Shown: piece by piece, positions 1-64,000 of the stretch
Position numbering within the stretch: position 1 is the stretch's first letter
Layout of the letters: each line of letters begins with the position of its first letter
Assembly (NCBI RefSeq): GCF_000769405.2
Contig: NZ_CP053439.1
Location: 1,302,001-1,366,000 of the forward strand
Source: Rhizobium brockwellii
GTDB lineage: Bacteria > Pseudomonadota > Alphaproteobacteria > Rhizobiales > Rhizobiaceae
Length of the DNA: 64,000 nt
Reading direction: 5' to 3'
Made by a program: the position numbers and the translations under genes
Notes under the pieces: generated by a model
What the model was told of the DNA's origin: nothing
The model's database searches: none
What the model saw: only the letters and a program-made list of their open reading frames with translations

Positions 1-954
1 GGCGCCGAGCACCTCTGGAATGCCGCCGACACGGCTTGCGATGATCGTCTTGCCGGCGCCGAGCCCCTCGAGCACGATATAGGGCATGGCTTCGGCGCGC
101 GAGGGAACGACGAGGTTCTGAGCCATGGAGAAGGCTTCATGGACCCGCATTGCCGGCAGCATGCCGATGCGTTTGCCAAGGCCGCGTTCGACCATCATCT
201 CACGGTAGCGGTCGCGATCCGGCCCGTCGCCGATCATCAGCGCCGACAGTGGCCTGCCGAGCAGCCGTTCGGTCTTGGCGAAGGCATCGACAAACAGATC
301 GGGACCCTTGAGGTCCCGCAGCATTCCCACATAGATGAAATGCACGGCATCCGAGCGGGTCGGGATCGGTTCGAAATCGCGCTCGCCAATGCCGTTGTAG
401 ATCAGTCTCGTCTTCGTCCGCGGCTTACCCACCTTGCGCGCATAGATGTCGCGCTCATATTCGCAGATGAAGACCAGCGCATCGGTGAAATATTCCTGCA
501 GGCGCTCCATCCGGAGGACGAACTGTCCACTGAGCGAGGAGCGCGAATAATGCAGGCTTCCGCCATGCGCGGTATAGAGGCGGGCTACGCGATACCTGTT
601 CACCCGCAACGCTGAGCCGGCAAGTCGCGCGAGCACACCGCCCTTGGCGCCGTGTCCGTGCAGCACATCCGGCCGCAAACTTTTGATTTTCTTGTATGTA
701 TCCCACATCGTCGCAATATCGGACGGGCTGATCGAGCGCCGGATCGGCACGCGCGTCAGGCCGAGCGAGAGATAGGGACGGATATCGTCGAACAGGCTGT
801 CCTCGTAATCGCCGCCGGTCGAGCTGTCGCAGAGGATGCCGATTTCATGGCCGGCCTTGCTGTGCTCCTCGACGAGATCACGGACGTGGCGGAAAATTCC
901 ACCGATCGGCGACCTGAAGCAATGGAGGATACGGAGCGGTTGCTGTTTTGCCAT
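1..954 (-). CDS. Glycosyltransferase family 4 (GT-B), C-terminus cut by window edge
   Basis: The 318 visible residues read as a GT4 glycosyltransferase. The N-terminus carries a Rossmann-type acceptor half with a glycine-rich loop (SPIGGIFRHV) and an HGHGAKGG segment. The C-terminal donor half has GMLRDLKGPDL, a GDGPDRDRY loop and the E-x7-E motif (EAMPYIVLE), which in this family contacts the nucleotide-sugar. It probably adds a sugar to a lipid-linked repeat unit at the cytoplasmic membrane. The start is the ATG at 954, only 3 bp after the stop of the export lipoprotein gene, so the two are likely translationally coupled. The stop lies beyond position 1. The sugar substrate cannot be told from sequence. 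Confidence 0.85.
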   Translation of the reverse strand, partial: MAKQQPLRILHCFRSPIGGIFRHVRDLVEEHSKAGHEIGILCDSSTGGDYEDSLFDDIRPYLSLGLTRVPIRRSISPSDIATMWDTYKKIKSLRPDVLHGHGAKGGVLARLAGSALRVNRYRVARLYTAHGGSLHYSRSSLSGQFVLRMERLQEYFTDALVFICEYERDIYARKVGKPRTKTRLIYNGIGERDFEPIPTRSDAVHFIYVGMLRDLKGPDLFVDAFAKTERLLGRPLSALMIGDGPDRDRYREMMVERGLGKRIGMLPAMRVHEAFSMAQNLVVPSRAEAMPYIVLEGLGAGKTIIASRVGGIPEVLGA

Positions 955-957
955 CGC

Positions 958-1533
958 TCAGAAAAGCCGTTCGCGAACGTAGATCGTGTCACCTGCGATG
1001 ATCGGCCCTGATATATTGATGCGGCCGGTCAGCACCTGTCCGTTGATCTTGCGGGTGACATCGACCATGCGCTGGTTGGCGCGGCTGGTGAAGCCGCCGG
1101 CAATCGCGATGGCATTCTGCACCGTCATGCCGGGAACATAGGCGTACTGGCCGGGCTGGCCGACTTCACCCATGATGAAGACCGAACGGTAGCGATCGAC
1201 ATCGATGGTGACGTCGGGATCGCGAAGATAGCCCTGCTGCAGTTTCTGGGCGATCTGGCCTGAGAGTTGCTGCAGGGTTCGGCCACGGGCGGGGACCTGG
1301 CCGATGAGCGGGAAGGCGACATAGCCGGCCTGGTCCACAGTATAGGTGTTGGTCAGGCTCTGCTGGTCGAAAACGGTGATGCGCAGTCGATCGCCGCTGT
1401 CCAGCGTATAAGGCTGAATGGTCGCCTCGTTGAAGGCCTTCGGCGCCGGCTTGTACGTCGTGCAGCCGCCCAATGCTGCCGTCATGGCTGCAAGGCTCAG
1501 GGCCAAAAGGATCTTGGGCTGGACGACAGACAT
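958..1533 (-). CDS. Wza-type polysaccharide export outer-membrane lipoprotein
   Basis: This 191-residue protein opens with a lipoprotein signal peptide ending in the lipobox LGGC (Cys24). A Poly_export domain follows at about residues 40-115 (YTLDSGDRLRITVFDQ, then DPDVTIDV). One SLBB-type beta-grasp module sits at about 118-165 (VFIMGEVGQPGQYAYVPG). It matches the short ExoF/Wza-like exporters of rhizobia, which form the outer-membrane exit for extracellular or capsular polysaccharide. It is shorter than E. coli Wza and has only one clear SLBB repeat. The glycosyltransferase follows 3 bp downstream. A Wzc/ExoP-like partner is transcribed divergently, so the two halves of the export machine share the 190-bp intergenic region. 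Confidence 0.88.
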   Translation of the reverse strand: MSVVQPKILLALSLAAMTAALGGCTTYKPAPKAFNEATIQPYTLDSGDRLRITVFDQQSLTNTYTVDQAGYVAFPLIGQVPARGRTLQQLSGQIAQKLQQGYLRDPDVTIDVDRYRSVFIMGEVGQPGQYAYVPGMTVQNAIAIAGGFTSRANQRMVDVTRKINGQVLTGRINISGPIIAGDTIYVRERLF

Positions 1534-1588
1534 CCGCTTGTGCTCACAAAAATGAACTCGATGCAGTCGTTATCAATCCGTTAGGGTT

Positions 1589-1608
1589 AATGCCCGGTAA
1601 AGGGCATT
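1589..1608. promoter_or_regulatory. Inverted repeat in divergent promoter region
   Basis: A 7-bp inverted repeat (AATGCCC, 6-nt spacer, GGGCATT) lies between the divergent export lipoprotein and chain-length genes. The position suits an operator, but no known regulator is recognised. Confidence 0.3.
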
Positions 1609-1723
1609 GGCAATTTCTGGGTTTCCTTCATCTGTCATCGCTTAATACTCGGCAAGCTCACCATTAACCGTTGAGTTACCATGGTCGTTTACGCTTGCGG
1701 CACCTTTGTTGTGGAGTAAGAGC

Positions 1724-3904
1724 ATGTCCGGCGTAGCTCGTGATCAGGATGTGGACATCGACCTCGGCCAGTTGGTCCGTGCGGTCTGGACGCGCCGTCT
1801 GCGGATTTTGACAATCACCCTCGTGGGGGCGGGCGTTGCCTTTGCCTGCGCCAAGATCATGTCGCCGCAATATCGCAGCGAAACACGCATCCTCATCGAA
1901 CCCCGTGCTCCGGCCTTCGCCAGCACACAGCAGATCAATGACGCCAGCGCCGGTCCGCTGATGGACGAACTGAACATCGCCAGCCAGGTGCAGCTTCTGC
2001 AATCGGCCGATCTCCTCAAGAAGGTGATCAACGATCTGAAGCTCTATAACCTCCCGGAATTCGACGATGCCGCCAGCGGTTCGGCGATGAGCAGTATTCT
2101 GGTGAAGCTGCATCTGAAGAAGAACCCGCTGGAAAATCCGCCGGAAGAGCGCGTCATCGACGCCTTTGTCGAACGCCTGCAGGTCTATCAGGTCCCGGGT
2201 TCACGCGTCATCGGCATCAATTTCACTTCCAAGGACCCGAAGCTCGCCGCCGCCATCCCGAACGCCATGGCGAATGTCTATCTTTCGACCCAGAGCGGCG
2301 CCAAGCTCGATTCCAACTCCGAGGCGACCCGCTGGCTGGAGCCGGAGATCGAAGGTCTGCGCGGAAAGGTTAGCGAAGCCGAGAAGAAGGTCGCCGAATA
2401 CCGCACCTCGCACGGGCTGCTGCAGACGAACGGCACGACCACTTTTCCGGCCCAGCAACTGAACGATATCTCCGCCGAGCTGACCCGCGTGCGGGGCGAC
2501 AAGGCCAATGCCGAAGCGCGGGCGCAGGCGGTGCGCAATGCGCTGTCTTCGGGCGAAGCTTCCGATACGCTGCCTGACATCATGTCCTCCCAGGCGATCC
2601 AGCGGCTGAAGGGGACGGAATCCGGCCTGCAGTCGCAGATCTCCGATCTGCAGACCAGCCTTCTCAACAATCATCCGCGGCTGAAAAGCCTGCGCGCCCA
2701 GCTCTCCGATATCCGCACCCAGATCCGCCAGGAGACGCAGAAGATCCTGGCGAGCATCGAGAACGAGTCGAAGGTCGCGGATCTCCGCGCGAGCGAACTC
2801 GAACGGCAGTCGGAAACGGTGCAGGCCACCAGCGCCCGCGCCGGTGAGGACGAGGTCGGTCTCAACGCGCTGGAGCGTGAGGCAAACGCCCAGCGCCAGC
2901 TGCTCGAAACCTATCTTGTGCGCTATCGCGAGGCCGCCTCCCGCGCCGACAGCAATTCGAGCCCAGCCGATGCCCGGATCGTTTCTAGGGCCGTTGAGCC
3001 GGTCGATCCCTATTTCCCGAAGGTGGTGCCGATCGTCGTCGTCGCTGCCGTCGCGACGCTGATCATGAGCGCCATCGTCATCATGCTGACCGAACTCTTC
3101 AGTGGCCGGGCACTCCGCCCCACAGATGCGGCTTCAGAGACAATCGAGGCAGAAGCAGTCGTTGAGGAGAAACATGTGCCGCAGGCCGCTCCGATCGCCG
3201 CTGCCGCCGGAAGGCCCGTTCAGCCGAGCATGCTCGCCGTCGTCGCGGACGAAGAGGATACGATCGAGGACGTGAAGATTGCCGAGGAGGTGCCAAAGGA
3301 CGAGCCGGAAGATGACAACGAATTCTCCGTCGCCTCAGTTGCAGACTATCTCACCGGCAGCCGCGCGCCGCTGGCAATCGCCATATCTCCGACTGGTGAC
3401 AATGGCTCGGCGGCGACGGTCTCGCTGACCCGCATGCTCGCCGACGCCGGCCGCCGCGTCATCCTGATCGACATGACCGGTTCCGGCTACCCCACCGAAC
3501 TGATGGCCGAGGACCAGGCTGCCCTCGGCGTCACCGATCTGCTTTGCGGTGAGGCAGCCTTCGGCGACACGATCCACGGCGACCGCTTTTCCGACGCCCA
3601 TCTCATCCCTCAAGGCCAGAGTGACGTGCGCCGCGCCATGCGCGGTGTCGACCGGCTGTCGTTGCTGCTCGATGCGCTCGCCGCCGCTTACGACCTCGTG
3701 GTGGTCGAATGCGGTTCGGCCGATGTCGCCGGCGTCTCGCGGCTGACGCGCAGCCGGGACGTCGAGATCATCCTCTCGCTGCCTGAGGTCGAGGAGACCA
3801 TTTTCGTTGCGCTGATGACGGAATTCCAGGCTGCCGGCTATGAGCGCGTCGTGCTGATGTCGGGCGGCGAAGGGGCCGAACAGACACTCGGCCGGGCTGC
3901 TTGA
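1724..3904 (+). CDS. Wzc/ExoP-like polysaccharide co-polymerase with degenerate BY-kinase domain
   Basis: The 726-residue inner-membrane protein starts at the ATG at 1724, preceded by GGAG at a 7-nt spacing; an in-frame TTG at 1706 is less likely. An N-terminal Wzz-type domain with a first membrane segment near residues 30-50 is followed by a long coiled-coil periplasmic part (about 195-400) and a second membrane helix near 434-458. The cytoplasmic part ends in a MinD-like fold corresponding to a bacterial tyrosine kinase. Its nucleotide motifs are broken: the Walker A position reads SPTGDNGSAA with no lysine, the A' box is VILIDMTGSG, and the Walker B position ends VVVEC. There is no tyrosine-rich tail. 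It likely sets polymer length and links polymerase to exporter without kinase activity. Confidence 0.85.
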   Translation: MSGVARDQDVDIDLGQLVRAVWTRRLRILTITLVGAGVAFACAKIMSPQYRSETRILIEPRAPAFASTQQINDASAGPLMDELNIASQVQLLQSADLLKKVINDLKLYNLPEFDDAASGSAMSSILVKLHLKKNPLENPPEERVIDAFVERLQVYQVPGSRVIGINFTSKDPKLAAAIPNAMANVYLSTQSGAKLDSNSEATRWLEPEIEGLRGKVSEAEKKVAEYRTSHGLLQTNGTTTFPAQQLNDISAELTRVRGDKANAEARAQAVRNALSSGEASDTLPDIMSSQAIQRLKGTESGLQSQISDLQTSLLNNHPRLKSLRAQLSDIRTQIRQETQKILASIENESKVADLRASELERQSETVQATSARAGEDEVGLNALEREANAQRQLLETYLVRYREAASRADSNSSPADARIVSRAVEPVDPYFPKVVPIVVVAAVATLIMSAIVIMLTELFSGRALRPTDAASETIEAEAVVEEKHVPQAAPIAAAAGRPVQPSMLAVVADEEDTIEDVKIAEEVPKDEPEDDNEFSVASVADYLTGSRAPLAIAISPTGDNGSAATVSLTRMLADAGRRVILIDMTGSGYPTELMAEDQAALGVTDLLCGEAAFGDTIHGDRFSDAHLIPQGQSDVRRAMRGVDRLSLLLDALAAAYDLVVVECGSADVAGVSRLTRSRDVEIILSLPEVEETIFVALMTEFQAAGYERVVLMSGGEGAEQTLGRAA

Positions 3905-3908
3905 ACGA

Positions 3909-5150
3909 TTAGCCGATCCGTGCCCGGATGCCTTGGGCGAATTTATAGAGCTTCGGGCGCGCCTTGATGTGCGCCTTGCCGCGGGTGACGATCCGGTGTG
4001 CGGCGCCGGCGATCACACCGAACGGCGATACCGGCAGCACCACGTCGTAATGCGCGGTCTCGACCGGCGCCCAGGAACGCTTGTAGGTCTGGTCGCCGAG
4101 GCCGAAATCGAACAGCGCGACACCCTTGCCATGCAGTCCCGAAATGGTCTGCCAATAGAGGAATTCGCCGGGGCTCGTATCCGGCGCGAGCTCTTCATCG
4201 ATCGCGCCGAACTGGCAGATGATGTGGTCGCCCTTGCGCGAAATCCCTGAAATCGCTGCGATCTTACCCTCATGCTCGCCCTTGAGCCGGAGCATATGCA
4301 TCTGCAACCCGAAATACTGTCTGGTGTCATCCAGCTTGTCGATGAGGCCGTGCAGGAAGGCTTGCGTTTCCCTGTCGGCGAAGACGTCGGGCAGGCCAAG
4401 GCTGGCGAAGCGGGCGCTCTTCAGGCAGAAGAAAATATCGAGCAGGCGGTGCTGTTCTTCCGATGTCTCGGGAATGAGGTATTCGAACCCGCCGGCCGCC
4501 TCGAGACGTTTCGATTGAACACGGAATTTCTTGCGCCGGTTCTTGGCGTTGAGCTGCTTCAGCGTTTCCTCGAACGTGGGAAGGAACGGCAGCTGATAGG
4601 CATGATTCTGGTTCTGCACCATTGGCAGCCCGGCGAGCGGGCTCTCGCGCCCACGCCATTCCAGCGGAATGTTCTGCAGCAGCAGCAGATCGGCGCGGCC
4701 CTTTAGCGCCTGCTGGAGCCGGCCGGCGAATTCATGGGGGGCGATGGTCCTGCCGGCTTCGGCAAAGCTCTCTGCGAATAGGCCGGTATTGATATTGCTG
4801 TGATCGGCGGCGATGAATTTCGCCGTCTTGAGCCCGCGAGACTTGACGATCTCGACCGGCAGAATGAAGGCGGTCTGACCCGCATGAGTGCCTTTGAGGA
4901 TCGCAAGCGGTCGCTGGAAGGCGCTCGCCCAAGCGGCGCACCAGTCGTAGCTCTGATGCAGGGACTGGAGATTGTCGCGCTCCAGCGCCCGCCACTCATC
5001 CTCCAGCGGCTGCATCGTATCGAAGACTTCGATGTCGATTTCAGCCATGGCGAGTTTCATGCTCAGCTGGCGCAGGCGCGAAATGGCCGTATCGGCCAGC
5101 GCCACGTCGTCGGACGGCTGTTCATGGACATCGAGCTTTTGCGTCTGCAC
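3909..5150 (-). CDS. CelD/BcsL-type GNAT acetyltransferase
   Basis: The 413-residue protein has the layout of the CelD/BcsL family, with a GNAT-fold acetyltransferase half at about residues 190-345. It contains the family's KNRRKKFRVQSKRLE segment and a C-terminal stretch (EFLYWQTISGLHGKGVALFDFGLGDQTYKRSW) typical of peptidoglycan-bridge or cellulose-acetylation type acyltransferases. The GTG start at 5150 has GGAG six bases upstream. The gene converges on the chain-length gene with a 4-bp gap, so it belongs physically to the polysaccharide group. Acylation of the polysaccharide is a reasonable inference, but the acceptor is unknown. Confidence 0.75.
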   Translation of the reverse strand: MQTQKLDVHEQPSDDVALADTAISRLRQLSMKLAMAEIDIEVFDTMQPLEDEWRALERDNLQSLHQSYDWCAAWASAFQRPLAILKGTHAGQTAFILPVEIVKSRGLKTAKFIAADHSNINTGLFAESFAEAGRTIAPHEFAGRLQQALKGRADLLLLQNIPLEWRGRESPLAGLPMVQNQNHAYQLPFLPTFEETLKQLNAKNRRKKFRVQSKRLEAAGGFEYLIPETSEEQHRLLDIFFCLKSARFASLGLPDVFADRETQAFLHGLIDKLDDTRQYFGLQMHMLRLKGEHEGKIAAISGISRKGDHIICQFGAIDEELAPDTSPGEFLYWQTISGLHGKGVALFDFGLGDQTYKRSWAPVETAHYDVVLPVSPFGVIAGAAHRIVTRGKAHIKARPKLYKFAQGIRARIG

Positions 5151-5270
5151 GGTTTTCTCCGGTCAAGAATGCTGAACGGGAAGGTAGGTATGCCAGACGT
5201 ATATTTGGTTTAACCGCACGCGGTGGGGGAGGTTTTCCGCCGATCACGGTTATTCGGCCGTTAATGGCCT

Positions 5271-5376
5271 AAAGCATGTCGCGCAAAAGTGTGCCGCGGT
5301 TTTGCGACAACGACATGCGTAAAAACAAAGACCTAAAGCGCGACAAGCGAACCTGAAAGATCGCGAGGCGCTTTAG
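5271..5376. repeat. RIME-like intergenic mosaic element, copy A
   Basis: Two consecutive palindromes are seen. The first has arms GCATGTCG (5274-5281) and CGACATGC (5311-5318) around an inner GCGCAAAA/TTTTGCG stem. The second has arms TAAAGCG (5334) and CGCTTTA (ending 5375). The core matches the remembered RIME consensus of rhizobia, and similar cores occur at 26850 and 37212. The last palindrome arm contains the TAA stop codon of the DUF2842 gene. Confidence 0.8.
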
Positions 5377-5582
5377 CGCAGCGGCGGGCCGGCCATCCAT
5401 TTGATGATCACCATCGCCGGCAACACCCAAAGCAGGCCGGTGAGCAGGAAATAGAGCAGATGTCCCCACCAGGGCGCGTTGCCAAGCGTCGCCACCGCGA
5501 TCGTATTGGCCACCAGCGCATAAACGAGCACGAGCACGATGATGAGGATCGTGCCGATGAATTTGCGGAGGCGGACGGGCAT
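5373..5582 (-). CDS. DUF2842 small membrane protein
   Basis: This 69-residue protein has two predicted transmembrane helices (about residues 9-30 and 41-62) and a short basic N-terminus ([12 protein letters not shown]). It fits the alphaproteobacterial DUF2842 family, which has no known function. It is divergent from ctaA, with 114 bp between the two starts. Its stop codon lies inside the RIME-like element copy A, so the element probably inserted at the very end of the gene. Confidence 0.75.
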
Positions 5583-5696
5583 CGGCTATCTCTTGCAATG
5601 GAGGGGCGAACCGGCGCGACGGCATGCCGCAAAGGTTCGGGGCTTGTTTTGCATGAGCCGGTGGGGCAAATCAACTGCCGGATAGAAGGAGACATC

Positions 5697-6800
5697 ATGG
5701 CCGTCGCAAACCTGACCACGGAACAGGCGATCCTGAGCGAAATGCGCAAGCAGAATCGTGACCGCCGCGCCTTGCGCTTCTGGCTCGGTTTCGTGCTTTT
5801 GGCGCTCTTCTGTCTCGTCCTCGTCGGCGGCGCCACGCGGCTGACCAATTCCGGCCTGTCGATCACTGAATGGAAGCCGATCCACGGCGTCATCCCGCCG
5901 CTGTCGGCTGCCGAATGGGAGGAGGAATTCCGCCTCTACCAGCGCATCCCCGAATTTCAGCAACTGAACAACTCCATGACCGTCGATGAGTTCAAAGGCA
6001 TCTTCTGGTGGGAATGGGCGCACCGGCTGATCGCCCGCGGCATCGGCGTGATCTTCGCGCTGCCGCTCATCTATTTCTGGCTGACCGGGCGGATCGAGAA
6101 GCGTCTGCGCTGGCCGCTTGTCGGCATTCTGGCGCTCGGCGGCCTGCAGGGTTTTATCGGCTGGTGGATGGTGTCCTCCGGCCTTTCCGTCCGCACCGAC
6201 GTCAGCCAGTACCGGCTGGCGACGCATCTCGTCATGGCTTGCCTGATCTTTGCCGGCTGCATGTGGATCATGCGCGGTCTCTCCAGACATTCCGATGATC
6301 CGGCGCCGGCAAGAAGTTCACGCGGTTTTGCTGCTGCGATCGCCATTTTCGCGCTGTTTCAGATCTATCTCGGCGCGCTGGTGGCGGGGCTCGACGCCGG
6401 TTTTTCCTACAATACCTGGCCGCTGATGGACGGCGCCGTCATCCCCTCCGATCTGCTGATCCAGCATCCCTTCTGGATCAATGCCTTCGAGAACCCGAAG
6501 ACGGTGCAGTTCATCCATCGCATCGGCGCCTATACGCTCTTCGCATTAACGCTGGTCAACATGGTGATCGCCCTTCGCGCAGCACCTTGGACCACTCATG
6601 CACGCCGCGCCATCGTGCTTTTCGCGCTGGTGACGCTGCAGGCGGCAATCGGCATCGCCACGCTGCTGATGCAGGTGCCGCTTCACTGGGGCCTGCTGCA
6701 TCAGGCCGGTGCACTGGTTGTTTTCGGCTTCGCCGTCGCCAACTGGCGCGGCTTTTACGGCGAATATCCGCATGGGACGATGATCGCGGAACGCGATTGA
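5697..6800 (+). CDS. ctaA: Heme A synthase (CtaA/Cox15, alphaproteobacterial type)
   Basis: The 367-residue membrane protein converts heme O to heme A for aa3-type cytochrome oxidase. About eight transmembrane helices are visible. The conserved histidines that ligate hemes appear in [20 protein letters not shown] and LLHQAG, and the family signature [16 protein letters not shown] sits in the first helix-loop. The start is the ATG at 5697 with AAGGAG upstream; the frame stays open upstream to 5460, but nothing there looks like family sequence. The lack of the paired cysteines of Bacillus CtaA and the length agree with the Cox15-like type. Confidence 0.95.
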
Positions 6801-6823
6801 GGCGAGTGGCCTTAGCTCGGGAT

Positions 6824-7615
6824 CTACCGCAGTACGCTGTCGAGCAGCGGCATGCCGATGATCGCTGCGGCGGCGATCAGGACGTAGCAGGCGATGCGGA
6901 AGGTCCGTTCTTCGGCAAGCCCGAACAGTTTGGAGCCGCCATAGAGCCCGACCGCATAACTCGGCAGAATGACGGCGGTGAGCGCGAAGACGGCAGGCAC
7001 GAACAGTCCGCCGAAATAATAGCTGATGGCGCTGAAGACGGACGAAATCGAGAAATAGAGCACCACATTCGCCCGGACGCGGGTGAAATTACTCTTGCCG
7101 CCGAGCCAATAGGCGACAACCGGCGGCCCGCCGAGCTGCGCAGCGCCGCTGAAAAGCCCGGCAATCAGCCCGACGCCGCTGGTGAGCGGTGCGGACGCCT
7201 CCCCGTGATAGCGCCATCCCGATACCAGCAGCGCAAGCAGGCAGATGGCGATGATCGTAATACTCCAGCGTAAGAGCAGCGGATCGAGCAACGTCAGGAT
7301 CGCCGTACCGGCCGGGATGCCGAGCGCAGCACCTGCCGCCATGACGAAAACCTCGGGTCGGTTGGCGCCGCGCCAGGCCGGCGGGATCATCCCGAGTGAC
7401 GCAATGCCGTCGATGACGAGCAGAATCGGTGAGATCAGCTTCGGGCCGACGATCGCGCCGCCGAGCGGAACGAAGATCAGCGCGGCGCCAAAGCCAGAAA
7501 AGCCGCGGGCAAGCCCGGCGATGAAAGCAAAGGCCATCAGCGCATAGATGCCATGGTCGGGCAGGGCAGCGGTAAACCATGCGTGCACGCCATCGACCAG
7601 CGCATCGAGCGTCAT
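6824..7615 (-). CDS. TSUP-family (TauE/SafE) membrane exporter
   Basis: The 263-residue polytopic protein has about eight hydrophobic segments arranged as two related halves. It carries the family's glycine-rich loops (ARGFSGFGAALIFVPL near residue 37 and FSGAAQLGGPPVVAYWL near 155). TSUP proteins move sulfite, sulfoacetate or other small organosulfur or organic anions across the inner membrane; nothing here fixes the substrate. It converges with ctaA (24-bp gap) and lies downstream of argC on the same strand, separated from it by 185 bp. Confidence 0.8.
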   Translation of the reverse strand: MTLDALVDGVHAWFTAALPDHGIYALMAFAFIAGLARGFSGFGAALIFVPLGGAIVGPKLISPILLVIDGIASLGMIPPAWRGANRPEVFVMAAGAALGIPAGTAILTLLDPLLLRWSITIIAICLLALLVSGWRYHGEASAPLTSGVGLIAGLFSGAAQLGGPPVVAYWLGGKSNFTRVRANVVLYFSISSVFSAISYYFGGLFVPAVFALTAVILPSYAVGLYGGSKLFGLAEERTFRIACYVLIAAAAIIGMPLLDSVLR

Positions 7616-7800
7616 GACATCAGGCTCCGTGGTTCGGGAATGGCGGGCAAGGAAGGTCCGCTCTCATAGCCCAATCGTCGCCGATGATCGAGCCGAAAGC
7701 GATGCTGCGGCCGCCGAAGGTGGCGGCCGCGAGAAAGATCGTGATGTAGACATCGGCGCAAGGCTCGAGCGGCGTCCACGTCGATGCCGTCGTCTGCGCC
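7616..7800. other. Gap between argC and TSUP gene
   Basis: These 185 bp hold no gene I can support. A minus-strand frame stays open through it (including DVYITIFLAAATFGGRSIAFG), but it has no start with a ribosome binding site and no recognised family. A GCGGCCGCC / GGCGGCCGC inverted repeat is present near 7710-7735. Confidence 0.4.
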
Positions 7801-8733
7801 TTACGAGGCGAGCATCAGGTCCATATTCTGGACGGCGGCGCCCGACGCGCCCTTGCCGAGATTGTCGAGCAGCGCCACGAGGTTCACCTGCGAAGCGCCT
7901 GCGGTGCCGAAGACGAAGAGCTTCATCGTGTCCTTGCCTTCGAGCTCGATGGCATTGACGCGGGGCAGGGCTTTGCTTTCGGCCAGCGGCACGACACTGA
8001 CGATATCCTGGCCGGCATAATGGGCAACGAGGGCCGCATAGATGCTCTCCATCGTCGTGCCCTCGGCGAGATCGTCGAGATGCAGCGGCACCTGCACGAT
8101 CATGCCTTGAGCAAACTTGCCGACGGACGGCGAGAAGATCGGCGCGCGATCGAGCAGGCCGTGCACGGTCATTTCGGGCACGTGTTTGTGGGTGAGCGGC
8201 AGGCCGTAGAGGAAATGCGGCGCGGTGATCGCATCCGGGTGATCCGGGTTTTCCATCTGCGCAATCATCTGCTTGCCGCCGCCGGTATAGCCGGAGACCG
8301 CGTTGACCGTGATCGGATAGCCGTCCGGCAGAATGCCGGCGGCACGCAGCGGCCGGATGAGGCCGATCGCTCCGGTGGGATAGCAGCCGGGATTGGCGAC
8401 GAAACGGGCGGCCCTGATCCTGTCGGCCTGCGCACCGTCCATTTCGGCAAAACCATAGGCCCAGCCGGGATTGACGCGGAAGGCGGTCGAGGTGTCGATG
8501 ACGCGCACATTGTTGTTGGCCGAAACCATCTGCACCGCTTCCTTCGACGCATCGTCGGGCAGGCAGAGGATGGCGATATCGGCGCTGTTCAGCATGTCCT
8601 CGCGCATGGCGGCGTTGCGCCGCTCGGCTTCGGGTATGGACAGAAGCTCGACATCGCGGCGGCCGGCCATGCGCGTGCGGATCTGCAGACCCGTCGTGCC
8701 GTGTTCGCCGTCGATGAAGATTTTCGGTGCCAT
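7801..8733 (-). CDS. argC: N-acetyl-gamma-glutamyl-phosphate reductase, short type
   Basis: The 310-residue enzyme reduces N-acetylglutamyl-5-phosphate to the semialdehyde in arginine synthesis, using NADPH. The N-terminal nucleotide loop reads [11 protein letters not shown], and the catalytic cysteine is Cys117 in [17 protein letters not shown] supplies the conserved histidine region. The length and missing insertions match the short type 2 ArgC common in alphaproteobacteria. The agmatinase gene lies 60 bp upstream on the same strand, so the two may be cotranscribed; both belong to arginine and polyamine metabolism. Confidence 0.95.
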
Positions 8734-8793
8734 GTTAAACCTGCGCTTTCAATGGGTTCTGAAGGTTTCCGGATTCAGTTTGAGGATGATAGG

Positions 8794-9756
8794 TCAGCCT
8801 TGTGACACAGCGATGGCGCGTCGCTCGGCATGGAGCCCCAGCATATACATCGCCACCGTTGCCCCCGCAATGGCGGTGATATCGGCATGATCGTAGGGCG
8901 GCGATACCTCGACGACGTCGGCGCCGCGAATATCGAGCTGGTGCAGACGCTGCAGCACCGAGAGGATCTTGGCGCTCGACGGTCCGCCTGAAACCGGCGT
9001 GCCGGTGCCCGGCGCAAAGGCCGGATCGAGGCAATCGATATCGAAGGTGAGATAGGCTGGTGCCCCGCGCGTATGGGAGATGATCGCCGAGGCGATATCG
9101 CTGGCGCTCATCTCCTCGAGCTGATGACCGTAGAGAATATTGACGCCGCAATCCTCAGGCGCATGGGTGCGGATGCCGATCTGAATGGAGCGGTCTGGAT
9201 CGATGATGCCTTCGCGGGCGGCCCGCGCCACGAAAGAACCGTGGTCGATACGGCGTTCCTCGTCGAACCAGGTATCCTGGTGCGCGTCGAACTGCACGAG
9301 CGCGAGAGGACCATGTTTTGCCACATGCGCTTTCAGCAGCGGCCAGGTGACGTAATGATCGCCGCCAAGCGTCAGCAGGAAGGCGCCGCTGTCGAGAATG
9401 ACATTCGCCTGGCGTTCGATAGCGGCTGGGGTGTCTTGATGATTGCCATAATCGAGCAGGCAATCGCCGTAGTCGATCACCGCCATCTCGGCGAAGAGGT
9501 CGCGGTTGAAGGGATATTGCGCATCATTGTCGAAGATCGCCGAGGCGCGCCGGATCGCCTGTGGCCCGAAACGTGTACCCGGCCTGTTCGAGGTCGCGGC
9601 ATCGAAGGGAATGCCCCAGACGGCGGCGTCGACGCCGGCGAGCTCCTTGGTGAAGCGGCGGCGCATGAAAGATAGTGCGCCGGCGAAGGTCGGATCGCTG
9701 GCGGCGGAGGTGAGGCTGGTCGCCGTGAAGGCGTGGTCAATCGATCTGTTCGCCAA
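8794..9756 (-). CDS. speB: Agmatinase / ureohydrolase
   Basis: The 320-residue ureohydrolase has all the manganese-binding motifs of the arginase fold: GGDHYVTWP (His134), DAHQDTW (Asp157, His159, Asp161) and FDIDCLDPAFAPGTGTP near residue 240. The SVGIR-like segment and length fit agmatinase, which splits agmatine to putrescine and urea; a guanidino-acid hydrolase cannot be excluded from sequence. The start is a TTG at 9756 with a strong AAAGGAG five bases upstream, giving MANRSIDHAF. It sits 60 bp upstream of argC on the same strand. Confidence 0.88.
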   Translation of the reverse strand: MANRSIDHAFTATSLTSAASDPTFAGALSFMRRRFTKELAGVDAAVWGIPFDAATSNRPGTRFGPQAIRRASAIFDNDAQYPFNRDLFAEMAVIDYGDCLLDYGNHQDTPAAIERQANVILDSGAFLLTLGGDHYVTWPLLKAHVAKHGPLALVQFDAHQDTWFDEERRIDHGSFVARAAREGIIDPDRSIQIGIRTHAPEDCGVNILYGHQLEEMSASDIASAIISHTRGAPAYLTFDIDCLDPAFAPGTGTPVSGGPSSAKILSVLQRLHQLDIRGADVVEVSPPYDHADITAIAGATVAMYMLGLHAERRAIAVSQG

Positions 9757-9898
9757 GGGGGCTCCTTTGTCAGTCTTGAAAGGTCAAGGCGCCGACAACG
9801 GGTAGGCGACCGAGCCGCGAATTACAAGCGATCGAGGATGGAGTGGCGGGCAAAATCACGTCGCGGTGCGGCGCCTTGGCAATGACGTACACGAGCGC

Positions 9899-9927
9899 AA
9901 ACAAAAAGGCCGGGTTGCCCCGGCCTT
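9899..9927 (-). terminator. Rho-independent terminator of rplM-rpsI
   Basis: On the minus strand, AAGGCCGGG pairs with CCCGGCCTT across a 4-nt loop and is followed by a T-run (TTTTTGTTT). It begins 25 bp past the rpsI stop. Confidence 0.9.
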
Positions 9928-9952
9928 CGTAAATTCCGTCTGTCCGAAGCGA

Positions 9953-10420
9953 TTAACGCTTGGAGAACTGGAACGAGCGGCGGGCCTTTGCCTTGCCGTA
10001 CTTCTTGCGTTCGACGACGCGGCTGTCGCGGGTCAGGAAGCCGCCCTTCTTCAACACCGCACGCAGGCCCGGTTCGAAGTAGGTGAGCGCCTTGGACACG
10101 CCATGGCGAACGGCACCGGCCTGGCCGGAGAGGCCGCCGCCGGCAACGGTTGCGACGATGTCGAACTGGCCGTCACGGGCAGCCGCGACGATCGGCTGGC
10201 GCAGGATCATCTGCAGCACCGGACGTGCGAAATATTCCGCGAATTCCTTGCCGTTGACGGTGATCTTGCCGGAGCCCGGCTTGACCCAGACGCGGGCGAC
10301 GGCGTTCTTGCGCTTGCCGGTCGCGTAGGAGCGGCCGAGCGAATCGACCTTGCGGACGTGGGCCGGAGCAGCAGCTTCGGAAACCGTGCCGAGATCCTTC
10401 AGGGAGGAGAGGTCAGCCAT
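9953..10420 (-). CDS. rpsI: 30S ribosomal protein S9 (uS9)
   Basis: The 155-residue protein has an alphaproteobacterial N-terminal extension of about 30 residues followed by the S9 core ([19 protein letters not shown]). It ends in the basic [11 protein letters not shown] tail that reaches into the P site of the small subunit. It follows rplM with a 1-bp gap, the usual conserved pair, and is closed by a strong terminator 25 bp downstream. Confidence 0.97.
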
Positions 10421-10421
10421 A

Positions 10422-10886
10422 TCAGGCGCTCCTTACGTTCTTTTTGTTGAGCGCGGCAACGTCGAGGGCGACCGGCTGCTGGGCTTCATGGGGATGGTTG
10501 GAGCCGGCGTAAACGCGCAGGTTCTTCATCTGGCGACGGCCGAGCGGGCCACGCGGAACCATGCGTTCGACGGCCTTTTCGAGGACGCGCTCCGGGAAGC
10601 GGCCTTCGATGATCTGGCGTGCGCTGCGTTCCTTGATGCCGCCGGCATAACCGGTGTGCCAGTAGTAAACCTTGTCGGAATACTTCTTGCCGGTGAAAAC
10701 GACCTTTTCGGCATTGATGACGATGACGTTGTCGCCGTCGTCAACGTGAGGCGTGAAGGTTGCCTTGTGCTTGCCGCGCAGGCGCATAGCGATGATGGAA
10801 GCGAGACGGCCAACGACCAGCCCTTCGGCGTCGATGATCACCCACTTCTTCTCCACCTCTGCAGGCTTCTGGGAGAAGGTAGCCAT
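10422..10886 (-). CDS. rplM: 50S ribosomal protein L13 (uL13)
   Basis: The 154-residue L13 starts at the ATG at 10886 ([20 protein letters not shown]). The frame stays open upstream, but that part is leader and does not resemble L13. Core motifs include [29 protein letters not shown] and [20 protein letters not shown]. It is the first gene of the rplM-rpsI operon. A good sigma-70 promoter lies 125-155 bp upstream, and the leader contains a hairpin followed by a T-rich run, which may serve in regulation. Confidence 0.97.
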
Positions 10887-10970
10887 AGTGAATACTCTCT
10901 TTTTGGGACCCTTGGCCCGAGGGCTTGAAGGGCGTTTCTTGTTGCTTGGATTGGCAGGCTCGAGGCATGC

Positions 10971-10998
10971 CAAAAAGAAAGCAGCCCGGATAGGCTGC
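10971..10998 (-). promoter_or_regulatory. Leader hairpin with T-run upstream of rplM
   Basis: On the minus strand GCAGCC and GGCTGC pair across a 6-nt loop, followed directly by TTTCTTTTT. This lies about 95 nt before the rplM start and just after the predicted transcription start. It looks like a terminator-type hairpin used as an attenuator or autoregulatory site. It could instead terminate transcripts from the upstream LysR gene. Confidence 0.5.
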
Positions 10999-11010
10999 GT
11001 TCTGGCGCGG

Positions 11011-11039
11011 TGTATAAAGGGAATACGACATGGGGTCAA
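11011..11039 (-). promoter_or_regulatory. Sigma-70 promoter for rplM-rpsI
   Basis: The minus strand reads TTGACC (11039-11034), a 17-nt spacer, then TATACA (11016-11011). This is close to consensus and predicts a start near 11004. Confidence 0.7.
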
Positions 11040-11202
11040 TATCGACTTTCCCGATGTTTTGAAAAAATCAATAGTAAAAACAATCACTTAGATATAAGGT
11101 ATTATAGTACCCCATATTTGTTGGCTCCCAGGCTGCTGCCCCTGACGTTTTTCACGTCGCCTCTGCCGGTTTGAAATAGCGTCCGACGGTCGAAAGCAGC
11201 TC

Positions 11203-12081
11203 TCAACCTTTGAACGCGCGCAGGCATTTCATCATTTCGCGAAGGCCGCGCGTCAGATGTTTGTCCCGGCGCAGCACCATGCCGAGGCGGCGCGTCAGCC
11301 GCGGGTTCAGCGATGATGTCGTTACGAGGCCGGCGCGGTCGCGTTTCAGCGCCAAGCCCGGCAGGATCGACCAGCCAAGTCCTACAGCCACCAGCTCCTT
11401 GATCGCCTCGATACTGCCGAACTCCATCGCAGGCCGGATCCTGATATCCGGTGCAGCCAGCCACGCGTCGATTGCGCGCCTGGTATTGCCGCCCTCATAA
11501 AGCAGCAGCGTCCTGTCGCGCATGAAGGCGGCGTCCGGTCCGCCTTCGGGCATCAGGCTGCCCGCGGGGGCGACGGCCAGCAATTCCTCCTCGTAGAACG
11601 GCTCGATCTCGAAGTTGCGTCCCGATGCCGGCAGGGCGACGACAGCGATGTCGAGGCTGTTGGCCTCCAGATCGCGCAGAATGTCATCGGCATCGCCGAT
11701 GCGCACGGTGATTTCGAGGCCGGGCATGGATTTTCTGGCGACGGCGATGGCGCGCGGAAGCAGATGGATCGACGCCGTGCCGCCGCTGCCGATGCGCACG
11801 CGGCCGCTGGCGCCATCCCGGTACAGCATCATCGCTTCTTCCGCGGCGGCCGATTCCTGGAGCAGGCGCCTTGCATAGACGAGCAGGTCGAGGCCTGCCG
11901 CGGTCGGCTGCGCCCGCCGCCCGACGCGCTCGATCAGCCGGACGCCGAGCCGCTGTTCGAGCCCCTTCACCTGCAGGCTGACGGCCGGTTGCGTCAGGCC
12001 TTCTTTGTCGGCGGCAGCTGTAAAGCTTCCGAGATCGGCGACGTTGACGAAGGTGGCAAGCTGATCGAGGTGGAGAGGCAT
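11203..12081 (-). CDS. LysR-family transcriptional regulator
   Basis: The 292-residue protein has an N-terminal winged helix-turn-helix (residues 1-60, with FTAAADKEGLTQPAVSLQVKGLE as the recognition region) and a periplasmic-binding-like effector domain from about residue 90. The ATG at 12081 (MPLHLDQLATFV) is chosen because the family normally begins about 3-4 residues before LxxFxxVA; the frame is open to 12153. It is divergent from the small DUF1127 gene with 94 bp between them. LysR proteins usually control the divergent neighbour or themselves, but the effector is unknown. Confidence 0.85.
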   Translation of the reverse strand: MPLHLDQLATFVNVADLGSFTAAADKEGLTQPAVSLQVKGLEQRLGVRLIERVGRRAQPTAAGLDLLVYARRLLQESAAAEEAMMLYRDGASGRVRIGSGGTASIHLLPRAIAVARKSMPGLEITVRIGDADDILRDLEANSLDIAVVALPASGRNFEIEPFYEEELLAVAPAGSLMPEGGPDAAFMRDRTLLLYEGGNTRRAIDAWLAAPDIRIRPAMEFGSIEAIKELVAVGLGWSILPGLALKRDRAGLVTTSSLNPRLTRRLGMVLRRDKHLTRGLREMMKCLRAFKG

Positions 12082-12175
12082 ACAAAAGAAATCCTTATGC
12101 ATATTATAATATCCATAAGCTTCATTCGCGGCATCTTCCAGCGCATCTTTCATTCGTTCAACAAAGGAAGAAGCG

Positions 12176-12406
12176 ATGGCCCTGGAATTAAGCGAAATCT
12201 TCGAAACACCTCGCGATATCGTTCGGTCGAGACTTCGCCGGATAGCGCGATGGAGCCGGCGGCTGCTGCTGACGGTCGAACATCACCTCGAAAAGCGCCG
12301 CAGCCGTCGCACGCTTTCGGAACTCACCGACGACGAGCTTTGCGATGTCGGTCTGACCCGGGCGCAGGCAAGCGCCGAGACATCGAAGTCCTGGTTCTGG
12401 TCCTGA
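12176..12406 (+). CDS. DUF1127 small arginine-rich protein
   Basis: This 76-residue protein ends in a YjiS-type DUF1127 domain (RTLSELTDDELCDVGLTRAQA), preceded by a basic amphipathic stretch rich in arginine. The ATG at 12176 has AAAGGAAG upstream. In Agrobacterium, DUF1127 proteins have been tied to RNA turnover and phosphate or carbon responses; whether that applies here is inference. It stands alone between a divergent LysR gene and the enoyl-CoA hydratase gene 96 bp downstream. Confidence 0.75.
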   Translation: MALELSEIFETPRDIVRSRLRRIARWSRRLLLTVEHHLEKRRSRRTLSELTDDELCDVGLTRAQASAETSKSWFWS

Positions 12407-12502
12407 GGGCAGCGGCCTCTGCCGGGAGTACGGATCCTGCTCGAAATTTCCGGCGCCTTGTGGCAAAACGTCTGCCTGGAATCGAGCGCAGGGAGCAGCA
12501 TC

Positions 12503-13330
12503 ATGGCCGAAATCGTATCCTTCCGGAAGGACACAGGAGCGGAAGAGGGCGGCTTGCTGACCCGCTCGCTGCGCGATGGCGTGCTGCGGCTCGTGCTCAA
12601 CAACCCACCGGCCAATGTGCTTTCGATCGCGCTTCTCGAAGCGCTGCTGGAAGAGCTCGAGACGGCCGGGACGGAGCCGGATGTGCGCGTCGTCGTCCTC
12701 GCCTCGACCGGCAATGTCTTCTCCGCCGGGCATGATCTCAAGGAACTCACGACCCATCGCACCGATGAAGATCAGGGTGCCGGTTTCTTCGAAAAGACCT
12801 TTCGGCTCGCTGCCGCTCTGATGCTGAAGATCGCGCATCTGCCGAAGCCTGTCATCGCCGAGATCGACGGGCTTGCAACGGCTGCGGGCTGCCAGCTCGT
12901 TGCTTCCTGCGATCTGGCGATCTGCACGGACAGTTCGACATTCTGCACCCCGGGCGTCAATATCGGCCTGTTCTGTTCGACGCCGATGGTGGCTGTTTCC
13001 CGTGCCGCCCACCGCAAGCAGGCAATGGAGATGCTGCTGACCGGTGAGACGATCGATGCCTCGACCGCCAAGGATTTTGGCCTCGTCAACCGTATCGTGC
13101 CGAAGCAGTATCTGGCGCAGGTGGTTTCCAAATATGCGGCTGTGATCACCAGCAAGTCGCCGCTGACGCTGAAGATCGGCAAGGAAGCCTTCAACCGGCA
13201 GCTCGAACTGCCGGTGGAGGCAGCATATGATTATACCGTCAGGGTGATGGTCGAGAACATGCTGACTGAGGATGCGCGGGAAGGGATCGGCGCCTTCCTC
13301 GGCAAGCGCAAACCGGAATGGAAGGGTTAG
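12503..13330 (+). CDS. Enoyl-CoA hydratase/isomerase family protein (ECHDC3-like)
   Basis: The 275-residue crotonase-fold protein starts at the ATG at 12503 (MAEIVSFRKDTG), downstream of an AGGGAG-like sequence. The oxyanion-hole segment FSAGHDLKEL and the second glycine segment (IDGLATAAGCQLVASCDLAI) are present. At the usual catalytic glutamates the sequence has non-acidic or shifted residues, as in the ECHDC3 subgroup, so substrate and even hydratase activity are uncertain. Its TAG stop is part of the terminal repeat of the palindromic element that follows. Confidence 0.82.
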   Translation: MAEIVSFRKDTGAEEGGLLTRSLRDGVLRLVLNNPPANVLSIALLEALLEELETAGTEPDVRVVVLASTGNVFSAGHDLKELTTHRTDEDQGAGFFEKTFRLAAALMLKIAHLPKPVIAEIDGLATAAGCQLVASCDLAICTDSSTFCTPGVNIGLFCSTPMVAVSRAAHRKQAMEMLLTGETIDASTAKDFGLVNRIVPKQYLAQVVSKYAAVITSKSPLTLKIGKEAFNRQLELPVEAAYDYTVRVMVENMLTEDAREGIGAFLGKRKPEWKG

Positions 13331-13599
13331 AGCCTTTCCTGGTCAGATTGCAGCATTCTGCCGGAGCAGGGTTTCGTCAGGGCAGAGGCGATTGGCGACG
13401 GGCATACCTCTCGGTACGTCCGAGCCGATCGCCTCTGCCCTGGCGCAAAGATGCCGGGCCCTTCGGGTTGGCTGAAACGGGCCGGCTGATCGACCGGCCG
13501 GCTTGGCCGTAGAGCTTGGCTACGACGCGCGCCGGCCGGTCGACCATCCGACTCCGTTTGAGCCAACAGAATGCTGCAATCTGACCACGAAAGGCTCTA
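13328..13599. repeat. 272-bp palindromic element with 32-bp terminal inverted repeats
   Basis: The ends form near-perfect inverted repeats (13329-13360 and 13567-13598; 31 of 32 match by eye, starting AGAGCCTTTC). Inside lie further nested palindromes: a 15-bp perfect pair CAGGGCAGAGGCGAT / ATCGCCTCTGCCCTG, a TTGGCTGAAACGG pair, and a 13-bp TCGACCGGCCGGC pair. No open frame of its own is convincing. It fills the whole gap between two convergent genes and looks like a MITE or mosaic repeat. Confidence 0.85.
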
Positions 13600-13603
13600 G
13601 CGA

Positions 13604-14440
13604 TCACGCCAGTCTCAGAAGCAGCCCGCCGATTGCGATGACAACGCCGGCGACGTATCGCCAGATGCTGGCTTTTTCCTTGAAGACGGTGATCGAGATC
13701 ACCAGCGCAAACAAGATTGCGGTTTCACGCAAGGCTGCGACGGTCGCGACCGGGGCTTTTGTCATCGCCCAGAGCGCCAGCCCATAGGAAGCGATCGAGC
13801 CGGCGCCGCCAATAAGGCCGCGCCACCAGTTGTGGCGAACGTGACGCACGACTGCGAAAGCGCCGCGCTGGGACGCTGCCCAGGAAAACAGCAGCACCGG
13901 CGGCAGCAGCGACATCCACAAAGTATAAGAAATCGCATTGCCGGAGATGCGCGCGCCGATTCCGTCGACATAGGTGTAGCTGGCGATGACGCAGGCATTG
14001 GCAAGCGAGAGGATTACGGCACGGCTGCTGCCACGCCGCGCCTCCAGGGCGAGTGTCAGCACGCCGGCGCAGATCGTCATCGTTCCGGCAAGAGCGCCGG
14101 TGGAGAGGTTCTCTTTGAGAACGAAACCGCTTGTCGCCGCGATCAGCAGCGGTGCGCAGCCACGCATCAGCGGATAGACGAGGCCGATATCGCCGGCCCG
14201 GTAGGCGGCGGCGACCAGCTGAAAATAGGCAAACTGCAGGATGGCCGAGGCGCCGATGAATGGCCAGGCCGAGGCGTGCGGCAATGGCAGGAATGGCAGG
14301 AACGGCAGTGCCGAAACAGCGCCGCCAGCCGAGATCAGCGCCGCATCGAGGGACTTATCGCTCCCCGCCTTGATGATGGCGTTCCATGTCGCGTGCAGCA
14401 GTGCGCCGAAGAGAACGAGCAGGATGACGTCGAGAGGCAA
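13604..14440 (-). CDS. EamA/DMT-family transporter
   Basis: The 278-residue protein has about ten transmembrane helices in two EamA repeats (about 1-130 and 145-278), typical of drug/metabolite transporters. The first helix reads LLVLFGALLHATWNAIIKAG, and the second repeat starts near the SYTYVDGIGARISGN segment. The start appears to be a TTG at 14440; there is no ATG in frame nearby. Substrate cannot be predicted. The gene converges on the enoyl-CoA hydratase-like gene, with the palindromic element between their ends. Confidence 0.78.
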   Translation of the reverse strand: MPLDVILLVLFGALLHATWNAIIKAGSDKSLDAALISAGGAVSALPFLPFLPLPHASAWPFIGASAILQFAYFQLVAAAYRAGDIGLVYPLMRGCAPLLIAATSGFVLKENLSTGALAGTMTICAGVLTLALEARRGSSRAVILSLANACVIASYTYVDGIGARISGNAISYTLWMSLLPPVLLFSWAASQRGAFAVVRHVRHNWWRGLIGGAGSIASYGLALWAMTKAPVATVAALRETAILFALVISITVFKEKASIWRYVAGVVIAIGGLLLRLA

Positions 14441-14915
14441 GGGAGTAATCCGTAAAGGATGGGAGGAAGCGGAACACGCCTCGCCTTCGGCGTCTCAAAT
14501 TCCTGAAAGGACAACTGGGATTTGCACGAAAATGCGCGGCGGCGGTCGCTTATGAGTTCATATGTCGAATAGCATCCTTTCGGGATGTGAACAATGGCGA
14601 CCCATTCGAGCAATTTTTACGTGCGCGCGACATGCGTTCAATCCAGGCGATGCTTTCAACTATGAGATGTCTCTAATGGATGGAGGAACAAATAGGGGTG
14701 TTAGCACGAACAAAAAAAGAAAATATCTGTAGGAATGACGGAGCTGATTATTCTATGCTGCTGAAATATAGATATTATTCTATAGCTTTGACATAGCGGA
14801 AAATTAAAGCTTCTGATTGTGCATTATTCAGGAAATCGCAGTGCACAATTGGGCCAGAACTTTTCGCAAACGCGAAAGACGTACAGTTTCGGCGGCGGTC
14901 GCGACGGCGAAAACA
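14441..14915. other. 475-bp intergenic region, AT-rich in its middle
   Basis: No gene could be supported. From about 14640 to 14850 the base composition is clearly richer in A and T than the flanks, with runs such as ACAAAAAAAGAAAATATC. It must hold the promoter of the EamA transporter gene. A TTGACA at about 14791 on the plus strand has no evident gene to serve. Confidence 0.4.
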
Positions 14916-15239
14916 TCAAAGCTGATGATGCGGAACGAAGAGCATCCCGTCAAGGTTGTCGATGCTCTGGCATTTCAGCACCTGGCAGCGCGGATTGTCT
15001 TTTGAGGGAATATACGTCCATTCCGCATAATCGGTCGCGTCGCAATAATTGCTGTTGCGGACATAGCGATCGTAAAGCGGTAAGCCGCGGGGAGACTTGT
15101 AGCGGAAGATGACGGCGCCCTGATTGTGGATGGCGGCGCGCACGCTGGCACAGCTCATGCTGAGCGGATTGTAGCGCGAGATCGCCGACACCGGCGATGC
15201 GGCGAGAACGAGCATGAGGGCAAGAGCGATTTTTTTCAT
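14916..15239 (-). CDS. Small exported protein of unknown function
   Basis: The 107-residue protein starts at the ATG at 15239, preceded by GAGGA at a 7-nt spacing. A clear Sec signal peptide (MKKIALALMLVLAASPVSA) is followed by a mature part of about 88 residues with four cysteines (SCASVR, NYCDATD, RCQVLKCQS), suggesting two disulfides in the periplasm. The mature sequence, with AAIHNQGAVIFRYKSPRG and CDATDYAEWTYIPSKD, resembles small hypothetical proteins widespread in Rhizobiaceae. No function is known. It is divergent from the CoA-binding protein gene. Confidence 0.75.
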   Translation of the reverse strand: MKKIALALMLVLAASPVSAISRYNPLSMSCASVRAAIHNQGAVIFRYKSPRGLPLYDRYVRNSNYCDATDYAEWTYIPSKDNPRCQVLKCQSIDNLDGMLFVPHHQL

Positions 15240-15359
15240 CGAATCATCCTCAGGGAGTATCCAATTCATATATACGGAAAAGACACGCAGCCGGTTTCAC
15301 GGAAACGCAAAAAAACATGCCGGCCGTGCCGAAGGGCTTTCGGGAGTGGAGAAGCGGAC

Positions 15360-15788
15360 ATGAATCACGACGCCTACACGGATGACTACCTTGCCGGCAT
15401 CCTGCATTCGGTAAAGACCATCGCGCTGACCGGCGCCTCGCCCAATCCGGCCCGGCCGAGCAACGGCGTCATGGGCTATCTGCTGTCGCGCGGCTACGAG
15501 GTCATTCCCGTCAATCCGGGGCAGGCGGGAAAACAGATTCAGGGCCGTACCGTTTATGCCCGGCTCGCCGACATCCCGGTGCCGATCGACATGGTCGACG
15601 TCTTTCGCGCTTCCGAATATCTGGACGGGGTCGTCGAGGAGGCGCTGGCGCTGAGGCCGCTGCCGAAAATCATCTGGTCTCAACTTGGTGTGCGCGACGA
15701 TGCGGCTGCGGCAAAGGCGGAGGCCGCCGGCATCCAGGTGGTGATGAATCGCTGCCCGGCGATCGAGTATCCCCGTCTTATTGCCTGA
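15360..15788 (+). CDS. CoA-binding domain protein (YccU-like)
   Basis: The 142-residue protein is a stand-alone Rossmann-type CoA-binding domain. It shows IALTGASPNPARPSNGVMGYL at residues 20-40, the middle segment VIPVNPGQ, and the C-terminal signature VVMNRCPAIEYPRL. Such domains occur alone in many bacteria, with binding of CoA shown for homologues but no defined reaction. The ATG at 15360 follows GGGAGTGGAG. It is followed after 117 bp by the O-acetylhomoserine sulfhydrylase gene. Confidence 0.88.
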   Translation: MNHDAYTDDYLAGILHSVKTIALTGASPNPARPSNGVMGYLLSRGYEVIPVNPGQAGKQIQGRTVYARLADIPVPIDMVDVFRASEYLDGVVEEALALRPLPKIIWSQLGVRDDAAAAKAEAAGIQVVMNRCPAIEYPRLIA

Positions 15789-15905
15789 GTTGCGGTCCGC
15801 GGAGACGGATTTTCCACGGAACGCCCATGGGTTGAAACGGATCGCGATTAACTTTCGCAAGCGACAGGCTATGATCCTGCACGTCAACAATAACGGGAGG
15901 ACGAC

Positions 15906-17189
15906 ATGGCCAAGAACGATCCGGGATTCAACACGTTGGCAATCCATGCAGGTGCGCAGCCCGACCCGGCGACCGGGGCGCGGGTAACGCCGATCTACCA
16001 GACGACCGCTTTCGTCTTCAATGATTCCGATCATGCCGCCGCCCTCTTCGGTCTGCAGGCCTTCGGCAACATCTATACCCGCATCATGAACCCGACGCAG
16101 GCGGTGCTCGAGGAGCGCGTCGCAGCGCTCGAGGGCGGCACTGCGGCCCTTGCCGTCGCCTCCGGCCATGCGGCGCAGGTAATCGTCTTCCACAATATCA
16201 TGCGTCCTGGCGAGAATTTCATCGCTGCCCGCCAGCTCTACGGCGGCTCGATCAACCAGTTCGGCCATGCCTTCGAGAATTTCGGCTGGCAGGTGCGCTG
16301 GGCCGATGCCGCCGATCCGGAAAGCTTCGAAAGCCAGATCGACGACAAGACGCGCGGCATCTTCATCGAAAGCCTGGCCAATCCCGGCGGCACTTTCGTC
16401 GATATCGCCGCCATCGCCGACGTCGCTCATCGCCACGGTCTGCCGCTGATCGTCGACAACACGATGGCAACACCCTATTTCATCCGTCCGATCGAGCATG
16501 GCGCCGACATCGTCGTGCATTCACTGACGAAGTTTCTCGGCGGCCATGGCAATTCTATGGGCGGCCTCATCGTCGACGGCGGCACCTTCGACTGGTCGAA
16601 ATCCGGCAATTACCCGATGCTGTCGAGCCCGCGGCCGGAATATAACGGCATGGTCCTGCACGCGACTTTCGGCAATTTCGCCTTCGCGATCGCTGCCCGT
16701 GTGCTCGGCCTGCGCGATCTCGGGCCGGCGATCTCGCCCTTCAATGCTTTCCTGATCCTGACCGGCATCGAGACGCTGCCGCTTCGGATGCAGCGCCACA
16801 GCGACAATGCGATCGCCGTCGCGAAATGGCTGAAGGCGCACAGCAAGATTGCCTGGGTGAATTATGCCGGCCTCGACGACGACCCGAACCACGTCCTGCA
16901 GCAGCGCTACTCGCCGAAGGGCGCCGGCTCCGTCTTCACCTTCGGCGTCAAGGGCGGTTATGAGGCGGGCAAGACACTGGTCGAGGGGCTGGAGCTCTTC
17001 TCCCATCTTGCCAATATCGGCGACACCCGTTCGCTCGTCATCCATCCGGCCTCGACGACGCACCGGCAGTTGACCGACGAGCAGAGGATCGCTGCCGGCG
17101 CAGGCCCTGACGTCGTGCGCCTCTCCGTCGGCATCGAGGACGTCAAGGACATCATCGCCGATCTCGAACAGGCGCTCTCGAAGATCTGA
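15906..17189 (+). CDS. metY: O-acetylhomoserine sulfhydrylase (aminocarboxypropyltransferase)
   Basis: The 427-residue PLP enzyme of the Cys/Met metabolism family makes homocysteine from O-acetylhomoserine and sulfide. It has the family start FNTLAIHAGAQPDPATGARVTPIYQTTAF, the cofactor lysine at about 209 in SLTKFLGGHGNSMGG, and the C-terminal SVGIEDVKDIIADLEQAL. The length near 430, with the insertion after the PLP lysine, separates it from the 380-residue cystathionine synthases. A GGGAGG sequence precedes the ATG. No clear SAM-type riboswitch was found in the 117-bp leader. Confidence 0.92.
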   Translation: MAKNDPGFNTLAIHAGAQPDPATGARVTPIYQTTAFVFNDSDHAAALFGLQAFGNIYTRIMNPTQAVLEERVAALEGGTAALAVASGHAAQVIVFHNIMRPGENFIAARQLYGGSINQFGHAFENFGWQVRWADAADPESFESQIDDKTRGIFIESLANPGGTFVDIAAIADVAHRHGLPLIVDNTMATPYFIRPIEHGADIVVHSLTKFLGGHGNSMGGLIVDGGTFDWSKSGNYPMLSSPRPEYNGMVLHATFGNFAFAIAARVLGLRDLGPAISPFNAFLILTGIETLPLRMQRHSDNAIAVAKWLKAHSKIAWVNYAGLDDDPNHVLQQRYSPKGAGSVFTFGVKGGYEAGKTLVEGLELFSHLANIGDTRSLVIHPASTTHRQLTDEQRIAAGAGPDVVRLSVGIEDVKDIIADLEQALSKI

Positions 17190-17203
17190 GATCAGAAGGA
17201 TCC

Positions 17204-17557
17204 ATGATGACCACGGCAAATTTCATCACCTTAAGCATCGACGGCGTTGAACCCGAGTTCGGCGCCCCCGAGCCCGGCCGAATCATCTCCGGCGATCCGC
17301 ATTTCCGCACCTGGAACCTGGAGAAGAGAGAAGGCGGCCTCTATTCCGGCATCTGGGAGGCGACACCGGGCAAGTGGCGGATCGTCTACGAGGAATGGGA
17401 ATATTTCAGTCTGCTGGCCGGTCATTCGATCGTGACGGAGGAGGGCGGTGAGCCGGTTCATCTGAAAGCGGGCGACCGGATGATCCTCAGACCCGGCTTC
17501 AAGGGAACGTGGGAAGTCGTTGAAACGACTCGCAAGGACTATGTGATCAAGGTTTGA
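17204..17557 (+). CDS. Cupin-domain protein (DUF861/Cupin_3 type)
   Basis: The 117-residue protein is a single small cupin barrel of the DUF861 type. It reads DPHFRTWNLEKREGGLYSGIWEATPGKWRI, then EEWEYFSLLAGHSIVTEEGGEPVHLKAGD, then GFKGTWEVVETTRKDYVI. The second cupin motif keeps the G-D and P-G pattern, while the metal histidines of motif 1 are replaced, as usual in this group. It starts 14 bp after metY (ATG at 17204 behind AAGGATCC; a second ATG follows directly) and is probably cotranscribed with it. Function is unknown. Confidence 0.8.
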   Translation: MMTTANFITLSIDGVEPEFGAPEPGRIISGDPHFRTWNLEKREGGLYSGIWEATPGKWRIVYEEWEYFSLLAGHSIVTEEGGEPVHLKAGDRMILRPGFKGTWEVVETTRKDYVIKV

Positions 17558-17788
17558 GCGGGCCAGCAGACTGACGCTGATAATGGCGGGCCTGTCCCGA
17601 TTTGCGGCGATGATGGCCCGTCTTTTCGGCAATGGTTGCGCCTCTTTTCCGGATAGCACGCTTTTAACCAATCCCATTAATCGGGCCTACATCGTCGAAT
17701 GCTATATCTTATCCGCAGCGCATTGCGGACATGATGTCTCCTGCCGTCCCACAGACATGGCCTTGCAATTAATCTTTCCGGAATTTGC

Positions 17789-19918
17789 ATGTCGTCGAAT
17801 CTTGCAGGTAGGCACGTTCGGACCCAGACGTCTTCCATCATCGCGACAACCGTCTGCTTCCTTGTCGTCGCCCTCGTACTGACCGGCCTGATGGCACATG
17901 TCGTCGTCACGATGACCCGGTCGACGAACGAGATCGATGATGCCAGGGCCAGTCGCGCCGCCCACGCGGCAATCGGTGCATTTGTCGCTCGCCTCGGCGC
18001 GACAACGACTGATAATGCCGTATGGGACGATGCTTATACCGCGATCTCATCTCCCACCGCCGCGGATTGGGCCTATGAGAATTGGGGAAAAACCAGCGAG
18101 GATTACGCGCTTTATGACGGCGCGATCGTGACCGGCCCTGACCGGTCTTCGATTGTCTCGGCCTATGCCAAAGGCAAGCCCTTCCAGCCGGGCACGTTTT
18201 TTGGGGAAGCTTTTTATCAGCAGATCAATGCGGCTGCAGCTCCGGCGAAGGCGCCGGTGGTCAATTTCATCAAGACCGAAAGCGGTATAGCGCTGATCGC
18301 CTCGCAGGCGATCCAGCCGTTCGAGGCAGCTGCCGAGGTTCCGAAGTTCAGCGTGCTGAGTTTCTACAAGGAGTTTACGTCGGAGGTTCTCGACACGCTC
18401 TCCAACGAACATGAACTCGAGGGGCTGAGCCTCGAGACGACGCCCAAACCGGAATCCCTGAACACGCCGATCACCGACATGAAGGGAGCCGTCATCGGCT
18501 ATCTCGTTTGGCCCAGCAAAGCGCCCGGAAGCGCCGTGTTTCATCAGGTCTACCCTTATCTTGCAGCTTCTACCGTCATCCTTTCGCTATTCTTGATCGG
18601 CGTTCTGTTGGTTGGCGCATCCGAGGCGCGGCGCCTGCGCCAACTGGCGCAAACAGCTCGCTTCGAAGCGAGCCATGACAGCTTGAGTGGCTTGTTGAAC
18701 AGACAGGGGCTTCTCCGTCTGCTGGAGGATCTGGAGAGCCCGGATCCTTCGTCGCCGCGGCTTTACTTGGTTGACCTCGACGGCTTCAAGGCGGTCAACG
18801 ATGCTTGGGGGCATGCGGTTGGCGATGATTTGATCCGGATCGTCTCGAACGCGCTGATGACCAGTCATCCCGAAGTCCTGGCCGCGGCACGGCTGGGAGG
18901 CGACGAATTCGCGCTGGTGCACGTTGGATCCACAGCATGCGAAGAGATCGAAGAGGCGATTCTGGCGCTGTTTGCCGAGCCCTTCAAAATTGACGGGCGA
19001 ACGATCGAAGTTGGCGCAAGCATCGGAGCTGCGGCGCGCGATGGAGACATATCGCCTCTGGAGCTTCTTCGCAGAGCCGACATGGCGCTCTATCGTGCCA
19101 AGGCAAATGGCAAAGGTCAGGCGGTTGAATACGACCCCGAACTGGACCGGGAACGCATACGGATCGCCGAGCTGGAAGGCCTCTTGAAAAACGCCATCGG
19201 CAGCGGCGCAATCGAAGCCGTTTTCCAGCCTCTCGTCTCTGCTTCGACCGGTGCTGTCACCGGTCTTGAAGCACTGGCGCGCTGGAAAACTGCAACGGGA
19301 AACATCAGCCCGGAAATATTCATCCCTCTTGCTGAAAGATGCGGCCTCATCGATGCCCTTGGCACCCATATGCTGAGAACGTCGATCGGGCATGCCAAGA
19401 GCTGGCCCGGTCTGACTTTGTCGGTGAACGTTTCGCCGATCCAGCTCTGCAATCCGGAATTTGCTGCCCAGGTGATCGCGATCCTGCAGGAGTTGGATTT
19501 CGATCCAAACCGCCTGACCCTGGAAATCACCGAAGGCGTTCTGATGACAAATCCGGATCAGGCCCGTCGGTCGATAGACCAGCTCAAGCGCGTCGGCATA
19601 AAGTTTGCTCTTGATGATTTTGGCTGCGGCTACGCTAGCATCGGTGCATTGCGGCAATTTGGGTTTGATCGCATGAAGATCGACCGCTCGCTCGTGTCCG
19701 CTCTCGATGAAACCGCAAATGGCGCCGATATTCTTCGGGCAACCATCTCCCTGGCGACTGCTCTGCAGATTCCCGTGACCGCGGAAGGTATTGAGAATAG
19801 CCGTCAGGCGGCGATCTTGCGAGACGCCGGCTGCGACCAGCTTCAAGGCTATATGCTCGGAAAACCCATGTCGGCATGCGACATATCCAGCAGGCTGCGA
19901 GAAGAGTCGGCCGCGTGA
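17789..19918 (+). CDS. Membrane-bound GGDEF-EAL cyclic-di-GMP protein with CHASE4-like sensor
   Basis: The 709-residue protein has an N-terminal membrane helix (about 17-40), a periplasmic sensor of about 220 residues resembling CHASE4 (TTDNAVWDDAY and WAYENWGKTSEDYAL), and a second helix near 257-277. A GGDEF domain follows (about 300-450) with an intact ARLGGDEFAL site, and then an EAL domain (about 465-705). The EAL signature EALARW, DDFGCGYAS and TAEGIEN are present, so both synthase and phosphodiesterase activity are possible. No obvious RxxD inhibitory site precedes GGDEF. The ATG at 17789 has only a weak ribosome binding site. It stands alone between metY-cupin and pst. Confidence 0.9.
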   Translation: MSSNLAGRHVRTQTSSIIATTVCFLVVALVLTGLMAHVVVTMTRSTNEIDDARASRAAHAAIGAFVARLGATTTDNAVWDDAYTAISSPTAADWAYENWGKTSEDYALYDGAIVTGPDRSSIVSAYAKGKPFQPGTFFGEAFYQQINAAAAPAKAPVVNFIKTESGIALIASQAIQPFEAAAEVPKFSVLSFYKEFTSEVLDTLSNEHELEGLSLETTPKPESLNTPITDMKGAVIGYLVWPSKAPGSAVFHQVYPYLAASTVILSLFLIGVLLVGASEARRLRQLAQTARFEASHDSLSGLLNRQGLLRLLEDLESPDPSSPRLYLVDLDGFKAVNDAWGHAVGDDLIRIVSNALMTSHPEVLAAARLGGDEFALVHVGSTACEEIEEAILALFAEPFKIDGRTIEVGASIGAAARDGDISPLELLRRADMALYRAKANGKGQAVEYDPELDRERIRIAELEGLLKNAIGSGAIEAVFQPLVSASTGAVTGLEALARWKTATGNISPEIFIPLAERCGLIDALGTHMLRTSIGHAKSWPGLTLSVNVSPIQLCNPEFAAQVIAILQELDFDPNRLTLEITEGVLMTNPDQARRSIDQLKRVGIKFALDDFGCGYASIGALRQFGFDRMKIDRSLVSALDETANGADILRATISLATALQIPVTAEGIENSRQAAILRDAGCDQLQGYMLGKPMSACDISSRLREESAA

Positions 19919-20131
19919 TCTCGTAAAGGCCATCGCATGAATTCGGCATCGGGCCTGAGCGGCCCGGCATTTCTAAATCCTGAAAACGACATTTCCAGGC
20001 ATCGCTGCGGCAATCCACCACAGCCTGCGTCAATCTATCCCAATGTTTTTGCTAAGGCTTTGTTAAATCCGCGATTCAACGAAAAGGCTGCAACTGCAGC
20101 ATTTGCGGCACGGCCCCGCGTTCGGTTGCAA

Positions 20132-20159
20132 CCGTCAAATTCCGTCATCAAACTGTAAT
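20132..20159 (+). promoter_or_regulatory. Pho box upstream of pstS
   Basis: Three 7-bp units follow each other at 10-11 bp spacing: CCGTCAA (20132), CCGTCAT (20142) and CTGTAAT (20153). The last two with a 4-nt linker fit the PhoB consensus CTGTCAT-N4-CTGTCAT. The site ends 112 bp before the pstS start. Confidence 0.75.
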
Positions 20160-20271
20160 AAAACGCGCCTAGCCCGCCTGCTGTGACGGGAATTTCAGCG
20201 CCCCAGACAATGGACACCCCCTCCATGGCGCTGGTCTCGTTGTTTTTCAAATCCACTAGGGAAGCGCTCAT

Positions 20272-21294
20272 ATGCTCACCAAGAAACTTCTTTCGGCCTG
20301 CCTCGGCGCAGGTTTGGTTGCCGCTCTGGCGGTTTCGGCGTCCGCCGCCGATATCACCGGCGCCGGCTCCACCTTCGTTTATCCCGTCCTGTCTAAGTGG
20401 TCTGCGGACTACAACAAGCAGACCGGCGACAAGCTGAACTACCAGTCGATCGGTTCGGGCGGCGGCATCGCCCAGATCAAGGCTGCAACGGTTGACTTCG
20501 GCGCGTCCGACGCCCCGATGAAGCCGGAAGACCTGACGACGGGCGGCTTCGGTCAGTTCCCGCTCGTCGTCGGCGGCATCGTGCCCGTCATCAACGTCAA
20601 AGGCATCAAGTCCGGCGAACTGAAGCTCACGGGCAAGGTTCTTGCCGACATCTATCTCGGCAATGTCACCAAGTGGAACGACAAGGCCATCGCCGATCTG
20701 AATCCCGGCCTGAAACTGCCCGACAGCCAGATCGCCGTCGTCCATCGTTCGGACGGTTCGGGCACCTCCTTTAACTGGACCAACTACTTCTCCAAGGTCA
20801 ACGAAGACTGGAAGAGCAAGGTCGGTGAAGGGACCGCCGTCAACTGGCCGGTCGGCATCGGCGGCAAGGGCAATGAAGGCGTCGCCGCTTACGTCACCCG
20901 CGTCAAGGATTCGATCGGCTACGTCGAATACGCCTACGCTCTGCAGAACAAACTGCCCTATGTTCTGATCCAGAACGCCGCAGGCCAGTATCCGAAGCCG
21001 AATGCGGAAAGCTTCTCGGCTGCCGCCGCCAGCGCCGAATGGACCAAGGCTCAGGACTTCTACCTGATCATGACCAATGCTCCAGGCGAAAAGGCCTGGC
21101 CGGTGACCGCCACGACCTGGGCGATCATGTACAAGGAGCCGAAGGATGCGGCGCGCTCCAAGGCAGCCTTCGCCTTCTTCAAGTGGGCGCTCGAAAACGG
21201 CCAGAAGGAAGCCTCTGCCCTCGATTACGTTCCGCTTCCGCAAACCCTGGTGAAGCAGATCGAAGACTATTGGACAGCCTCCTTCAAGGGCTGA
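20272..21294 (+). CDS. pstS: Phosphate ABC transporter, periplasmic phosphate-binding protein
   Basis: The 340-residue protein has a Sec signal peptide (cleavage likely after ASA at residue 25) and then the PstS fold. Phosphate-contact segments are visible: ITGAGSTFVYPVLSKW, SIGSGGGIAQIKAATVDFGASDAPM and HRSDGSGTSFNWTNY. It captures phosphate for the PstCAB transporter. A triple Pho-box array lies upstream and the ATG follows AGGGAAG. It is the first gene of pstSCAB. An intercistronic hairpin follows, which may keep PstS levels above those of the membrane subunits. Confidence 0.96.
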   Translation: MLTKKLLSACLGAGLVAALAVSASAADITGAGSTFVYPVLSKWSADYNKQTGDKLNYQSIGSGGGIAQIKAATVDFGASDAPMKPEDLTTGGFGQFPLVVGGIVPVINVKGIKSGELKLTGKVLADIYLGNVTKWNDKAIADLNPGLKLPDSQIAVVHRSDGSGTSFNWTNYFSKVNEDWKSKVGEGTAVNWPVGIGGKGNEGVAAYVTRVKDSIGYVEYAYALQNKLPYVLIQNAAGQYPKPNAESFSAAAASAEWTKAQDFYLIMTNAPGEKAWPVTATTWAIMYKEPKDAARSKAAFAFFKWALENGQKEASALDYVPLPQTLVKQIEDYWTASFKG

Positions 21295-21314
21295 TCCTGA
21301 CGAAACTGCGGTCG

Positions 21315-21339
21315 GGGCGGGAAGCTTGGCTTTCCGCCC
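21315..21339 (+). promoter_or_regulatory. Stem-loop between pstS and pstC
   Basis: GGGCGGGAA pairs with TTTCCGCCC (one G-T pair) across a 7-nt loop, 20 nt after the pstS stop. There is no T-run, so RNA stabilisation or partial read-through control is likelier than full termination. Confidence 0.55.
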
Positions 21340-21381
21340 ATAATGCCTTTGACACCCCTCAAAGCAGCAGAGCGTACGGAT

Positions 21382-22359
21382 ATGAGCGAAGCAACGGCAT
21401 CGCTGCCCGCCACAGCAGCGGGCGTGAAGCGCCGCGACGGCGCGGCAGGCGATCGTATTTTTTACTGGATTGTTTTGGGCTGCGGCCTGTTTGTTTTGGT
21501 CGCCCTGTTCGCAGCGGCGTTCTCCATGGTCTGGGACGGGTTTCTCGCCTTCCGGACCTTCGGCTTTGGCTTCCTGACTGGCATGGAATGGGATCCGGTT
21601 GCCCAGCGGTTCTCGGGACTGGTACCGATTTACGGCACGCTGGTCACCTCGGCGCTCGCCATGATCATCGGCGTTCCCGTGAGCCTCGGTATCGCCGTTT
21701 TCATTACCGAAGTTGCGCCGCGCTCCATTCGCGGCCCGATCGGCGGTGCCATCGAGCTTCTCGCCAGTATCCCCAGCATCATTTACGGCATGTGGGGTCT
21801 CTTCACTTTTGCTCCCTTCATGTCGGACTACGTCCAGCCGGTGTTAATCGACTGGCTAGGCCCGATCCCGGTAATCGGCGCATTGTTCTCCGGTGCTCCG
21901 CTCGGCATCGGAATGCTGACATCAGGCATCGTGCTGGCGATCATGATCATCCCCTTCGTCTCCTCGGTCATGCGCGACGTCTTCCTGGTCGTCCCGGCAC
22001 AGCTGAAGGAATCGGCCTATGCGCTTGGTTCGACCAAGTGGGAAGTGGTGCGCGACATCGTCATCCCGCACACCCGCACCGCTGTCGTCGGCGGCATCTT
22101 CCTTGGCCTCGGCCGCGCGCTCGGAGAGACCATGGCGGTCACCTTCGTGCTCGGCAACACCCATAACATCGCGGTGTCGCTGATGGAGCCCGGCACGTCG
22201 ATCGCTGCGACGCTCGCCAACGAATTTGCCGAAGCTTCGGATGACCTCTACAGGTCGTCGCTCTCGGCGCTCGGTCTCATCCTCTTCGTTGTCACCTTCA
22301 TCGTTCTGGCGGTCGCCAAGCTCATGCTGGTGCGTATGGCAAGACAGAGGGGAGAGTAA
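21382..22359 (+). CDS. pstC: Phosphate ABC transporter permease PstC
   Basis: The 325-residue inner-membrane protein has six predicted helices and the MetI-like permease signature (EVVRDIVIPHTRTAVVGGIFLGLGRALGETMAV) that contacts PstB. The conserved IPSIIYGMWG segment is present. The ATG at 21382 (MSEATASLPAT) is preferred; an in-frame ATG at 21343 lies immediately after the intercistronic hairpin and would add 13 residues. It is followed by pstA with a 2-bp gap. Confidence 0.95.
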   Translation: MSEATASLPATAAGVKRRDGAAGDRIFYWIVLGCGLFVLVALFAAAFSMVWDGFLAFRTFGFGFLTGMEWDPVAQRFSGLVPIYGTLVTSALAMIIGVPVSLGIAVFITEVAPRSIRGPIGGAIELLASIPSIIYGMWGLFTFAPFMSDYVQPVLIDWLGPIPVIGALFSGAPLGIGMLTSGIVLAIMIIPFVSSVMRDVFLVVPAQLKESAYALGSTKWEVVRDIVIPHTRTAVVGGIFLGLGRALGETMAVTFVLGNTHNIAVSLMEPGTSIAATLANEFAEASDDLYRSSLSALGLILFVVTFIVLAVAKLMLVRMARQRGE

Positions 22360-22361
22360 TT

Positions 22362-23219
22362 ATGGCCACTCATTCGGGTTCCCTCTACCGTCGTCGCCAG
22401 ATCGGCAGCATGATCGCGCTGTCGCTCTGCGGCATCGCAACAGTAGTCGGCCTGGTCTTTCTGGTTTGGATACTCTGGACGACGCTGATACACGGCTTGT
22501 CCGCGCTCAGCCTCAGTCTCGTCACGGAGATGACGCCGCCGCCCGGCGAAGATGGCGGCGGTCTCGCCAACGCCTTCATGGGCAGCCTTCTGATGGTCGT
22601 TCTGGCTGTTATCATCGGCACACCGATCGGCGTGCTTGCCGGCACCTTCCTGTCGGAGTTCAGCCGCGGCAAGAAGATCGGAGAGGCAATCCGCTTCGCC
22701 AACGATATCCTGCTTTCGGCGCCGTCGATCATCATCGGCTTGTTTGTCTATGAACTGGTCGTCCGCCCGACGTCACGCTTCTCCGGCTTTGCCGGTGGCA
22801 TCGCGCTCGCCTTCATCTTCTTGCCGGTCGTGGTGCGCACGACCGACGAGATGTTGCGGCTGGTTCCTGACGTCATGCGTGAGGCAGCCCTTTCGCTCGG
22901 CATCCCGCGCTGGAAGGTAACGGTCAACATACTCTACCGCGCCGCCTCCACAGGCATCCTGACCGGTATCCTCCTTGCGATCGCCCGCATTTCGGGCGAA
23001 ACCGCGCCACTCCTTTTTACGGCTCTGAACAACCAGTATTGGAGCTTGGACATGTCGCAGCCGATGGCGAATATTCCCGTCGTCATCTTCCAGTTCGCCA
23101 TGAGCCCCTATGAGCAATGGCAGAATCTCGCCTGGGCCGGCGCCTTCGTCATGACGGCGATCGTGCTTCTCCTCAGCGTGGGCTCCCGCGCCATCCTCAA
23201 CCGCAGGAATGCGAAATGA
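22362..23219 (+). CDS. pstA: Phosphate ABC transporter permease PstA
   Basis: The 285-residue partner of PstC has six predicted helices, the family's [15 protein letters not shown] segment and the permease loop [20 protein letters not shown], followed by [20 protein letters not shown]. The ATG at 22362 comes 2 bp after pstC, behind GGGGAG. The stop overlaps the start of pstB (ATGA), indicating translational coupling. Confidence 0.95.
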
Positions 23220-24022
23220 TGCTTGAGAACAAAGCCTTCGAACCTCGCTTGGCCCACCCGGCCATAACAGTCGACAAGATGGCGCTGACCGGCGTCAACT
23301 TCTACTACGGCGATGCCCACGCGATCCGCGACGTCACCCTGAGCTTTCCCGAGCGTCAGGTCTCGGCCCTCATCGGCCCGTCCGGCTGCGGCAAGTCCAC
23401 GCTGCTGCGCATCCTCAACCGCATCTACATGCTCTACCCGAAGATGCGCGCCACCGGCTCGGTCACGCTCGATGGCCAGAACATCCTCGACCCCGGCTAC
23501 TCGATGAACGAACTGCGCGCCCGCGTCGGCATGGTCTTCCAGAAGCCGGTGCCGTTCCCGATGTCGATCTACGACAATATCGCCTACGGAATCCGCCACT
23601 ACGAGCGCATCTCCAGGGCCGAGATGGATGTCCGCGTCGAGCAGGCGTTGCGCTCGGCAGCGCTCTGGGAAGAGGTCAAGGACAAGCTGAAGGGCAGTGG
23701 GCTCGGCCTCTCCGGCGGTCAGCAGCAGCGTCTCTGCATCGCGCGTGCCGTGGCGCTTCGCCCCGAGGTGCTTCTCCTCGACGAGCCGACCTCCGCCCTC
23801 GATCCGATCTCGACTGCCAAGGTGGAAGAGCTGGTCGCCCAGTTGAAGACGGAGTTCACCATCGTCATCGTCACCCACAACATGCAGCAGGCAAGCCGCA
23901 TCTCTGATAACACCGCCTTCATGTATCTGGGCGAGTTGATCGAATACGGCCCGACCGCCGAGATCTTCCAGTCGCCGAAGGTCAAGCGCACGGAAGACTA
24001 CATCACCGGCCGTTACGGCTGA
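23216..24022 (+). CDS. pstB: Phosphate ABC transporter ATP-binding protein PstB
   Basis: The 268-residue ATPase has Walker [10 protein letters not shown], the PstB-typical [14 protein letters not shown] region, the signature LSGGQQQR and Walker [14 protein letters not shown]. The start is the ATG at 23216, which overlaps the pstA stop. In many rhizobia phoU and phoB follow pstB; here the next gene is a convergent P450 only 15 bp away, so those regulators are not linked at this locus. The TGA stop is part of an inverted repeat shared with the P450 stop. Confidence 0.96.
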
Positions 24023-24040
24023 TCCGCGAAGAGTGGATCA
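24020..24040. terminator. Short inverted repeat spanning both convergent stop codons
   Basis: TGATCC and GGATCA form a 6-bp stem around 9 nt. The left arm holds the pstB TGA, and the right arm holds the P450 stop on the other strand. No T-run follows, so termination is only possible. Confidence 0.35.
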
Positions 24041-25282
24041 CCATTGCAGCTCCAGCCTGTCCAGCCCGTGGAAATGGTAGACATCCTTGACCAGAGGTGT
24101 CTTTGCCAGCCTCAGGCCGGCCAGCCGTTCGAACAGGATCGGCAGCACGACGTTGAGCTCCAGCCGCGCCAGCGGCGCGCCGATGCAGAAATGGATGCCG
24201 GCGCCGAAGGAGAGGTTCGCTGCCTCGTTGCGGTCGGGCTTGAAGGTGAGGGGATCGGTGAATTTTGCCGGGTCGAGATTGGCGGCGGCGAGGATGAGGC
24301 TCACCTTGTCGCCGCGCTTGAAGGAGACGCCGTCGATTTCGACGGGCTCCAGCGCCCAGCGCTGGAAGATATGCACAGGCGCGCAGATGCGCAGGGTTTC
24401 CTCGACAGTGCGCTCGGTCGTGGCCTCGTCCTTGAAGAGTTCTGCCGGATCGCGGCCGCTGTCGAGGATCATGCGGACGGAATTGCCGATCTGATGCACG
24501 GTCGCCTCGTGGCCGGCATTGAGCAGTACGATCGTCGTCGAAACGAGCTCTTCCTCGGTCAGATACTGACCCTTGTGCTCGGTATGGATCATGTGGGTGA
24601 GTAGGTCGTCGCGTGGGGTCGCGCGGCGTTCGGCGATTACCGTCTTGACGTAGTCGGAAAATTCCTTCGACGCCTGTTCGGCTTCCTCTTCCTGCGCGCG
24701 GGTGCGGCCGAACATGTACATGCGGACATAGGCGTGCGACCATTCAAGCAGTTGCGGCCCCATTTCCTCGGGGATGCCGATCATGCGGGCGATCATCGTC
24801 ACCGGGATGATGTCGGCAAAGGCTGAGAGCAGCTCGACCTCGTTCTTCTCCGCAAAGCCGTCGATCAGCCGGTTGGCGAGTTCGGCAAGCTCCGGCTTCA
24901 TCTTTTCGACATGGCGGGAGACGAAGGCGCGGTTGACGAGGGTGCGCAACCGCGTGTGTTCAGGCGGTTCAAGTTCGAGCAGGGAATAGCGTTCCGAGAG
25001 ATCGAAACTGGCAAGATGCGGCATCGGCTCGCCAAGGCCGAGTTCCTCGCGGCTGGCGATATGCAGGATCTGCCGGCCGAAGCGTCGGTCGCGCAACAGT
25101 CCGTTCACGTGGTCGTAACCGGTGAAGAACCACTGCTTCTGCTCGCTCCAGTAGAAGGTCGGGCAATGGGCATGAAGTGCGGCATAGACGGCATTCGGGT
25201 CGCCGTAGAAGGCCGGGTTGCGGCTGTCCAGCGAGACATGACGGTTGGCGCGGTCGATCGAGAGGAAGGATGGGATCATCAT
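24038..25282 (-). CDS. Cytochrome P450
   Basis: The 414-residue soluble bacterial P450 has the I-helix oxygen-activation motif (NAGHEATVHQIGN), the ExxR pair in the K helix (EETLR) and the heme-binding loop FGAGIHFCIGAPLARLE with the axial cysteine. All catalytic landmarks are intact. The ATG at 25282 (MMIPSFLSIDRANRH) gives a normal length; the frame is open upstream, but that part is arginine-rich non-P450 sequence. No ferredoxin or reductase gene is adjacent, so electrons must come from elsewhere. Substrate is unknown. It is convergent with pstB. Confidence 0.92.
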   Translation of the reverse strand: MMIPSFLSIDRANRHVSLDSRNPAFYGDPNAVYAALHAHCPTFYWSEQKQWFFTGYDHVNGLLRDRRFGRQILHIASREELGLGEPMPHLASFDLSERYSLLELEPPEHTRLRTLVNRAFVSRHVEKMKPELAELANRLIDGFAEKNEVELLSAFADIIPVTMIARMIGIPEEMGPQLLEWSHAYVRMYMFGRTRAQEEEAEQASKEFSDYVKTVIAERRATPRDDLLTHMIHTEHKGQYLTEEELVSTTIVLLNAGHEATVHQIGNSVRMILDSGRDPAELFKDEATTERTVEETLRICAPVHIFQRWALEPVEIDGVSFKRGDKVSLILAAANLDPAKFTDPLTFKPDRNEAANLSFGAGIHFCIGAPLARLELNVVLPILFERLAGLRLAKTPLVKDVYHFHGLDRLELQW

Positions 25283-25343
25283 GCCCCGAGCCTTATCGGA
25301 TTTGCCGGACCTCGGAAAGATGTGGCGCGCGAGGGATCCCGGA

Positions 25344-26597
25344 CTACCCGGCCCGTGACAGCGTGCCCATGCGTCGTAGCGCCTCGACCTGGTCGTCGAC
25401 CGTCGGCACGAGTTCGCCGGCGGTGCTGCTCGGTGTGGCCGGTGCAGGGGTTGCGGCCTCCGCTTTGCCGAAGGTGACCGTGCAGTTGCGACCGGCGGCC
25501 TTCGCCGCATAGAGCGCCCGGTCGGCGGCCGAGATCAGCTTGTCGATATTGGCTTCGATCGAGGAGGCGAGCGCGATGCCGATGCTGACCGTGACCGGAA
25601 CGATCGCTTCGCCGGTGCTGACGGGAAGACGGCAGAATTCGGTGCGGATCGCTTCGGCGATCGCCTCGGCTTCCGTCTGGTCCGCGACTGCGGCGAAGGC
25701 GGCGAATTCCTCACCGCCCATGCGGCCGAAGATGTTGTTTGGAATATACTGGCGGGCCATGCGCGCAAAGGCGGTCAGCACGGCATCGCCGGACTGGTGG
25801 CCGAAACGATCGTTGACGCGCTTGAAATGGTCGAGATCGAAGAGAATCACCGCGACCTGGCGCTGCTCGTTATGAGCTCTTTCCTGAATGCCGTCGAAAT
25901 AGCCGAGCAGGCCGCGGCGGTTGAGCACGCCGGTCAGCGAATCGGTCAGGGTGAGGGCACGCAGGTGCCGTTCGGAACGCTCCATGATCAGCCGGCAGGT
26001 GAACGCGAAGGCGATGGTCAGCAGGAAGGCGCTGGCCATGGCGGAGGCGCCGCCGAGATTGGTCGCCTCGATATCGCTCGGCAGCGTCAGCGCCATCGTC
26101 ACTGCCGAGCCGAAGCACAGGCAGCCCTGGAGGACGAACACGCCCATCAGCTTGATGCGGGTACGCTCGCGGCGCATGTCGCCGGCGGCGACCGCCATGG
26201 CAAGTGCCGTTGCACCCGTCGCCGAAGCAAGGTTGTAGAGCACCACGCGGTTTGAATAATCGCTGTTGACCCAGGGCAGGAAGACCCCGGCGAGCCAGAT
26301 TGCCGGCGGCAGCAGTGCCCACCATTCGATCCGCTTGCGGTCGAGCGCCAGAAAACCCGCCACCCAGGCGCTCTGGCCGAGCAGGGCGATGGCATTGCCC
26401 GCTTCTATGGAAAGCACGTTGGGGATTTCGCCGCGCAGCGCGACCATCGCAAAGCCAATGCCGGTCAAGAGGAAGCCCAGGCCCCAATAGAGATAGGCCT
26501 CGTTCCTGACGTTGTGGCGCCAGGCGACGAACAGCACCAAAGCAAGCGTCATGGCCTCGGAACACCAGATGGCGAGACCTGTAGCGATATTGAACAC
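25344..26597 (-). CDS. Membrane-bound diguanylate cyclase (GGDEF)
   Basis: The protein has an N-terminal membrane region of about seven helices (residues 5-225) followed by a GGDEF domain (about 240-390). The active site is GRMGGEEFAAF, and the typical LTDSLTGVLNRRGLLGYF start is present. No RxxD inhibitory site lies upstream of GGEEF. A GTG start at 26597 is chosen because AAGGGG sits 8 nt upstream, giving 417 residues; an in-frame ATG at 26627 would add 10. The seven-helix part resembles uncharacterised MASE-like sensors. The C-terminal 40 residues are Ala/Pro-rich. Confidence 0.85.
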   Translation of the reverse strand: MFNIATGLAIWCSEAMTLALVLFVAWRHNVRNEAYLYWGLGFLLTGIGFAMVALRGEIPNVLSIEAGNAIALLGQSAWVAGFLALDRKRIEWWALLPPAIWLAGVFLPWVNSDYSNRVVLYNLASATGATALAMAVAAGDMRRERTRIKLMGVFVLQGCLCFGSAVTMALTLPSDIEATNLGGASAMASAFLLTIAFAFTCRLIMERSERHLRALTLTDSLTGVLNRRGLLGYFDGIQERAHNEQRQVAVILFDLDHFKRVNDRFGHQSGDAVLTAFARMARQYIPNNIFGRMGGEEFAAFAAVADQTEAEAIAEAIRTEFCRLPVSTGEAIVPVTVSIGIALASSIEANIDKLISAADRALYAAKAAGRNCTVTFGKAEAATPAPATPSSTAGELVPTVDDQVEALRRMGTLSRAG

Positions 26598-26849
26598 GGC
26601 AGCAACCCCTTGTCTGTCGGTTCGCATCCTTGCCGAGGAAGCTCGCCACTTCCTTAATGCTGCTGCGCTGCGGCATTGTTTTAGGCCGATATCTGCCGGT
26701 AGGCTTTCCGTCGGGTAAACGTGTATAAGCACAGTCGAATGGAGTAAGCCTTCCTTCATCCTGTCATGGAGAAAAGCCGGGGGGGACCGCGCCAGGGTCT
26801 CGCCGTTAACAGGCGTTTGAGGGAAAGAGGCTACCAGGAGCCGAAGCTC

Positions 26850-26915
26850 CAATGCATGTCGCCCGGAAGTGTGCAGCGGTTCTGGGTAACGACATGTTCG
26901 AAAAGAAGGAGCTTA
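26850..26915. repeat. RIME-like element, copy B (first palindrome only)
   Basis: GCATGTCG (26854) and CGACATG (ending 26896) enclose CCCGGAAGTGTGCAGCGG, nearly the same core as the copy at 37212. The second palindrome seen in the other copies is missing or degraded. Confidence 0.7.
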
Positions 26916-26956
26916 GCCGCCTTGCCCCGCCTTCTTAACGTTATCCTCATGCGTGT

Positions 26957-26986
26957 CTTGAAGAGGAGGCCCGGGACACTCTATGT
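26957..26986 (+). promoter_or_regulatory. Candidate sigma-32 (RpoH) promoter of clpP
   Basis: CTTGAA (26957-26962) is followed after 17 nt by TCTATGT (26980-26986), then AGG. This is close to the alphaproteobacterial RpoH pattern CTTGAA / CYTATNT. It lies 65 bp before the clpP start. Confidence 0.65.
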
Positions 26987-27050
26987 AGGGGTAAGATATT
27001 TTTTCTTTGATTCCCGGCGCCGGCCGGCGAGACGTTGACAAAGGACGCAC

Positions 27051-27680
27051 ATGAGAAACCCAGTCGATACCGCAATGGCCCTCGTTCCGATGGTCGTGGA
27101 ACAGACCAACCGCGGTGAACGCTCCTACGACATCTATTCCCGCCTGTTGAAGGAACGCATCATCTTCCTGACAGGTGCTGTCGAGGACCATATGGCGACG
27201 CTCGTCTGCGCCCAGCTGCTCTTCCTCGAGGCCGAAAACCCGAAGAAGGAAATCGCCCTCTACATCAATTCGCCCGGTGGCGTCGTCACCGCCGGCATGG
27301 CGATCTACGATACGATGCAGTTCATCAAGCCCGCGGTTTCGACGCTCTGCATTGGCCAGGCCGCGTCCATGGGCTCGCTGCTGCTGGCGGCCGGCCACAA
27401 GGACATGCGCTTTGCCACGCCGAATTCCCGCATCATGGTGCATCAGCCATCGGGCGGCTTCCAGGGCCAGGCTTCGGACATCGAGCGTCATGCCCGCGAC
27501 ATCCTCAAGATGAAGCGCCGCCTGAACGAGGTCTACGTCAAGCACACTGGCCGCACCTACGAGGAAGTTGAAAAAACGCTCGATCGTGACCATTTCATGG
27601 ATGCGGACGAAGCCCAGAGCTGGGGCGTGATCGACAAGGTTCTGACGTCGCGCCTCGAAATGGAAGGCGAACAGGCCTAG
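27051..27680 (+). CDS. clpP: ATP-dependent Clp protease proteolytic subunit
   Basis: The 209-residue serine peptidase forms the barrel chamber served by ClpX or ClpA. By offset from E. coli ClpP the catalytic triad is Ser106 ([10 protein letters not shown]), His131 (MVHQPSGG) and about Asp180 (LDRDHFMDA). The oligomerisation and gating region ([20 protein letters not shown]) is conserved. The ATG at 27051 follows AAAGGA. A heat-shock type promoter lies upstream and clpX lies 303 bp downstream. Rhizobia carry several clpP genes; linkage to clpX and lon marks this as the main one. Confidence 0.96.
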
Positions 27681-27983
27681 TAATTAATAGGGATGGTGTT
27701 TTCCTCGCCACAGTTCTATCCCATTTGTGATTGAACAAGGGCTTTCATCCGGCGACGAAGACGCTAATAGTAGCTATTAATGCTATGTTGAATTTTTATG
27801 ACATAGCATTCGGCATTCGAAGGGGAGTTCGTTGCCGCCGGGACCAGGACATGATTGGTTGGGCCCGGTTCGTAGCCCCTGAAGGCCTTCTCGGCAAAGG
27901 CTCCGGAAACGGAGTGCCGCCAGGAGCTGATAGAGTGGACCGCGATTTCGCCTTGAAATGCGGCGTGCTGGAAGGAAAGTGAT
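27681..27983. promoter_or_regulatory. clpP-clpX spacer with inverted repeats
   Basis: The 303-bp spacer holds a perfect 10-bp inverted repeat, AATGCTATGT (27779-27788) and ACATAGCATT (27801-27810), around a 12-nt AT-rich loop, preceded by AATAG-tag-CTATT (27767-27779). These could be an operator or an mRNA hairpin controlling clpX separately from clpP. No gene was found. Confidence 0.45.
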
Positions 27984-29261
27984 ATGAGCAAGGTCAGCGG
28001 CAGCAACGGCGGCGACTCCAAGAACACTCTTTATTGTTCGTTCTGCGGAAAGAGCCAGCACGAAGTCCGGAAACTGATTGCCGGACCGACCGTCTTCATC
28101 TGCGATGAATGCGTCGAATTGTGCATGGACATCATCCGCGAGGAGAACAAGTCCTCGATGGTCAAGTCCCGCGACGGCGTTCCGACGCCCCAGGACATCA
28201 TCAAGGTCCTCGACGAATACGTCATCGGCCAGCGGCAGGCGAAGAAGATCCTGTCGGTTGCCGTTCACAACCATTACAAGCGCCTGGCGCACGCCTCCAA
28301 GAACGGCGAAGTCGAGCTGGCGAAGTCGAACATCATGCTCGTCGGCCCGACCGGCTGCGGCAAGACCTATCTTGCTCAGACGCTCGCCCGCATCATCGAC
28401 GTTCCCTTCACCATGGCCGACGCGACGACGCTGACCGAGGCCGGTTATGTCGGCGAGGATGTCGAAAACATCATCCTGAAGCTGCTGCAGTCGGCCGACT
28501 ACAACGTCGAGCGTGCGCAACGCGGCATCGTCTACATCGACGAAGTCGACAAGATTTCGCGCAAGTCCGACAACCCGTCTATCACCCGTGACGTCTCGGG
28601 CGAGGGCGTGCAGCAGGCGCTGCTGAAGATCATGGAAGGCACGGTCGCTTCCGTTCCGCCGCAGGGCGGACGCAAGCACCCGCAGCAGGAATTCCTGCAG
28701 GTCGACACGACGAACATCCTGTTCATCTGCGGCGGCGCTTTTGCCGGCCTCGACAAGATTATCTCTGCCCGTGGCGAGAAGACTTCGATCGGCTTTGGCG
28801 CTAGCGTCAAGTCGCAGGATGACCGCCGCGTCGGCGAGGTCCTGCGCGAACTGGAGCCGGAAGACCTGGTCAAGTTCGGCCTCATCCCTGAGTTCATCGG
28901 CCGTCTGCCGGTTCTGGCGACGCTCGAGGACCTCGATGAGGACGCGCTGATCCAGATCCTGTCCGAGCCGAAGAATGCGCTGATCAAGCAGTATCAGCGC
29001 CTGTTCGAGATGGAAGATGTGGAACTGAATTTCCACGAGGACGCTCTTCGCGAAATCGCCCGCAAGGCGATCGTGCGCAAGACCGGCGCTCGCGGCCTTC
29101 GCTCGATCATGGAGAAGATCCTGCTCGACACGATGTTCGAACTGCCGACGCTGGAAGGCGTGCGCGAGGTCGTCATCTCCGAGGAAGTGGTGCGCGGTTC
29201 GGCCCGTCCGCTTTACATCTATGCCGATCGCCAGGAAGAAAAGGCCAACGCTTCGGCGTGA
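27984..29261 (+). CDS. clpX: ATP-dependent Clp protease ATP-binding subunit ClpX
   Basis: The 425-residue AAA+ unfoldase carries an N-terminal zinc-binding domain ([15 protein letters not shown] with ICDECVELC), Walker A GPTGCGKT, Walker [10 protein letters not shown], a sensor region around [15 protein letters not shown], and the IGF-type loop IGFGASVKS used to dock on ClpP. Length and order are standard. It delivers tagged substrates to ClpP. The ATG at 27984 follows GGAAGGAAAG. A strong terminator lies 26 bp downstream. Confidence 0.97.
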
Positions 29262-29287
29262 GCTTGGGCTTTCGTGTGATTATTTTG

Positions 29288-29317
29288 GGGGCTTGCCATT
29301 GGCAGGCCCCTTTCTAT
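29288..29317 (+). terminator. Rho-independent terminator after clpX
   Basis: GGGGCTTGCC pairs with GGCAGGCCCC (one G-T pair) over a 3-nt loop, followed by TTTCTATTT. Confidence 0.9.
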
Positions 29318-29662
29318 TTGAAAAACCATGCGAAGCGCTGTTAGTATTTGCCGGTGGGAACCGAAATTGCCTTTGCCGATGTTGCGCAAGGGATCGTGCT
29401 TGGCAATGATGCAATGATCCGTAAGCCTGTTGCTGGCGTTTGCATTTTAGCCGAGTCGGAAGTGGTAAGCGCCGGTCCAGCCACGCGCTTCATAGTGTTG
29501 GCGTTCCGTTGTAATAAAGCTGTCACATCCGAGGGACGCGGGCGTTAGCGTGGCTTGAAAAGCGTAGTCAGAACCTCCACTTGTAGCAACAAGTGAGATT
29601 GCCGGCCGGTCCCAAGCGGCCGTGCAGAGAGCCCGGCAACGGGACGATGGAAAGGACATAAA
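29318..29662. other. Intergenic region between clpX terminator and lon
   Basis: This stretch carries the candidate lon promoter at 29554-29582. A plus-strand frame at 29348-29548 (66 codons from a TTG, beginning PVGTEIAFADVAQGI) is open, but it has no ribosome binding site and no recognised family, so I do not call it a gene. Confidence 0.4.
29554..29582 (+). promoter_or_regulatory. Candidate sigma-32 promoter of lon
   Basis: CTTGAA (29554-29559) is followed after 15 nt by CTCCACTT (29575-29582), a moderate match to the heat-shock -10 element, 80 bp before the lon start. Confidence 0.45.
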
Positions 29663-32080
29663 ATGACGAAGAAAACGTCTGTAGCGAGCAGCATTGCCTA
29701 CCCTGTTCTGCCCCTGCGCGACATCGTGGTTTTCCCGCATATGATCGTGCCGCTGTTCGTCGGACGGGAAAAGTCGATCCGTGCGCTCGAAGAGGTCATG
29801 GGTTCCGACAAACAGATCATGCTGGTGACGCAGATCAACGCCAGCGACGACGATCCGGATCCTTCCGCGATCCACAATGTCGGCACCGTGGCGAACGTGC
29901 TGCAGCTCTTGAAGCTGCCCGACGGCACCGTGAAGGTTCTGGTCGAAGGCCGCGCCCGCGCCGAAATCGACACCTATACCAGCCGCGAGGATTTCTATGA
30001 GGCGCTCGGCCACGTGCTCGAGGAGCCGCATGACGATCCGGTCGAGCTGGAAGCCCTGTCGCGTTCGGTCGTCTCCGAATTCGAGAGCTACGTGAAGCTC
30101 AACAAGAAGATTTCGCCCGAAGTGGTCGGCGCCGCCAGCCAGATCGATGATTATTCCAAGCTCGCCGATACGGTCGCTTCGCATCTGTCGATCAAGATCA
30201 CCGAGAAGCAGGAGATGCTGGAGACCACCAGCGTCAAGCAGCGCCTCGAAAAGGCCCTCGGCTTCATGGAAGGCGAGATCTCGGTCCTGCAGGTCGAAAA
30301 GCGCATCCGCTCGCGCGTCAAGCGCCAGATGGAGAAGACCCAGCGCGAATACTACCTCAATGAACAGATGAAGGCGATCCAGAAGGAACTCGGCGACGGC
30401 GAGGAAGGCCGCGACGAGATGAGCGAACTGGAAGAGCGCATCTCCAAGACCAAGCTGTCCAAGGAGGCCCGTGAAAAGGCCGATGCGGAGCTGAAGAAGC
30501 TGCGCCAGATGAGCCCGATGTCGGCGGAAGCCACCGTCGTGCGCAATTATCTGGACTGGCTGCTCGGCATTCCCTGGGGCAAGAAGTCGAAGATCAAGGC
30601 CGATCTCAACAATGCCGAGAAGATCCTCGAAGCCGATCACTTCGGTCTCGACAAGGTCAAGGAGCGCATCGTCGAATATCTGGCCGTGCAGGCCCGCGCG
30701 ACCAAAATCAAGGGCCCGATCCTCTGCCTCGTCGGCCCTCCGGGCGTCGGCAAGACCTCGCTCGCCCAGTCGATCGCCAAGGCGACCGGCCGTGAGTATG
30801 TCCGTATGGCGCTTGGCGGCGTTCGTGACGAAGCCGAAATCCGCGGTCACCGCCGCACCTATATCGGCTCGATGCCCGGCAAGGTCATCCAGTCGATGAA
30901 GAAGGCGAAGAAGTCCAACCCGCTGTTCTTGCTCGATGAAATCGACAAGCTCGGCCAGGACTATCGCGGCGATCCGTCTTCGGCTCTGCTCGAAGTGCTC
31001 GATCCGGCGCAGAACATGACATTCATGGATCACTATCTGGAAGTCGAATACGACCTGTCGGATGTGATGTTCATCACGACGGCGAATACGCTGAACATTC
31101 CAGCGCCTCTCATGGACCGCATGGAGATCATCCGTATCGCCGGCTACACCGAGGATGAAAAGCGCGAAATCGCCAAGCGGCACCTGTTGCCGAAGGCCAT
31201 CAGGGAACATGCGTTGCAGCCGGAAGAATTCTCGGTCAGCGACGACGCCCTGATGTCGATCAGCCAGCAGTACACCCGCGAAGCCGGCGTCCGCAACTTC
31301 GAACGCGAATTGATGAAACTCGCCCGCAAGGCGGTCACCGAGATCATCAAGGGCAAGACGAAGGCCGTTCACGTGACGGCTGCCAACATCTCCGACTATC
31401 TGGGCGTCCCGCGCTTCCGCCATGGCGAAGCAGAGGGCGAGGATCAGGTCGGCGTCGTGACCGGTCTTGCCTGGACGGAAGTCGGTGGCGAGCTGCTGAC
31501 CATCGAAGGCGTGATGATGCCGGGCAAGGGCCGCATGACGGTCACCGGCAATCTGAAGGAAGTCATGAAGGAATCGATCTCGGCAGCGGCCTCCTATGTC
31601 CGCTCGCGCGCTGTCGACTTCGGCATCGAGCCGCCGCGCTTCGACAAGAGCGACATCCACGTGCACGTGCCGGAAGGCGCAACCCCGAAGGATGGTCCCT
31701 CGGCCGGCGTTGCCATGGCAACCGCGATCGTCTCGATCATGACCGGCATCCCTGTGGACAGGCATGTGGCCATGACCGGTGAAATCACCCTTCGTGGCCG
31801 TGTGCTGCCGATCGGCGGTCTCAAGGAAAAGCTGCTCGCAGCGCTTCGCGGCGGCATCAAGAAGGTGCTGATTCCAGAGGAAAACGCCAAGGACCTGGCG
31901 GAGATTCCGGATAACGTGAAGAACAACATGGAGATCATCCCGGTATCCCGCATGGGCGAGGTGATCAAGCATGCGCTGATCCGGCGGCCGGAGCCGATCG
32001 AATGGGATGGCACTGTGGAAACGCCGGTCATCACATCGGTCGAAGGCCTCGATGAGACAGGCGCAACCATAGCGCATTGA
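29663..32080 (+). CDS. lon: Lon ATP-dependent protease
   Basis: The 805-residue LonA protease has an N-terminal substrate domain (LPLRDIVVFPHMIVPLFVGR), a central coiled coil, an AAA+ module with Walker A GPPGVGKTS and Walker B LFLLDEIDK, and a C-terminal peptidase domain. The catalytic serine lies in DGPSAGVAMATA and the lysine in GGLKEKLLAALR. It degrades misfolded and regulatory proteins. The ATG follows GGAAAGGAC. A heat-shock type promoter precedes it, and a strong terminator follows at 32123. The order clpP-clpX-lon-hupB is common in alphaproteobacteria. Confidence 0.97.
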   Translation: MTKKTSVASSIAYPVLPLRDIVVFPHMIVPLFVGREKSIRALEEVMGSDKQIMLVTQINASDDDPDPSAIHNVGTVANVLQLLKLPDGTVKVLVEGRARAEIDTYTSREDFYEALGHVLEEPHDDPVELEALSRSVVSEFESYVKLNKKISPEVVGAASQIDDYSKLADTVASHLSIKITEKQEMLETTSVKQRLEKALGFMEGEISVLQVEKRIRSRVKRQMEKTQREYYLNEQMKAIQKELGDGEEGRDEMSELEERISKTKLSKEAREKADAELKKLRQMSPMSAEATVVRNYLDWLLGIPWGKKSKIKADLNNAEKILEADHFGLDKVKERIVEYLAVQARATKIKGPILCLVGPPGVGKTSLAQSIAKATGREYVRMALGGVRDEAEIRGHRRTYIGSMPGKVIQSMKKAKKSNPLFLLDEIDKLGQDYRGDPSSALLEVLDPAQNMTFMDHYLEVEYDLSDVMFITTANTLNIPAPLMDRMEIIRIAGYTEDEKREIAKRHLLPKAIREHALQPEEFSVSDDALMSISQQYTREAGVRNFERELMKLARKAVTEIIKGKTKAVHVTAANISDYLGVPRFRHGEAEGEDQVGVVTGLAWTEVGGELLTIEGVMMPGKGRMTVTGNLKEVMKESISAAASYVRSRAVDFGIEPPRFDKSDIHVHVPEGATPKDGPSAGVAMATAIVSIMTGIPVDRHVAMTGEITLRGRVLPIGGLKEKLLAALRGGIKKVLIPEENAKDLAEIPDNVKNNMEIIPVSRMGEVIKHALIRRPEPIEWDGTVETPVITSVEGLDETGATIAH

Positions 32081-32122
32081 GTGGCCTTTGCCACATTTAT
32101 GCCCAATTGGCCCAAAACACGG

Positions 32123-32153
32123 AAAAAGGCTGGCGGAAACGCCAGCCTTTTTT
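32123..32153 (+). terminator. Rho-independent terminator after lon
   Basis: AAAGGCTGGCG pairs perfectly with CGCCAGCCTTT around a GAAA tetraloop and is followed by T residues. Confidence 0.93.
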
Positions 32154-32286
32154 GTGAAAACGTCATGTAGACGCTTGCTTTTCCTTGATTTGCAGGGCTT
32201 TTGGGTTTTCGGCGGGCCTGATGAAACCTATTCTGCGCCTAGCTTACTTTTGAGTCGTTTCATACCATTTAGAAAGGGGTGGAAAC

Positions 32287-32562
32287 ATGAACAAGAATGA
32301 ACTCGTGTCCGCAGTAGCCGAAAAGGCAGGACTGACGAAGTCTGACGCGGCTTCCGCTGTTGACGCGGTTTTCGACGTTGTCCAGGCTGAACTCAAGAAC
32401 AAGGGCGACATTCGCCTTGCGGGTTTCGGCAGCTTCACCGTTTCTCATCGTGCCGCAACGAAGGGCCGTAACCCGTCGACGGGCGCTGAAGTCGACATTC
32501 CGGCTCGCAACGTGCCGAAATTCACGCCCGGCAAGGGCCTGAAGGACGCCGTCAACGGTTGA
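32287..32562 (+). CDS. hupB: HU-family nucleoid protein
   Basis: The 91-residue DNA-bending protein has the HU start MNKNELVSAVAEKAGLTKSD, the central GFGSFTVSHRAATKGRNPSTG arm with the intercalating proline region, and the C-terminal PKFTPGKGLKDAVN. It acts as a dimer that compacts the nucleoid. The ATG follows AGAAAGGGGTGG. It is monocistronic, bounded by terminators on both sides, which is usual for a highly expressed gene placed after lon. Confidence 0.95.
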   Translation: MNKNELVSAVAEKAGLTKSDAASAVDAVFDVVQAELKNKGDIRLAGFGSFTVSHRAATKGRNPSTGAEVDIPARNVPKFTPGKGLKDAVNG

Positions 32563-32613
32563 TCTGAGATTATCCACCAGCCGGAAACGAGACCGGCTGT
32601 GCAGGATTTGAGA

Positions 32614-32644
32614 GGGGTTCGGCTTTGCCGAACCCCTTTTGTTT
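32614..32644 (+). terminator. Rho-independent terminator after hupB
   Basis: GGGGTTCGGC and GCCGAACCCC pair over a TTT loop and are followed by TTTTGTTT. Confidence 0.93.
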
Positions 32645-32690
32645 AGGCGGATCTTGCCGTCGCCGGGGCTTTGATCTACGACAGTTCTGT

Positions 32691-32836
32691 TCTCAGGGCG
32701 GGGTGAAACTCCCCACCGGCGGTAAGGGTTTCGGCCTGAGCCCGCGAGCGCCTTCTTTCGCGCCGATGCGGAGGAGGGGTCAGCAGATCCGGTGTGATTC
32801 CGGAGCCGACGGTTAAAGTCCGGATGGAAGAGAATG
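32691..32836 (+). promoter_or_regulatory. FMN riboswitch (RFN element)
   Basis: The conserved RFN blocks appear in order: TCTCAGGGCGGGGTGAAA at 32691, CCCCACCGGCGGTAA at 32711, the AGCCCGCGAGCG segment at 32739, GTCAGCAGATCCGGTG at 32779, then TTCCGGAGCCGACGGT and AAAGTCCGGATGGAAGAGAA ending near 32834. It ends about 97 nt before the RibN start, so it controls uptake of riboflavin in response to FMN. Confidence 0.95.
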
Positions 32837-32932
32837 AGTGTTCGGTCGTGCGAAGGGCGGGGTCCGCCGTGTCGCTCGTGTCCGTGCCTCATGCGTCCTG
32901 ATTTATGTTGGTCCCTGTTATGGATGAAAGAC

Positions 32933-33832
32933 ATGAATCAGACTTCCCTTGCCGTCGAGCCGTCCCGCGCCGTTGTCGGTGCCATCTGGATGGTCCTTGC
33001 CGGCATTGCCTTTTCGCTTCTCAACGTCGTCACCCAATGGCTGACGATGAAGCTTGCCTTTCCCTCGGCGTCGGCAGCCTTCTGGCAATATGGCTTCGCC
33101 TTCCTGTTTTCGCTGCCGTTCCTGAAGAGGCTCGGCATTGCGGCGATGCGCACGCACTATCCCTGGCGTCACCTCGCGCGCGTCGCGCTTGCCGCGCTCG
33201 GCGTCGAGGCTTGGGTCGCCGGCCTTGCCGCGGTGCCGATCTGGCAGGCGATCGCACTGGTGATGACCTCGCCCTTCTTCATCATTCTGGGCGCCCGGCT
33301 TTTCCTCGGTGAGCGCGTCGGCCCGGCCCGCTGGGCTGCGACGGCGGCGGGCTTCACCGGAGCGATGATCATTTTGCAGCCATGGTCTGATGGTTTTGGC
33401 TGGGCGGCTCTCTTGCCTGTGCTTTCGGCGCTGCTGTGGGGCGCCTCGTCGCTGATCACCAAGAGCCTGACGGGCATCGAACGACCGGAGACGATCACCG
33501 TCTGGCTGCTCGTTCTGCTGACGCCGATAAATGGCGGGCTGGCGCTCGCGGCAGGTTTTGCAGTGCCGACGGGTGCAACCCTTGCCCTGTTCCTGCTGGC
33601 GGGGCTGCTGACCGCTGCAGCGCAGTATTTCCTGACGCTTGCCTATGCCGCAGCGGATGCCGCCTACGTCCAGCCGTTCGACGATCTGAAGCTGCCGTTG
33701 AACGTGCTGGCCGGTTGGCTGTTCTTTGGTTATGCGCCGGCGGGTTACCTGTGGTTGGGAGCGGCTCTCATCCTGTCTGCTTCGCTGTTCATCATGCGAA
33801 ACGAGATGCGCCGGGAGCGCAAACCAGCCTGA
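32933..33832 (+). CDS. ribN: Riboflavin transporter RibN (EamA family)
   Basis: The 299-residue membrane protein has about ten helices in two EamA repeats. It starts with MNQTSLAVEPSRAVVGAIWMVLAG and carries the segment LLNVVTQWLTMKLAFPSASAAFWQYG. The FMN riboswitch directly upstream marks it as a flavin transporter. A riboswitch-controlled EamA protein of this kind, RibN, was described as the riboflavin importer in Rhizobium leguminosarum. The ATG at 32933 is chosen (GGA 8 nt upstream); ATG 32924 would add three residues. It is not linked to riboflavin synthesis genes here. Confidence 0.88.
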   Translation: MNQTSLAVEPSRAVVGAIWMVLAGIAFSLLNVVTQWLTMKLAFPSASAAFWQYGFAFLFSLPFLKRLGIAAMRTHYPWRHLARVALAALGVEAWVAGLAAVPIWQAIALVMTSPFFIILGARLFLGERVGPARWAATAAGFTGAMIILQPWSDGFGWAALLPVLSALLWGASSLITKSLTGIERPETITVWLLVLLTPINGGLALAAGFAVPTGATLALFLLAGLLTAAAQYFLTLAYAAADAAYVQPFDDLKLPLNVLAGWLFFGYAPAGYLWLGAALILSASLFIMRNEMRRERKPA

Positions 33833-33857
33833 CATGATCTGGCGCAAAATGCCGAAT

Positions 33858-33875
33858 CTGTCATGCCTCTGTCAT
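33858..33875 (+). promoter_or_regulatory. Perfect Pho box
   Basis: The sequence is CTGTCAT-GCCT-CTGTCAT, an exact match to the PhoB consensus of two 7-bp repeats with a 4-nt linker. It lies 52 bp before the start of the phytase-like gene. Confidence 0.85.
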
Positions 33876-33927
33876 GCCGCTCGCGCAGAAAACTCATGTT
33901 TCGAATGTTCGACACATGGGGGACTTC

Positions 33928-36126
33928 ATGACAATTTCATCGCGCAAGGCAGCGCTCGCTGCCGTGCTTCTCGCGTCCGTCGCCTTTCCGGCTGCGGCCG
34001 AGCCGGTTTTCAACCGCATCGCGTCCTTCCCGGTCGCAGAGAACCTGCCTGTTGATAAGGACAAGCTTTCGGTGAGCTCCGCCGAAATCATCACCGCGAC
34101 CGACGACGGCAACACGCTGATCTATAGCGACAGCCCGCTCGGCGCGATCGGCTTCATCGACATTACTGATGCCAAGGCTCCGAAGGCCGGCGGCGCGGTG
34201 ATGATGGACGGCGAGCCGACATCAGTCACCTCGAGCGCCGGCAAGGCGCTCGTTGCCGTCAACACCTCCGAAAGCAAGGCGAAGCCCTCGGGTCGTCTGG
34301 CGATCGTCGACGTGGCGACCAAGAAGATCGAGAACAGCTGCGATCTCGGCGGCCAGCCGGATTCGATCGCCCTCAACAAGGACAAGACGATCGGCGCCAT
34401 CGCAATCGAAAACGAGCGCGACGAAGACGTCAATGACGGCAAGATCCCACAAATGCCGGTCGGCGACCTCGTCGTCTTCCAGGTCAAGAACGGCACCGTC
34501 GATTGCGGCACTATCAAGCATGTGGCGCTGACCGGGCTTGCCGGCGTCGCCCCTGAAGATCCGGAGCCTGAATTCGTCGCCTTCAACGGCCTGAACGAGA
34601 TTGCCCTGACACTGCAGGAAAACAATGAGATCGTCATCATCGACGCCAACACGGCTGAAGTGAAGACGCATTTCTCCGCCGGCAGCGTCGATCTCATGGG
34701 TATCGACACCAAGCGTGACGGCGCCCTGAAATTCTCAGGCGAAGCCAAGGGCGTGCTGCGCGAACCGGACGCCGTGAAGTGGCTGGACGACAACCGCCTG
34801 GTCGTCGCCAATGAAGGCGACTACCAGGGCGGCTCGCGCGGCTTCACCATCTTCGACAAGACGGGTAAGCTTCTCTACGAATCGGGCGCATCCTTCGAAC
34901 GCGCCGTCGCCCATATCGGCCACTATCCGGAAAGCCGCTCGGGATCGAAGGGCGTCGAGCCGGAAGGCCTCGAAGCCGCCAAGTTCGGCGACGACAAGTA
35001 TTTCTTCCTGCTCGCCGAGCGCGCCTCGGTCGTCGGCGTTTTCAAGGATACCGGCGCCGATCCCGAACTCGTCCAGCTGCTGCCATCAGGCATTTCGCCG
35101 GAAGGCGCGATCGCCATTCCCGCCCGCAATCTCTTTGCGACCGCCAACGAGCTCGACCTCGGCAAGGATGGCGGCGCGCGCTCGCATGTGATGATCTACG
35201 AGCGCTCGGAAGGCGAAAAGGCCTATCCGCAGATCGTTTCCGCCGAGAAGGACGGTAATCCGATCGGCTTTGCAGCCCTTTCGGGTCTCGCCGCCGTTCC
35301 AGGCAAGCCGGGCATGCTCTACGCCGTCAGCGACAGCGTTCTGGGTTCGCAGCCGACGATCTACACGATCGATGCCAGCAAGAAGCCGGCCGTCATCACC
35401 GACGCCCTCGTCGTCAAGCGTGACGGCGCCCCGGCCCAGAAGCTCGACATTGAAGGCATCGCGGCTGCCGCCGACGGCTCCTTCTGGCTCGCCTCGGAAG
35501 GTTACAGCGAGCGTCTTGTCCCGCACGCCCTCTACAACGTCAATGCCAAGGGCGACATCAAGGCCGAGATCGCCCTGCCGAAGGAGCTCGTCGCCAACGA
35601 AATCCGCTACGGCTTCGAAGGCGTGACCATTGTCGGCACCGGCGACGATGCAACGCTGTGGATGGCGGTCCAGCGTGAGTGGAGCGATGACGAGAAGGGC
35701 TTCGTCAAGCTCGTCTCCTATAATCCGAAGAAGAAGGAATGGGGTGCTGTGCGCTATCCGCTCGACAAGACAGAAAGCGGCTGGGTCGGCCTGTCGGAAA
35801 TTTCCGCCCAGGGCGACAGCGTCTACATCATCGAGCGCGACAACCTTGTCGGTGACGCCGCCAGGCTGAAGAAGCTCTACAAGGTCGCGATTTCGGAGCT
35901 GAAGCCGGCCAAGCTCGGCGGCGAGCTGCCGGTCGTCAAGAAGACCGAGGCCCACGACTTCCTCGGTGAGCTGAAGTCTGCGACCAACGGTTACGTGCTG
36001 GACAAGCTTGAAGGCTTCACCTTCGACGCATCGGGCAAGCCCTATGCGGTCACCGATAATGACGGCGTCAGCGACTCCTCCGGCGAGACCCTGTTCTTTG
36101 CGGTCGATCTCGTCGGCACCAACTGA
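33928..36126 (+). CDS. Exported phytase-like esterase (beta-propeller) protein
   Basis: The 732-residue protein begins with a Sec signal peptide (cleavage near AFPAAAEP). The first part (to about residue 270) consists of repeated beta-propeller-like blades (SLGAIGFIDITDAKAPKAGG, GRLAIVDVATKKIE, NEIVIIDANTAEVKTHFS). The C-terminal part (about 390-730) matches the phytase-like esterase domain found in alkaline phosphatase and phytase relatives (KLDIEGIAAAADGSFWLASE and GFEGVTIVG). The ATG at 33928 follows GGGGGA. A perfect Pho box 52 bp upstream predicts PhoB control, in keeping with a role in releasing phosphate from organic esters. Activity is inferred. Confidence 0.85.
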   Translation: MTISSRKAALAAVLLASVAFPAAAEPVFNRIASFPVAENLPVDKDKLSVSSAEIITATDDGNTLIYSDSPLGAIGFIDITDAKAPKAGGAVMMDGEPTSVTSSAGKALVAVNTSESKAKPSGRLAIVDVATKKIENSCDLGGQPDSIALNKDKTIGAIAIENERDEDVNDGKIPQMPVGDLVVFQVKNGTVDCGTIKHVALTGLAGVAPEDPEPEFVAFNGLNEIALTLQENNEIVIIDANTAEVKTHFSAGSVDLMGIDTKRDGALKFSGEAKGVLREPDAVKWLDDNRLVVANEGDYQGGSRGFTIFDKTGKLLYESGASFERAVAHIGHYPESRSGSKGVEPEGLEAAKFGDDKYFFLLAERASVVGVFKDTGADPELVQLLPSGISPEGAIAIPARNLFATANELDLGKDGGARSHVMIYERSEGEKAYPQIVSAEKDGNPIGFAALSGLAAVPGKPGMLYAVSDSVLGSQPTIYTIDASKKPAVITDALVVKRDGAPAQKLDIEGIAAAADGSFWLASEGYSERLVPHALYNVNAKGDIKAEIALPKELVANEIRYGFEGVTIVGTGDDATLWMAVQREWSDDEKGFVKLVSYNPKKKEWGAVRYPLDKTESGWVGLSEISAQGDSVYIIERDNLVGDAARLKKLYKVAISELKPAKLGGELPVVKKTEAHDFLGELKSATNGYVLDKLEGFTFDASGKPYAVTDNDGVSDSSGETLFFAVDLVGTN

Positions 36127-36161
36127 GCCCACCAACTGACCTTGACGGATCGCTGATATGA

Positions 36162-36189
36162 AAATGGCCGGGCGAAAACCCGGCCATTT
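36162..36189. terminator. Bidirectional terminator
   Basis: AAATGGCCGGG pairs perfectly with CCCGGCCATTT over a 6-nt loop between the convergent phytase-like and aldo/keto reductase genes, with A and T runs on both sides. Confidence 0.88.
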
Positions 36190-36210
36190 GCATTTTGGAG
36201 TGTTGGACGC

Positions 36211-37197
36211 CTACCAGCGCTGATGCACATGCGGCGCGATCAGCCGCTCGTAGATCTGGCGCGTTGCGGCCATGACATCGGCCGAAAGCGGCGCAAGGTC
36301 GGCGGCGGCCGCATTGCCCTTGGCCTGCTCGGCGTTACGCGCGCCGGGGATGACGACGGTGACGGCGTCGCTCATCAGGATCCACCGGAGCGCGAAGGCG
36401 GCCATCGTGGCGCCCCCGGGCACCAGCTTGCGCACCTCTTCCACCGCCTGCAGGCCGACCTCGAAGGGCACGCCGGCAAAGGTCTCGCCGACATCGAAGG
36501 CTTCGCCGTTGCGGTTGAAATTGCGGTGGTCGTCGCTGGCGAAATGCGTGTCCCGGGTGATCTTGCCGGAGAGAAGACCGCTTGCGAGCGGCACACGGGC
36601 GATGATCGCCACATTCCTGCGGCGTGCTTCCTGGAAGAACAGGTGATCGGGGCGCTGGCGGAAGATGTTGTAGATGATCTGGATGCTGACGACGCCGGGA
36701 TATTCGATCGCCTTCAGCGCGTCTTCGACCTTTTCGACGCTGACGCCGTAACCCTTGATCTTGCCGGCCTTCTGCAGCGCGTCCAGAGCCCCGAAGACCT
36801 CCGGCTGGTAAAGCACGTCGCGCGGCGGGCAGTGGAGCTGCACGAGGTCGAGGCTGTCGACGGCAAGATTCGTCAGGCTGCGGTCGATAAAGCCTTCGAG
36901 ATTAACTTTTGTGTAGCCTTCGGCGACATGCGGGTTGAGACGGCGGCCCGCCTTGGTGGCGACCATCGGCCGTTCACCGCCACGCGTCTTCAGCACGTCG
37001 GCAATGATCTTTTCCGAGCGGCCGTCGCCATAGACATCCGCCGTGTCGATGAATGTCATGCCGGCATCGAGTGCGGCATTCAGCGCCGCGCGTCCGTCCG
37101 CCTCGCTGATATCGCCCCAGGAGCCGCCGATCTGCCAGGCGCCGAAGCCGACATTGGTGACGGTGAAGGGCATGCGGCCAAAAGCATGGTGTTTCAT
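36211..37197 (-). CDS. Aldo/keto reductase
   Basis: The 328-residue TIM-barrel oxidoreductase has the AKR start (VTNVGFGAWQIGGSWG) and the catalytic Asp-Tyr pair in DTADVYGDGRSE. The lysine lies in VATKAGRR, the histidine in QLHCPP, and the NADPH-binding end in VTVVIPGARNAEQAKGN. The ATG at 37197 follows GGGAGG at 7 nt. Substrate is not predictable; general aldehyde detoxification is typical. It converges with the phytase-like gene across a shared terminator, and its upstream region contains RIME-like copy C. Confidence 0.9.
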   Translation of the reverse strand: MKHHAFGRMPFTVTNVGFGAWQIGGSWGDISEADGRAALNAALDAGMTFIDTADVYGDGRSEKIIADVLKTRGGERPMVATKAGRRLNPHVAEGYTKVNLEGFIDRSLTNLAVDSLDLVQLHCPPRDVLYQPEVFGALDALQKAGKIKGYGVSVEKVEDALKAIEYPGVVSIQIIYNIFRQRPDHLFFQEARRRNVAIIARVPLASGLLSGKITRDTHFASDDHRNFNRNGEAFDVGETFAGVPFEVGLQAVEEVRKLVPGGATMAAFALRWILMSDAVTVVIPGARNAEQAKGNAAAADLAPLSADVMAATRQIYERLIAPHVHQRW

Positions 37198-37211
37198 GAA
37201 AAATCCTCCCT

Positions 37212-37307
37212 ACTGCATGTCGCCCGGAAGTGTGCGGGGAACAACGACATGCATAAAAACAAAGAGCCAAAGCGCGTCGCATGATTCAAGCAAGGTGCGA
37301 CGCGCTG
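37212..37307. repeat. RIME-like element, copy C
   Basis: The first palindrome has arms GCATGTCG (37215) and CGACATGC (ending 37252). A linker ATAAAAACAAAGAGCC, nearly the same as in copy A, follows. The second palindrome has arms AGCGCGTCGCA (37271) and TGCGACGCGCT (ending 37306). It lies in the 5' region of the aldo/keto reductase gene. Confidence 0.82.
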
Positions 37308-37434
37308 ATGAAAGACAATGGCACTATCAGCCGGGTGACTTTGCGGCAATTGTCGATCCGGCTTTGATTGGTCGCTCCGATGAAATATCGTTCTGCTACA
37401 AGGCTTCAACCGCATGGATGGAAAAGGACAGATC

Positions 37435-37836
37435 ATGGAGATCAAACCCGTCGGCTCTCGCCCCTCGACGAAGCCACCGGCCGACTATTTCACCGGCGCC
37501 GTTCGCCAGGATCCGCTGATGGAGACGCCGCCGCCGGCACGGGCGAGGGCGGTCTCCGTCACCTTCGAGCCTGGCGCCCGCACGGCCTGGCATACGCATC
37601 CGCTGGGACAGACGCTGATCGTGACATCAGGCAAGGGCATCGCCCAGAGCTGGGGCGGGGGCATTCGCGAGATCCGCGCCGGCGATACCGTCTGGTTCTC
37701 GCCGGGCGAAAAACATTGGCACGGTGCTGCCCCGGATACGGCGATGACGCATATCGCCATCCATGAGGCGCTGGACGGCAACCACGTCGACTGGATGGAA
37801 AAGGTCAGCGACGAGCAATATTCCGGTAAAGTGTGA
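37435..37836 (+). CDS. Cupin-domain protein
   Basis: The 133-residue single-domain cupin has intact metal-site motifs. Motif 1 is [20 protein letters not shown] (two His, with Gln in the usual Glu-side position), and motif 2 is [18 protein letters not shown]. It resembles the small cupins often annotated next to carboxymuconolactone decarboxylase or aldo/keto reductase genes in rhizobia. It starts at the ATG at 37435 behind AAAGGA and runs divergently from the aldo/keto reductase gene. Function is unknown; a role in reactive carbonyl metabolism is only a guess from context. Confidence 0.85.
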
Positions 37837-37841
37837 GCTGA

Positions 37842-38447
37842 TCAGAGCCGCTTCAGGCAATAGGAAAAATGCGCGTGCGATTCGACTGTCAGAAACTCGA
37901 ATTGCCAGCCGTAATCCCTGCAGAACTTGGTGACCGCCTCGACGACGCCATAGACGATCGGCTTGACCGTATTGCCGGTGCAGAAATCATGCCCGGCAAT
38001 GCGCCCCGTCCGCTTCACCTTCTTTTCGCAGAGCAGCAGTTCCTGCCAGGTGAGATCGAAGGAATGATCGGTATCGATATAGGCCCAGTCGAGGAAATCG
38101 TCTTCGAATTCGGCAAGCTTTTCGAGTGAGGTGCCTTGCATCAGGTGCAGTCGGCCGGCCTCGATCTCGGCCGCGAAATTCGTGTGGATCGAGTCGAGCC
38201 CGGAGCTGTAGCGATCCATCGACCAGGGATCGATGAGATAGAGCTGCGCCGGTCGGTTCTTTTCCAGGATCTCGGCCGTATATTCGCCGAAGGCTGCTCC
38301 CACCTCGACGCCGATGCCGCCGTTCGGAATCCGATAAAGCAGCTCGCCGCGATCCGGCAGCAGACGGGCATTTTCCATGTGGTGGGCGCTGAGCGGGGTG
38401 CGCGGCATGCTCGCCCGGAGCGCCTGCCTTTCTTCACGTGTCTTCAT
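37842..38447 (-). CDS. Class I SAM-dependent methyltransferase
   Basis: The 201-residue protein has the SAM-binding motif I GVEVGAAFGEYTAEIL near residue 45, an acidic post-I residue in LYLIDPW, and a motif like DFLDWAYIDTDHSFD characteristic of the Methyltransf_24 group. The ATG at 38447 is preferred; the frame runs open upstream to 39002, but that part lies opposite other genes. A Pho box on the same strand lies 77-94 bp upstream (38524-38541), suggesting induction under phosphate starvation. Substrate is unknown. It converges with the cupin gene with a 5-bp gap. Confidence 0.85.
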   Translation of the reverse strand: MKTREERQALRASMPRTPLSAHHMENARLLPDRGELLYRIPNGGIGVEVGAAFGEYTAEILEKNRPAQLYLIDPWSMDRYSSGLDSIHTNFAAEIEAGRLHLMQGTSLEKLAEFEDDFLDWAYIDTDHSFDLTWQELLLCEKKVKRTGRIAGHDFCTGNTVKPIVYGVVEAVTKFCRDYGWQFEFLTVESHAHFSYCLKRL

Positions 38448-38523
38448 CTCTGATCTCGGGATTGCGGGCGACTGACGGCGGCCCTGATGCGGTTTGACGG
38501 GAAGGTAGGAGCAGCCGGCACCG

Positions 38524-38541
38524 ATGACAACCGCATGACAG
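38524..38541 (-). promoter_or_regulatory. Pho box upstream of methyltransferase gene
   Basis: On the minus strand the sequence is CTGTCAT-GCGG-TTGTCAT, matching 13 of 14 positions of the PhoB consensus. It sits between the divergent methyltransferase and the 38616 gene, pointing at the former. Confidence 0.7.
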
Positions 38542-38615
38542 GAATTTGCTTCTTTCGAACAAACCGCTAAGTTCCATCTGTGAACTGACGAAAAAGCCTC
38601 GGGAGGAGCGATTTC

Positions 38616-38969
38616 ATGAAACGCATGTGGCCTGAAGAATTCAACGCCATCATCAGCGGAGCTGAGGAGGTGATGTTGGAAACACCAGCCGAGGCCGGCG
38701 AAGCGCCGCTGCAGCGCAAGGCGCTGAAGGCGCGAATCACCATGCAGGATTACGAGCGGATCTGGCCGCTCGCCGAGATGCGCTTCCGGCTTGGCGAAAG
38801 AGATGGCAAGGCCATCACGCTGATCACCACCAACCCCCACTATCATCCCTGGCACCCGAAGGACGGCGGCAGTGTCGATTCCGTGTCGGACAGTGGCCGC
38901 CATTACAAGACGGAATATCTCGTCGTGCACTTCTTGCTCGACGACGTGAAGGAAACGTCTCCCGCCTGA
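38616..38969 (+). CDS. Hypothetical protein
   Basis: This is a 117-residue soluble protein without signal peptide or membrane segments. I do not recognise a family. Visible features are MQDYERIWPLAEMRFRL in the middle and a histidine-rich turn (TTNPHYHPWHP) near residue 75, then a hydrophobic TEYLVVHFLLDDV end. The ATG follows GGGAGGAGCG, a strong ribosome binding site, so expression is likely. It is divergent from the methyltransferase gene and precedes gpx by 132 bp on the same strand. Confidence 0.6.
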   Translation: MKRMWPEEFNAIISGAEEVMLETPAEAGEAPLQRKALKARITMQDYERIWPLAEMRFRLGERDGKAITLITTNPHYHPWHPKDGGSVDSVSDSGRHYKTEYLVVHFLLDDVKETSPA

Positions 38970-39101
38970 GGTGCTGAGGCCCGGTGCGGCCGGAAGCCGC
39001 ACCGGCGTCCTGTGGAAGCCAAGTTGATCCCGACGCTGATGACAACAGCGGCGATATCGCTAAGCTTGGCGAAACATATCCTTACGAAATCGGAGGTTCC
39101 C

Positions 39102-39650
39102 GTGACGGGCAATGTGCTGGATATCCCGGTCAAGACTGTGGATGGTCGTGAGACCACGCTCAACGAATACAAGGGCAGGGTGCTCTTGGTCGTCAATGTC
39201 GCCTCGAAATGTGGGCTCACCGTCCAATATGGGGGGCTGGAAAAGCTCTATGGGGAAAAGCGCGAGCGCGGCTTCGTCATCGCCGCCTTTCCCGCCAACG
39301 ACTTCAAGGGCCAGGAGCCCGGCACCGACGCCGAGATTCTCGATTTCTGCACCAGCACCTACGACGTCACCTTCCCGATCTTCTCGAAGATCTCGGTCAA
39401 GGGCGAGGCCCAACACCCGCTTTACCGGCAGCTGACCAAGTCGGGTGTCGCGACGACGGGCGACGGCCCGATGCGCGAACGCCTGAAATCCCATGGCATG
39501 ACCGGCGGCGATGAGGACGACATCCTCTGGAACTTCGAAAAATTCCTGATCGGCCGCGACGGCAAAGTCGCCGCCCGATTCGCGCCGGATGTGACGGCGG
39601 ACGATTCGCGGCTGGTTTCCGCTGTGGATAAAGAACTGGCGAAGGGATGA
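39102..39650 (+). CDS. Glutathione peroxidase family protein (Cys type)
   Basis: The 182-residue peroxidase has the active-site cysteine in NVASKCGLTVQYGGLEKLY (Cys37), the second motif FPANDFKGQEPGTDAEI, and ILWNFEKFLIGRDGKV with the conserved Trp-Asn-Phe. It uses cysteine, not selenocysteine, and such enzymes generally take electrons from thioredoxin. The start is a GTG at 39102, because GGAGG lies 5 nt upstream; the frame is open for 30 further codons without a ribosome binding site. A degraded copy of its last 20 codons is found at about 40330. Confidence 0.9.
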   Translation: MTGNVLDIPVKTVDGRETTLNEYKGRVLLVVNVASKCGLTVQYGGLEKLYGEKRERGFVIAAFPANDFKGQEPGTDAEILDFCTSTYDVTFPIFSKISVKGEAQHPLYRQLTKSGVATTGDGPMRERLKSHGMTGGDEDDILWNFEKFLIGRDGKVAARFAPDVTADDSRLVSAVDKELAKG

Positions 39651-39755
39651 ATGGTGGGCGATGAGCACCCCACGGACAGCGGGATGCTCATTACCCCGAT
39701 CACGCTCTCACATCTCAGTCGGAGAAAATGAGAAAGCGCATCCGGTGCCGTTCCA
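39594..39755 (+). repeat. Diverged direct repeat, copy 1 (gpx end plus gene remnant)
   Basis: It spans the last codons of the glutathione peroxidase gene, the following spacer, and a minus-strand remnant encoding G-T-G-CAFSFSPTEM-stop (about 39717-39755). The same order recurs at 40336-40496. Confidence 0.75.
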
Positions 39756-39761
39756 AGATCC

Positions 39762-39974
39762 TCAGATCCCGAGCACGGTCACAAGCGGGGGCGTAAAGTC
39801 CTTGAAGCCCACTCTGGGCCAGTCGCACCTCTTGTCGAATTTCGTCTTTGCTTCGTGGCGCTGGCATTGCGGATGCGTCTTGAATGCATATCCGGGCAGG
39901 GTGACATACCGTGCACTTGTGGTGCAAAGGGCAATCGCGATGCACAGCGTCAATGCGGAGCGCAGGGTCCTCAT
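39762..39974 (-). CDS. Small exported protein of unknown function
   Basis: The 70-residue protein starts at the ATG at 39974 with an excellent GGAGG six bases upstream. A signal peptide (MRTLRSALTLCIAIALCTTSA) leads a mature part of about 49 residues that is basic and has two cysteines (HPQCQRHEAKTKFDKRCDW), ending PPLVTVLGI. No family is recognised. It is wedged between the two halves of a diverged direct repeat, so it arrived together with, or after, that rearrangement. Confidence 0.6.
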   Translation of the reverse strand: MRTLRSALTLCIAIALCTTSARYVTLPGYAFKTHPQCQRHEAKTKFDKRCDWPRVGFKDFTPPLVTVLGI

Positions 39975-40451
39975 GGCACACCTCCAGGCGTGATGAACCT
40001 TCGAGCGCGGAGACTTTCCGGGCGGCGAATTCTCCCACTTTTGCCGGCCCCTATCCATTCGCCCAATAGGAGGTGGCGCGGCGGTTGGGAGTAGTCCGTT
40101 TTATGGAGCGCTGGCTTTCTGACGGCGCTCATCTGCCGGATGTAACGCCTTGCTGCGCCGGAACGTTTCGCCGAATCCACCTGGAGAACGCAGACCTGCC
40201 CACAACTCGGACCGTGGGGTGCCGCCGAGCGGAGCATCGGCCAGCCGATTGCACCGGGCACGGAGAGTCGTGACGAACCGATAGGCGGCGGGTGGGTTTT
40301 AGCAATGATCACCGCTTCGCTTTGCGTCGGATCTAGCGGCGGACGATTCGCGGCTGGTGTCGGCGGTGAATCCAGAACTGGCGAAGCGATGAGATGGTGG
40401 CGATGAGTGCCCGCCAGACGGCAAGGCGTGCCCATCACCCCAATCACATGG
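39975..40451. other. Intergenic region with duplicated gpx tail
   Basis: The 477 bp between two minus-strand small exported protein genes contain no supported gene. The right third (from 40336) is the second copy of the gpx-tail repeat. The left part shows no recognisable structure beyond GC-rich sequence. Confidence 0.5.
40330..40392 (+). pseudogene. Fragment of glutathione peroxidase C-terminus
   Basis: In frame it reads SDLAADDSRLVSAVNPELAK and then R-stop, against PDVTADDSRLVSAVDKELAK and G-stop at the end of the intact gene. Nothing of the rest of gpx is present upstream, so this is a duplicated 3' end. Confidence 0.75.
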
Positions 40452-40496
40452 TCACATCTGCGTCAGAGAAAATGAGAAGGCGCATCGGGCGCCGCT
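40336..40496 (+). repeat. Diverged direct repeat, copy 2
   Basis: This is the counterpart of 39594-39755. It contains the gpx tail fragment and the 3' end of the intact 40452 gene, whose product ends RCAFSFSLTQM. Confidence 0.75.
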
Positions 40497-40850
40497 CATA
40501 AACGAAACGCGGTTTTGGAAAAACGAAAACGTATATTCATCGCCGCTTTGACCGCTGTCTTTGAAAGATGCGGGGAATCGGCTGATTGTGCTTAAGACGC
40601 CGCGCTGGCTGGTTTTCTTGATTTCTAGGCTGCAGGCTGAATTGTCGGCATCGACCGACAAATTAATCGGCAGATCTGACGGCATTTTCAGGAGATAGGT
40701 CCTGGCTTCACGCGCCGGGGTTTCTCCTGAGGTCGTCATCGTCTGGTCCCCAGTAGATAGGAAAACCTCTTGCGCCGGCTCTCTGGCAATGCACGGCGGC
40801 GCAGCCACGCTGGCGAGAAGCAGCGTAGAGATGATCGCAACGGTTTTCAT
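40452..40850 (-). CDS. Small exported protein of unknown function
   Basis: The 132-residue protein starts with a Sec signal peptide (MKTVAIISTLLLASVAAPPCIA), and the ATG has AGGAG 8 nt upstream. The mature part resembles a small beta-rich domain with two cysteines (NSACSLEIKK and GARCAFSFSL). The segment TYLLKMPSDLPINLSVDADNS, followed by phenylalanine-rich strands, recalls periplasmic inhibitor or lectin-like folds, but no family can be named. A remnant of a second copy of its C-terminus lies at 39717-39755. Confidence 0.65.
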   Translation of the reverse strand: MKTVAIISTLLLASVAAPPCIAREPAQEVFLSTGDQTMTTSGETPAREARTYLLKMPSDLPINLSVDADNSACSLEIKKTSQRGVLSTISRFPASFKDSGQSGDEYTFSFFQNRVSFMSGARCAFSFSLTQM

Positions 40851-40951
40851 GAGGTGTCTCCTGACGAAACACCTTGCGCAGATCGTGACCGGATTAGCGA
40901 GCTAATTCGGGAGCCTAAGTCTGATGAACAAGCAGCAGGAAGGTTTGGAAA

Positions 40952-41027
40952 TGGTGGGCGATGACGGACTCGAACCGCCGACATCCTCGGTGTAAACGAG
41001 GCGCTCTACCAACTGAGCTAATCGCCC
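40952..41027 (-). tRNA. tRNA-Val (TAC)
   Basis: The minus strand begins GGGCGATTAGCTCAG and ends with CGCCCACCA. The anticodon arm is CCTCG-TTTACAC-CGAGG, giving anticodon TAC. The acceptor, D, anticodon and T arms all pair, and CCA is encoded. Confidence 0.95.
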
Positions 41028-41431
41028 ATCGCAAACGAAGCCGGATCGGCCTGCCGCGTTGGTGGCCGTGATCTATGCGGATCGCGGCAAAACCGCAAGA
41101 GTGTTTGTGAAGATTTTTTGATTTTTTTGGTGGTGGTCCCGTGTCTTGCAATGCCGCTTAGGTTCGGCTCGGTTGTGGAAAAGTGAGGGGAGGGTGGAGA
41201 GCATCTCTGTTTCGAAGGCGCTGCGTCTGCGCCTGAGCATCGCTGCGGAAGACGGAAGTGCCGGCTTTTGTTCGTCTGGCACCCAACCCGCCGAAACAAT
41301 TCGCGAACTGTCATGGTTTTGTCTCCAAACCTGCTTGACACTAAAAGGCGAACCCCGTAGTTAGCCGCTCATCGAAACGGGCAGCCGTTTTGGAGAGGGT
41401 GCTAGGGCATCCGGACTGCTTGAAATGAATT
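41028..41431. other. Region between tRNA-Val and tRNA-Asp genes
   Basis: About 400 bp without a supported gene. It carries the outward promoters of the two tRNA transcription units, including a near-consensus one at 41335-41363. T-rich runs near 41110-41130 are on the tRNA-Val side. Confidence 0.4.
41335..41363 (+). promoter_or_regulatory. Sigma-70 promoter of the tRNA-Asp genes
   Basis: TTGACA (41335-41340) is followed after 17 nt by TAGTTA (41358-41363), with a predicted start about 60 nt before the first tRNA-Asp. Confidence 0.65.
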
Positions 41432-41508
41432 GCGGGTGTAGCTCAGTTGGTTAGAGTGCCGGCCTGTCACGCCGGAGGTCGCGGGTTCGAGCCCCGTCAC
41501 TCGCGCCA
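41432..41508 (+). tRNA. tRNA-Asp (GTC), copy 1
   Basis: It starts GCGGGTGTAGCTCAG and ends ACTCGCGCCA. The anticodon stem-loop CCGGC-CTGTCAC-GCCGG gives GTC. It encodes CCA. Confidence 0.95.
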
Positions 41509-41592
41509 TTTCAAGTCTTGTAAAACGCAAATGCGATTTGTCGTTTGTCCGGTTGTCTTTATTCTCGCGGCCGCAAAATGGCCGATCAATGC

Positions 41593-41669
41593 GCGGGTGT
41601 AGCTCAGTCGGTTAGAGTGCCGGCCTGTCACGCCGGAGGTCGCGGGTTCGAGCCCCGTCACTCGCGCCA
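41593..41669 (+). tRNA. tRNA-Asp (GTC), copy 2
   Basis: It is identical to copy 1 except for one base in the D-loop (CAGTCGG in place of CAGTTGG). The two genes are 84 bp apart and probably cotranscribed. Confidence 0.95.
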
Positions 41670-41912
41670 TTTCTTCCGAAAGCCATGCAGTTTCCAATGG
41701 TCAGGCATGCAGGTTCAAACGGCTTGCACGGATTTGTCGCGACATCGTTGCATCTGCTTGATAATGTCCGCGCGACACGCGTCGAATTGCCTCTGTAAAA
41801 GTCTTGCGCCGGGGCCTCGGCTGCGCTAACCACGGCTTGTTGCAACGCACGTTCGCTTGTCGGGCATTTGCCCAAATGCGCCGCCTGGCGTCACCGGCAA
41901 GCAGGGATGAAC

Positions 41913-42281
41913 ATGATGACTGAACTGCTCAGTTCTTATATTCCGATCGCTATCTTCATTGCTATTGCGCTCGTCATCGGCCTGGCTCTGCTCATTGCGC
42001 CGTTCGCCGTGGCTTTCAAAGCGCCTGATTCGGAAAAGCTCTCGGCTTACGAATGCGGCTTCAACGCTTTCGACGACGCCCGCATGAAGTTCGACATCCG
42101 CTTCTACCTCGTGTCGATTCTCTTCATCATCTTCGATCTCGAAGTCGCCTTCCTCTTCCCTTGGGCCGTTTCCTTCGGCGCCATCGGCTGGTTCGGCTTC
42201 TGGTCCATGATGGTCTTCCTTCTCGTGCTGACCATCGGCTTTATCTATGAATGGAAGAAGGGAGCCCTGGAATGGGAGTAG
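41913..42281 (+). CDS. nuoA: NADH-quinone oxidoreductase subunit A
   Basis: The 122-residue membrane subunit has three helices and the conserved acidic loop [28 protein letters not shown], whose cysteine marks the quinone-site region. The ATG at 41913 (MMTELLSSY) has AGGG six bases upstream; ATGs at 41907 and 41916 are also possible. It opens the nuo operon, 244 bp after the second tRNA-Asp, and overlaps nuoB. Confidence 0.94.
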
Positions 42282-42856
42282 CCCCTGTGAGCAATCAGCC
42301 GCTTGTCGCCCAGCAGCCGAAGGGGATCATCGATCCCTCGACCGGCAAGCCGATCGGCAGCAACGACCCATTTTTCGGCGAGATCAACAATGAGCTCGCC
42401 GACAAGGGTTTCCTCGTCACTTCGACCGACGAGCTGATCAACTGGGCCCGCACCGGCTCGCTGATGTGGATGACTTTCGGTCTTGCCTGCTGCGCCGTCG
42501 AAATGATGCAGCTGTCCATGCCGCGTTATGATGTCGAGCGCTTCGGCTTTGCGCCGCGCGCCTCGCCGCGCCAATCCGACGTGATGATCGTCGCCGGCAC
42601 GCTCACCAACAAGATGGCGCCCGCTCTACGCAAGGTCTACGACCAGATGCCTGAGCCGCGCTACGTCATCTCGATGGGCTCCTGCGCCAATGGCGGCGGC
42701 TATTATCACTATTCCTATTCGGTGGTACGCGGCTGTGACCGCATCGTGCCGATCGACATCTACGTGCCGGGCTGTCCCCCCACGGCAGAGGCGCTGCTTT
42801 ACGGCGTGCTTCTGCTGCAGAAGAAGATCCGGCGTACCGGCACGATCGAACGCTAA
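42272..42856 (+). CDS. nuoB: NADH-quinone oxidoreductase subunit B
   Basis: The 194-residue subunit carries iron-sulfur cluster N2. Ligand cysteines appear in [10 protein letters not shown] (adjacent pair), in [16 protein letters not shown], and in [14 protein letters not shown]. The ATG at 42272 overlaps the end of nuoA by 10 bp and follows GGGAG. The N-terminal tail of about 30 residues is longer than in E. coli, as usual in alphaproteobacteria. It receives electrons from NuoI and passes them to quinone. Confidence 0.96.
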
Positions 42857-42875
42857 GGGTTAAGGACAAGGCAAT

Positions 42876-43478
42876 ATGAGTGAAGCCCTGACTGAGCTTG
42901 CGTCCTACCTTGGCGAAGCGCGCGGCAACTTGATCGCCGCATCGCAGATGAAGTATGGCGAACTGACGCTGACGACGACGGGTGAAAACCTGGTCGCGCT
43001 TCTGACTTTCCTGCGCGACGACGCCAAATGCGGTTTCGTCAACCTGATCGATATTTGCGGGGTCGATTGGCCGCAGCGCGAGCTGCGTTTCGACGTCGTC
43101 TACCACCTGCTGTCGCCGAAGAAGAACCTGCGCATCCGCATCAAGGTCGCAACGGATGAAGATACGCCGGTTCCGTCTGCCTGCCCCGTCTATCCCGGTG
43201 CCGACTGGTTCGAGCGCGAGACCTGGGACATGTACGGCGTGCTCTTCACCGGTCATCCGGACCTGCGCCGCATCCTGACCGACTACGGCTTTGAAGGTCA
43301 TCCGCTGCGCAAGGATTTCCCGACCACCGGCTTCGTTGAAGTGCGCTACGACGACGCGGCAAAGCGCGTCGTCTACGAGCCAGTCGAGCTGAAGCAGGAA
43401 TTCCGTAACTTCGACTTTATGTCGCCATGGGAAGGCACGGAGTATGTGCTGCCGGGCGACGAGAAAGCGAAGCAATAA
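42876..43478 (+). CDS. nuoC: NADH-quinone oxidoreductase subunit C
   Basis: This 200-residue separate subunit (not fused to NuoD as in E. coli) has the 30-kDa signature [37 protein letters not shown] and the VEVRYDD tail. It forms part of the peripheral arm and holds NuoD. It lies 19 bp after nuoB, with an AAGG upstream. Confidence 0.96.
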
Positions 43479-43543
43479 ATTCAAGGTGGTTAGTGGGCTT
43501 AGCCCGCCATTCACTAGTTATCTGAGAACGCGAGCCCATCGCC

Positions 43544-44734
43544 ATGACAGAACATAACGTCCGCAACTTCAATATCAATTTCGGACCGCAGCATCCGGCG
43601 GCGCACGGCGTTCTTCGTCTTGTCCTGGAGCTTGACGGCGAAATTGTGGAGCGGGTCGATCCGCATATCGGCCTTTTGCATCGCGGCACCGAAAAGCTGA
43701 TCGAGACCAAGACCTATCTTCAGGCCGTGCCCTATTTCGATCGCCTCGACTACGTCGCGCCGATGAACCAGGAACATGCCTATGCGATGGCCGTCGAAAA
43801 GCTGCTCGGCATCGAGATCCCGATTCGCGGCCAGCTGATCCGCGTTCTCTATTCGGAAATCGGTCGCATCCTGTCGCACCTCCTGAACGTCACGACGCAG
43901 GCCATGGACGTCGGCGCGCTGACGCCGCCGCTCTGGGGCTTCGAAGAGCGTGAAAAGCTGATGGTGTTCTACGAGCGCGCCAGCGGCTCACGCATGCATG
44001 CCGCTTATATCCGTCCGGGCGGCGTCCACCAGGATCTGCCCGAACAGCTCGTGCAGGATATCGGCGCCTGGTGCGACCCGTTCCTGAAGGCGCTTGACGA
44101 CATCGACAACCTGTTGACCGGCAACCGCATCTTCAAGCAGCGCAACGTCGATATCGGCGTCGTCTCGCTGGAGGAATGCTGGGCCTGGGGCTTCTCCGGC
44201 GTCATGGTGCGCGGTTCCGGTGCGGCCTGGGATCTGCGTCGCGCCCAGCCCTATGAATGTTATTCCGATCTCGAATTCGATATCCCGATCGGCAAGAATG
44301 GCGACAACTACGACCGTTATCTGATCCGCATGATCGAGATGCGCGAATCGGTCCGCATCATGAAGCAATGCGTCAACCGTCTGCTCTCGGATGCGAAGAC
44401 CGGTCCTTTCTCGTCGATCGACGGCAAGGTCGTGCCGCCGAAGCGCGGCGAGATGAAGCGCTCGATGGAAGCGCTGATCCACCACTTCAAGCTCTATACC
44501 GAAGGCTATCATGTGCCGGCCGGCGAGGTTTATGCCGCCGTCGAAGCGCCGAAGGGCGAATTCGGCGTCTATCTCGTCTCCGACGGCACCAACAAGCCCT
44601 ATCGCTGCAAGATCCGCGCCCCCGGTTATGCCCATCTGCAGGCGATGGACTTCATGTGCCGCGGCCACCAGCTTGCCGACGTCGCGGCCGTCCTCGGCTC
44701 GCTCGACATCGTCTTCGGCGAGGTGGATCGCTGA
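43544..44734 (+). CDS. nuoD: NADH-quinone oxidoreductase subunit D
   Basis: The 396-residue 49-kDa subunit shapes the quinone site together with NuoB. The start [15 protein letters not shown] carries the quinone-head histidine, with [12 protein letters not shown] and the invariant [14 protein letters not shown] following. The C-terminus DIVFGEVDR is standard. Its TGA overlaps the ATG of the next small gene, so that gene is translated by coupling. Confidence 0.97.
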
Positions 44735-45006
44735 TGCAGCTTCTGCCGCTGGCCGTCGTTATTCTTCTTTCGGCATCCGGGGTTTCGGCTCAGGAATCCG
44801 ATAGCCTCGGCACGCCGCTCGGCCATAAGGAAGAGACGCCGCCGGCGCAGCAATCGTCCATGGGTGAGCTTTTGTCCAAGGGCTATCAGATCAAGGCTGC
44901 CATTCCGAACGGCAGCAAATTCGTAGTGTTTATGCAAAAAGACCAGTCGGCCTATGCCTGCGAAATGCAGTCTTTGACCGCTTCGCGGTGTGGAACCCTA
45001 AACTGA
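44734..45006 (+). CDS. Small exported protein encoded inside the nuo operon
   Basis: The 90-residue protein overlaps the nuoD stop by one base (TGATG). Its start [20 protein letters not shown] is a signal peptide. The mature part of about 70 residues is mostly hydrophilic, with a KGYQIKAAIPNGSKFVVFMQ segment and two cysteines in YACEMQSLTASRCGTLN, suggesting one periplasmic disulfide. It is not a canonical complex I subunit. Its place between nuoD and nuoE argues for an assembly or accessory role, but no function is known to me. Confidence 0.7.
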   Translation: MQLLPLAVVILLSASGVSAQESDSLGTPLGHKEETPPAQQSSMGELLSKGYQIKAAIPNGSKFVVFMQKDQSAYACEMQSLTASRCGTLN

Positions 45007-45022
45007 CAAGGCGTGAGAAAGA

Positions 45023-46189
45023 ATGTCCGTTCGTCGATTAGCCGAAGATCAATTTCAGCCTGCCGCATTCGCCTTCAGCGATGAGAATGCGGTCTGGGCG
45101 GACAAGACGATCCAGAAATACCCCGCCGGCCGCCAGCAATCGGCGGTCATTCCGCTGTTGATGCGGGCGCAGGAGCAGGACGGCTGGGTCACGCGCGCGG
45201 CGATCGAAAAGATCGCCGACATGCTTGATATGGCCTATATCCGCGTGCTCGAGGTCGCGACCTTCTATACGCAGTTTCAGCTGCATCCTGTGGGTACCCG
45301 CGCCCATGTCCAGGTCTGCGGCACGACGCCCTGCATGCTGCGCGGCTCGGAAGCGCTGATGTCGGTCTGCAAGAGCAAGATCCATGCCCATGCCTTCGAG
45401 CGCAATGCCGAAGGTACGCTATCCTGGGAAGAGGTCGAATGTCTCGGGGCCTGCGTCAACGCCCCGATGGTGATGATCGGCAAGGACACCTATGAAGACC
45501 TGACGCCCGCGCGTCTTGAAGAGATCATCGACGTCTTTGCCGCCGGCAATGGCGCCAGCATCAAGCCCGGCACCCAAATCGACCGGGTGTTTTCGGCGCC
45601 CGAAGGCGGCCTGACCTCGCTGACGACGGAAGAGCCGAAGGCAAGGACCCGCTCCAAGAAGGCCGATGCCGAAACCGTATCGGCTCCAGTCGACGCCGCG
45701 CCGGTTCCGCCCTCCGAGGCCGCCCGCCCGAAGAGCACCGATGCCGAGACCAATGCTGCCCTGAAGACGCCGGCAACGGCGCCGAAGGCGGCTGCGAAAA
45801 ACGCAAAGGCAGCCGAGCAGCAGCCGATATCAGGCACTGCGGCTGCCGAACCGGCGCCGAAAGCTGCCGTCACGGCTGAAGTCGCCCCGGCGGCAAAGCC
45901 TGCTCTGACCGACAAAAATCGGCCGGCCGGCATCGAAAAGCCCGCCGCACCGGATGATCTGAAGATGATCTCGGGTGTCGGCCCGAAGATCGAGGCGACG
46001 TTGAACGAAATCGGCATCTTCACCTTCGCGCAGGTCGCAGGCTGGAAGAAGGCCGAACGCGAATGGGTCGACGGCTATTTGAATTTCCGCGGCCGCATCG
46101 AGCGCGATGACTGGGTCAAGCAGGCCAAGGCGCTCGCCAAGGGCGGGGAAGCGGAATATATCAAGGTCTTCGGCAAGAAGCCGCGGTAA
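45023..46189 (+). CDS. nuoE: NADH-quinone oxidoreductase subunit E with C-terminal HhH-like extension
   Basis: Residues 1-170 are a normal 24-kDa subunit that binds 2Fe-2S cluster N1a: VCGTTPCMLRGSEAL and VECLGACVNAPMVMI supply the four cysteines. The protein then runs on to 388 residues. An Ala/Pro/Lys/Glu-rich linker (about 190-308) is followed by a compact domain from about 310 (DDLKMISGVGPKIEATLNEI, then FRGRIERDDWVKQAKALA) that looks like a helix-hairpin-helix module. A clearly homologous domain ends the protein encoded at 47507. The core delivers electrons with NuoF; the role of the extension is unknown. Confidence 0.95.
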   Translation: MSVRRLAEDQFQPAAFAFSDENAVWADKTIQKYPAGRQQSAVIPLLMRAQEQDGWVTRAAIEKIADMLDMAYIRVLEVATFYTQFQLHPVGTRAHVQVCGTTPCMLRGSEALMSVCKSKIHAHAFERNAEGTLSWEEVECLGACVNAPMVMIGKDTYEDLTPARLEEIIDVFAAGNGASIKPGTQIDRVFSAPEGGLTSLTTEEPKARTRSKKADAETVSAPVDAAPVPPSEAARPKSTDAETNAALKTPATAPKAAAKNAKAAEQQPISGTAAAEPAPKAAVTAEVAPAAKPALTDKNRPAGIEKPAAPDDLKMISGVGPKIEATLNEIGIFTFAQVAGWKKAEREWVDGYLNFRGRIERDDWVKQAKALAKGGEAEYIKVFGKKPR

Positions 46190-46199
46190 GAGGTGAAGC

Positions 46200-47504
46200 A
46201 TGTTACAAGATAAAGACCGCATCTTTACCAACATCTACGGCCTCAAGGACAAATCCCTGAAGGGCGCGATGAGCCGCGGCCACTGGGACGGCACCAAGCA
46301 GATCCTCGAAAAGGGCCGCGACTGGATCATCAACGAGATGAAGGCGTCTGGCCTTCGCGGTCGTGGCGGCGCCGGTTTCCCGACCGGCCTCAAATGGTCC
46401 TTCATGCCGAAGGAAAGCGACGGCCGGCCGCATTACCTCGTCGTCAACGCCGACGAATCCGAGCCCGGCACCTGTAAAGACCGCGACATCATGCGCCACG
46501 ATCCGCATACGCTGATCGAAGGCTGCGTCATCGCGAGTTTCGCGATGGGCGCCAATGCGGCTTACATCTACGTGCGCGGCGAATATATCCGCGAGCGCGA
46601 AGCGCTGCAGGCGGCGATCGACGAATGCTATGATTACGGCCTGCTCGGCAAGAACAACAAGCTCGGCTGGGACATGGATATCTTCGTCCATCACGGCGCC
46701 GGCGCCTATATTTGCGGCGAAGAAACCGCGCTGCTCGAAAGCCTTGAAGGCAAGAAGGGCCAGCCGCGCCTGAAGCCGCCGTTCCCGGCCAATATGGGCC
46801 TCTACGGCTGCCCGACGACGGTCAACAACGTCGAATCGATCGCTGTTGCGCCGACCATCCTGCGCCGCGGCGCCGGCTGGTTCTCGGCCATCGGCCGTCC
46901 GAACAATGTCGGCACCAAGCTGTTCATGCTCTCCGGCCACGTCAACAAGCCGTGCACGGTTGAAGAGGAAATGGGCATCACCTTCCGCGAACTGGTCGAC
47001 CGCCATGCCGGCGGCATTCGCGGCGGCTGGGACAACCTGCTTGCCGTCATTCCGGGCGGGGCATCCTGCCCGATCGTTCCGGCCAAGGACATCATCGATT
47101 GCCCGATGGATTTCGACGGCCTGCGCGGCGTCGGCTCTTCCTTCGGTACGGCCGCCGCGATCGTCATGGACAAGTCCACCGACGTCATCAAGGCGATCGC
47201 TCGTATCTCCGCCTTCTTCAAGCATGAGAGCTGCGGCCAGTGCACGCCCTGCCGCGAAGGCACGGGCTGGATGTGGCGCGTGATGGAGCGCATGGCCAAG
47301 GGCAATGCCCAGAAGCGCGAAATCGACATGCTGTTCCAGGTAACGAAGCAGATCGAAGGCCACACCATCTGTGCGCTCGGCGATGCCGCAGCATGGCCGG
47401 TGCAGGGTCTGATCCGTAACTTCCGTCCCGAGATCGAAAAGCGCATCGACCAGTATACGGCGAGCGCGCTTGATCACGGAGCGGTTCTGGAGGCGGCTGA
47501 ATAA
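46200..47504 (+). CDS. nuoF: NADH-quinone oxidoreductase subunit F
   Basis: The 434-residue 51-kDa subunit oxidises NADH. The FMN/NADH-binding region [16 protein letters not shown] and the acidic [13 protein letters not shown] segment are present. Cluster N3 cysteines lie in [15 protein letters not shown], with the fourth in HTICALGD. The ATG follows AAGAGGTGAAGC, 10 bp after nuoE. It docks with NuoE and NuoG. Confidence 0.97.
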
Positions 47505-47506
47505 TC

Positions 47507-48187
47507 ATGGCGGACAACGCATCCAAGAGTGGGAAGAAGGAAGACGCCGCCGATTTCGCGGCCGGTTTCGGCCGTCTAGCCGCCGAGATGCTGGAAAATG
47601 CACGGGCGATGCCGGTGCATCCGCTGATGGCGCAGCCCGCGGCAGCCTTTGCCGCCGCAACGGCGATCGGCTTTGGTTTCTCGACCCAGATGGCCGGCGC
47701 TTTCTTCGGTGCCTGGCAGAGCGCCCTGGAAACGACCGGCAAGGTCGCCGCCGCCCTCGATGACACGCCGCCGGACGAACTGAAGCCCGATGTCGATATC
47801 CGGCCGGAGAATATTCGCTCGGAGGTCAAGGCTTTCACCAAGCCGCCGGCTGAGAAGAAGGCAAGGCCGACATTGACTGTCGTCAGGCCGGTCAGCGAGC
47901 CGATCCCACCCAGCCAAACGAAGGCCAGCCAGCCAAAGCCGGCGGTGAAGGCAAAAACGGTTGCGCGGGGGAAGGCCGACGATCTCAAGTTGATTGCCGG
48001 CATCGGCCCGAAGCTGGAGCAGGTGCTGAACGACAAAGGCATCCGCAGCTTCGCCGACATCGCTGCCTGGACCGACGAGGAAATCGCCCGGTTCGACGCT
48101 GAACTCGGCTTCGACGGCCGCATCGGCCGTGACGATTGGACCGGCCAGGCGAAAGTTCTGGCAGGGCGGGGCCGCAGAAAGAAATGA
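47507..48187 (+). CDS. HhH-domain protein encoded between nuoF and nuoG
   Basis: The 226-residue protein starts 2 bp after nuoF. An N-terminal helical part (about 15-80) includes a hydrophobic or amphipathic stretch (AAAFAAATAIGFGFSTQMAG). A Pro/Lys-rich linker (about 100-155) follows, and then a domain (ADDLKLIAGIGPKLEQVLND, then FDGRIGRDDWTGQAKVLAG) homologous to the end of NuoE; hand alignment gives about 34 identities in 65 positions without gaps. It is not a standard complex I subunit. Operon position and shared domain suggest an accessory or assembly protein of the peripheral arm. Confidence 0.78.
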   Translation: MADNASKSGKKEDAADFAAGFGRLAAEMLENARAMPVHPLMAQPAAAFAAATAIGFGFSTQMAGAFFGAWQSALETTGKVAAALDDTPPDELKPDVDIRPENIRSEVKAFTKPPAEKKARPTLTVVRPVSEPIPPSQTKASQPKPAVKAKTVARGKADDLKLIAGIGPKLEQVLNDKGIRSFADIAAWTDEEIARFDAELGFDGRIGRDDWTGQAKVLAGRGRRKK

Positions 48188-48405
48188 ACTGTCCGGCCGT
48201 GTCGATCGGCCGGAAAGACGGGCAGGTCGGCGGACGGGCGGGGGCCTGAAGATGCCGGTGCGGGTTCCTGATCTGGAATGCGCGACAGAGAATTTGGGCG
48301 ACATCAAATGTCGGCAGGACGAAAGATCCGGCTTGGCAATGAGAGTGTTGCAAAAATAGGTTTGTTTGCCGTCATCAGGCAAACGGGAAACAGGACTGAG
48401 CGACG
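48188..48405 (+). promoter_or_regulatory. Spacer before nuoG with two hairpins
   Basis: Within 218 nt two stems are seen: TCCGGCC/GGCCGGA (48192-48214) and GTTTGCC/GGCAAAC (48364-48384). The latter ends 21 nt before the nuoG start. They may be processing or attenuation sites inside the operon. No gene was found. Confidence 0.4.
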
Positions 48406-50487
48406 ATGGCAAAACTGAGGATTGACGGCAACGAGATCGAAGTTCCGGATCATTTCACGCTATTGCAGGCGTGTGAGGATGCCGGTGCCGAGGTTCCGCG
48501 CTTCTGCTTCCATGAGCGCCTGTCGGTTGCCGGCAATTGCCGCATGTGCCTTGTCGAGGTGAAGGGCGGCCCGCCGAAGCCGCAGGCTTCCTGCGCCATG
48601 AGCGTGCGCGACATCCGCGGCGGCCCGAACGGCGAACTGCCCGAGGTCTTCACCAACACGCCCATGGTCAAGAAGGCCCGCGAAGGCGTGATGGAATTTC
48701 TGCTGATCAACCATCCGCTCGATTGCCCGATCTGCGACCAGGGCGGCGAATGCGACCTGCAGGACCAGGCGATGGCCTTCGGCATCGACACCTCGCGCTA
48801 TCAGGAGGACAAGCGTGCCGTCGAGGACAAGTATATCGGCCCGCTCGTCAAGACGGTGATGAACCGCTGCATCCACTGCACGCGCTGCGTCCGCTTCACC
48901 ACCGAGGTCGCCGGCATTTCCGAACTCGGCCTGATCGGCCGCGGCGAGGATGCCGAGATCACCACCTATCTCGAACAGGCGATGACCTCAGAATTGCAGG
49001 GCAACGTCGTCGACCTTTGCCCGGTCGGCGCGCTGACCTCGAAGCCCTTCGCCTTCACCGCGCGTCCGTGGGAATTGAACAAGACCGAATCGATCGACGT
49101 CATGGATGCCGTCGGTTCGGCGATCCGCGTCGACACCCGTGGCCGCGAAGTCATGCGCATCCTGCCGCGCGTCAATGAGGCGATCAACGAGGAGTGGATT
49201 TCCGACAAGAGCCGCTTCATCTGGGACGGCCTGAAGACCCAGCGCCTCGACCGGCCCTATGTTCGCCGCGACGGCCGCCTGCAGCCCGCCACCTGGGCCG
49301 AAGCCTTCGGCGCCATCAAGGCCGCCGTCGGCACCACCTCGGGCGACAAGATAGGCGCGATATCAGGCGACCTCGCTTCCGTCGAGGAAATGTTTGCACT
49401 CTCTGAACTGGTGAAGTCGCTAGGGTCGGTCAATCTCGACTGTCGCCAGGATGGGGCGGCACTCGATCCGTCGCTCGGCCGTTCTAGCTACCTGTTCAAC
49501 CCGACGATCTCGGGCATCGACCAGGCCGACGCGCTGTTGATCATCGGCGCCAATCCGCGCTTCGAGGCAGCCATCCTCAACGCCCGCATCCGCAAGCGCT
49601 GGCGCCGCGGCAAGTTCCCGATCGGCGTCATCGGCGAGCGTGCTGAACTGCGCTACAGCTATGATTACCTCGGCGGCGGTCCCGACACGCTGAAGGATCT
49701 GGTCGACGGCACCCACGCCTTCGCGGACGTGCTGAAGAATGCCGCCAAGCCGATGATCATCATCGGCCAGGGCGCGCTGTCGCGCACCGACGGCGCCGGC
49801 GTTCTCGCCAGTGCTGCCAAGCTTGCCGGTTCGGTCGGTGCGGTCGCCGACGGCTGGAACGGCTTTGCCGTCCTCCACACCGCGGCCTCGCGTGTCGGCG
49901 GCCTCGACCTCGGCTTCGTGCCGGGCGCCAAGGGCGTCAATGCCGCCGAGATGCTGACCGCGATGGACGTGCTCTTCCTGCTCGGCGCCGACGAACTCGA
50001 CTTCACCGCCAAGAAGGCCAAGCTCACCGTCTATATCGGCTCGCATGGCGACAACGGCGCGCACCATGCCGACGTCATCCTGCCGGCCGCAGCCTATACC
50101 GAAAAGTCCGGCACCTGGGTCAACACCGAAGGCCGCGTCCAGATGGGCAACCGAGCAGGTTTTGCGCCGGGTGATGCCCGCGAGGACTGGGCGATCATCC
50201 GTGCCCTTTCCGACGTGCTCGGCAAGAAGCTTCCCTTCGATTCGCTCAGTGAATTGCGTGTCCGGCTCTATGCCGCTTTCCCGCATTTCGCTGCCATCGA
50301 CGAGATCGCTGAAACCGATAGCGCCCAAATTGCCGCAGTAGCGAAAAAAGCCGGCAAGATGAACAAATCCGGGTTTGCGTCGCCGGTGAAAGACTTCTAT
50401 TTGACGAACCCGATAGCGCGTGCCTCGGCTGTCATGGCGGAGTGCTCGGCATTGGCCCGCAACAACTTCAAAGTCGCGGCAGAGTAA
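48406..50487 (+). CDS. nuoG: NADH-quinone oxidoreductase subunit G
   Basis: The 693-residue 75-kDa subunit has an N-terminal ferredoxin domain with 2Fe-2S cysteines in CFHERLSVAGNCRMCLVEVKG, a His-Cys cluster region HPLDCPICDQGGECDLQDQ, and CIHCTRCVRF plus VVDLCPVGALTSKP for the two 4Fe-4S clusters. A molybdopterin-oxidoreductase-like domain without cofactor follows from about residue 220. It relays electrons from NuoF to NuoI. The 218-nt gap before it is unusually long for this operon. Confidence 0.96.
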   Translation: MAKLRIDGNEIEVPDHFTLLQACEDAGAEVPRFCFHERLSVAGNCRMCLVEVKGGPPKPQASCAMSVRDIRGGPNGELPEVFTNTPMVKKAREGVMEFLLINHPLDCPICDQGGECDLQDQAMAFGIDTSRYQEDKRAVEDKYIGPLVKTVMNRCIHCTRCVRFTTEVAGISELGLIGRGEDAEITTYLEQAMTSELQGNVVDLCPVGALTSKPFAFTARPWELNKTESIDVMDAVGSAIRVDTRGREVMRILPRVNEAINEEWISDKSRFIWDGLKTQRLDRPYVRRDGRLQPATWAEAFGAIKAAVGTTSGDKIGAISGDLASVEEMFALSELVKSLGSVNLDCRQDGAALDPSLGRSSYLFNPTISGIDQADALLIIGANPRFEAAILNARIRKRWRRGKFPIGVIGERAELRYSYDYLGGGPDTLKDLVDGTHAFADVLKNAAKPMIIIGQGALSRTDGAGVLASAAKLAGSVGAVADGWNGFAVLHTAASRVGGLDLGFVPGAKGVNAAEMLTAMDVLFLLGADELDFTAKKAKLTVYIGSHGDNGAHHADVILPAAAYTEKSGTWVNTEGRVQMGNRAGFAPGDAREDWAIIRALSDVLGKKLPFDSLSELRVRLYAAFPHFAAIDEIAETDSAQIAAVAKKAGKMNKSGFASPVKDFYLTNPIARASAVMAECSALARNNFKVAAE

Positions 50488-50499
50488 GGGCAGGGGACT

Positions 50500-51543
50500 A
50501 TGGATTCTTTCTTTTCGACCTATGTCTGGCCGGCGATCATCATGATCGGTCAGTCGCTGCTGCTTCTCGTCTGCCTGCTCGTCTTCATCGCCTACGTGCT
50601 GCTCGCCGATCGCAAGATCTGGGCGGCCGTGCAGCTGCGCCGCGGCCCGAACGTCGTCGGTCCCTTCGGCCTGTTCCAGTCCTTCGCCGATCTTTTGAAG
50701 TTCGTCTTCAAGGAACCGGTCATTCCGGCTGGCGCCAACAAGGCGGTGTTCCTGCTTGCCCCGCTGGTGACGGTGCTTCTGGCGCTGTCCACCTGGGCGG
50801 TTGTGCCGCTGGCCGACGGATGGGTGATCGCCAACATCAATGTCGGCATCCTCTATATTTTCGCGATCTCCTCGCTCGAGGTTTACGGCATCATCATGGG
50901 CGGCTGGGCTTCGAACTCGAAGTATCCGTTCCTCGGCGCGCTACGCTCGGCGGCGCAGATGGTGTCCTATGAAGTCTCGATCGGCTTCGTCATCGTCACC
51001 GTGCTTCTCTGCGTCGGCTCGTTGAACCTGACCGATATCGTCAATGCGCAGCATACCGGCCTCGGCACCATGCTCGGCCTGCCGGCGTCGTTCCTCGACT
51101 GGCACTGGCTGTCGCTCTTCCCGATGTTCATCATCTTCTTCATTTCGGCGCTCGCCGAAACGAACCGCCCGCCCTTCGACCTTCCGGAAGCCGAATCGGA
51201 ACTCGTCGCCGGCTTCATGGTCGAATACGGCTCCTCGCCATACATGATGTTCATGCTCGGCGAATATGCGGCCGTCTGCCTGATGTGCGCGCTGACGACG
51301 ATCCTCTTCCTCGGCGGCTGGCTGCCCCCGGTCGATATCTGGATCCTCAACTGGGTCCCAGGCATCATCTGGTTCACGCTGAAGGCCTGCCTGGTGTTCT
51401 TCATGTTCGCGATGGTCAAGGCCTTCGTTCCGCGCTACCGCTACGATCAGCTCATGCGCCTCGGCTGGAAGGTATTCCTGCCGCTGTCGCTCGCCATGGT
51501 CGTCATCGTTGCATTCGTGCTGAAACTGATGGGTTGGGCATGA
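50500..51543 (+). CDS. nuoH: NADH-quinone oxidoreductase subunit H
   Basis: The 347-residue membrane subunit links the peripheral and membrane arms, with eight or nine helices. It has the quinone-channel loop [13 protein letters not shown] sequence [22 protein letters not shown] and the acidic segment [23 protein letters not shown]. It begins 12 bp after nuoG behind AGGGG. Confidence 0.97.
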
Positions 51544-51583
51544 TTATGCCCGCTCTCGTTTCCGGCAAAATTGGAGGTTGAAG

Positions 51584-52075
51584 ATGGCAAGCTTGTCCGG
51601 CTCCATCAGCTCGCTGTTTCTCAAGGAATTCATCGGCGCGTTCTTTCTGTCGATGCGCTATTTCTTCCGCCAGAAGGCGACGATCAACTATCCCTTCGAA
51701 AAGGGTCCGGTATCCCCGCGTTTCCGCGGCGAGCATGCGTTGCGCCGTTATCCGAACGGCGAGGAACGCTGCATCGCCTGCAAGCTCTGCGAGGCGATCT
51801 GTCCTGCCCAGGCGATCACCATCGAGGCCGGTCCGCGCCGCAATGACGGCACGCGCCGTACGGTGCGCTACGACATCGACATGGTGAAGTGCATCTATTG
51901 CGGCTTCTGCCAGGAAGCCTGCCCGGTCGACGCGATCGTCGAAGGCCCGAATTTCGAATTTGCGACGGAAACCCGCGAAGAGCTCTACTTCGACAAGGCG
52001 CGGCTTCTGGATAACGGAGACCGGTGGGAGCGCGAAATCGCCCGCAACATCGCGATCGACTCGCCGTACCGCTGA
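51584..52075 (+). CDS. nuoI: NADH-quinone oxidoreductase subunit I
   Basis: The 163-residue subunit carries two 4Fe-4S clusters (N6a, N6b), with [16 protein letters not shown] and [16 protein letters not shown]. The ATG at 51584 is fixed by GGAGG at 6 nt. It passes electrons from NuoG to NuoB. Three hairpins follow in the spacer before nuoJ. Confidence 0.97.
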
Positions 52076-52091
52076 TTGAGATTTTGAAATG

Positions 52092-52194
52092 CCGCGATGG
52101 AGCGCAGGTGCTCCTGTCGCGGTCAATATGCACAGGAGCTTTGCCGGTTAGCGCCAGCGAAAGCTCCATCGGGCAGGGAAACTCCCGGCTGCCC
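52092..52194 (+). promoter_or_regulatory. Cluster of three stem-loops between nuoI and nuoJ
   Basis: Stem 1 (52092-52122) is CCGCGA-t-GGAGC with GCTCC-tg-TCGCGG. Stem 2 has arms GGAGCTTT (52135) and AAAGCTCC (ending 52167). Stem 3 has arms GGGCAG (52171) and CTGCCC (ending 52194). None has a T-run. They divide the soluble-arm genes from the membrane-arm genes J-N, and could set mRNA processing or stability. Confidence 0.5.
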
Positions 52195-52219
52195 GGGGGA
52201 AGATGAAAAAGGCACCAAC

Positions 52220-52834
52220 ATGGGTCTGCAGGCTCTATTTTTCTATCTTTTCGCCTTTGTCGCGGTGGCGTCGGCGTTCATGGTCATCTGGGCGAAGAAC
52301 CCGGTTCACTCGGTTCTCTTCCTGATCCTGGTGTTCTTCAACGCGGCCGGCCTCTTCCTGCTGGCCGGTGCCGAATTCCTGGCGATGATCCTGCTCGTCG
52401 TCTATGTCGGCGCCGTCGCCGTTCTCTTCCTCTTCGTGGTGATGATGCTCGATATCGACTTCACCGAACTGAGGGCAGGGGTTCTCGAATATGCGCCGAT
52501 CGGCGGGCTGATCGGGGTGATCCTGGCGGCCGAACTGATCGTCGTCATCGGCGGCAGCGTCATCTCGCCTGAGATCGCCAAATCAGTCGCCATGCCGATC
52601 CCGGCGCTGAGCGAGCGCACCAATACCGCCGCTCTCGGCGACGTGCTCTATACCAACTACGTCTATTTCTTCCAGATCGCTGGTCTGGTGCTCCTGGTCG
52701 CCATGATCGGCGCGATCGTGCTGACGTTGAGACACCGCACCAACATCAAGCGGCAGAATATTCCCAGGCAGGTTGCCCGCACGCCCGCCACCGCCGTCGA
52801 GGTGGTTTCGGTCAAGCCCGGGCAGGGCGTCTAA
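52220..52834 (+). CDS. nuoJ: NADH-quinone oxidoreductase subunit J
   Basis: The 204-residue membrane subunit has five helices and the conserved [24 protein letters not shown] helix with its pi-bulge. The ATG at 52220 ([13 protein letters not shown]) follows AAAAAGG. The C-terminal tail is hydrophilic ([16 protein letters not shown]). It belongs to the membrane arm that couples quinone chemistry to proton pumping. Confidence 0.95.
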
Positions 52835-52857
52835 AGGTAGGTCAAGGAACAAAGAAC

Positions 52858-53166
52858 ATGGTCATCGGACTTTCCCACTACCTGACGGTCAGCGCCATCC
52901 TCTTCACGCTCGGCGTCTTCGGCATCTTCCTGAACCGGAAGAACGTCATCGTCATCCTGATGTCGATCGAACTGATCCTGCTTGCCGTCAACATCAACAT
53001 GGTCGCCTTCTCCCATTTCCTGAACGACATCGTCGGCCAGGTCTTCGCGCTGTTCATCCTGACGGTCGCGGCTGCCGAAGCGGCGATCGGTCTTGCAATT
53101 CTCGTTGTCTTCTACCGCAACCGCGGCTCGATCGCGGTCGAAGACGTCAATATGATGAAGGGCTGA
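52858..53166 (+). CDS. nuoK: NADH-quinone oxidoreductase subunit K
   Basis: The 102-residue subunit has three helices with the two membrane glutamates in [15 protein letters not shown] and [14 protein letters not shown], both needed for proton transfer in this family. The ATG follows AAGGAAC. It ends 7 bp before nuoL. Confidence 0.96.
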
Positions 53167-53173
53167 GTGGCTC

Positions 53174-55174
53174 ATGTTCCTCTATAAGGCTATCGTCTTT
53201 CTTCCCTTGATCGGTGCGATCGTCGCCGGCCTTTTCGGCCGCGCCATCGGCGCCAAGGCTTCGGAATATGTCACCAGCGGCCTGATGATCATCGCCGCCA
53301 TCTTGTCCTGGGTCGTCTTCTTCACCGTCGGCATGGGCCATGCCGAAGGCGGTCCGATCAAGGTCGAGGTGCTGCGCTGGATCCAGTCCGGCGGCATCGA
53401 CGTCTCCTGGTCGCTGCGCGTGGATACGCTGACATCAGTCATGCTGATCGTCGTCAACACGGTCTCGACGCTGGTGCATGTCTATTCGATCGGTTACATG
53501 CATACCGATCCGCATCGCCCGCGCTTCTTCGCCTATCTCTCGCTCTTCACCTTCGCCATGCTGATGCTGGTGACCGCCGACAACCTTGCCCAGATGTTCT
53601 TCGGCTGGGAAGGCGTCGGTCTCGCCTCCTATCTGCTGATCGGCTTCTGGTTCAAGAAACCGTCGGCGACGGCCGCAGCGATGAAGGCCTTCATCGTCAA
53701 CCGCGTCGGCGACTTCGGCTTCGTGCTCGGCATTGCCGGCGTGTTCGTGCTGTTCGGCTCGATCAACTTCGACACGATCTTCGCCAATGCCTCGAACTTC
53801 GCCCCGCATGAAGGCGGCGGCGAGGCGAGCGAGGTGATCCTCAACCTCTTCGGCATGCAGCTCGACAAGGCGCATGCGCTGACCGGCATCTGCCTGCTGC
53901 TCTTCATGGGCGCGATGGGCAAGTCGGCGCAGTTCCTGCTGCACACCTGGCTGCCGGACGCCATGGAAGGCCCGACCCCGGTCTCGGCCCTCATCCATGC
54001 CGCCACCATGGTCACCGCCGGCGTCTTCCTCGTCGCGCGCATGTCGCCGCTCTTCGAACTGTCGCACGATGCGCTTGTCGTCGTCACCGTGATCGGCGCC
54101 ATCACTGCCTTCTTCGCGGCAACCGTCGGCCTCGTGCAGAACGACATCAAGCGCGTCATCGCCTATTCCACCTGTTCGCAGCTCGGTTACATGTTCGTGG
54201 CGCTCGGGGTAGGGGCCTATGGCGCGGCGATCTTCCATCTCTTCACGCACGCCTTCTTCAAGGCGCTGCTCTTCCTTTGCGCCGGCTCGGTCATCCATGC
54301 CGTCGATGGCGAGCAGGACATGCGCTACATGGGCGGCCTGCGGCCGCATATTAAGTGGACGTTCCGTATGATGATTGTCGGTACGCTGGCGATCACCGGC
54401 GTCGGCATTCCCTTCACGCCGATCGGTTTTGCCGGCTTCTTCTCCAAGGACGTGATTATCGAGGCGACCTACGCTTCGCATTCGCCGGTCTCGGGCTTTG
54501 CCTTCTCGCTGCTGGTCATTGCGGCTCTGTTCACCAGCTTCTATTCCTGGCGCCTGATATTCATGACCTTCTTCGGCAAGCCGCGCGCTTCCCACGAGGT
54601 GATGCACCATGTCCACGAGTCGCCGCAGGTCATGCTGGTGCCGCTCTATCTGCTGGCGATCGGCGCGGTGCTTGCCGGCTACTTCTTCGAAGGCCGGTTC
54701 TATGGCGAGGAATATGCCGAGTTCTGGAAGGGGGCGCTCTTTACCGGCGCCGAGAACGAACTGGTCGAAGAGTTCCACCATGTTCCGGCGCTCGTGGCTT
54801 TGAGCCCGTTCATCGCCATGGTGCTCGGCTTCGTCACCGCCTGGTACATGTATATCCGCTCGCCGCAGACGCCGCGCATCCTGGCGCAGCAGCACCGCGT
54901 GCTCTACCAGTTCCTGTTGAACAAGTGGTATTTCGACGAACTCTACGACTTCCTCTTCGTCCGCTCCGCCAAGGCGCTCGGTCGCTTCCTGTGGAAGAAG
55001 GGTGATGTCGGCGTCATCGACACCTACGGCCCGAACGGCGTCGCCGCTCGTGTCGTCGCCGTCACCGATCGCGTGGTTCGACTGCAGACCGGTTACCTCT
55101 ATCACTACGCCTTCGCCATGCTGATCGGCATAGCGGCGCTCGTTACCTGGATGATGCTCGGGAGTTCCTTCTGA
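53174..55174 (+). CDS. nuoL: NADH-quinone oxidoreductase subunit L
   Basis: The 666-residue antiporter-like subunit has about 16 helices including the lateral helix. It shows [17 protein letters not shown], the conserved lysine helix [33 protein letters not shown] and [20 protein letters not shown]. It is the distal proton-pump unit. Its TGA overlaps the ATG of nuoM. Confidence 0.97.
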
Positions 55175-56685
55175 TGACCGATTGGCCTATTCTTTCAACG
55201 GTCACCTTCCTGCCGCTCGTCGGCGTGGTGCTCCTGCTGCTGATGAACGGCGAGAGCGAAACCGGCCGCAAGAACGTGCTGTGGATCTCGCTGATCACCA
55301 CCGTCTTCACCTTCGTCGTCTCGCTCTTCATCTGGACCGGCTTCGACAATGCCAATCCGGGCTTCCAGATGATCCAGAAGCTTGACTGGCTCGGCACCGG
55401 CATCGGCTACCACGTCGGCGTCGACGGTATCTCGATGCTGTTCGTCATCCTGTCGACCTTCCTCATGCCCTTCTGCGTGCTGGCGAGCTGGCTCTCGATC
55501 GAGAAGCGCCTGAAGGAATATATGATCGCCTTCCTCATCCTTGAAACGATGATGATCGGCGTCTTCGTCTCGCTCGATATCGTGCTCTTCTACGTCTTCT
55601 TCGAGGCGGGCCTCATTCCGATGTTCCTGATCATCGGTGTCTGGGGTGGCAAGGACCGCGTCTATGCGAGCTACAAGTTCTTCCTCTACACGCTGCTCGG
55701 CTCGGTGCTGATGCTGCTTGCCATCATGGCGATGTACTGGCAGGCCGGCACGACCGACATCACCGCGCTGCTCGCCTACAAGTTCCCGCCGGCGCTGCAG
55801 ACCTGGTTATGGCTTGCCTTCTTCGCCTCCTTTGCGGTGAAGATGCCGATGTGGCCGGTCCATACCTGGCTTCCCGATGCCCACGTTCAGGCGCCGACGG
55901 CTGGCTCGGTGATCCTGGCCGGCGTGCTGCTGAAGCTCGGCGGCTACGGTCTCATCCGCTTCTCGCTCGGCATGTTCCCGGTCGCGTCCGATTATTTCGC
56001 GCCGCTCGTCTTTGCCATGTCCGTCATCGCCATCATCTACACCTCTCTGGTGGCGATGATGCAGGACGATATCAAGAAGCTGATCGCCTATTCCTCCGTG
56101 GCCCACATGGGCTATGTGACCATGGGCATCTTTGCCGCCAACATGCAGGGTGTTCAGGGGTCGATCTTCCAGATGCTCTCGCACGGTATCGTCTCCGGCG
56201 CGCTCTTCCTCTGCGTCGGCGTCGTCTACGATCGCACCCATACCCGCGAGATCAACGCCTATGGCGGCCTCGTCAACAACATGCCGAAATATGCCGTGGC
56301 GATGATGGTCTTCACCATGGCCAATGTCGGGCTTCCCGGCACGTCGGGCTTCGTCGGCGAATTCCTGACGCTGATCGGTGTCTTCCGGGTCAATACCTGG
56401 GTAGCGCTCTTTGCCGCCACCGGCGTCATCCTCTCGGCCGCCTACGCGCTCTGGCTTTATCGCCGGGTGATCTTCGGCGCGCTGGAGAAGGAAAAGCTGA
56501 AGGCGCTGCTTGATCTTTCTCCGCGCGAGCAGCTGATCCTTTACCCGCTGGTCGCGCTGACCATCTTCTTCGGCGTTTACCCGGCTCCGGTCTTCGACGC
56601 GACGGCCGCCTCGGTGGATCTGCTGGTCAACAACTACACGGCCGCCGTGCACGCAGCGCAGAATGTTGCGCTGTCTATGAAATGA
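55174..56685 (+). CDS. nuoM: NADH-quinone oxidoreductase subunit M
   Basis: The 503-residue antiporter-like subunit has about 14 helices. It contains [21 protein letters not shown] with the key glutamate, [30 protein letters not shown] sequence with the conserved lysine just before, and [20 protein letters not shown]. The start overlaps the nuoL stop by one base, showing coupling. Confidence 0.97.
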
Positions 56686-56703
56686 TGACGGGACTTATTG
56701 GAC

Positions 56704-58149
56704 ATGACCGCTGAAACAATTCTCCTCAGTCTGCATCTTTCCGCGCCGGAGCTCATCCTCGCGGTCGGCGCCCTTGTCCTGTTGATGGTCGGCGTCTTCT
56801 CAGGCGAGCGGTCGGGCCTTGTCGTCACCGGCCTGGCGATCGTCCTGCTGCTGGCCTCCGGCCTGTGGCTGCTCTTCGTGCCCGCAGAAGGCCTTGCCTA
56901 TGGCGGCGTCTACATGGCCGACGGCTTCTCGCGCTTCATGAAGCTGGTGGCGCTGATCGGTTCGCTAGTCGCCATATTCATGTCGATCGGCCACGCCCGT
57001 GAAAATCAGCTCGACAAGTTCGAGTTCCCGGTTCTCCTGGTGCTTGCGACCCTTGGCATCCTGCTGATGATCTCGGCCAACGACCTGATCTCGCTCTATC
57101 TCGCGCTGGAACTGCAGTCGCTGGCGCTCTATGTCGTCGCAGCGATCAACCGTGACAGCCTGAAGTCGACCGAAGCCGGTCTGAAATATTTCGTCCTCGG
57201 CGCGCTTTCCTCCGGCATGCTGCTCTACGGCATGTCGCTGGTCTACGGTTTCACCGGCCACACCCACTTTCCCGAAATCGCCCAGGCGCTGTCCGTCGAG
57301 GGCGCGCGTTCGCTTGGTTTGATCTTCGGCCTGGTCTTCATCCTCGCCGGCATCGCCTTCAAGATCTCGGCCGTTCCCTTCCATATGTGGACGCCGGATG
57401 TTTATGAAGGCGCGCCGACGCCGGTCACCGCCTTCCTTGCCGCAGCACCCAAGGTCGCCGCCATGGCGATGATGACCCGCATCGTCATCACCGCTTTCCA
57501 GCCGGTTCTGGCAGACTGGCAGCAGGTCGTCGTCTTCATCTCGATCGCCTCGATGCTGCTCGGTTCGTTTGCCGCGATCGGCCAGAAGAATATTAAGCGA
57601 CTGATGGCCTATTCCTCGATCGGCCACATGGGTTATGCGCTGGTCGGCCTTGCCGCCGGCAACCAGACCGGCGTCACCGGCGTCATGCTTTACATGGTCA
57701 TCTACATGGTCATGACGCTTGGCACCTTTGCGATCATCATGTCGATGCGCCGAAAGGACGGCACCGTCGTCGAAAATGTCGACGATCTCGCCGGCCTCTC
57801 CACAACGAACCCGTTCATGGCCGTGGTGCTGACGGCGCTGATGTTCTCGCTCGCCGGCATCCCGCCGCTCGCCGGCTTCTTCGCGAAGTACTTCGTCTTC
57901 GTTGCCGCCATCGAGGCCAAGCTCTATGCGCTCGCCATCATCGGCGTTCTCGCCTCGGTCGTCGGCGCTTACTATTATCTGCGTGTCATCAAGCTGATGT
58001 GGTTCGATGAGGCGACCGGCGAATTCGCCCGTGTCTCTGGAGCGCTGCGTCTGGTCTTCGGTCTCTCCGGTCTCTTCGTCACCGCCTATGTCCTCATCGG
58101 CGGCCCGATCGGCGGCGCGGCAGAGCTTGCCGCTGCGACGCTCTTCTGA
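56704..58149 (+). CDS. nuoN: NADH-quinone oxidoreductase subunit N
   Basis: The 481-residue antiporter-like subunit has about 14 helices and carries [47 protein letters not shown] and [20 protein letters not shown]. The ATG at 56704 is used; a TTG two codons earlier is possible. It completes the 14-subunit set in the order A to N. Its stop overlaps the birA start (TGATG), so birA is expressed with the operon. Confidence 0.96.
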
Positions 58150-58913
58150 TGGCTTCCGACGGACGGCGCCGGATATCGCTCGGCGATTTCAGGCACGAGG
58201 CTCTGTCGGAAACATCGTCTACCAACAGCGAATGCCTCGCCCGGGCTCGGGCGGGCGATGGCGGTAATCTCTGGGTGACCGCCGAGAAGCAGACGGGCGG
58301 TCGCGGCCGCCGCGGCAGGCTCTGGGTTTCCGAGCGCGGCAATCTCTACGCTTCTCTTCTCCTGATCGACCCGGCGCCGATGGAGCGGCTGGGCTCGCTG
58401 CCGCTGGCGATCGCCGTTGCCGTGCACCAGGCGATCCGCAGGGTGTTGCCACTGGGCGCCGAACCGCTCGAGGTCAAATGGCCGAACGATATCCTCATCG
58501 GCCGAAAGAAGACCTGCGGTATTCTCGTCGAAGGCGAGGGGCTCCCGGATGGCCATTACGCGCTGATCGTCGGCATCGGCATCAATATCTCGGTAATGCC
58601 CGACAATCCGCTCTACCCCGTTACCTGTCTGCGTCAGCAGGGAAGTGCGGCTTCGCCGGAAGAACTCTTCGCGCATCTCTTCGCCGCCGCGGCGGAAGTG
58701 CTTGAAATATGGGACCAGGGCCGTGGCGTCGGCGAGATCACGACGCTCTGGCGCGCCATCGCCTGCGGCATCGGCGAAAAGATTACGGTCAATTTGCCCG
58801 ACCGATCGATTTCCGGACAATTCGCCGGAATTGATGATAATGGCTTGTTGATGCTCGATACCGGCGCTGGCAGGATAATGCCCATTGCTGCCGGTGATGT
58901 GTTTTTTGGATAG
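58149..58913 (+). CDS. birA: Biotin--acetyl-CoA-carboxylase ligase (class I, no DNA-binding domain)
   Basis: The 254-residue enzyme activates biotin as biotinyl-AMP and attaches it to carboxylase carrier proteins. The biotin loop reads KQTGGRGRRGRLW, and the KWPNDILIGRKKTCGILVE motif and C-terminal SH3-like domain (NLPDRSISGQFAGIDDNGLL) are present. It lacks the helix-turn-helix of E. coli BirA, so it cannot act as a repressor by itself. It overlaps nuoN by one base and is followed by the RNase J gene after 17 bp. Confidence 0.93.
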   Translation: MASDGRRRISLGDFRHEALSETSSTNSECLARARAGDGGNLWVTAEKQTGGRGRRGRLWVSERGNLYASLLLIDPAPMERLGSLPLAIAVAVHQAIRRVLPLGAEPLEVKWPNDILIGRKKTCGILVEGEGLPDGHYALIVGIGINISVMPDNPLYPVTCLRQQGSAASPEELFAHLFAAAAEVLEIWDQGRGVGEITTLWRAIACGIGEKITVNLPDRSISGQFAGIDDNGLLMLDTGAGRIMPIAAGDVFFG

Positions 58914-58930
58914 CGGAAAAAACGAAAATT

Positions 58931-60601
58931 ATGGCGAAACAGGACGAACTGGTATTCCTGCCTCTGGGCGGCGTCGGTGAGATTGGCATGAATCTCGCTC
59001 TCTACGGCTACGGCCCGCCCGAGCATCGCCAGTGGATCATGGTCGATTGTGGCGTCACTTTTCCCGGGCCTGACCTGCCGGGCGTCGACCTCGTATTGCC
59101 CGATATCCGCTTCCTCGCCAGCGAACGAAAGAACCTCAAGGCGATCATCATCACCCATGCGCATGAAGACCATTATGGTGCGCTCGCCGACCTCTGGCCC
59201 GGCCTCAACGTGCCGGTCTATGCCTCTGGTTTTACATCAGGTCTGCTCGAAGCCAAGCGCAATTTCGAGAAGGCTAAGATCGGCGAAGTGCCGGTGACGC
59301 CGTTCAAGGCCGGCGATACGATCAATGTCGGCCCCTTCAGCATCGAAGGCGTCGCCGTCAACCATTCGATCCCCGAGCCGATGTCGCTGATGATCCGCAC
59401 GCCGGTCGGCAATGTCATCCATACCGGCGACTGGAAGATCGACCACGAGCCTTCGCTCGGGCCGCTGACCGACGAGACACGTTTCCGCCAGCTCGGCGAT
59501 GAGGGCGTGCTAGCGCTGATGTGCGATTCCACCAATGCGCTACGCGACGGTGTTTCGCCCTCCGAGAAGGATGTGTCGGAAAGCCTGCGCAAGATCATCG
59601 AGAATGCCGAGGGCCGGGTGGCGATCACCACCTTCTCTTCGAATGTCGGGCGTATCCGCACCGTTGCCGAAGCTGCCGAGGCGGCAGGCCGCGAAGTGCT
59701 GCTGCTCGGCAGTTCGCTCAAGCGCGTCGTCAACGTCGCCCAGGATATCGGCCTGATGGAAGGCGTGAAGCCCTTCATCTCCGAGGACGAATACGGCTAC
59801 ATCCCGCGTGACAAGGTCGTCGTCATCCTGACCGGCAGCCAGGGCGAGGCGCGGGCTGCCCTTGCCAAGCTCTCGCGCGACGAGATGCGCAATGTGGCGT
59901 TTGCGGCGGGCGATATCGTCGTCTTTTCCTCGCGCGCCATTCCCGGCAACGAGAAGGCGATCCAGGACATCAAGAACGGCCTCGTCGAGCAGGGTGTGCA
60001 CATCATCACGGATACCGAGGCGCTGGTCCACGTTTCCGGTCATCCGCGCCGCAACGAGTTGCAGCGGATGTATGAGTGGACGCGGCCGAAGATCGTCGTG
60101 CCGGTGCATGGCGAGGCAACACATCTGACGGCGCATAAGGAACTTGCCGAGCAATCCGGCATCGCACTGGTGCCGCGGGTGCGCAACGGCGATATCCTGC
60201 GGCTGGCGCCGGGTCCCGTCGAGGTGATCGGCGAGGCGCCGCATGGCCGGATTTATAAGGATGGCACGCTGATCGGCGATTTCGACGAGATGGGCATCGG
60301 CGAGCGCAAGAAGCTCTCCTATGTCGGCCATGTCGCGGTCAACGTCGTGCTCGACGCCCGCTATGACATCGTCGGCGAACCAGACCTCATTTCGATCGGC
60401 CTGCCGACCTACGATGACGAGGGCGAGGATATGGAGGATACGCTCTTCGACGCGGCGGTCAGCGCCATCGAGAGCATTCCGCGCGCCCGCCGCAAGGATA
60501 TCGACATGCTGCAGGAGGCCGTGCGCCGCGCCATCCGCTCGGCCGCGAACAACACCTGGGGCAAGAAACCTCTTGTCACCGCCTTCGTCACCAAGGTTTG
60601 A
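58931..60601 (+). CDS. rnj: Ribonuclease J
   Basis: The 556-residue metallo-beta-lactamase/beta-CASP nuclease has the zinc motif THAHEDHYGAL (HxHxDH). Also present are NHSIPEPMSLMI, HTGDWKIDHEP, CDSTNALRDGVSPSEKDV, the beta-CASP region GRVAITTFSSNVGRI and VHVSGHPRRNELQRM. RNase J has endo- and 5'-3' exonuclease activity in mRNA and 16S rRNA maturation. Length and domains are standard for rhizobia, which combine RNase J with RNase E. It lies between birA and mce in one transcription unit. Confidence 0.95.
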   Translation: MAKQDELVFLPLGGVGEIGMNLALYGYGPPEHRQWIMVDCGVTFPGPDLPGVDLVLPDIRFLASERKNLKAIIITHAHEDHYGALADLWPGLNVPVYASGFTSGLLEAKRNFEKAKIGEVPVTPFKAGDTINVGPFSIEGVAVNHSIPEPMSLMIRTPVGNVIHTGDWKIDHEPSLGPLTDETRFRQLGDEGVLALMCDSTNALRDGVSPSEKDVSESLRKIIENAEGRVAITTFSSNVGRIRTVAEAAEAAGREVLLLGSSLKRVVNVAQDIGLMEGVKPFISEDEYGYIPRDKVVVILTGSQGEARAALAKLSRDEMRNVAFAAGDIVVFSSRAIPGNEKAIQDIKNGLVEQGVHIITDTEALVHVSGHPRRNELQRMYEWTRPKIVVPVHGEATHLTAHKELAEQSGIALVPRVRNGDILRLAPGPVEVIGEAPHGRIYKDGTLIGDFDEMGIGERKKLSYVGHVAVNVVLDARYDIVGEPDLISIGLPTYDDEGEDMEDTLFDAAVSAIESIPRARRKDIDMLQEAVRRAIRSAANNTWGKKPLVTAFVTKV

Positions 60602-60603
60602 CC

Positions 60604-61008
60604 ATGCTCGGCCGGGTCAACCATATCGCCATCGCAGTGCCCGATCTGGCCGCGGCGACGGCCGCCTATCGCGATACGCTGGGCGCTGCCGTATCGCAGC
60701 CGCAGGCTCTGCCGGAACACGGCGTTACCGTCGTCTTCGTCGAATTGCCGAACACCAAGGTCGAATTGCTGCAACCGCTCGGCGATACTTCGCCGATCGC
60801 AGCCTTCCTCGAAAAGAACCCATCCGGCGGCATGCATCACATCTGCTACGAGGTGGACGATATCCTTCTTGCCCGTGACCGGCTGGTCGCGGCGGGCGCA
60901 AGGGTGCTTGGCGATGGCCAGCCGAAGATCGGCGCGCATGGCAAGCCGGTACTCTTTCTGCACCCCAAGGATTTCTTCGGCACGCTGATCGAACTCGAAC
61001 AGGCCTGA
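60604..61008 (+). CDS. mce: Methylmalonyl-CoA epimerase
   Basis: The 134-residue VOC-fold protein starts LGRVNHIAIAVPDLAAATAAY. It has metal ligands in NHIAIAV (His), TKVELLQPL (Glu), GMHHICYEVDD (His) and LIELEQ (Glu). It interconverts the epimers of methylmalonyl-CoA on the propionyl-CoA to succinyl-CoA route. The ATG at 60604 lies 2 bp after the RNase J stop. Confidence 0.93.
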   Translation: MLGRVNHIAIAVPDLAAATAAYRDTLGAAVSQPQALPEHGVTVVFVELPNTKVELLQPLGDTSPIAAFLEKNPSGGMHHICYEVDDILLARDRLVAAGARVLGDGQPKIGAHGKPVLFLHPKDFFGTLIELEQA

Positions 61009-61121
61009 GCCCTGCTGCGGCAGAGTGACCCGAGGGCGGCTAAACGTTTCGCCGGCTTTGAATTGGTCGCCATTCCGCCGTATAAGGACGCGATATCAGC
61101 GCGGCATCAACGGGAACCATA

Positions 61122-61397
61122 ATGCTCCAGATCGTTCTTCAGGGATTTGCCGTCTACTTCATCATCTGGTGGATGACGCTTTTTGCCGTCCTGCCGATCG
61201 GCCTGCGCACCCAGGCGGACGACAATGATGTCGTGCTCGGCACCGTTCCGAGCGCGCCTACCCGGTTTCGCGCCGCTTTCGTGTTTTCGCTGACGACGCT
61301 GATTTCGGCCCTGGTCTACGGCCTGTGGTACGTCTGCGACACCTATTTCGGCTGGGGCTTCGATGCCCTGCCACAACTCGGCCCCAGCTTCTATTGA
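61122..61397 (+). CDS. DUF1467 membrane protein
   Basis: The 91-residue protein has two transmembrane helices (about 7-27 and 52-72). The family signature FIIWWMTLFAVLPIGLRTQAD lies at the first loop and RFRAAFVFSLTTLISALVYG at the second helix. DUF1467 is restricted to alphaproteobacteria, has no known role, and is regularly found between mce and proS. The ATG at 61122 has only a weak ribosome binding site. Confidence 0.85.
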   Translation: MLQIVLQGFAVYFIIWWMTLFAVLPIGLRTQADDNDVVLGTVPSAPTRFRAAFVFSLTTLISALVYGLWYVCDTYFGWGFDALPQLGPSFY

Positions 61398-61469
61398 GCG
61401 TGGCTTTTGCTCAAACTTTGAGCAGATGTAAACCTATTGAAAGTGAATTTTGTCATACCGGCGTCATAC

Positions 61470-61592
61470 TGTTGCGGCAAAGAGCTCTCGTAACGGAATG
61501 ATGGCCATCCCCTTACGGAAGCCGGCTTGATTTCTGGATGGGGTGGAGGCCGAAAAGCCAAAAAAAAACAAGGCTAAAAGCCTTGTTTTAAG
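61470..61592 (+). ncRNA. mmgR: Candidate small RNA (MmgR / suhB-type, alpha-r8)
   Basis: A free-standing RNA-like unit is visible. An imperfect long stem pairs GGCC-at-CCCC (61504-61513) with GGGG-tgga-GGCC (61541-61552), capped by the palindrome AAGCCGGCTT. An A-rich single strand (9 A) follows, then a perfect terminator: AAAACAAGGCT and AGCCTTGTTTT over a 3-nt loop (61565-61589). The position between a DUF1467 gene and proS is where I recall the MmgR sRNA of Sinorhizobium meliloti. The 5' end is a guess; the family name rests on position and shape. Confidence 0.6.
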
Positions 61593-61782
61593 TATCGCGT
61601 GATCTGTAACCGTTGCCGGGGCTGCGACGAGCGCGCCTAAGATCTGATCCTCCCAAGACTTGACCGCGAATTCGGCAAGAATTTAACTTCCTGCCTGTTT
61701 TGTGAGCTAAAACTAGCTCAAAGATTGGGCTTTGTCATCAGCTTTTTTTGCATTTTTGCTACACTCTAGCAAAATTTTTCTG

Positions 61783-61812
61783 TTGACAAGATTTTCGTTC
61801 AAGTCCTTATAA
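61783..61812 (+). promoter_or_regulatory. Sigma-70 promoter of proS
   Basis: TTGACA (61783-61788) is followed by TTATAA (61807-61812) after an 18-nt spacer, about 175 bp before proS. Confidence 0.6.
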
Positions 61813-61987
61813 ACACGCGCTTTTTCAGCCCCTTTCATTTTGCGGGTGCGAACATGCGCTTCCGGGAGGTTGCCGGCATCCGTTGCGGGTTTCCTTCCTG
61901 CCGCGAAGCGGCTATGAACGCTCCCGACATTAACAATGGTCTTTCGATTCCGCCTACTGCGGGATCTCAACCGCTCCGGAATCCGCC

Positions 61988-63310
61988 ATGCGTCTGTCCC
62001 GCTATTTCATGCCCATCCTCAAGGAAAACCCCAAGGAAGCGGAAATCGTCTCCCACCGGCTGATGCTGCGCGCCGGCATGATCCGCCAGCAGTCGCAGGG
62101 CATCTATTCCTGGCTGCCGCTCGGCAAGCGCGTGCTCGACAAGGTCAACGCGATTATCCGCGACGAGCAGAACCGCGCCGGCGCCATCGAGCTGTCGATG
62201 CCGACGTTGCAATCGGCCGAACTCTGGCAGGAAAGCGGCCGCTACGACGCCTATGGCAAGGAGATGCTGCGCATCAAGGACCGTCAGGATCGGCCGATGC
62301 TTTACGGCCCGACCAACGAAGAGATGGTGACGGATATTTTCCGCTCCTCCGTCAAGTCCTACAAGGACCTGCCGCTCAATCTCTATCATATCCAGCTGAA
62401 GTTCCGTGACGAGATCCGTCCGCGCTTCGGCACCATGCGCTCGCGCGAATTCATGATGAAGGATGCCTATTCCTTCGATCTGACGCGCGAAGGGGCGGAG
62501 CATTCCTATAACAAGATGTTCGCCGCCTATCTCAGAACCTTCGACCGGCTCGGCCTGCGCGCCATCCCGATGCGCGCCGACACCGGCCCGATCGGCGGCA
62601 AGCTCAGCCATGAATTCATCATCCTCGCCGATACCGGCGAATCCGAAGTCTTCTGCCACAAGGATTTCGTCGATTTCGATATTCCTGGCGAACACACCGA
62701 TTTCGACAGTGTCGAGGGCCTGCAGGCGATCTTCGATAAATGGACCTCGCTCTACGCGGCGACCTCGGAAATGCACGACGAGGCGGCTTTCAACGCCGTT
62801 CCGGAAGGCGACCGCCTGTCGGCGCGCGGCATCGAAGTCGGCCACATCTTCTATTTTGGCACGAAATATTCCGAGCCGATGGGCGCGAAAGTGCAGGGAC
62901 CTGACGGCAAGGAACACTTCGTTCATATGGGTTCCTACGGTATCGGCCCGACACGCCTTGTTCCCGCCATCATCGAAGCATCGCATGATGATAACGGAAT
63001 CATTTGGCCGGCATCGGTCGCGCCCTTCGATGTCGTCGTGATCAACATGAAGGCGGGCGATCAGGCCTGTGACGATACTTGCGAGCTGATCTATGCCGCG
63101 CTGACCAGGGCCGGCAAGGATGTGCTCTATGACGATACCGACGATCGGGCCGGCACGAAATTCGCGACCGCCGACCTGATCGGTGTGCCCGTCCAGATCA
63201 TCGCCGGCCCGCGCGCGGTCGCGAGCGGCGAAGTGGAAGTGAAAGACCGCAAGACCGGCGCCCGCGAAACGATGACCATCGAAGCGGCGATCAACAGGTT
63301 CGTGGCTTAA
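61988..63310 (+). CDS. proS: Prolyl-tRNA synthetase (short alphaproteobacterial type)
   Basis: The 440-residue class II synthetase has motif 2 ([25 protein letters not shown]), motif 3 ([19 protein letters not shown]) and the C-terminal anticodon-binding domain (about 345-440). Between motifs 2 and 3 there is no large insertion, so the editing domain of the 570-residue E. coli-type enzyme is missing, as in many alphaproteobacteria. Clearing of mischarged Ala-tRNA(Pro) would then need a separate trans-editing protein not seen here. The ATG at 61988 starts [19 protein letters not shown]. Confidence 0.96.
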
Positions 63311-63325
63311 GGAGACGGAGGCAAA

Positions 63326-64000
63326 ATGGCGGAGGCAGCAGTGGACCGGAGTTCAAAATCCGGCTTGGGTCCGGCTAGCAAGCCATTTTCCACCTTCGAG
63401 CGCCTCGTGGCGTGGCGCTATCTGCGGGCCCGCCGCAAGGAGGCTTTCATATCGGTCATCGCCGGGTTCTCCTTCGTCGGCATCATGCTCGGCGTTGCGA
63501 CGCTGATCATCGTCATGGCCGTCATGAACGGCTTCCGTACAGAGCTCGTCTCGCGCATCCTCGGCATCAACGGCCATATGATCGTCCAGCCGGTCGACGG
63601 CCCCTTCACCGATTATCCTATCCTCAGCAGCAAACTCGCCGCCGTACCGGGCGTCAAGATGGCGCTACCCCTGGTGGAAGGTCAGGTGCTCGCCTCGGCC
63701 CAGGCCGGCGGCAGCACCGGCGCTCTGGTGCGCGGCGCCCGCGCCGAGGACCTGACCAAGCTCAAAACGATCTCCGACAACATCAAATCCGGCGACATGG
63801 TGGGTTATGCCTCCGGCCAGGGCGTGCTGATCGGAACCCGCATGGCCGATCAGCTCGGTCTGCGCGTCGGCGACCTCATTACGTTGACGTCGCCAGATGG
63901 TGACATTACGCCGATGGGGGTCAGCCCGCGCATCAAGTCCTACAAGATTTCCGGCCTCTTCGAGATCGGCATGTCGGAATATGATTCCTCGATCATCTTC
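63326..64000 (+). CDS. lolC: Lipoprotein-releasing ABC transporter permease LolC/LolE, cut at window end
   Basis: The 225 visible residues show the LolC/E layout. The N-terminal ERLVAWRYLRARRKEAFISVIAGFSFVGIMLGVATLIIVMAVMNGFR-type first helix (about 45-72) is followed by a MacB-like periplasmic domain (GVLIGTRMADQLGLRVGDLITLTSP). It works with LolD to release lipoproteins from the inner membrane for transfer to LolA. The ATG at 63326 follows AAGGAGACGGAGG and is 15 bp after proS, so the two are cotranscribed. The remaining helices lie outside the window. Confidence 0.92.
   Translation, partial: MAEAAVDRSSKSGLGPASKPFSTFERLVAWRYLRARRKEAFISVIAGFSFVGIMLGVATLIIVMAVMNGFRTELVSRILGINGHMIVQPVDGPFTDYPILSSKLAAVPGVKMALPLVEGQVLASAQAGGSTGALVRGARAEDLTKLKTISDNIKSGDMVGYASGQGVLIGTRMADQLGLRVGDLITLTSPDGDITPMGVSPRIKSYKISGLFEIGMSEYDSSIIF

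Follow-up and report, generated by a model that had tools for sequence, protein, structure and literature searches.

Two proteins encoded in the nuo operon of Rhizobium brockwellii, the complex I subunit NuoE and the product of a gene located between nuoF and nuoG, end in copies of one and the same HhH-type domain, and this is a conserved, selected feature that the original prediction had mistaken for something peculiar to complex I. We refer to the second protein, which is 226 aa long and encoded at 47507-48187 of the 64,000-nucleotide stretch of DNA analysed (the window), by the working name orfX. The kind of feature is already known and unexplained, namely the HhH-tailed assembly proteins of Alphaproteobacteria; what is new here is that the nuo operon harbours an orfX family and that the two tails are independent. 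Our preferred reading, to which we assign a probability of only about 0.42, is that the tails serve as independent tethers on one common ligand, most likely nucleic acid (nucleoid DNA), with the orfX tail probably stemming from a NuoE tail.

The tailed genes flank nuoF, as had been described, and their parts are listed in table 1. NuoE of the window is a full-length member of the NCBIfam family NF009040 (674.4 bits against a cut-off of 514, model positions 1-400 of 400), i.e. a NuoE of the PRK12373 type; the name of this model is silent on the function of the tail, and some NuoE proteins of the host's taxonomic family are tail-less. Several elements in the neighbourhood may be mentioned as well. 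A small ORF between nuoD and nuoE (44734-45006) has a signal-peptide-like start and matches no Pfam or NCBIfam model up to E 1, and a similar protein is encoded in the same place in S. meliloti (L328:3133-3387). The 218-base gap between orfX and nuoG (48188-48405) contains a strong hairpin directly 3' of the orfX stop, the folding z-score of the stretch 48180-48405 against shuffles being -2.32. Two successive tRNA-Asp genes (41432-41508 and 41593-41669) are found 5' of nuoA.

Table 1. Parts and coordinates of the two tailed genes and their immediate neighbours in the nuo operon (positions in the window).
Feature	Position	Strand	Evidence
nuoE, 388 aa, complex I [2Fe-2S] subunit with C-terminal extension	45023..46189	+	NCBIfam NF009040; Pfam PF01257, residues 27-171
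NuoE linker, Ala/Pro-rich, residues 172-308	45536..45946	+	composition; dN/dS 0.14 for residues 205-306
NuoE HhH-type tail domain, residues 309-375	45947..46147	+	35/65 identity to orfX; AF2; dN/dS 0.09
NuoE C-terminal peptide behind the domain, residues 376-388, strongly conserved	46148..46186	+	mean dN 0.006, ratio 0.008
nuoF, between the two tailed genes	46200..47504	+	Pfam PF01512, PF10589
orfX, 226 aa, between nuoF and nuoG; hydrophobic N-terminal module, linker and HhH-type domain	47507..48187	+	synteny
orfX N-terminal module, Ala/Gly-rich, hydrophobic, residues 1-85	47507..47761	+	dN/dS 0.17; consensus; hydropathy
orfX linker, residues 86-156	47762..47974	+	pLDDT mostly <50; dN/dS 0.35 for residues 86-155
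orfX HhH-type tail domain, residues 157-222, then four residues RRKK	47975..48172	+	similarity to NuoE; pLDDT 86-89; dN/dS 0.17
nuoG, downstream boundary of the arrangement	48406..50487	+	ORF; synteny

The two tails align without gaps from the motif DDLK onwards (NuoE residue 311, orfX residue 158), sharing 35 of 65 residues, one more than an earlier hand count of 34, and the further common motifs GxGPK, GRIxRDDW and QAK lie at the positions first given for them. The local alignment score of 175 lies far outside the distribution obtained from 2000 shuffles (mean 26.5, s.d. 5.2, maximum 53), and the BLASTP E-value for the pair is 3e-23. A recent duplication of the tail inside the host genome was considered and is ruled out, because the DNA identity of the two tail stretches is 63%. 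The view that the tails hang on disordered linkers likewise holds: alanine and proline make up 39% of the linker in NuoE and 30% in orfX, and in the predicted orfX structure the linker is disordered and the tail domain confidently modelled (table 1), the N-terminal module being predicted with low confidence. The NuoE tail modelled alone (residues 304-388) reaches a mean AF2 pLDDT of 95.8.

Both tails match the Pfam family HHH_5 (PF14520) below its gathering score of 27 (orfX 24.9 bits, NuoE 17.1 bits), and in structure comparison the fold resembles HhH units of the RadA/NusA type at middling Z. A Foldseek search with the NuoE-tail and orfX models returned nothing at E<=0.001, the RadA/NusA likeness appearing at E >0.6. 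The RadA N-terminal and NusA AR2 domains are small helical HhH-type folds of about 60 residues, and the resemblance to them is one of fold only; sequence matches to RadA models are weak (E 0.002 in the loci L006 and L094). HhH-like, the label initially attached to the domain, is therefore a fair one and its likely fold class, judging from these models, and the mark of the tail family in alignments is a conserved C-terminal stretch GRIxRDxWxxQAK. The low dN/dS values calculated from 57 sequences of each protein (table 1; NuoE core 0.058) indicate that both tails are under purifying selection as proteins, and the last 13 residues of NuoE, with 888 usable pairs from the 57 sequences, stand out as the most conserved of the parts compared.

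A search of the host genome found two copies of the domain, the NuoE and orfX tails, and no further ones, and the best protein matches came from the Rhizobium leguminosarum group. In a sample of the phylum, 71 of 249 genomes matched a profile of 30 domains at 1e-8; 69 of these are Alphaproteobacteria, the other two representing one genus with weak matches. At the level of the order, 135 of 149 genomes matched the whole orfX query at 1e-4, most of the matches listed spanning the domain and the linker only. Phage records yielded no match to the domain at E 1e-4, and eight plasmid records matched at 1e-6 (named Sinorhizobium, Shinella, Rhizobium, Methylobacterium and Sphingomonas). Within the phylum sample the domain, a mobile module of protein C-termini, is nearly restricted to Alphaproteobacteria.

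The hosts of this module are diverse, its occurrence in other alphaproteobacterial proteins having been expected from the outset. Among 142 distinct domain ORFs, taken from loci and 80 stretches mostly hand-picked from the best matches and hence with biased proportions, 39 are ribosomal protein L21, 38 NuoE, 23 ribosomal protein S2 and 5 PHB depolymerase-type proteins; the rest comprises 5 ORFs classed as orfX or phasin-like, 2 ABC ATPases and 30 others. Host labels were assigned by BLAST to seeds, with short NuoE pieces at locus ends (L033, L034) counted among the others. Over all loci, 25 ORFs were classed as membrane-anchored by scripted hydropathy. The same C-terminal domain occurs on L21, S2 and L19 (NF008915, NF008916 and NF008966; L19 in L094) and on a PHB depolymerase-type protein scoring 619.8 bits against the PhaZ model TIGR01849 (L055), to which four further tailed proteins (L084, L108, L116, L118) were assigned by similarity. 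A GGDEF-EAL protein (L087) contains several copies of the domain, and a large protein search revealed two to four copies in some proteins. The multi-copy proteins include P0121, P0122 and P0124, and one multi-copy protein other than L087 has a membrane-anchor-like N-terminus. Because the domain occurs on L21, S2, L19, PHB depolymerases, membrane-anchored proteins and others, it is not unique to alphaproteobacterial complex I, and this part of the original prediction falls. In the openly licensed literature we noticed no paper treating these tailed hosts as one class, and found none on an L21 tail with HhH. Relatives of orfX are named in databases '5' DNA nuclease', 'NADH-quinone oxidoreductase subunit E' or 'NADH:ubiquinone oxidoreductase', names which seem to rest on the tail alone.

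In all 57 genome loci found with the N-terminal part of orfX the gene lies between nuoF and nuoG, and 53 of them also contain an ORF bearing a NuoE tail end of the Rhizobium type; L052 and L109 show the same gene order in a second family. An Ala/Gly-rich module (LMAHPxAAxAAATAxGxGxAxQxxGxxxGAxxGA) is common to the relatives, which diverge beyond it. In a tree of 215 domains, in which the protein-O class included cut NuoE pieces, host labels change 50 times, as against at least 119 times in 200 shuffles. Of 47 orfX domains, 43 have a NuoE tail as their nearest non-orfX neighbour on this tree, though only 24 do so by plain identity, and two family members (L257, L259) have kept a NuoE-like end behind the orfX domain. 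The orfX tail was probably derived from a NuoE tail. One nuo operon (L252, genome G508) encodes three tailed proteins, namely NuoE and two others, a protein-O-like one in the nuoE-nuoF interval and another in the nuoF-nuoG interval.

Two described proteins invite comparison with orfX. Protein-O of Dinoroseobacter shibae, a component of RC-LH1, is encoded in the nuo operon between the NuoE and NuoF genes, and its C-terminal domain was reported to resemble the end of NuoE (PMC12079452, 2025). Indeed, the protein (PDB 8yy9, chain O) has the same C-terminal domain (E 5.1e-17) and a long flexible loop; unlike orfX, whose gene lies between nuoF and nuoG, it has N-terminal membrane helices and is part of a photosynthetic complex. 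The best 19-residue hydropathy of orfX is 1.39, compared with 2.81 (L006) and 2.40 (L029) for protein-O-like ORFs. The arrangement, initially singled out as undescribed, is so only in part: NuoE has a full-length NCBIfam model and protein-O is published, but the function of the shared domain is called obscure in the protein-O report (PMC12079452).

The other relative is PhaH, the HhH phasin of Caulobacter crescentus (NF045508), which, like orfX, has the same C-terminal domain behind a linker and is of similar length (234 model positions, 226 aa in orfX). The C-terminal part of the PhaH model aligns with orfX (profile 137-232 of 234, E 3.6e-19), but whole-protein scores stay below the cut-off of 250 (orfX 69.9 bits, NuoE 67 bits, and 57.5-83.9 bits for 15 relatives in the nuoF-nuoG position), and orfX differs in its location between nuoF and nuoG. 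In neither orfX nor the 15 relatives does the best stretch extend into the first 60 positions of the model, and the N-termini diverge fast. Searches of the class for PhaH itself gave no genome out of 96 at the model cut-off and none out of 387 at E 1e-30, a threshold passed by only Caulobacter vibrioides among 14 control genomes. According to a review (PMC13052382), the N-terminus of Caulobacter PhaH binds PHB granules and its HhH domain binds DNA nonspecifically, and granules lose their order without PhaH (the review citing Salinas et al. 2023).

The occurrence of both tails around nuoF raises the question of whether they work as a pair, docking onto one another around NuoF to assemble or stabilize the NADH module, which was the main idea of the original prediction. 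Co-occurrence is frequent across genomes: 57 of 61 genomes in a family sample carry the domain, among the matches listed, and in at least 28 of the 57 two domains lie as a pair on the same strand, 1.5-3.6 kb apart. All 26 of the 28 pairs that were examined follow the order NuoE tail, NuoF, orfX-type protein, NuoG; 16 were placed between nuoF and nuoG by a strict script and 10 from coordinates, the orfX-type ORF of the latter, read stop to stop, beginning inside nuoF. Mutual docking would also be in keeping with the host genome having exactly these two copies and with the situation in another family of the class, where the NuoE tail adjoins a second tailed, protein-O-like gene (L006, L008/L029). 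However, exactly one copy of the domain at E<=1e-6 is present in 13 of the 61 family genomes, among the matches listed. In seven of these NuoE bears the copy, and the nuoF and nuoG matches are separated by 52-290 bases; in five it is on orfX, with no domain found in NuoE; and in one it lies outside the nuo genes. Moreover, orfX is present in S. meliloti Ak57, whose NuoE has no such domain at its end. (The Ak57 record, L328, CP090106.1, is labelled pSymB, is 3.7 Mb long and contains nuo A to L within the part covered; the label may be wrong.) The tails consequently need neither each other nor any second copy. Common as co-occurrence is, the single-copy genomes refute obligate docking between the tails, which are independent and not an obligate pair, and we regard mutual docking as very unlikely.

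Under our preferred reading, both tails would represent copies of a single mobile HhH-type tether domain of Alphaproteobacteria, carried at the tips of long flexible linkers and mostly on the surfaces of large assemblies. The NuoE tail would hang into the cytoplasm from the NADH-oxidizing tip of complex I, and in orfX the tail would be joined to a small hydrophobic module. Each tail would act alone on a ligand that both share in the cell, most likely nucleic acid (nucleoid DNA). Complex I may thereby be loosely held near this ligand via NuoE, and whatever supports the orfX N-terminus (a PHB granule, the membrane or complex I itself) may be held likewise via orfX. That the two tails share a ligand, and where in the cell orfX would reside, we infer. 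Nucleic acid appears the likeliest ligand because DNA binding by the PhaH domain is reported in the above review (PMC13052382), a precedent with which the initial suggestion of a tether to a partner such as nucleic acid agrees.

The residue following GxGP differs among the hosts. It is K or R in 95 of 111 NuoE tails, in all 95 orfX tails, in 5 of 5 PHB depolymerase-type proteins and in 16 of 25 membrane-anchored ones, as opposed to 3 of 43 L21 and 1 of 27 S2 tails, in which this hairpin lysine is mostly lost and the charge is more acidic. The non-ribosomal copies may therefore keep a hairpin contact that the ribosomal ones have lost. A lysine at such a hairpin position can touch DNA. Caution concerning a nucleic-acid ligand is advisable, since the charges of the tails are near zero and the fold is also like that of NusA AR2. 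A different ligand would be a protein partner shared by all tails (a transcription, translation or quality-control factor) and bound in the manner of NusA AR2, but the DNA binding reported for the PhaH domain (PMC13052382) speaks against it and we consider it unlikely.

Self-association is another reading. The domain would form homodimers or small polymers, which SAM-like folds can do, and contacts of this sort would cluster copies of complex I, ribosomes or granules; we judge this quite unlikely. A further proposal is that orfX is a PhaH-like PHB-granule protein and that the NuoE tail brings complex I near granules, through contacts of the nucleoid or of the tail, so that NADH and PHB metabolism would be coupled. 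PHB synthase (PF07167) is indeed present in 32 of 33 genomes with orfX, compared with 7 of 12 without it (Fisher p 0.003, kinship not corrected); G513, with its second copy unplaced, was omitted, and the absence of orfX from G503, G504, G524, G533 and G544 means that no domain copy is present at the orfX position. Tails on PHB depolymerase-type proteins such as that of L055 point in the same direction, and so does a candidate PhaR site upstream of S. meliloti nuoA1 in a published table (Table 3, PMC12542648), PhaR being a PHB-sensing regulator; according to that source, binding at the nuoA1 site was not evaluated and the protein was not detected. The best PhaR-like site before nuoA of the window is, however, weak, 13 of 121 equal-length segments (possibly including its own) being as good. 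The N-termini of the orfX type match neither the first 60 positions of the PhaH model nor Phasin_2 (PF09361; hhalign probability 0.1, E 0.81 over 9 columns for orfX), no Pfam phasin match was obtained for orfX or 10 relatives, and one orfX genome with an atypical N-terminus (G508) has no PhaC_N match. A granule role of orfX is possible, but the proposal as a whole strikes us as unlikely.

The presence of one tail on ribosomes, complex I, the photosynthetic core and storage granules of a single bacterial class calls for a single explanation. It might be, although we find it doubtful, that in Alphaproteobacteria one mobile HhH tail serves generally to attach the cell's largest machines (complex I, the two subunits of the ribosome, the photosynthetic core, PHB granules and membrane anchors) to a shared scaffold, for which the nucleoid is the likeliest candidate, with complex I leashed to the chromosome and the second tailed protein of the nuo operon leashing a storage granule or a membrane patch beside it. 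Clean natural tests are offered by S. meliloti Ak57, with its orfX and domain-less NuoE, and by the single-copy genomes. Should the tether to the nucleoid prove true, complex I would be physically linked to the chromosome, with a bearing on how bacteria place respiration, translation and storage in the cell.
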